DNA of 20,571 nt from a virus: the IMG/VR virus record IMGVR_UViG_3300042311_000849, positions 1 to 20,571 of that record; one strand, given 5' to 3'. The position numbers and the translations under genes are program-made. Shown here piece by piece: positions 1 to 20,571 of this stretch; position 1 is the stretch's first letter; each line of letters begins with the position of its first letter. The notes beneath the pieces are model-generated. The model saw only the letters and a list, made by a program, of their open reading frames with translations. It was not told the origin of the DNA and ran no database searches.

Positions 1-111
1 GATGCGATCAAGTCGGCGGTCTACGAAAACGGTGCAGGACTCAGCGTGACCGAAGCAATCGGCGCGCTTGAGCTTGCGAAGCATGAAATCTTGAAGGAGC
101 AGGGACAGTGA
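1..111 (+). CDS. 3' end of an unidentified phage gene
   Basis: Frame 1 is open from the window edge and ends at TGA 109-111, giving the last 36 residues of a protein that starts outside the window. The tail is alpha-helical in character (GALELAKHEILKEQGQ at the end) and has no motif I recognise. The TGA overlaps the GTG start of the next gene (GTGA, 108-111), the same four-base overlap used by the following genes, which supports this as a real translated end in the same operon. Nothing can be said about its function from the visible part. Confidence 0.6.
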   Translation, partial: DAIKSAVYENGAGLSVTEAIGALELAKHEILKEQGQ

Positions 112-578
112 GCGAGCGATACGCGACGGGCCGAAGCGATAGGCAGCACGACATTTTCGAGAACGGAAAGTTCTGGATGACCGCAAGCACTCCCGAGAAA
201 GCTAGGCGCATCGCCGCCGCGCTGAACGCGCAGGACAATCCTGAGCTTGACGACACTCCTCACGAGAGTGCGGCCTATGCGCGAGGTCGCAACTATGGAT
301 TCAACGCGGCGGTGCGAGAAGTGAGCAAGATTCTCGACGGCAAAGACTCTGGCACTGGCGTTTGCAGCACTGAATGGCAGCCGACGCGAAAGCGACTTCT
401 AGCGCTGAACGCGCAGGCCGGGGTGGTGGATGACGAGGTGGCCGTCGAAAGGCTGGCGATGCACTTCAACGAAAGGCACGGCGCGCTGCCATGGAGTGAA
501 CTACTCAACGCAGCGCGCGAACTGTGGCGAGAAGATGCACGCGCCGCCCTCGCGGCGGTGAAGGGGGTGGGGTCGTGA
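108..578 (+). CDS. hypothetical protein, 156 aa
   Basis: The start is GTG 108, which overlaps the previous stop (GTGA). The product is soluble, mostly helical and Ala/Arg rich, with no signal peptide or membrane segment. I do not recognise a family. The sequence has the flavour of small early proteins in phages of beta- and gammaproteobacteria (an N-terminal RYATGRSDRQ segment, and repeated ALNAQ near residues 40 and 100). The DNA for the ALNAQ repeats is a 16-base exact direct repeat (219-234 and 402-417). Its C-terminal RAALAAVK is encoded by a 25-base stretch seen again at the end of the gene finishing at 1271. The stop overlaps the next GTG. Likely an early accessory gene; function unknown. 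Confidence 0.7.
   Translation: MSERYATGRSDRQHDIFENGKFWMTASTPEKARRIAAALNAQDNPELDDTPHESAAYARGRNYGFNAAVREVSKILDGKDSGTGVCSTEWQPTRKRLLALNAQAGVVDDEVAVERLAMHFNERHGALPWSELLNAARELWREDARAALAAVKGVGS
540..564 (+). repeat. 25-base direct repeat, copy A (pairs with 1230-1254)
   Basis: Bases 540-564 and 1230-1254 match except for one position (T559 against C1249). Both copies lie in frame at the 3' ends of otherwise unrelated genes and encode RAALAA(V/A)K. Each copy also contains an inverted repeat, GCCGCC-CTCGC-GGCGG(C/T), able to form a six-pair hairpin. Confidence 0.8.
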
Positions 579-754
579 TCGCCTACCTCGTTCGCCGTCG
601 ATTCAACATGATCGACGCGCTTGGCCTTATCTGGATTGCGCTGGCATTCCACGACCGCAACTGGCTTGGCATGGCCGTCGTTGCGGTCACGTTCCCCATC
701 CTGTCTGTGCTTGCAGAACGCTCGCTGCCCGAGCCGCCGAAGGTGAAGCCGTGA
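575..754 (+). CDS. small membrane protein, 59 aa
   Basis: The reading frame is open further upstream, but GTG 575 is chosen because it forms the same GTGA overlap with the preceding stop (576-578) as the neighbouring genes and removes an Arg-rich leader that is only the out-of-frame copy of the previous gene. The product starts with a basic segment (YLVRRRFN), then has a hydrophobic stretch at about residues 12-25 and a second at about 29-45, and ends in a Pro/Lys tail. That is the profile of a small inner-membrane protein with one or two membrane spans. No family is recognised. The gene ends in a GTGA overlap with the next gene. Confidence 0.6.
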   Translation: MIAYLVRRRFNMIDALGLIWIALAFHDRNWLGMAVVAVTFPILSVLAERSLPEPPKVKP

Positions 755-960
755 CCGTGATCGTATGCACGTATGACAACCCCGCGACTTGGATGCGGGA
801 GTGCTGGCAGGACGGAAAAATGATCTGCGCTTACAGCTTTGAAATCCTGAACGCAAAGCCGCCGATCCCGGCCCATGCTTTTTTCTTCGGGGCAAACGTT
901 GGCATCGTGCAGGAAGGACGGGTGTGGGGAAATCCGAAAGCGATGGAGGTGAAGTCGTGA
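751..960 (+). CDS. hypothetical protein, 69 aa
   Basis: The start is GTG 751 overlapping the previous TGA, and the gene ends in TGA 958-960, which overlaps the next GTG. The product is a small soluble protein containing Cys and aromatic residues (VIVCTYDNPATWMRECWQDG in the first third) and no recognisable domain. It probably belongs to the same early operon as its neighbours. The coding call rests mainly on the unbroken series of four-base overlaps and on the lack of a better frame here. Function unknown. Confidence 0.55.
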   Translation: MTVIVCTYDNPATWMRECWQDGKMICAYSFEILNAKPPIPAHAFFFGANVGIVQEGRVWGNPKAMEVKS

Positions 961-1271
961 AGCCGCTGACGAGGTACATGCCCGGCAAAAGCTACACGGG
1001 CGACGCATACATGACGGAGCAGAACGACGGCCAGTGGTACGCCAAGGACGAAGCCGACGCCCGCTTTGCCGACCTTGAGGCCGAGCGCGACACGGCGCGG
1101 GCGGATGCGGAGAGGTTGCGCGAGGTTCTGAAAAACGTCGAATGGTGCCAGCCGACTAGCAATTCGACGGCATCCTGCCCTAGCTGCGAACACATGTTTC
1201 ACTGGGGCCATGCGGAAGGGTGCGAATTGCGCGCCGCCCTCGCGGCGGCGAAGGAGAAGGATCGTGGCTGA
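957..1271 (+). CDS. hypothetical protein with coiled coil and Cys/His cluster, 104 aa
   Basis: GTG 957 is preferred over upstream in-frame starts because it gives the GTGA overlap seen throughout this stretch. Residues about 37-62 form a charged heptad-like helix (DLEAERDTARADAERLREVL), suggesting a short coiled coil. A CPSC pair at about residues 75-78 is followed by His residues and Cys (HMFHWGHAEGC), a plausible zinc-binding site. The C-terminal RAALAAAK repeats the tail of the 108-578 protein at both DNA and protein level. Proteins of this coiled-coil plus Cys-cluster type are common in phage early regions, but their role is not known to me. Confidence 0.6.
   Translation: MKPLTRYMPGKSYTGDAYMTEQNDGQWYAKDEADARFADLEAERDTARADAERLREVLKNVEWCQPTSNSTASCPSCEHMFHWGHAEGCELRAALAAAKEKDRG
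1230..1254 (+). repeat. 25-base direct repeat, copy B (pairs with 540-564)
   Basis: This is the second copy of the repeat at 540-564, with one mismatch and in the same codon phase. Here the internal inverted repeat GCCGCC-CTCGC-GGCGGC is perfect. It lies at the 3' end of the gene that stops at 1271. Confidence 0.8.
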
Positions 1272-1458
1272 GCGATTCAGACCAAACAAACAGGTGCGAC
1301 AAGCCGAAAGGCAGCGTCGATTGATTGCGCAGGGAGTAGCAAACGGGCTGAAGCTCTCAGCAATCGCAAAGCTCTACGACATTAGCTACCCGCATGTGAA
1401 ATTGGTAGCTGAGCAAATCAAAGCTGAGCAAGCCCAACCGCCGAAGGAAGAATCGTGA
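1264..1458 (+). CDS. small putative HTH DNA-binding protein, 64 aa
   Basis: The start is GTG 1264, eight bases inside the previous gene; a further-upstream start would only extend into that gene. After a basic N-terminus (FRPNKQVRQAERQRR), residues about 20-50 read like a helix-turn-helix of the resolvase/sigma-70 region 4 type: a helix (LIAQGVANG), then LSAIAKLYDIS, a turn, then a recognition-like helix YPHVKLVAEQI. The size suits a single HTH domain. It could be a small transcription regulator of the phage early region; target and partner cannot be seen. It ends in the GTGA overlap that starts the next gene. Confidence 0.55.
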   Translation: MAERFRPNKQVRQAERQRRLIAQGVANGLKLSAIAKLYDISYPHVKLVAEQIKAEQAQPPKEES

Positions 1459-1586
1459 ACAGTAACTACACGCTGTTAGACCGCCTGCAGATATGTGCGT
1501 CTTTGATGTTCCTGTCTGTGTGTGCGCTGGTTATCCCGCACTACGTTACAACCCAGCTATTCGAGAAAAACAAGAAAACGCCATGA
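1455..1586 (+). CDS. small single-span membrane protein, 43 aa
   Basis: A short gene in the frame GTG 1455 to TGA 1584-1586. The start overlaps the preceding stop as GTGA, and the stop overlaps the next start as ATGA (1583-1586), so it fills the gap between two genes exactly, which is the main support. The product has a short polar N-terminus, a hydrophobic segment at about residues 10-28 (LQICASLMFLSVCALVIP) and a basic C-terminus (FEKNKKTP), as expected for a single-span inner-membrane peptide. It could be a small phage membrane effector or a spanin- or holin-like peptide. No family is recognised. Confidence 0.55.
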   Translation: MNSNYTLLDRLQICASLMFLSVCALVIPHYVTTQLFEKNKKTP

Positions 1587-2527
1587 AGCCGATGACCAAA
1601 CAAGAATGGCTCGAAGCCTTCATCAAGCGAGCGGGCTTCTCATACGGTTGGGAGAACCTTGAATCCTGGGCACGACGTATGGCTGAACAAGCCTACGAAG
1701 AGCACTCTGCTATTGCGGAGCTCCAAGCTCGCCTGCACCTAAGCGAGAACGACAACCGCAATCTGCGCGCGGGGGCCAAGAAGCATCAAAAGCGAGCACG
1801 TCAGAACTGGCAAGCTAAGCTTGCGATGAAGCGTGAGCGTGATGCTGCAACCAAGTGGTTCGGTGAAGTCATGGCCATCATGCACGCTGACGGTGGTCAT
1901 TACCTGGCTAAGCACGGAGCAGAGAAAGCTGCGCTCGATGCTGTTACCAAGTACCACGAGCTGCATTTCGAACTCAATCAAGCATTGAAGGGCCGCATGA
2001 ACATTTGCATCCCTACTGATGCGATGGAACAAGAGTTCGCCAATCACTACCGTCGAGGACTTGAAGACGGACGTAAGCAGATTCCTGAAAGCTTGCTGGA
2101 AATCGCTCGTCGTCTGGCGGCTGACCGCAAGAAGAACAACCACTTCACCGCCGATCCGATCTACACAGTCCAACGTGAGTCACGCATCTACCACGTCAGC
2201 GAAGACGATGCGGACGGCTTTGTCTGGATCGAAGATGGCGAGCGATGCCCCGAAGATTTTGCTGCTCGCCTCGAACGTCGATACAAGCGTGACTGGCAAA
2301 TCCCTGATCGCTTCTACCGCTGTGGCTACATCATCCGTTGGGAATTCGTGGATGCCTATCTCAGCTACGACGCAGCGAAAGAACGTGTCGAGTACGAGAA
2401 CCGCAAGCACAACGGTCTGCATCGCACTTACGTCGAAAGCGGCTGCCGGAACCATGAATGGAAAGCTCTCCAAGCTTGGCTTCTGCAGATCGCTGCCCAA
2501 CAAACACCGAAGAAGGAACCAACATGA
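1583..2527 (+). CDS. hypothetical protein, 314 aa, helical
   Basis: ATG 1583 gives an ATGA overlap with the preceding small gene. An upstream in-frame ATG (1493) would lie inside that gene and add a Cys-rich leader, so it was rejected. The product starts MKPMTKQEWLEAF. Residues about 45-90 form a basic, heptad-rich helix, likely a coiled coil. The middle (about 130-190) is helical and the C-terminal third is rich in Tyr, Trp and charged residues. No catalytic motif, membrane span or signal peptide is apparent and I do not recognise the family. A good AAGGA Shine-Dalgarno for the next gene lies at its 3' end. Its size makes it one of the larger unknowns of the left half. Confidence 0.75.
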   Translation: MKPMTKQEWLEAFIKRAGFSYGWENLESWARRMAEQAYEEHSAIAELQARLHLSENDNRNLRAGAKKHQKRARQNWQAKLAMKRERDAATKWFGEVMAIMHADGGHYLAKHGAEKAALDAVTKYHELHFELNQALKGRMNICIPTDAMEQEFANHYRRGLEDGRKQIPESLLEIARRLAADRKKNNHFTADPIYTVQRESRIYHVSEDDADGFVWIEDGERCPEDFAARLERRYKRDWQIPDRFYRCGYIIRWEFVDAYLSYDAAKERVEYENRKHNGLHRTYVESGCRNHEWKALQAWLLQIAAQQTPKKEPT

Positions 2528-2829
2528 AAAGCACCATCTACTCCGATGATCGCATCGACAACCAGTTCCATGAATTCGGTGAGTCGAATGGGCCGCGTTA
2601 CTGGGTCATGTTCATCGACAAAGACGGCGACGAGACTCCGCTGGCTTTCAGTTCGAAAGACATCGCTGACGCCGCCGATCGAGGCAGCAAAGAGATCCGC
2701 GATAAGCAGATCTTCGTGGAAGCGTACAACGGACGCAGGCGTGTGAAAGACACTCTGCACATCCTGGTTCTGCTCATCCTGTTCGCAGTGTTCGCCGGCA
2801 CCATGGCGCAGCTTCTGAGTACCAACTAA
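2524..2829 (+). CDS. C-terminal membrane-anchored protein, 101 aa
   Basis: The start is ATG 2524 with AAGGA a few bases upstream, overlapping the previous TGA by four bases. Residues 1-75 are soluble and charged (MFIDKDGDETPLAF in the middle). Residues about 78-96 are strongly hydrophobic (LHILVLLILFAVFAGTM) and are followed only by a short AQLLSTN tail, which gives a tail-anchored topology with the bulk of the protein in the cytoplasm. No family is recognised. Such small tail-anchored proteins in phage early regions can be host-takeover or superinfection factors, but that is only a possibility here. Confidence 0.7.
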   Translation: MKSTIYSDDRIDNQFHEFGESNGPRYWVMFIDKDGDETPLAFSSKDIADAADRGSKEIRDKQIFVEAYNGRRRVKDTLHILVLLILFAVFAGTMAQLLSTN

Positions 2830-2840
2830 GGAGCCAGCCC

Positions 2841-3083
2841 ATGGGCGAGATGGCCGACATGCTCACCGAGCAGTACGACGATGACTGGGAGCATGAGCAA
2901 GACGATCGAGCAGAAGGTGTTCGCTGCAAATACTGTGGCCGTCATGGCTTCCAGTGGAGCAAGACCGAGTTCGGTTGGCGTCTCATGGCTCCCCGCACCG
3001 GGGAACTGCATACCTGCAAGAAACATCCGCGATACGCAAAGGAGCAAGAGCATGTCCCGCAAGCTCCAAACCTATTCGGATGA
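2841..3083 (+). CDS. small zinc-finger-like protein, 80 aa
   Basis: ATG 2841 follows TAAGGAG with normal spacing. The N-terminus is very acidic (EQYDDDWEHEQDDRAEG), followed by CKYCGRHGFQW at about residues 29-39 and a later C-K-K-H (HTCKKH, about residues 57-62). The CxxC plus CxxH pattern with about 24 residues between is typical of a single zinc-ribbon or knuckle. Phage proteins with this short Cys pair, an aromatic patch and a second Cys/His pair are widespread, with no assigned role that I know. It overlaps the next gene by 32 bases. Confidence 0.65.
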   Translation: MGEMADMLTEQYDDDWEHEQDDRAEGVRCKYCGRHGFQWSKTEFGWRLMAPRTGELHTCKKHPRYAKEQEHVPQAPNLFG

Positions 3084-3261
3084 GTGGTACATCGAGTGGA
3101 ATCAGCCATCTTCCCGCATGGTGAAAGACCCAGGCGGGGAGTGGTATTCCAAAGAAGAGGTCGATGCTGAGATCCAAGATCTCCAGAAGGAGATCGCTCA
3201 GCTCAAACGTCAACAAAAGCGGTACGTGCGTAAAGTTCGACGCATCCGTAACCGCATCTAA
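3052..3261 (+). CDS. small basic coiled-coil protein, 69 aa
   Basis: The start is ATG 3052 with AAAGGAG upstream inside the 3' end of the preceding gene; the longer frame upstream only shadows that gene. The first 30 residues are aromatic and polar (DEWYIEWNQPSSRMV). Residues about 33-60 form a heptad-rich helix (VDAEIQDLQKEIAQLKRQQK), and the end is highly basic (RYVRKVRRIRNRI). This suggests a small dimeric coiled-coil protein able to bind nucleic acid or an acidic partner. No family is recognised. Confidence 0.6.
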   Translation: MSRKLQTYSDEWYIEWNQPSSRMVKDPGGEWYSKEEVDAEIQDLQKEIAQLKRQQKRYVRKVRRIRNRI

Positions 3262-3283
3262 AACAACTACGAGGAGAGTCATC

Positions 3284-3574
3284 ATGATGATGGGTATTAC
3301 GATGTTCATCAGCTTGCTGTTTCTGGCTAGCTGGATTCCTGCCGAATGGAAGCGCCGTCTGGTCGGCTTCGGTTTCGCTACCGACATTGCGGTACACGTC
3401 ATCCTGCAGACGCTCTTCGGAGGTGATGCAGAAGGTCGTGTCGGTATGCTGTTTGCCGGTGTGTTGTTCAACTGCGCTATGCACCTCTACCGCAAGCTGT
3501 TCGGTTACGAGACGCTTTCTGGCGACATGGACTGGGTGCGTCATCCCGGCATGTTCAATAAGGGGACAAGTTAA
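3284..3574 (+). CDS. small integral membrane protein, 96 aa
   Basis: ATG 3284 has a strong AGGAGA ribosome site. Two further ATGs follow at once, so the exact start is uncertain by two codons. A hydrophobic segment at about residues 4-18 (GITMFISLLFLASWIP) is followed by a conserved-looking WKRRLVGFGFATD segment and a second and third hydrophobic stretch (IAVHVILQTLFGG; VGMLFAGVLFNCAMHLY). The likely fold is a two- or three-span inner-membrane protein with a basic cytoplasmic loop. I believe similar small proteins occur in other phages, but no function is known to me. Its TAA overlaps the next ATG (TAATG). Confidence 0.7.
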   Translation: MMMGITMFISLLFLASWIPAEWKRRLVGFGFATDIAVHVILQTLFGGDAEGRVGMLFAGVLFNCAMHLYRKLFGYETLSGDMDWVRHPGMFNKGTS

Positions 3575-3801
3575 TGCTCGAACGCATCCGCGTCCTCTGC
3601 TTCTTCCTGGATCTCGCTGTCGCGGCGTTTCGCCGCCCTGATGAAACCACAACGATCCTGCACAACGCGATCCAGGAAGAACAACAGCGCAAAGTCTACG
3701 AGCTCAGGGAGCGGGTGGCTGCGCACGTAGCCAATGAGCGCCGCAAGTATCGCGGACAGAAGCTCATTCGTGCCGTCGAGTCTTCGGAGAAAGACCCGTG
3801 A
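3574..3801 (+). CDS. hypothetical protein, 75 aa
   Basis: ATG 3574 shares its A with the preceding TAA (translationally coupled). The first 20 residues are moderately hydrophobic (IRVLCFFLDLAVAAF) and could be an amphipathic or membrane-associated helix. The rest is a long charged helix (about residues 30-70) with no recognised motif. Its TGA overlaps the GTG of the next gene by four bases. Probably a partner of the small membrane protein just upstream, based only on the coupling. Function unknown. Confidence 0.6.
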   Translation: MLERIRVLCFFLDLAVAAFRRPDETTTILHNAIQEEQQRKVYELRERVAAHVANERRKYRGQKLIRAVESSEKDP

Positions 3802-4412
3802 GAAAGCCCAAGAAATACAAAGTCAACCAGCAGTGGTACACACTGCAGGAAGTAGCCGCGAAGCTCAACATCAAAGAGTCCACAGCAAGCAAGCGTCTCT
3901 CTGACACAGATCAACCATGGACATGGGGCAATCTTCGTCGTGAGCGATACAAGCCCGCTCCTGCCAAGTACCGCATCGACAACAAGATCTACTCCATCCA
4001 AGAAGTCGCTAAGGAACTGAAGCTCACGATCGATGCTGCTCGTGGTCGTATCTACCAGCGACTCGAATCCTACGGCGTACTTACCTGGCACAACCTTCGA
4101 GCCAACAAGCGAGGCTCTGGGATGGTGCTTGCAAAACTGGTTGGCGATAAGCCAGCTTCCTCAATCATCCGCCATCATCTGAACAAGCAGATCAAAAGCA
4201 TTGCTCAGTTGGGTCGTTTGATTGGTGTCACCAATCCCGAATACATGCGTCGCATCACTGCGGGTGAGCGAACACTTACGCCAGAAATGGCTGAGCGTAT
4301 TGCTGAAGCCCTCATGCTCGATGACGATGAAACCAATGACTTCTACCTAGCCGGCGCACGACAAGCCGGTTGGAAAATCCGCAAAGGAAACAGCAATGCC
4401 GGTCAAGATTAA
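3798..4412 (+). CDS. putative DNA-binding regulator with duplicated HTH-like module, 204 aa
   Basis: GTG 3798 overlaps the previous stop (GTGA). The first 100 residues hold two copies of a ~45-residue module: KYKVNQQWYTLQEVAAKL and KYRIDNKIYSIQEVAKEL, each followed by a second helix and ending in WTWGNLR or LTWHNLR. The Y(S/T)xQEVAxxL core looks like the first helices of a MerR/excisionase-type HTH. Residues about 130-195 look like a separate XRE-type HTH (SIAQLGRLIGVTNPEYMRRI, then LTPEMAERIAEALML). The most likely role is a site-specific DNA-binding regulator of early genes. The dUTPase gene starts within its 3' end (17-base overlap). The family assignment is by pattern only. Confidence 0.65.
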   Translation: MRKPKKYKVNQQWYTLQEVAAKLNIKESTASKRLSDTDQPWTWGNLRRERYKPAPAKYRIDNKIYSIQEVAKELKLTIDAARGRIYQRLESYGVLTWHNLRANKRGSGMVLAKLVGDKPASSIIRHHLNKQIKSIAQLGRLIGVTNPEYMRRITAGERTLTPEMAERIAEALMLDDDETNDFYLAGARQAGWKIRKGNSNAGQD

Positions 4413-4869
4413 GTTCAAAAAGCTTCACCCCGACGCCAAGATCCCCACGAAAGCCACTTCCGGCTCCGCTGGGTTCGATGTCTATGGAGTCCGCACTTTC
4501 ATGTTGGGCAATCGCATCCACGTCTTCACTGGACTCGCTGTGGCGTTTCCGAAAGATTGGATGCTGCAAGCCCACGGGCGAAGTGGTCTGTCCGCTCGAT
4601 GTGGTATCTCGTTGGCCAACAACGTGGGCATCATCGATAGCGACTACCGCGGTGAGATCGTTCTCCTGTTCGACGTGAACCCCGGCATGGACGGGCTGCA
4701 CGTTGATCACACTGTCCACATGACGCGAGCCTTCGATGAGCTTGCACCAGGCAAGCGTGTTGCCCAACTCATGCTGGTTCCGGTTCCTCTCGTGGAATGG
4801 GAAGAAGTCGAAGATCTCGATGAGACTTCCCGCGGCACGGGTGGTTTCGGTAGCACCGGCACCAACTAA
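4396..4869 (+). CDS. dut: dUTP diphosphatase (dUTPase), trimeric type
   Basis: The enzyme hydrolyses dUTP to dUMP and diphosphate, keeping uracil out of DNA and feeding dTMP synthesis. The start is ATG 4396 with AAAGGA upstream. At 157 aa it fits the homotrimeric family. All five family motifs are visible in order: motif 1 AGFDVYG (~25), motif 2 GRSGLSAR (~61), motif 3 GIIDSDYRGEI (~78, with the catalytic Asp and substrate Tyr), motif 4 GKRVAQLML (~119) and the C-terminal motif 5 RGTGGFGSTG (~146). An insertion between motifs 3 and 4 (NPGMDGLHVDH region) slightly lengthens it. It fits with the dCTP deaminase-like gene at 9520, whose product would make its substrate. Confidence 0.95.
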   Translation: MPVKIKFKKLHPDAKIPTKATSGSAGFDVYGVRTFMLGNRIHVFTGLAVAFPKDWMLQAHGRSGLSARCGISLANNVGIIDSDYRGEIVLLFDVNPGMDGLHVDHTVHMTRAFDELAPGKRVAQLMLVPVPLVEWEEVEDLDETSRGTGGFGSTGTN

Positions 4870-4880
4870 GAGAGACTGCC

Positions 4881-5141
4881 ATGCGGTTCATCTACTACAA
4901 CGCCGAGTGGGAACTCATCGAAGTTCATCCCGAACAGCGGACGAATTCAGGTGTACTGCTCGGCAGCATCTCCGATCACAACTTCCGGGAAGTGAACATT
5001 CGCTTCCTGGCTCAGTCGCTCTGCAACCTCAAGAACCTTGAGCCCAAGGGTCTGCAATTCCAGATCTTTGAAGGCCCATCCATGGAGATCGATCCCGATG
5101 TCATTGAACAACCTGGGGCTGCCCCCAAGCCTTCTTCGTAA
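4881..5141 (+). CDS. hypothetical protein, 86 aa
   Basis: ATG 4881 follows a purine-rich AAGAGAGA eight or so bases upstream. The product is a small, probably alpha/beta, soluble protein beginning RFIYYNAEWELIEVHPEQR, with a Pro/Ala/Ser tail (PGAAPKPSS). No domain is recognised. Its last 44 bases overlap the start of the MoxR-type ATPase gene, so the two are probably translated in a coupled way. It could be a small accessory of the ATPase, but nothing in the sequence beyond position supports that. Confidence 0.6.
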   Translation: MRFIYYNAEWELIEVHPEQRTNSGVLLGSISDHNFREVNIRFLAQSLCNLKNLEPKGLQFQIFEGPSMEIDPDVIEQPGAAPKPSS

Positions 5142-6138
5142 GGCTGTCATCCGCTGCATGCTGGCTGGCTTGACGCCGCTCATCACGTCCAGTCCAGCCA
5201 TCGGCAAGAGCGACATCGTTCGCTCGATTGCCAACGAATACCGCATGAAGCTCATCGATCTTCGTGTGCCTCAGTGCGATGTCACTGACTTCAACGGCTT
5301 GCCGTTCCGCAACGACCATGGTCGTGCTGAGTTCCTGCCTTTCGACGTGTTTCCGCTGAAAGGAGATCCGCTTCCGGATCATCCCGATGGTGGTCAGTAC
5401 GAGGGCTGGATCCTCTTCCTGGACGAGCTTACGTCTGCGCCCAAGCATCTGCAGTCGCCGGCCTACAAACTCATCCTGGATCGTCTCGTGGGCAACCACG
5501 AGCTTCATCCGAACGTGTTGATGGTCAGTGCAGGTAATCTGACCAGTGACAACGCCATCGTCTTCGAGATGAGTACTGCTCTGCAGTCTCGCTTGATCCA
5601 TCTCGAACTGATGCTCAGCCATTCCGAGTGGACAGACTGGGCTGTGACTGAAGGTGTGGACTCTCGCATCATCAGCTTCCTGCAGTTTAAGCCGGAAATG
5701 CTCTACACGTTCAAGCCCGACCACGACGACAAAACTTTCGCTGCTCCGCGTACTTGGAACTTCGTCAGCAAGCTGATCAAGAACAAGCCCGTGAGCCAGG
5801 AAGATCTGCAGCTGTTGTCTGGTGCGGTGTCCATCGGCCCGGCACAGGAACTGATCTCGTTCATCCAGATCTTCTCCGAACTGCCCAGCATCACTCAGAT
5901 CGTGGCTGATCCGGAGAACATCCCGATCCCTCTTGAGCCGAGCATCAAGTTCGCGCTCGCCACACACATCGCAGACAAGATCGAACCGAACAACGTCACT
6001 CCGTTGGCGAAGTTCATCGAGCGTCTGCCGGTGGAATGCCGCGTCATCTGTCTGCGGCTGGTTCGTCAGCGTCGTCCTGACTTGATTCGCCATCAGGCAA
6101 TCCAGCAGGTCTTCGCTCCACTCCTCTCACGCATGTAA
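5098..6138 (+). CDS. MoxR-type AAA+ ATPase, 346 aa
   Basis: The frame extends to 5038, but ATG 5098 is chosen: GGAG lies about ten bases upstream, and MSLNNLGLPPSLLRKAV is a normal MoxR-like N-terminus. AAA+ elements: Walker A SSPAIGKS (31-38), Walker B ILFLDE (105-110), sensor 1 Asn147 in SAGN, arginine finger Arg165 in LQSRL, sensor 2 Arg218 in APRTW. Family members use ATP to remodel proteins or insert metal cofactors together with a VWA-domain partner (RavA-ViaA, NorQ-NorD, chelatase pairs). The next gene encodes just such a VWA protein. Target in this phage unknown. The alternative, a different AAA+ clade such as a clamp loader or McrB type, is less likely because of the neighbour. Confidence 0.88.
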   Translation: MSLNNLGLPPSLLRKAVIRCMLAGLTPLITSSPAIGKSDIVRSIANEYRMKLIDLRVPQCDVTDFNGLPFRNDHGRAEFLPFDVFPLKGDPLPDHPDGGQYEGWILFLDELTSAPKHLQSPAYKLILDRLVGNHELHPNVLMVSAGNLTSDNAIVFEMSTALQSRLIHLELMLSHSEWTDWAVTEGVDSRIISFLQFKPEMLYTFKPDHDDKTFAAPRTWNFVSKLIKNKPVSQEDLQLLSGAVSIGPAQELISFIQIFSELPSITQIVADPENIPIPLEPSIKFALATHIADKIEPNNVTPLAKFIERLPVECRVICLRLVRQRRPDLIRHQAIQQVFAPLLSRM

Positions 6139-6329
6139 AGCCAAGCCCTGATAGTCAGCTTCGGGATCTCCCCATCCTGTAAAGGCTATCCGTAGAAGCA
6201 ATGAAGGCCGAAGTGCCTGTTGATTTTCTGCCCCTATGGAACCCCATTGAGAACTGTTCACTCACCAAGCTCCGGACGCCCGGTAGTGAATGATGTGCAG
6301 CATTGCCCTCCGTTAACCCGAGAACCATC
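6139..6329 (+). other. noncoding gap between the MoxR and VWA genes
   Basis: This is 191 bases without a convincing gene, unusual in such a packed genome. It holds an imperfect hairpin (6257-6290, listed separately). A 30-codon open frame (6201-6293) begins with ATG but has a poor ribosome site and overlaps the hairpin, so I do not call it a gene. I see no clear sigma-70 promoter. A TTGATT at about 6221-6226 has no matching -10. The region probably carries expression signals for the VWA gene. Confidence 0.5.
6257..6290 (+). promoter_or_regulatory. imperfect hairpin upstream of the VWA gene
   Basis: TTCACT (6257-6262) and ACC (6264-6266), with C6263 bulged, pair with GGT (6282-6284) and AGTGAA (6285-6290), making nine pairs around a 15-base loop. 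No T tract follows, so it is not an intrinsic terminator. It lies 39 bases before the ATG at 6330 and could be an operator-like inverted repeat or an mRNA control element. Confidence 0.4.
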
Positions 6330-7490
6330 ATGACCGAACACGAGATTGCCCTTGAACGCGCAGTCCTTGGTCTTTTCGTCACTCCTGTTGGAGTGCGCCG
6401 ACCGAGCACGTTTCTCACGTCCATCTACTGCAGCCTCAAGCAGCAGTGGAACACTCATGTACCCACGGCTTGCGTCAACGCAAACCTGGACTTCTTCATC
6501 AATCCTCAGTGGTTTCTCAGCTTGTCTGAACCAATGAGGGAAACACTCATCGCCCACGAGATCTGGCACATTGCATTCATGCACTGTGATCCGGCTCGTG
6601 CGGGTGATCGCAATCACAGGCGCTGGAACCAGGCATGTGACTACGCGATCAACATCATGCTGTTCGATCACGGCTTCCACTTCGACAAATGGCCGCCTGG
6701 TCATCCGCATGAAGGCAAGTACATCGGCTGTCTCGATGAACGCTTCCGCGGCATGACCGCCGAAGAGATCTATCAGATCCTCGAAGACGAAGCTGTTCCC
6801 TGTGAACTGCCGTTCGGTGAGGACTTCGATTCCACGGAGATCATCACCCCAGCCCAGCAGTCGAACATCATCGCCACGATCACCAAAGCAGTGACGCTGA
6901 GCGACATGACTGGCAAGGAAGCAGGCTTGCTTCCCAACAGCATCAAGGTGCAGATCGACAAGCTGCTCAATCCCAAGCTCCCTTGGGAGAAACTACTTCG
7001 TCGCTGGTTCACTGCACTCAGCAACTTCGGTGCGAACTGGTCTCGCCCGAGCCGTCGATTCACTGACGTGTATCTGCCGAGTCGTGGTGGCCAGGATGGA
7101 CTGGCTCACCTGCGTTGGTACCTCGACGTGTCTGGCTCAGTCACCGACAAACAGCTCAGGGTCTACAACAGCGAGATCGCTGCAGCGAAGGCTACTCATG
7201 CGCCTAAGCTGATGACCGTCAGCACCTTCAACACTCGAATCACCAAGACCTGGGAGTTCGAGGAAGACGACAAGATCACCGCACTCGAAATCATCGGCCG
7301 CGGTGGTACAAGTCTCAAGGAGGTCTTCGAAGATATACGAAAGCATCGTCCAAGTGCAGCCGTCATCATCTCTGACCTGTACGTAGAGATCCCACCGGAT
7401 CCAGGAATTCCCATCCTCTGGATCTGCGTGGACAATCCCGGGGCCTACGTGCCCTACGGAACGATCATCCATCTGGACAGCACCATTTGA
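6330..7490 (+). CDS. DUF2201-type metallopeptidase / VWA-like protein, 386 aa
   Basis: ATG 6330 begins MTEHEIALERAVLGL; nine upstream in-frame codons were dropped as implausible. The N-terminal half has a zincin-like site HEIWHIAFMH (His76, Glu77, His80, His85) followed by a WNQACDYAIN stretch, the pattern of the DUF2201 N-terminal putative metallopeptidase domain. The C-terminal half (from about 260) is a VWA fold with a complete MIDAS: DVSGS (Asp266, Ser268, Ser270), GGT (Thr327) and SDL (Asp349). VWA proteins of this type act with MoxR ATPases, and the gene just upstream is one. A proteolytic, chaperone or metal-handling role is possible; the phage substrate is unknown. No membrane segments, so cytoplasmic. 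The ribosome site is weak. Confidence 0.85.
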   Translation: MTEHEIALERAVLGLFVTPVGVRRPSTFLTSIYCSLKQQWNTHVPTACVNANLDFFINPQWFLSLSEPMRETLIAHEIWHIAFMHCDPARAGDRNHRRWNQACDYAINIMLFDHGFHFDKWPPGHPHEGKYIGCLDERFRGMTAEEIYQILEDEAVPCELPFGEDFDSTEIITPAQQSNIIATITKAVTLSDMTGKEAGLLPNSIKVQIDKLLNPKLPWEKLLRRWFTALSNFGANWSRPSRRFTDVYLPSRGGQDGLAHLRWYLDVSGSVTDKQLRVYNSEIAAAKATHAPKLMTVSTFNTRITKTWEFEEDDKITALEIIGRGGTSLKEVFEDIRKHRPSAAVIISDLYVEIPPDPGIPILWICVDNPGAYVPYGTIIHLDSTI

Positions 7491-7690
7491 ACACCCCATC
7501 ATGTGGCCGCTTGGAGTTGGCTCCTAAGACTCCCTGCCCGCCACTCACGGGCACAAAGCGCAGCATCGCTCAGGCTAGCAGTCTCCACATCGACAGCTTC
7601 TAGCCCATGGCGCAAAGGAGGGAGCCTTCAAAGGGACTCCATAATGCTGCGAACGAGCGTTGGCCCCTACGAGAGTGGGGCTTTCTTTTT
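7491..7690 (+). ncRNA. structured noncoding region, candidate small RNA or leader
   Basis: About 200 bases with no convincing gene but dense self-complementarity. CGCTT 7508-7512 pairs with AAGCG 7556-7560 and encloses GGAG-TTGG-CTCC (7513-7524) and TGCCCG-CCACTCA-CGGGCA (7535-7553), a small multi-branched fold. GGCTAG 7573-7578 pairs with CTAGCC 7600-7605. A GGAG/CTCC helix lies at about 7619-7640. The whole ends in an intrinsic terminator (7662-7690). The 7-base loop on a 6-pair stem recalls a tRNA arm, but T-loop and D-loop consensus bases and a CCA end are missing, so it is not a normal tRNA. It may be a processed small RNA or the structured 3' end of the VWA message. Confidence 0.4.
7662..7690 (+). 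terminator. intrinsic terminator after the MoxR/VWA region
   Basis: GCCCC (7663-7667), a bulged T, then AC pair with GT (7675-7676 side) and GGGGC (7677-7681) around a GAGA tetraloop (7671-7674), followed at once by TTTCTTTTT (7682-7690). A stable G+C stem, a GNRA loop and a U tract make this a confident rho-independent terminator. It ends the message carrying the VWA gene. Confidence 0.88.
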
Positions 7691-7703
7691 ATGGGGACTC
7701 GGT

Positions 7704-8153
7704 GTGGCGAAGAAGTACGCAGAGATCGATGCGCGATTGCTCAAGTGGCTGCGTAGGCAGCCCAAGACAGTCACCACTGCATCCATGCTCAAGGCACTCA
7801 AGATCACCGATCTAGTCACCCAGCGCCATCTATCGAGAAGGCTTGCCCTACTCGAAGACAAAGGCGCTCTTCGCTGCAAGCTCGAAGGTACGACTCGTGT
7901 TTGCGTGGTGGTGTTGCAAAAGATACCCACGACGCTATACAAATCACCTAACCCTCTCGCTTGGCATCGCAGCAACCAACCCACCATGAGCACCAACACT
8001 GTGGAACCAGCACGTACCAGCATCCCTGCATCGAACTCGGAAGAGTTCATCGCTGCTGGCGGCAAGATCCAAGTGATTCCCAGTGAGTGGAGCTCGAAGC
8101 CCTACTCAATCAAACCTGGCTCCGTCTTCGACTTCTTGGACGACGGAGACTGA
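7704..8153 (+). CDS. putative winged-helix protein, 149 aa
   Basis: The reading frame is open back to 7503, but that part would run through the intrinsic terminator. GTG 7704, with GGGGA six bases upstream, is the better start and gives MAKKYAEIDARLLKWLRRQP. Residues about 8-65 look like a winged helix (LLKWLRRQPKTVTTASML, then QRHLSRRLALLEDKGALRCK, then a basic wing). The rest is low-complexity Thr/Ser/Pro (about 88-110) followed by a short charged tail. Probably a small DNA-binding protein. Because it follows a terminator, it must be reached by readthrough, antitermination or a promoter I cannot see. Confidence 0.6.
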   Translation: MAKKYAEIDARLLKWLRRQPKTVTTASMLKALKITDLVTQRHLSRRLALLEDKGALRCKLEGTTRVCVVVLQKIPTTLYKSPNPLAWHRSNQPTMSTNTVEPARTSIPASNSEEFIAAGGKIQVIPSEWSSKPYSIKPGSVFDFLDDGD

Positions 8154-8171
8154 CCCCAAGGAGTTCTACCC

Positions 8172-8456
8172 GTGGCAAAGCGCAATCGTCTCGTTCTCGT
8201 GCACAAGACTCCGGCTCCCGCTGTCGAAGTCCAACAACCCAAGATGATCTACGGCTGGCAACCTGCCGCCGCTACGAACCAGATCCCGGTACACGTCGAG
8301 GACACGTACCTGCTTTACCAGGCGCACTCCTACTTGGGTCGCCGGGTGTCGATCGAAGAAGCCCGTGAGCTCTTCACCCGCATCGACATCCATACCCGCC
8401 AGCCAATCGAGCAGCCCAAGCCCAAGCCTTGGTGGGTGCGCCTGATCCGGCTGTAG
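8172..8456 (+). CDS. hypothetical protein, 94 aa
   Basis: GTG 8172 has a strong AAGGAG with good spacing. The product begins with a basic strand (MAKRNRLVLVHK). It has a Pro/Gln segment, a central YLLYQAHSYLGRRVSIEEAR helix region, and a Pro/Lys then Trp-Trp end (KPKPWWVRLIRL) that may sit at a membrane surface. No family is recognised. It lies directly before the lytic-transglycosylase-like gene and shares its transcription unit, so a link to lysis is possible but not shown. Confidence 0.6.
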   Translation: MAKRNRLVLVHKTPAPAVEVQQPKMIYGWQPAAATNQIPVHVEDTYLLYQAHSYLGRRVSIEEARELFTRIDIHTRQPIEQPKPKPWWVRLIRL

Positions 8457-8459
8457 ACT

Positions 8460-8482
8460 GGGCCTCCTTCACCGGAGAGCCC
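8460..8482 (+). promoter_or_regulatory. hairpin hiding the ribosome site of the lytic-enzyme-like gene
   Basis: GGGC (8460-8463) plus CTCC (8464-8467) pair with GGAG (8474-8477) and GCCC (8479-8482), with A8478 bulged and a six-base loop TTCACC. The GGAG strand is the only Shine-Dalgarno for ATG 8484. In this fold it is fully paired in an eight-pair, almost all G-C helix, so translation should be low unless the upstream strand is absent or unfolded. Confidence 0.6.
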
Positions 8483-8483
8483 C

Positions 8484-9026
8484 ATGGACACCCTGCTGCA
8501 CCAACTCAACACCGGCCCACTCACCGAGGGCCTGAAGCTGCTCCCCGCGCGCCTCGATACCGTGGCTGCCCGAGCCTTGATCCTCAAGATCGTCCTCAAG
8601 GAGTCCAACGGGGTCTACCGAGACCAGTTGGAGGCCAACGGCAAGAACACGGTCATCGGCCCAGCCTTGGGCCTGGCCCAGTTCGAACGAGGAGGCGCCT
8701 GTACGGCTCTCCTGAAGCATCCGCTCACGAAGGCCGACACTCTCCGGGTTCTGGCCCACTACGGCGTCACAGCCACGCCTGATGCGTTCTGGCGAGCCCT
8801 TGCCGTGAACGATGGCCTGGCCATGGCCGCGGCCCGGATCAACCTGGTCTGGCTCCCCGAGGCTCTGCCGGCGATCACCGACGCCGCGGAAAGCCACCGC
8901 CAGTACGTGAAGGCATGGCGACCCGGGGCCTGGGACAGAGGCTCGACCGCCGACCGCCAGAAATTGCTCGAGCGGTGGCAAGCTATCCACATCCGGGTGA
9001 ACGAGTACCTCGATTCCCTGGTCTGA
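8484..9026 (+). CDS. putative lytic-transglycosylase-like (lysozyme-superfamily) protein, 180 aa
   Basis: ATG 8484 with GGAG upstream. The core KESNG (Glu40 as candidate general acid), then GPALGLAQFERGGA (59-72), follows the ES...GLxQ signature of SLT-type transglycosylases, which cut the glycan strands of peptidoglycan. A C-terminal helical part (DGLAMAAARINLVW, then KAWRPGAWDR) completes a ~180-aa compact protein. I recall similar 'QFE-GG' proteins in phages of Pseudomonadota, often unnamed. No signal peptide or membrane span, so a cytoplasmic endolysin would need a holin. The gene is visibly richer in G+C than its neighbours, has a masked ribosome site, and ends at its own terminator. It could instead be a virion-borne enzyme. 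Confidence 0.6.
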   Translation: MDTLLHQLNTGPLTEGLKLLPARLDTVAARALILKIVLKESNGVYRDQLEANGKNTVIGPALGLAQFERGGACTALLKHPLTKADTLRVLAHYGVTATPDAFWRALAVNDGLAMAAARINLVWLPEALPAITDAAESHRQYVKAWRPGAWDRGSTADRQKLLERWQAIHIRVNEYLDSLV

Positions 9027-9040
9027 CCAACCCACCCCAC

Positions 9041-9068
9041 GAGACCGCCCGCAAGGGCGGTTTCTTTT
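9041..9068 (+). terminator. intrinsic terminator
   Basis: ACCGCCC (9044-9050), a GCAA tetraloop (9051-9054) and GGGCGGT (9055-9061) form a perfect seven-pair stem, followed by TTCTTTT. Flanking GAG/TTC bases can extend the helix. It closes the unit holding the lytic-enzyme-like gene, 15 bases after that gene's stop. Confidence 0.9.
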
Positions 9069-9083
9069 CGCCTAGACGAACCA

Positions 9084-9539
9084 GTGAAGACCACAGCCCG
9101 CGAACGCCTGATCATCGGCCTATCGATCCACGAGATCGTTGGAACCATCAACAGGACGATGAAAGACCACAAGCTGGTCTTCAAGCTCAGCTACCAAGAC
9201 AAGCATCGCCCAGCTTTCCTGGTTCGACGTAACGGTGGCCCGTTCGAGACCGTCATGCTTGCTGACCCGCGTGCTCACACGTTCTGGTCAGTGGCCATCT
9301 TCGATCCGACAACTGCTCAGATCATGCGTGAGTTGAACGAACAACTCCGCCAAGAATCGGCAGAGCTCCGTCTCACTTGCGCAAAGAACAGAGACGGCAG
9401 CAAACGCACCATGCTTCAGATCTACGTCGATGGATCCAAGCACACCGCCCTTACCATCATGGAAACCCGACGAGGAGGACACATCCTCGATTCGGATTTC
9501 GAACTCCCAGGAGAATCCAGTGATCCTCAACACAACTGA
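9084..9539 (+). CDS. hypothetical protein, 151 aa
   Basis: GTG 9084 follows the terminator directly, and the Shine-Dalgarno is weak. The product is a soluble alpha/beta-looking protein: helix (RERLIIGLSIHEIVGTINR), then strand-rich stretches (LVFKLSYQDKHRPAFLVRR), a helix at about 72-95, and further strands (TMLQIYVDG, ALTIMETRRGG). I recognise no family or catalytic motif. Its 3' end carries the AGGAGA ribosome site for the dCTP deaminase-like gene, which starts 20 bases before its own stop, so the two are probably coupled. Confidence 0.65.
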   Translation: MKTTARERLIIGLSIHEIVGTINRTMKDHKLVFKLSYQDKHRPAFLVRRNGGPFETVMLADPRAHTFWSVAIFDPTTAQIMRELNEQLRQESAELRLTCAKNRDGSKRTMLQIYVDGSKHTALTIMETRRGGHILDSDFELPGESSDPQHN

Positions 9540-10029
9540 TCTGCTGAAGCATCAGCCGATCAAGAACATGCTCGACCACAAAGCCTCTGCCCATGGCGTT
9601 ACCTACGGCATGAGCGAAGCTGGCTACGACATCCGCATCAAGCAGGACATCGTGTTTATGCCTCGCCATGGCATGCGAGCAGAAGACCGCATCCTTGTGG
9701 ATCGTGATTGGAATGCTCCGCAGATCGGACGATTCGTTCTGGCATCAGCCATCGAAGAGTTCCAGATGCCGACGTTCCTCGCAGCCATCGTGCACGACAA
9801 GTCCACTTGGGCGCGTCGTGGTCTGTCGGTGTTCAACACCGTCATCGAACCTGGCTGGAACGGATTCCTTACGTTGGAGTTGGTGTACCACGGTACGTCC
9901 AATCTCCACATTCCCGCTGGTTCGGGCATTGCACAGGTGGTGTTCCACGACCTGGCGAACTGTGCCCAGTACGGTGGGCGCTACCAGAACCAGGAAGACA
10001 GGCCCGTTGCGGCCAAGGAGATCAAGTGA
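9520..10029 (+). CDS. dcd: dCTP deaminase family protein
   Basis: GTG 9520 has AGGAGA seven bases upstream; an upstream in-frame ATG (9430) lies inside the previous gene and has no ribosome site. The 169-aa product has the Dcd pattern: SEAGYDIRI near residue 45 (family TVDVRLG position), KSTWARRGL near 99 (family GRSSLARLGL), IEPGWNGFLTLEL near 114 with the Glu that matches the catalytic Glu of E. coli Dcd, and GGRYQNQ near 153 (family YxNQ). It should deaminate dCTP to dUTP, or to dUMP if bifunctional. Shorter than E. coli Dcd (about 193 aa). Works naturally with the dUTPase at 4396. Which nucleotide it uses is not decided by sequence. Confidence 0.85.
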   Translation: MILNTTDLLKHQPIKNMLDHKASAHGVTYGMSEAGYDIRIKQDIVFMPRHGMRAEDRILVDRDWNAPQIGRFVLASAIEEFQMPTFLAAIVHDKSTWARRGLSVFNTVIEPGWNGFLTLELVYHGTSNLHIPAGSGIAQVVFHDLANCAQYGGRYQNQEDRPVAAKEIK

Positions 10030-10409
10030 TCACGGCACTCACCAAACTGCTCGCACTGGTCAAGCCGAGCCTCGTTATCGAGAAGAACTGCATCGAGCTG
10101 ATTCAGCGCGAGCAGGTAGGCACCAAGAAGTACGGTGTCACCCTGACCGATGCCAAGCTCACGCATGCACAGGTTCTTCAGCATCTGCTCGAAGAGCAGC
10201 TTGATGCTGCGAACTACACGCGCAAGGCGCTCATGACCATCGAAGCCACGGAGCTGGACTACGATGATCTCCGCAACCGAGTGAACTGCATGATCAAGAG
10301 TCTCGAAATACTGGAAAGCACCCAGCTTCCCAGTGACACGACACTCGACACGCTCAGGGACATCATGTTTCGACATGACCTTGAACGACTCAAGAGGGAC
10401 GTGCCATGA
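10026..10409 (+). CDS. putative MazG-like nucleotide pyrophosphohydrolase-related protein, 127 aa
   Basis: GTG 10026 follows AAGGAG and overlaps the preceding stop (GTGA). The central part reads KKYGVTL, then LTHAQVLQHLLEEQLDAANY (45-64). The EExxD (Glu56, Glu57, Asp60) in a long helix is the metal-binding signature of all-alpha NTP pyrophosphatases, and the Tyr-Gly...LQHxxEExxDxANY context is common in phage MazG-like or DUF550-like proteins. The C-terminal half is a second helical segment. If active, it would hydrolyse a (d)NTP to the monophosphate. Position next to the dCTP deaminase-like gene fits nucleotide metabolism. The second metal motif is not clear, so the activity is uncertain. 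Confidence 0.5.
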   Translation: MITALTKLLALVKPSLVIEKNCIELIQREQVGTKKYGVTLTDAKLTHAQVLQHLLEEQLDAANYTRKALMTIEATELDYDDLRNRVNCMIKSLEILESTQLPSDTTLDTLRDIMFRHDLERLKRDVP

Positions 10410-10555
10410 AGATCTTCGCTCAGATCGTGCTGGGTTTCATACTGGTTCTTTTCTCGATCTGGTTCATCATCACCCTGTTCCCTGTTTTCATTGGGATGTT
10501 GATCCTGTATGGGATCTACTGGGCCATCGGCGGCTTCAATCAGCCGCCTCGTTGA
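10406..10555 (+). CDS. small hydrophobic membrane protein, 49 aa
   Basis: A short gene, ATG 10406 to TGA 10553-10555. AGAGGGA lies upstream and the ATGA overlap with the previous stop supports translation. Residues 4-43 are almost wholly hydrophobic with a central Phe-Pro (ITLFPVFIG), so two membrane spans joined by a tight turn are likely; the end is polar (GGFNQPPR). The stop lies in the left arm of a hairpin (10551-10582). Size and topology are compatible with a small holin-like pore, but that is speculative and the lytic-enzyme-like gene is 1.4 kb away. Confidence 0.6.
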   Translation: MKIFAQIVLGFILVLFSIWFIITLFPVFIGMLILYGIYWAIGGFNQPPR

Positions 10556-10582
10556 ATTAGGATGAGTTCTACCTAACTCAAC
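10551..10582 (+). promoter_or_regulatory. 11-pair inverted repeat overlapping a stop codon
   Basis: GTTGAATTAGG (10551-10561) and CCTAACTCAAC (10572-10582) pair with a single A-C mismatch around a ten-base loop. The TGA of the 49-aa membrane protein is in the left arm, and the ATG of the next gene is 18 bases beyond the right arm. No T tract follows, so it is not a standard terminator. It may be an operator, an RNA processing site or a coupling element. Confidence 0.55.
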
Positions 10583-10600
10583 AAGAGGATCAGAAACAAA

Positions 10601-10801
10601 ATGGCTGACGACATTGACATGGCTTTCGACCGCGAGGTCATGCAACTCTCCGCACAGATCGCCAAGAGAAAGCCTGAAGGCCCAGCACCTCGCGGTTCCT
10701 GTCACTCATGCAACGCAATTCTTCCGTTACCTCAACGATGGTGTGATGCCACCTGTCGGGATGACTACGAGAAGAGCTTCCTCCATTACCGACAACGATA
10801 G
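10601..10801 (+). CDS. small zinc-ribbon protein, 66 aa, DksA/TraR-like flavour
   Basis: ATG 10601 with AAGAGGA about 12 bases upstream. The N-terminus MADDIDMAFDREVMQLS resembles the start of short DksA/TraR proteins. Residues 34-57 have CHSC, then CDATCRDDYE, a four-Cys zinc ribbon (CxxC...CxxxC with a charged, aromatic end). Short phage proteins of this type may bind RNA polymerase like TraR, but the DxxDxA acidic tip that defines active DksA is only loosely matched. The alternative is an unrelated C4 zinc-knuckle protein. It lies just before the helicase gene. Confidence 0.6.
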   Translation: MADDIDMAFDREVMQLSAQIAKRKPEGPAPRGSCHSCNAILPLPQRWCDATCRDDYEKSFLHYRQR

Positions 10802-10819
10802 ACCCACCGACACATCCCC

Positions 10820-12088
10820 ATGCAACTGACCGATGATCAAAAGGCCGCAGCAGCGGCCTTTACTGCCTTCATGGTTTCTCCCGACAAAGAGATGGTCATC
10901 TCTGGCCCTGCCGGTGTTGGTAAGTCAACGCTGCTCAAGGAACTGATGGAGTCGCAAGACCACATCAAGATCCAAGGACTGCTTGGCGTCGATCCCATCC
11001 AGAACTGGGAACTGACCGCCACCACGAACAAAGCCGCTGAAGTTCTTCAGCGTAGCTCGGGCAAAGAAGCAAGCACTGTACACAGCTTGCTTGGTATCTC
11101 TGTCGTCACGGATTTCAAGACCGGACGCCAGACGCTCAAGCGCAAGGAGTCCTCACCCATCCTGCGTGACTCGCTCCTCGTGATCGATGAGTGCTCCATG
11201 ATCGACAAGCAGCTTGATCGCTTGATCGATGAGTCCACGATCAACTGCAAGATCCTGTACGTCGGAGACCATTGCCAGATGGCTCCGGTGATGGAAGACC
11301 TCTCACCAGTCTTCATGCGCAATGAACCAGTGAAGCTCACCCAGGTCGTGCGCAGTCAGAATTCCCCGCCGATCACCAATCTGTGTGCTCAGCTTCGCCG
11401 CACCGTCGAGACTGGCATCTTCCAGCCGATCTTCGAAGTGCCTGGCTACATCGACTTCATGACTCCGGAAGTCGCACAGGAAACCCTCAAGCACTACTTC
11501 ATCGACAACCCCGATACGCTCGGACATCAGTCCCGCATCCTGGCTTACCGCAATCAGCAGGTCATCGAGTTCAACGACTGGATTCGCAACAGCCGCGGCA
11601 TGCCGCCTGAACTTACAGTCGGTGAGTGGGTCATCTCCAACAACTCGACGTACTTCTGCCAAGGCGGCAATCCGCGTCTGCGTGTCGAGCAGGAAGTTCA
11701 GATCAAGGGCATCGGCCCGCTGGTGAACTTCAACATCTCCGGCAACGAGAACATTCTGGTTCGCCAGATCACGACCACTGCCGGCGATCTCTGGGTTGCC
11801 CAAGATCGCGGTCATCAGGATGCCCTGATGAAGTACTACGCCAAGCAGAAAGACTGGGTGGCGTACTACCGCATCAAGGACTGGCTCGCTGATCTCAGGC
11901 CGCGAGACGCATGCACGGTATACAAGGCACAGGGTTCGACGTACCAAGACGTGTTCGTGGATCTCCGCGACATCGGTCGTTGTACGAATCCGAACCAGGC
12001 CGCTCGCATGCTCTACGTCGCATGCTCCCGTCCCACCAACCGGATCTATTTCATCGGCAGGTTGCCGGATAGGTTCCAAGGAACATGA
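10820..12088 (+). CDS. Dda-like SF1B DNA helicase, 422 aa
   Basis: Unwinds DNA 5' to 3' using ATP (known activity of the Dda/RecD2 family) and would act at phage replication forks or in recombination. Motifs: Walker A GPAGVGKST (29-37), motif Ia TATTNKAA (66-73), Walker B VIDECSM (121-127), motif III VGDHCQMAPV (148-157), an Arg in LTQVVRS (178), then a C-terminal UvrD_C_2-type part with motif V TVYKAQGSTYQD (366-377) and motif VI ARMLYVACSRPTN (395-407). The length is near that of T4 Dda (439 aa). The ATG at 10820 has no obvious Shine-Dalgarno, 18 bases after the previous stop, so it may depend on reinitiation. It leads the replication block. Confidence 0.9.
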   Translation: MQLTDDQKAAAAAFTAFMVSPDKEMVISGPAGVGKSTLLKELMESQDHIKIQGLLGVDPIQNWELTATTNKAAEVLQRSSGKEASTVHSLLGISVVTDFKTGRQTLKRKESSPILRDSLLVIDECSMIDKQLDRLIDESTINCKILYVGDHCQMAPVMEDLSPVFMRNEPVKLTQVVRSQNSPPITNLCAQLRRTVETGIFQPIFEVPGYIDFMTPEVAQETLKHYFIDNPDTLGHQSRILAYRNQQVIEFNDWIRNSRGMPPELTVGEWVISNNSTYFCQGGNPRLRVEQEVQIKGIGPLVNFNISGNENILVRQITTTAGDLWVAQDRGHQDALMKYYAKQKDWVAYYRIKDWLADLRPRDACTVYKAQGSTYQDVFVDLRDIGRCTNPNQAARMLYVACSRPTNRIYFIGRLPDRFQGT

Positions 12089-12643
12089 ATGTCGTACGAC
12101 ACCAAAGCAATCCTGAAGGAGATCGAGGTATGGCTTAGCAATCTCGCCAAGCCGTATCTCTGGTTCATCCAGGACAAGCACAACAAGCTTCTCGCCGCCA
12201 ATCGATCGATGACTGGCTCGAACTGCTACCTGATGTCTGGCAAGATCTTCGGCCCGGGTGGTAAACACCCAGGCAAGATCGAAGGCAAGCTTCAGCATCT
12301 TCCCGAGCCGCTGCGTCCTGACCACATCGAGTGGGCAGAACAGATGCGGATCCATGAAGAGGAATGGGTCAAAGCCATGCAGGTTCTTCGCACGGTCTTT
12401 GGCCGAGCCAAGCGATGGCAGGACATTCGTGACATGCTTCCTGACTTCGTGCTGCGTACGCTGCCGTTCGATGTCATGAAGCTGCAGCGGACTCGTCCCG
12501 ATCTGTTCGCTGGTTCGAAGAGCGATCCGAATTACCCCCAAGAGCGGGCTCTTCGTGAGCAGCACTGGGATCCGAAGTTGCTTGATCTGTACGAACAAGC
12601 AACACCGAGTATCAACTTCTACGTAGGGTACAAGCTCCTATGA
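12089..12643 (+). CDS. hypothetical protein in replication block, 184 aa
   Basis: ATG 12089 starts right at the helicase stop with AAGGA upstream, and the gene ends in an ATGA overlap with the DNA polymerase gene, so it is made together with both. The product is soluble and helical, with Trp-rich segments (IEVWLSNLAKPYLWFIQ, HIEWAEQMRIHEEEWVKAM) and a Gly-rich turn (SGKIFGPGGKHPGK). No catalytic motif or family is recognised. Its position suggests a replication accessory factor, such as a helicase loader or polymerase partner; this is only by context. Confidence 0.7.
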   Translation: MSYDTKAILKEIEVWLSNLAKPYLWFIQDKHNKLLAANRSMTGSNCYLMSGKIFGPGGKHPGKIEGKLQHLPEPLRPDHIEWAEQMRIHEEEWVKAMQVLRTVFGRAKRWQDIRDMLPDFVLRTLPFDVMKLQRTRPDLFAGSKSDPNYPQERALREQHWDPKLLDLYEQATPSINFYVGYKLL

Positions 12644-15189
12644 GGTACATGGTCTTTGCTGAAGAGACGAATCGGTATCCGATCTGTCTCATCTCTCGAA
12701 TTCTCCGCAAGCACGATCTCGCAGAGTACGTGCAGGACATCGAAAGCGAAGTGGTTGCGTACGCGCTCACCACGAGCCAGAAAGCAAAGAACAACGAGCT
12801 CAAGGAATACCTCGACAATCTGTTGCCGATCCTGGCCACGCTGCGAACTGACTACATCATCTGTACTGATGGTGCGTTGTTCAAAGTCCTGACGGCAGCA
12901 ACCCGAGTTGATCGAGCCAGTGGGTACATCTTTGATTGCAAGATCAAGGACTACACCCACATCAAGGTGGTGTACGCACCGAGTCCGCAGCAACTGGTCT
13001 ACGACCGCACGCTGCACCTCAAGGTCACCCAAGCACTCACCGCCATCAAGACTCATCGTGCCGGTGCGTACGTTCCACCTGGCATCAATATCTTCAAGAC
13101 AGCCCGCTTTCCCAGCACGCTTGCTGAGATCCGGTACGAGCTGGACTTGATTGCCGATATGGATCTCACCTGCGACATCGAGACCTTTGGCCTCAAGCAC
13201 TACAAGGCAGGCATCGCTACGATCTCTTTTGCTTGGAACAAGCACGAGGGCATCGCATTCGCAGTCGATCTCAGCCCGACTGAAGCCAAGGAGATTCGTT
13301 GGCTGTTGGCTCAGTTCTTCAGGTATCGAGCCAAGCAAGCAAAGACCAAGACGATCTACCACAACGGATCGTTCGACGTTTATGTGATGGTCTTCCAGTT
13401 GTTCATGGCCAACCTCATCGACATGAAAGGCATGCTTGATGGTCTGTCGGTCATGATGACCGGCTTCGAAGACTCGCAGCTGATCACGTACCTGGCCACG
13501 AATTCCTGCGTCGGCAATCACCTGGGTCTGAAAGCCCAGGCTCAAGAGTTCGCCGGCAACTATATGGTCGATGTCGAAGACGTGACCAAGGTGCCGCTAC
13601 CCAACCTGCTTGAGTACAACCTCACAGATGCCTTGGCTACCTGGTTCGTTTACGACAAACACCTGCCTACGCTGATCGCTGACGAACAACAAGACATCTA
13701 CGAGAACCTGTTCAAGCCATGCGTCACTGACATCATCCAGATGCAGCTGACCGGTCTTCCGATCGACATGGAAGAAGTGGCCCGAGGCAAAGCAGAAATG
13801 CAGCTGCACTCGGACATTGCCGTGTCGGCAATCATGGGCATGCCTGCAGTCGCTGAGTTGGAACGCCTGCTCACCGACAACTACGTTGAGAAGAAGAACC
13901 AGGAATACAAGAAGAAGCGGATCACCGCGGCTGACGTTGCGCACTTTCCCGAGTGCAAGCTCAACCTCAACTCCTCACCCAAGCTGCAGAAGCTCTTGTA
14001 CGAAGTGATGGGTCTTCCCGTCATTGCGCTCACAGACAGCAAGCAGCCGGCAACGGATGGCGACACTCTCAAGTCGCTCATCAATCACACGGACGACGTT
14101 AACCACAAAGAGTTGCTGAAGCACTTGGTTGACTTCAAGGCAGTGGACAAGATCCTCACTGCTTTCATTCCTGCGTTCGAGCAAGCCCAGCTTGCACCCG
14201 ATGGTCAGTACTACCTGTACGGGTTCTACAATCTCGGCGGCACGCTTTCAGGCCGACTGAGTTCGAACAACCCGAATATGCAGAACCTTCCTTCTACTGG
14301 TTCTCGCTACGCGAAGACCATCAAGAAGATGTTCGTTGCGCCACCTGGCTGGCTGTTCGTCGGGTTGGACTTCAATTCGCTAGAGGACATGATCAGTGCG
14401 CTGACCACCAAAGATCCCAACAAGCTCCGCGTGTATACGGACGGCTACGACGGACATTCACTGCGCGCGTTCTACTACTTCGGCAACATGATGCCGGACA
14501 TTGTGGAGACCGTGGAATCGATCAACTCGATCCAGAAGAAGTACAAGCCACTGCGTCAGGATTCGAAGGCTCCGACCTTCGCCCTGACTTACCAAGGCAC
14601 GTATCGCACGCTGATGGTCAACTGCGGCTTCTCAGAAGAGAAGGCCAAGGCAATCGAAGCTGCCTACCACGTCATGTACGAAGTCTCGGACAAGTGGGTA
14701 CAGGACAAGCTTGCTGAAGCTTCCCGGGTTGGTTACGTGACTGTCGCTTTTGGCTTGCGTGTACGCACGCCGATGCTGAAGCAATGTGTCCTTGGAACCA
14801 AGAACACTCCGTACGAAGCTGTTGCTGAAGGACGGACTGCAGGTAACGCATTGGGACAGTCCTACGGCCTGCTCAACTCGCGCGCCTACATGGCATTCAT
14901 GCGCGAAGTTCGTGCATCGCCGTATCGCCACGACATCAAGCTATGCGCTCAGATCCATGACGCTGGCTACATGCTCATTCGTGACGACGTGAACCTCGTG
15001 CGTTGGGTCAACGAAACTCTGACTCGCCACGCTCAGTGGCAAGAGCTACCCGAGATCCAGCACGACACCGTGAAGCTAGGCGGCAACCTGTCTATCTTCT
15101 ACCCCAGTTGGGCTGATGAGTTGACCATTCCGAATGGCGCAACTGTTGAAGTCCTCACCAACCTCGCCAAAGAGCACATGAACCAATGA
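12640..15189 (+). CDS. family A DNA polymerase with 3'-5' exonuclease, 849 aa
   Basis: The replicative polymerase candidate. Proofreading domain: Exo I DIE (Asp179, Glu181), Exo II NGSFD (Asn242-Asp246), Exo III YNLTD (Tyr326-Asp330). Polymerase: TLSGRLSS (535-542), NMQNLPSTG, motif A GLDFNSLED (Asp577), motif B RQDSKAPTFALTYQG (Arg639, Lys643, Phe647, Tyr651), motif C QIHDA (His773, Asp774). Phe647 is the position that in Pol I discriminates sugars. Motif C has Ala where Pol I has Glu, and motif B ends YQG instead of YG. The first ~155 residues are not exonuclease and may be a degenerate UDG-like fold. The start is ATG 12640, overlapping the previous stop. No 5'-3' exonuclease domain is present. 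Confidence 0.95.
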   Translation: MRYMVFAEETNRYPICLISRILRKHDLAEYVQDIESEVVAYALTTSQKAKNNELKEYLDNLLPILATLRTDYIICTDGALFKVLTAATRVDRASGYIFDCKIKDYTHIKVVYAPSPQQLVYDRTLHLKVTQALTAIKTHRAGAYVPPGINIFKTARFPSTLAEIRYELDLIADMDLTCDIETFGLKHYKAGIATISFAWNKHEGIAFAVDLSPTEAKEIRWLLAQFFRYRAKQAKTKTIYHNGSFDVYVMVFQLFMANLIDMKGMLDGLSVMMTGFEDSQLITYLATNSCVGNHLGLKAQAQEFAGNYMVDVEDVTKVPLPNLLEYNLTDALATWFVYDKHLPTLIADEQQDIYENLFKPCVTDIIQMQLTGLPIDMEEVARGKAEMQLHSDIAVSAIMGMPAVAELERLLTDNYVEKKNQEYKKKRITAADVAHFPECKLNLNSSPKLQKLLYEVMGLPVIALTDSKQPATDGDTLKSLINHTDDVNHKELLKHLVDFKAVDKILTAFIPAFEQAQLAPDGQYYLYGFYNLGGTLSGRLSSNNPNMQNLPSTGSRYAKTIKKMFVAPPGWLFVGLDFNSLEDMISALTTKDPNKLRVYTDGYDGHSLRAFYYFGNMMPDIVETVESINSIQKKYKPLRQDSKAPTFALTYQGTYRTLMVNCGFSEEKAKAIEAAYHVMYEVSDKWVQDKLAEASRVGYVTVAFGLRVRTPMLKQCVLGTKNTPYEAVAEGRTAGNALGQSYGLLNSRAYMAFMREVRASPYRHDIKLCAQIHDAGYMLIRDDVNLVRWVNETLTRHAQWQELPEIQHDTVKLGGNLSIFYPSWADELTIPNGATVEVLTNLAKEHMNQ

Positions 15190-15566
15190 ACGAAAATTCC
15201 CTGCAAAGCACGCACGCCGACGACAAGATGCACTTCCACCTGGTTCTCGCGGATGTGGTCTTCGAGACCAAGCGCGGTGGCGTCACCAGCCATCGAACGC
15301 AGTTCATCACGCAGTCCAAGGTCTGCGAGTTCCCGGCAGCTCGAATCCATCAGCTGCAGAACTCCGCCGCACTCACCGTGCGCAACAAGCTGGAGCCGAA
15401 AGATGCCATCGGTTTCCAGACGCACGATGTCCTGCTGATGGCCATCACTCCCTGCGGCTACATGACGACCAACGAGTTCTACGCTGGCGTCGGTGAGTCG
15501 GAAGCGGAGCAGCCGAAGGCTGAGCCGGCACCCACGAACGTCATCCCCTTCGACCAACCCAACTGA
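15186..15566 (+). CDS. hypothetical protein, 126 aa
   Basis: ATG 15186 overlaps the polymerase stop (ATGA); a second in-frame Met at residue 15 is an alternative start. Residues about 15-95 look like a strand-rich small domain (MHFHLVLADVVFET, then a Thr/Arg-rich loop, then DVLLMAITPCGYMT). The tail is acidic and Pro/Ala rich (SEAEQPKAEPAPTN), as in flexible protein-interaction tails. The family is not recognised. The coupling to polymerase suggests a replication-associated role, perhaps a small nucleic-acid-binding protein. Confidence 0.65.
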   Translation: MNENSLQSTHADDKMHFHLVLADVVFETKRGGVTSHRTQFITQSKVCEFPAARIHQLQNSAALTVRNKLEPKDAIGFQTHDVLLMAITPCGYMTTNEFYAGVGESEAEQPKAEPAPTNVIPFDQPN

Positions 15567-15593
15567 GCTAAACTGCTCAGCCCTTGAAGGGAG
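15563..15593 (+). promoter_or_regulatory. paired hairpins across a stop and ribosome site
   Basis: CTGAGC (15563-15568) and GCTCAG (15575-15580) form a perfect six-pair stem with a TAAACT loop, and the TGA of the upstream gene lies in it. Directly after, CCCT (15581-15584) pairs with AGGG (15588-15591), which is part of the AAGGGAG Shine-Dalgarno for ATG 15602. No T tract follows. A likely control of translation coupling to the nuclease gene. Confidence 0.45.
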
Positions 15594-15601
15594 AACCAGA
15601 C

Positions 15602-16600
15602 ATGCAACGATTCACTAACAATGCCGGAGTCGATCTCTCGGTAGCGTTGTGGCTTGCACTGGATGACTACGACTACGTGGACAAGCCGAACTACATCTCG
15701 GTCACCACGTTGATCAAGCCGGTGCGGCAGATCATCCTTCGCAATCGCATTGCGAAGATCGCGGAACAGAATCCCCAAGCCGTGGTGTTGGAAGACATCA
15801 TCGATCGATTCAAGTCGAGGCTCGGGCAGGAACTTCATGGCGGTGTCGAAACTTCTTGGAAAGAGAACTATCGACTCGCCATGTCCAGTTTGGGATTTCC
15901 GAATCGGGTCATTGACCTGGTGCGGATCAATCCCGAAGTAGAGGAGCCGGATACTCTTCCGGTTTACACGGAGCAACGAGTAGAGAAAGAAGTTGCTGGC
16001 TACACCGTGGGTGGGAAGATCGACCTCATCATTGAAGGACGATTGAGGGATGTGAAAAGTACAACGGTCTTCAAGTTCATCAGCCAGAAGGGTGTCGGGC
16101 AATGGCAGCTGCAGGGCAGCTTGTATCGTTGGCTCAATCCCGGGAAGGTTCACCATGATGAATTTCTTGTTCAATATCTGCTTGTTGATTGGTATCGCGG
16201 TGGTTCACAGCGTGATGCCAACTATCCCCCTCACCCCGCTCCTAGCCGCTCTGTTCGGCTGATGAGCGTGGCGGAGACGGACAAGTGGGTGAAAGACAAG
16301 CTTCGTCTCCTCGAACAACTGAAGGACGCGCCAGACGATCAGATCCCGGAATGCTCCGAAGAAGATCTCTGGCGCGCTCCTCCGGTTTACAAGTACTACG
16401 CGAATCCGGAGAAGACTACCGGACGCTCTACCAAGAACTTTGACACCGAACTCGAAGCGGTTGCTTATCGCACCGAACAGAACAAGGGAGTCGTGATTGC
16501 AAAACACGGCGTCGTCAAAGCATGTAACTACTGTCCGTGCGCTCCCATCTGCGGCCAGTACCAACGACTTCTCGCCTCCGGCGACATTGCGAGCGACTAA
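15602..16600 (+). CDS. PD-(D/E)XK nuclease, Cas4/RecB-like, with C-terminal Cys cluster, 332 aa
   Basis: ATG 15602 follows AAGGGAG with eight-base spacing. Nuclease core: His79 in GQELHGG, GGKIDLIIEG (Asp141), RDVKST (Asp150-x-Lys152), and QWQLQGSLYRW (Gln171, Tyr175) matching the RecB-type QxxxY motif. A Cys cluster near the end (Cys308, 311, 313, 317 in CNYCPCAPIC) recalls the Fe-S-binding tail of Cas4 and AddB, although those use one Cys near the N-terminus plus three at the C-terminus; here all four are together, so a zinc site is equally possible. Probably a DNA exonuclease working with the Sak4-like protein in recombination, or processing ends during replication. Confidence 0.8.
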   Translation: MQRFTNNAGVDLSVALWLALDDYDYVDKPNYISVTTLIKPVRQIILRNRIAKIAEQNPQAVVLEDIIDRFKSRLGQELHGGVETSWKENYRLAMSSLGFPNRVIDLVRINPEVEEPDTLPVYTEQRVEKEVAGYTVGGKIDLIIEGRLRDVKSTTVFKFISQKGVGQWQLQGSLYRWLNPGKVHHDEFLVQYLLVDWYRGGSQRDANYPPHPAPSRSVRLMSVAETDKWVKDKLRLLEQLKDAPDDQIPECSEEDLWRAPPVYKYYANPEKTTGRSTKNFDTELEAVAYRTEQNKGVVIAKHGVVKACNYCPCAPICGQYQRLLASGDIASD

Positions 16601-16604
16601 AACA

Positions 16605-18785
16605 ATGCGCGATCTTTCTACTGTTCCACACCACCCCATGATTGAGCAGATTGCCGGTGTGCTGAGCAACAAGACTCAGAACACTGACATGCCGTTCTTC
16701 CGGATCATGATCAGCTACATGCTCGCCAAGATGGCCTCGTGCCAGCGAGCCACGGTGATTACGAAGGATCGCGGAGAAGTCCCGGTCAACGTGTATGCGC
16801 TGTCCCTTGCTCTCTCCGGAGCGGGCAAGGGGCATAGCGTCGGCATCCTCGAAAACGAGTTCATGAAGGGATTCAAGGATCGCTTCATGAATGACACCTT
16901 CAACACTGTTGCCGAGAGCAGCATGTGGGAGATTGCCCGAGCCAGGGCACTTCGCAAGGTGTCGGATGAGAACGAAGAATTCTCTCGAGTCCAGACCGAG
17001 TTCAATCGCCTTGGGCCGATTGCTTTCACCTTCGACTCGGGCACGACTGCAGCCGTGAAGCAGATGCGCCAGAAGCTTTTGCTTGCTGGTTCGGGAAGCA
17101 TCAATCTGCAGATCGATGAAATCGGCAGCAACCTGATTGCCAACACCGAAGTCCTGAACGTGTTTCTTGAACTCTACGATCAGGGCATGGTGAAGCAGAA
17201 GCTCACCAAGAACACCAACGAGAACCTTCGCAGCGAAGAGCTCGACGGCAAGACCCCCACCAACATGCTGCTGTTCGGTACGCCGACCAAACTGCTCGAT
17301 GGTGGTAAAACTGAAGACGAGTTCTACTCGTTCCTCGAAACCGGCTACGGTCGTCGCTGCATCTTCGCTTACGGTGAGCGTCACCGTGCAGCGGAACACC
17401 TCACACCTGCCGAGGTCTATCAGCGCCTGACCGATCGTTCAAACCAGGCTCTGGTTGACCACTGGGCCACGCACTTCACCATCCTGGCTGACCCGACCAA
17501 GTTCAACTGGAAGATGACGCTGCCGGATGACGTGGCCATCGAACTGCTGGGCTACCGGATCGAGTGCGAACGTATCGCTGACAAGCTGCCTGAGCACGAA
17601 GACATCAAGAAGGCAGAGATCTCGCATCGCTACTTCAAGGTGCTCAAGCTCGCGGGTGCATTGGCCTTCTGTGACGAGAGTCTGGAAGTGTCCATGGATC
17701 ACCTGTACCACTCGATCAAGATCGTGGAAGAGTCAGGCAAGTCCTTCGAGCGGATCTTCTCTCGTGAGAAGAACTACGTAAAGCTGGCGAAGTACCTCTC
17801 GACCAGCACCAGCGATCTGACCCATGCAGATCTCAACGAGTGCCTGCCGTTCTACAAGGGCAGCCAGTCTGCGCGCAACGAAATGATGACCCTGGCCATG
17901 GCTTGGGGTTATCGCAACCACATCATCATCCGCAAGCAGTTCATGGAAGGCATCGAGTTCTTCAAGGGCGAAGCCCTGAAAGAGACGAACCTCGAATCCA
18001 TGCGGGTCTCGTACTCGGATCATGTGGCCTACAACTACCGCACGGACAACGTGCCGTGGGAACGCATCCACGAACTGACCCAGTACGACAACGGGGACGG
18101 TGGTGAATTCCACTGGATCAATCACGGACTCGACAAGGGTGGTACCGGCGACGGTCATCGCACTGAAGACAACGTGATCCCGGGCTTCAACATGATCGTG
18201 ATCGACGTGGACAAGGGCACTGATATTCGTGTCGCCCAGGAACTCCTCAAAGAGTACACCTGGCACATGTATACGACCAAGCGACACACTGATGATGCCC
18301 ATCGGTTCCGCATCATCCTTCCGATCAACTACACCCTTGAGTTGGATGCGGAAGATTTCCGTGATTTCATGTCCAACGTTTTTGCTTGGCTTCCGTTCGA
18401 AGTCGATGCACAAACGAACCAGCGAGCTCGCAAGTGGCTTAGCTGCAAGGGTCAGTACGGCTACAACGAGGGCAAGTTGCTCGATGCCCTGCAGTTCATC
18501 CCGCGCACTTCTCGGAACGATGAGTTCCGTGCCAACGTGGTGAAGCTGGAAAACCTCGACAACCTGGAACGCTGGTTCGCTCAGCGGATGGTCAACGGCA
18601 ATCGCAACAACCACATGCTGCGGTTCGCCATGGCATTGGTGGACAGCGGCCTGACCTACCAGGAAATCGAACGACGTGTTCTCTCGTTCAACCAGAAGCT
18701 CGACAACAAACTGAGCAACGATGAGTTGCAACAGACTGTTCTCGTTACCGCAGCCCGGAAGATCGCTAGCAATAGCCTTCCATAA
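16605..18785 (+). CDS. ATPase-primase fusion (DUF3987-like ATPase + AEP primase-like), 726 aa
   Basis: ATG 16605 lies five bases after the nuclease stop; its Shine-Dalgarno is weak. The N-terminal part is a P-loop ATPase of the DUF3987 type: SLALSGAGKGHS (67-78, Lys75) and Walker B LQIDE (168-172). From about 525 the sequence follows archaeo-eukaryotic primases: IVIDVDKG (Asp534, Asp536), TTKRHTDDAHRFRIILP (557-573, His561), then DAQTNQRARKWL (601-612). The end (663-720: GNRNNHML, then LVDSGLTYQEIERRV, then NDELQQTV) matches a PriCT-like helical domain. It would make primers and perhaps unwind DNA. The order ATPase then primase is the reverse of common primase-helicase fusions. Middle part (390-520) unassigned. 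Confidence 0.75.
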   Translation: MRDLSTVPHHPMIEQIAGVLSNKTQNTDMPFFRIMISYMLAKMASCQRATVITKDRGEVPVNVYALSLALSGAGKGHSVGILENEFMKGFKDRFMNDTFNTVAESSMWEIARARALRKVSDENEEFSRVQTEFNRLGPIAFTFDSGTTAAVKQMRQKLLLAGSGSINLQIDEIGSNLIANTEVLNVFLELYDQGMVKQKLTKNTNENLRSEELDGKTPTNMLLFGTPTKLLDGGKTEDEFYSFLETGYGRRCIFAYGERHRAAEHLTPAEVYQRLTDRSNQALVDHWATHFTILADPTKFNWKMTLPDDVAIELLGYRIECERIADKLPEHEDIKKAEISHRYFKVLKLAGALAFCDESLEVSMDHLYHSIKIVEESGKSFERIFSREKNYVKLAKYLSTSTSDLTHADLNECLPFYKGSQSARNEMMTLAMAWGYRNHIIIRKQFMEGIEFFKGEALKETNLESMRVSYSDHVAYNYRTDNVPWERIHELTQYDNGDGGEFHWINHGLDKGGTGDGHRTEDNVIPGFNMIVIDVDKGTDIRVAQELLKEYTWHMYTTKRHTDDAHRFRIILPINYTLELDAEDFRDFMSNVFAWLPFEVDAQTNQRARKWLSCKGQYGYNEGKLLDALQFIPRTSRNDEFRANVVKLENLDNLERWFAQRMVNGNRNNHMLRFAMALVDSGLTYQEIERRVLSFNQKLDNKLSNDELQQTVLVTAARKIASNSLP

Positions 18786-18804
18786 CCGTGAGTGATCGAC
18801 ACCC

Positions 18805-19029
18805 ATGAACTACACGAAACGGAGTCCGCAAGAACTCCAGAAGCTGGACAAGAAGATCTTGGAAGCCATCAATGATGGCGTTCGCAAGTTCGCACTCATC
18901 TCCTCGCGGGTCAGCACCCGCAAGGAAACCTACCCCGAACGACTGGTCGATCGACGCCTTCAGCATCTCCGAAAGGAAGGGAAGATCGAGTTCGTTCGCG
19001 GGCTCGGTTGGCGTGAGGTCGCGGCCTGA
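18805..19029 (+). CDS. small winged-helix protein, 74 aa
   Basis: ATG 18805 has a poor ribosome site, 19 bases after the primase stop. The product reads as a single winged helix: KLDKKILEAINDGVRKF (helix 1), ALISSRV, then PERLVDRRLQHLRKEGKIEF (recognition-like helix and first wing strand), then RGLGWREV. It could bind DNA at the origin or regulate the operon. Its TGA shares its A with the next ATG (TGATG), so expression of the Sak4-like gene is coupled. Confidence 0.65.
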   Translation: MNYTKRSPQELQKLDKKILEAINDGVRKFALISSRVSTRKETYPERLVDRRLQHLRKEGKIEFVRGLGWREVAA

Positions 19030-19790
19030 TGCAAACGACCAACGACAACCTGATCTTGGTGGCAGGCCCTTCTGCCACTGGCAAGTCCGCATCTCTCCGG
19101 AACCTCAAGGATCCGGAAGGTGTGATGTACCTGAACTGCGAGAGCGGCAAGAAGTTGCCGTTCCCGAACAAGTTCGCCACGTTCGTCATCACCGATCCGT
19201 ACCAGGTCATCGAAGCGTTCTCGCATCTCGCTGACTCGGGCTACGTGATCAAGCATCCGCAGCTCGGTAAGGAAGTTCGCATCCATACCGTCGTCACCGA
19301 CTCGCTGACGTTCCTGCTCGACATGTTCGAGTCGAAGTACATCTTCAACTCGGCCGATGGCCAGAAGGCGTGGGCTGCGTTCCAGCAGTTCTTCAAGACG
19401 CTGATGCAAGAGAAGGTGGCAGCTGCCGAGTGCAATGTCATCTTCACCGCTCACACGATCACGGAAGTGAACAAGAGTGAGATGGCCATGGAAACCAAGG
19501 TGCCGGTCAAGGGTGCCTTGAAGAACAACGGCATCGAGGCATACTTCAGTTGCGTGGTCACTTCGAAGAAGGTGCCCATCAAGGAACTGGAATCCTATGG
19601 TTCCGATTTGCTGGACATCAGCGATGAAGACCGCGCGCTTGGTTTCAAGTACGTCTTCCAGACCAAGCTCACCCGGGACACTACTCACGAGCGGATTCGT
19701 TCGCCCATGGGTATGTTCACCACCGCTCAGACCTTCATGGACAACGATGTTCAGAAGCTGATCGATCACCTCCACAAGTACTACAAGTAA
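19029..19790 (+). CDS. Sak4-like RecA-fold ATPase (single-strand annealing), 253 aa
   Basis: ATG 19029. Walker A GPSATGKS (13-20), a Walker B-like strand TVVTDS ending in Asp91, and a later strand VIFTAHT (137-143) with a His resembling the RecA motif-3 region. AAA_24/Sak4 proteins of phages are short RecA-like cores that promote annealing of single strands, helped by a cognate SSB; the next gene is a probable SSB, which supports this call over other small RecA-fold ATPases. With the Cas4-like nuclease (15602) and resolvase (20538) it forms a recombination set. Confidence 0.8.
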   Translation: MQTTNDNLILVAGPSATGKSASLRNLKDPEGVMYLNCESGKKLPFPNKFATFVITDPYQVIEAFSHLADSGYVIKHPQLGKEVRIHTVVTDSLTFLLDMFESKYIFNSADGQKAWAAFQQFFKTLMQEKVAAAECNVIFTAHTITEVNKSEMAMETKVPVKGALKNNGIEAYFSCVVTSKKVPIKELESYGSDLLDISDEDRALGFKYVFQTKLTRDTTHERIRSPMGMFTTAQTFMDNDVQKLIDHLHKYYK

Positions 19791-19802
19791 GGAACCAGAA
19801 CC

Positions 19803-20534
19803 ATGAGCAACAACCCCTTCGGCAACCTCGGCACTGATGGCCTCGAAGAAGCACGCGACAGCCTCGGTGGCGGCGGTGCACTCGAGAGCGGCCTCTACAC
19901 CGGCAAGATCAAGCTCGCCTACGCTGGCGCTTCTTCGGGCGGCGCTCGCTTCCTGGCCATCGTCGTGGACGTGAATGGTCGTGACTACCGCGAGACGCTG
20001 TACGTCACGAACAAGGCCGGTGAGAACTACTACACCCGCGGCGACAAGAAGATCCCGCTGCCTGGCTTCACCACGGCGAACGACATCGCCCTTCTCTCGA
20101 CTGGCCAGCCGCTTGGCGCGCAGGACATCCAGGAGAAGGTCGCTGAGATCTACAACTTCGATGAGCGCAAGGAAATCCCGACCAAGGTGCAGGCCGTCAC
20201 CAGCATCATGGGCAAGTCGATCACCCTCGGCATCCTCAAGGTCATCGAAGACAAGACCAAGAAGAACGAGACCACGGGTACGTACGAGCCGACCGGCGAG
20301 ACGCGCGACGTGAACGTGATCGACAAGGTGTTCCACACCGAGACCGGCAAGACGGTTTCCGAGTTCACGACGAAGGCCGAGAAGGCTGAGTTCAAAGACC
20401 GTTGGGCCGAGAAGCACACGGGCAAGACGCAGAACAAGGCCAAAGGCGCTACTGGCAAGCCAGGTGTTCCGGGCCAGGCCGCAGGCATCCCGGGTGGAGC
20501 CAGCAAGGCTCCGTCCAAGAGCCTGTTCGGGTAA
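19803..20534 (+). CDS. probable phage ssDNA-binding protein, 243 aa
   Basis: ATG 19803 has TAAGGA upstream. Starts MSNNPFGNLG. Residues about 25-175 are strand-rich and look like an OB-fold-sized domain (LYTGKIKLAYAGASSGGARF, then VVDVNGRDYRETLYV). Residues about 205-243 form a Gly/Ala/Pro/Lys-rich flexible tail ending in KSLFG. Many SSBs end in a short acidic tail with a final Phe; here the tail is basic and the Phe is next to last. Sak4-like genes are often followed by an SSB, which is the main support. Should coat single strands during replication and help annealing. Confidence 0.7.
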   Translation: MSNNPFGNLGTDGLEEARDSLGGGGALESGLYTGKIKLAYAGASSGGARFLAIVVDVNGRDYRETLYVTNKAGENYYTRGDKKIPLPGFTTANDIALLSTGQPLGAQDIQEKVAEIYNFDERKEIPTKVQAVTSIMGKSITLGILKVIEDKTKKNETTGTYEPTGETRDVNVIDKVFHTETGKTVSEFTTKAEKAEFKDRWAEKHTGKTQNKAKGATGKPGVPGQAAGIPGGASKAPSKSLFG

Positions 20535-20537
20535 GCC

Positions 20538-20571
20538 ATGAAGATCCGAGTGCTCGGCATGGATCCATCCC
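20538..20571 (+). CDS. start of a RuvC-like Holliday junction resolvase gene (partial)
   Basis: Only the first 11 codons are inside the window: MKIRVLGMDPS, then cut at 20571. The strand-plus-loop RVLGMDPS is the usual first motif of RuvC-like resolvases (ILGIDPG/S), where the Asp binds catalytic metal. It starts three bases after the SSB gene, in a position fitting a recombination operon. The call rests on one motif and on context; other RNase H-fold enzymes begin in a similar way. Confidence 0.6.
   Translation, partial: MKIRVLGMDPS

Follow-up and report, generated by a model that had tools for sequence, protein, structure and literature searches.

Background

In phage T4, the late promoters (TATAAATA) of the lysozyme gene e lie in the DNA that encodes the 5' strand of a hairpin; long early transcripts form this structure, with lysozyme synthesis reduced 100-fold, and the late messages are devoid of it (PMC3014915). 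Translational coupling by RNA unfolding is a different arrangement, established for several gene pairs including one at a spacing of +52 nt; it weakens with distance and may be reduced by structure located just after the stop codon (PMC12548453). Unfolding couples the gene pairs rpmI-rplT of E. coli, VII-IX of phage f1 and coat-lysis of phage MS2, in each of which the ribosome-binding site of the downstream gene is masked beside the end of the upstream one (PMC12548453).

Here we analyze a hairpin that precedes a lysozyme-like gene in the viral record IMGVR_UViG_3300042311_000849, the whole of which (20,571 nucleotides) is referred to below as the window. As in T4 gene e, a phage lysozyme-type gene has its Shine-Dalgarno (SD) sequence locked in a short hairpin. 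In T4, late promoters lie within the 5' arm and late starts have been mapped; no such promoter was found here and, unlike in T4, an upstream stop codon is positioned 3 nt before the 5' arm. With the three coupled gene pairs the locus shares a masked downstream ribosome-binding site next to the end of the upstream gene; it differs from them in the +27 nt spacing and in having a tiny hairpin that is wholly contained in the gap, and here the arrangement is predicted from the sequence. The hairpin is most likely an ordinary coupling element and is possibly incidental. The elements of the locus are the following.

8172..8456, + strand: upstream open reading frame (ORF) of 94 aa, GTG start, stop codon TAG at 8454-8456; proposed coupling partner
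8460..8467, + strand: 5' arm of the hairpin, GGGCCTCC, whose first base lies 3 nt beyond TAG 8454-8456 and whose CTCC half is the anti-SD
8468..8473, + strand: loop, TTCACC
8474..8482, + strand: 3' arm of the hairpin (GGAG, bulged A8478, GCCC), predicted pair probabilities 0.90-1.00
8474..8477, + strand: the only SD, GGAG, fully paired by prediction, p(unpaired) ~0.002-0.003
8484..9026, + strand: lysozyme-like gene of 180 aa, phrog_3108 family, assigned from profile, annotated homologues and predicted fold
9041..9068, + strand: terminator-like hairpin of 10 pairs with a GCAA loop, followed by TTTT; ends the proposed transcription unit

A lysozyme-like gene in a replication region

Judged by gene content and order, the window is the replication region of an N4-like phage (Schitoviridae): the N4-type primase (phrog_2135) is ~60% identical to those of Schitoviridae, and the order of the replication genes matches that of Axy12, RHph_X2_28B and Pastis. 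The record ends at 20571, short of the expected gene for the giant virion RNA polymerase. Another contig, IMGVR_UViG_3300042569_000709, encodes a primase end that is 100% identical over 214 residues (window 18144-20571), and may represent the same phage, extending the window downstream.

The genes for a VWA-type protein and a dCTP deaminase, whose products are 38% (over 215 residues) and 59% identical, respectively, to those of the Achromobacter phage Axy12, overlap by 4 nt in that phage; in RHph_X2_28B a single small gene lies between the two. In the window, ~1.9 kb (7503-9429) with four ORFs, including the lysozyme gene, lies between them. The GC content of the lysozyme gene is 66%, compared to ~55% in the surrounding sequence, and its GC3 is 0.83 compared to ~0.7, and the segment 7503-9429 looks like an inserted cassette.

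The sequence-only reading had taken the gene at 8484-9026 for a cell-wall enzyme, an assignment that is upheld by the presence of homologues in phage lysis cassettes and by a predicted fold of the lysozyme superfamily. Residues 7-151 of the 180-aa product match the phrog_3108 profile with an E-value of 3e-24. This family carries no function assignment in its own library; several of the homologues are annotated as lysozyme or endolysin and are placed in lysis or tail-fibre regions, and in some of the records a spanin gene is found directly downstream of the phrog_3108 gene. The phrog_3108 lysozymes of Litunavirus YH30, Burkholderia phage AH2 and Achromobacter phage Mano are homologous to the product, at ~28-45% identity, and have in common with it the GPAxGxxQFE motif and the invariant glutamate; within 46 family sequences, E40, Q48, G59-P60-A61 and Q66-F67-E68 are invariant. 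The AlphaFold model of the product is confident (pLDDT 94). A direct Foldseek search of the PDB with this model yielded no significant match (best E 0.25), and structural re-alignment of the Foldseek candidates returned lysozyme-superfamily enzymes throughout (Z 8.2-10.5), including MltE, phiKZ gp144, GH19 chitinases and muramidases. Family membership and predicted fold make the lysozyme-like nature of the product well supported. Two other nearby in-frame starts, GTG 8562 and TTG 8577, were rejected because neither is preceded at short distance by an SD-like match and because use of either would cost the protein family-conserved residues. The phrog_3108 relatives are mostly located in lysis or tail-fibre regions, with a spanin or holin gene adjoining and with overlapping starts; unlike in these relatives, the gene here lies between replication genes and its SD is locked.

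The hairpin and the masked Shine-Dalgarno sequence

The 27-nt gap between the upstream stop and the lysozyme ATG reads ACT GGGC CTCC TTCACC GGAG A GCCC C. Its two complementary stretches, GGGCCTCC and GGAG(A)GCCC, form the arms of a hairpin (8460-8482) that consists of eight Watson-Crick pairs (8460-8463 with 8479-8482, and 8464-8467 with 8474-8477), a loop of six bases and a single bulged base, A8478, with a predicted folding energy, for the hairpin alone, of -14.1 kcal/mol. When the hairpin was folded in six contexts with lengths from 30 to 301 nt, the pair probabilities of the stem were 0.90-1.00 and the probability that the GGAG is unpaired was ~0.002-0.003. This GGAG, 6 nt from ATG 8484, is the sole SD-like match found before the lysozyme start. 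Folding bore out the original proposal that the SD is paired with CTCC in an eight-pair stem; the count of eight pairs stands, and the bulged A8478, absent from that description, has to be added to it. The existence of a strong SD-masking hairpin in front of a lysozyme-type gene is thus confirmed by prediction.

Two other identities of this element were considered. As an intrinsic terminator it was rejected, there being no T run after the stem (GCCCCATGG). The promoter hairpins of the N4 virion polymerase have three-base loops, and this reading was set aside because the loop here has six bases and the stem contains a bulge.

Proposed opening by a terminating ribosome

The 5' arm begins 3 nt past the stop codon of a co-oriented ORF, a feature that the sequence-only reading passed over, and therefore a ribosome terminating at this codon offers a simpler route to opening than release in the style of T4. 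During termination, with the stop codon in the A site, the ribosome occupies ~9-10 nt of mRNA downstream of that codon, enough to disrupt the 5' arm by prediction. When the RNA was withheld stepwise from the 5' side, the predicted SD exposure stayed at or below ~0.016 for every free RNA with its start at 8464 or before, and reached 0.26 for RNA from 8465, 0.31 from 8467 and 0.69 from 8474; withholding the RNA to ~10 nt past the stop raised the predicted exposure ~100-fold. The geometry is that required for coupling, with the upstream ribosome ending near enough to disrupt the structure at the downstream ribosome-binding site.

On the basis of these predictions, we propose that the hairpin would bar direct entry of ribosomes at the lysozyme start, and that a ribosome terminating at TAG 8454-8456 would take up the beginning of the gap into its mRNA channel and so break the arm 8460-8467. 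The GGAG at 8474-8477 would then be exposed, allowing the same or another ribosome to initiate at ATG 8484, and translation of the lysozyme would be coupled to that of the 94-aa upstream ORF. For this scheme, we infer translation of both ORFs, their presence on one message and a coupling that operates. We give an even chance to the hairpin being a device of translational coupling by RNA unfolding that ties the lysozyme to the upstream ORF. The arrangement is more likely of this known and ordinary kind than a timer of the T4 gene e type.

A good SD (AAGGAG) precedes the GTG of the upstream ORF by 8 nt, the codon-position GC composition of this ORF is coding-like (0.66/0.40/0.77), and the terminator-like hairpin that follows the lysozyme gene is consistent with a shared message. 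This latter hairpin, at -20.3 kcal/mol, outranks all other 30-nt folds on the window's + strand and was missed by the terminator scan because its stem runs into the T run. Several considerations weigh against coupling. No homologue of the upstream ORF turned up in phages or viral contigs, so that its translation is a prediction; occlusion as strong as that observed can occur by chance in a GC-rich stretch; the hairpin is absent in the distant relatives; and coupling is known to weaken with distance and may be reduced by structure just downstream of a stop (PMC12548453).

If the coupling is true, an imported lysozyme is barred from direct translation and tied to the upstream gene by just 27 nt. 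The locus would then provide a small case, simple to test, in which a gap is bridged by coupling, in contrast to the overlapping genes of many relatives. The hairpin alone opens no new question.

How unusual the occlusion is

The second contender, less probable yet to be taken seriously, is that the hairpin is an incidental by-product of GC-rich, apparently imported DNA, which may lower lysozyme output somewhat and has not been selected as a switch. The elevated GC and GC3 of the lysozyme gene are in line with this explanation, as is the lack of the hairpin in distant relatives. When the gap was shuffled with the SD kept, an equally stable hairpin formed in 0.4% of trials and SD exposure was as low in 2.6%, a frequency at which one case among the ~28 starts in the window is unsurprising; in random gaps of 56-70% GC, exposure this low was reached in 0.3-0.7%. 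Along the window's + strand, 33 places have a fold within 30 nt that is at least equally stable. Given these 33 places and the ~28 starts, we estimate the chance of at least one such occluded start in a window like the present one at 10-50%. Against an incidental origin, only 2 of the 273 other starts with an SD, taken from the window and the fetched loci, are equally occluded (3 of 274 with that of the lysozyme itself, whose SD is less exposed than at any other start tested in the window), and the gap is short, with a stem that stops precisely around the SD. The occlusion is rare for a single gene and is no proof of selection on the hairpin.

Possible release on late messages and other candidate routes

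A more elaborate scenario has an N4-like phage importing a foreign lysozyme into its replication region and keeping it silent by means of the SD-masking hairpin, which would open only at a defined stage, through late transcription or a regulated upstream ORF. We consider this unlikely; if stage-specific opening were true, lysis in Schitoviridae would be timed through the translation of endolysin, by a device with an evolutionary origin separate from that in T4.

The sequence-only reading had favored a release like that of T4 gene e, and had suggested that attack on the cell wall would thereby be delayed. In such a scheme, long middle-stage messages would carry the closed hairpin, and a late message that starts inside the 5' arm would lack it and be translated. 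The geometry allows such a mechanism in that RNA starting at 8465 or later would expose the SD, at least partly, and the best -10-like hexamer, TAGACT at 8454-8459, which overlaps the stop codon, would start RNA at 8465-8468. However, this hexamer matches the consensus at four of six positions, and hexamers as good are expected by chance ~5 times per kb; its -35 element matches at three of six positions with a 19-nt spacer, and the GC content of the region is 69%. A search of the complete window for the T4-type late promoter TATAAATA, with up to one mismatch permitted, gave no match, and no consensus sigma-70 promoter was called near the hairpin, in scans whose consensus covers the late and middle promoters of N4-like phages poorly. 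The proposed delay fares no better, as the gene resides among replication genes, outside any late lysis cassette, with no holin or spanin recognized beside it and no strongly hydrophobic, holin-like ORF adjoining it; coliphage N4, for its part, has its lysis genes, 60-63, together in a single cassette (PMC12642591). Timing of the T4 kind is thus quite improbable here.

Hairpins that enclose an SD are common targets of trans-acting or temperature control, and a phage or host RNA-binding protein, a small RNA or temperature might open or stabilize the present one. We regard such control as very improbable, given that no Rfam match was found in the window and that the sequence points to no particular factor.

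Readthrough of TAG 8454-8456 into an upstream ORF-lysozyme fusion, stimulated by the hairpin 3 nt downstream, is hardly credible: the two ORFs share a frame, what separates them (8454-8483) is the TAG and an open gap of nine sense codons (TGPPSPESP), and of the 21 stops checked no other is a TAG, but an in-frame open 27-nt gap is expected by chance in about 1 of 5 cases, the family members begin at the same N-terminus without an extension, and the lysozyme gene is equipped with a separate SD and ATG. A reassigned TAG code was rejected, given that the reading frames of the conserved genes are uninterrupted and terminate with TGA or TAA.

Relatives

Blastn searches in phages produced nothing alignable at the DNA level, viral contigs contain no exact copy of the hairpin, no relatives of the two flanking genes were found in phages or viral contigs, and a genome scan with a single protein revealed no close DNA relative. 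Since the homologues found are all distant, scoring of compensatory changes is precluded. The family profile had no match in five N4-like viral contigs, which are fragmentary and were searched with no positive control.

Occlusion equal to that of the lysozyme start was observed in none of the 142 relatives with a recognizable SD. An upstream frame, defined by the simple rule of at least 60 open codons and not by curated annotation, is present in 143 of 153 relatives; the lysozyme gene overlaps it in 72 of these and starts within 10 nt in 20 more (92 in total), the commonest spacing being -4. This context, in which the starts of lysozyme genes appear closely linked to the upstream gene, fits coupling. 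In several relatives (for example, L067 and L106), a terminator-like hairpin with a T run precedes the lysozyme gene and leaves the SD unmasked; for the latter reason, these hairpins were rejected as representatives of the same element. In a further N4-like contig (L012, ~3565), a 14-pair hairpin directly precedes an ATG and contains an SD-like GAGG inside the stem, and may be either a terminator or a second masked start.
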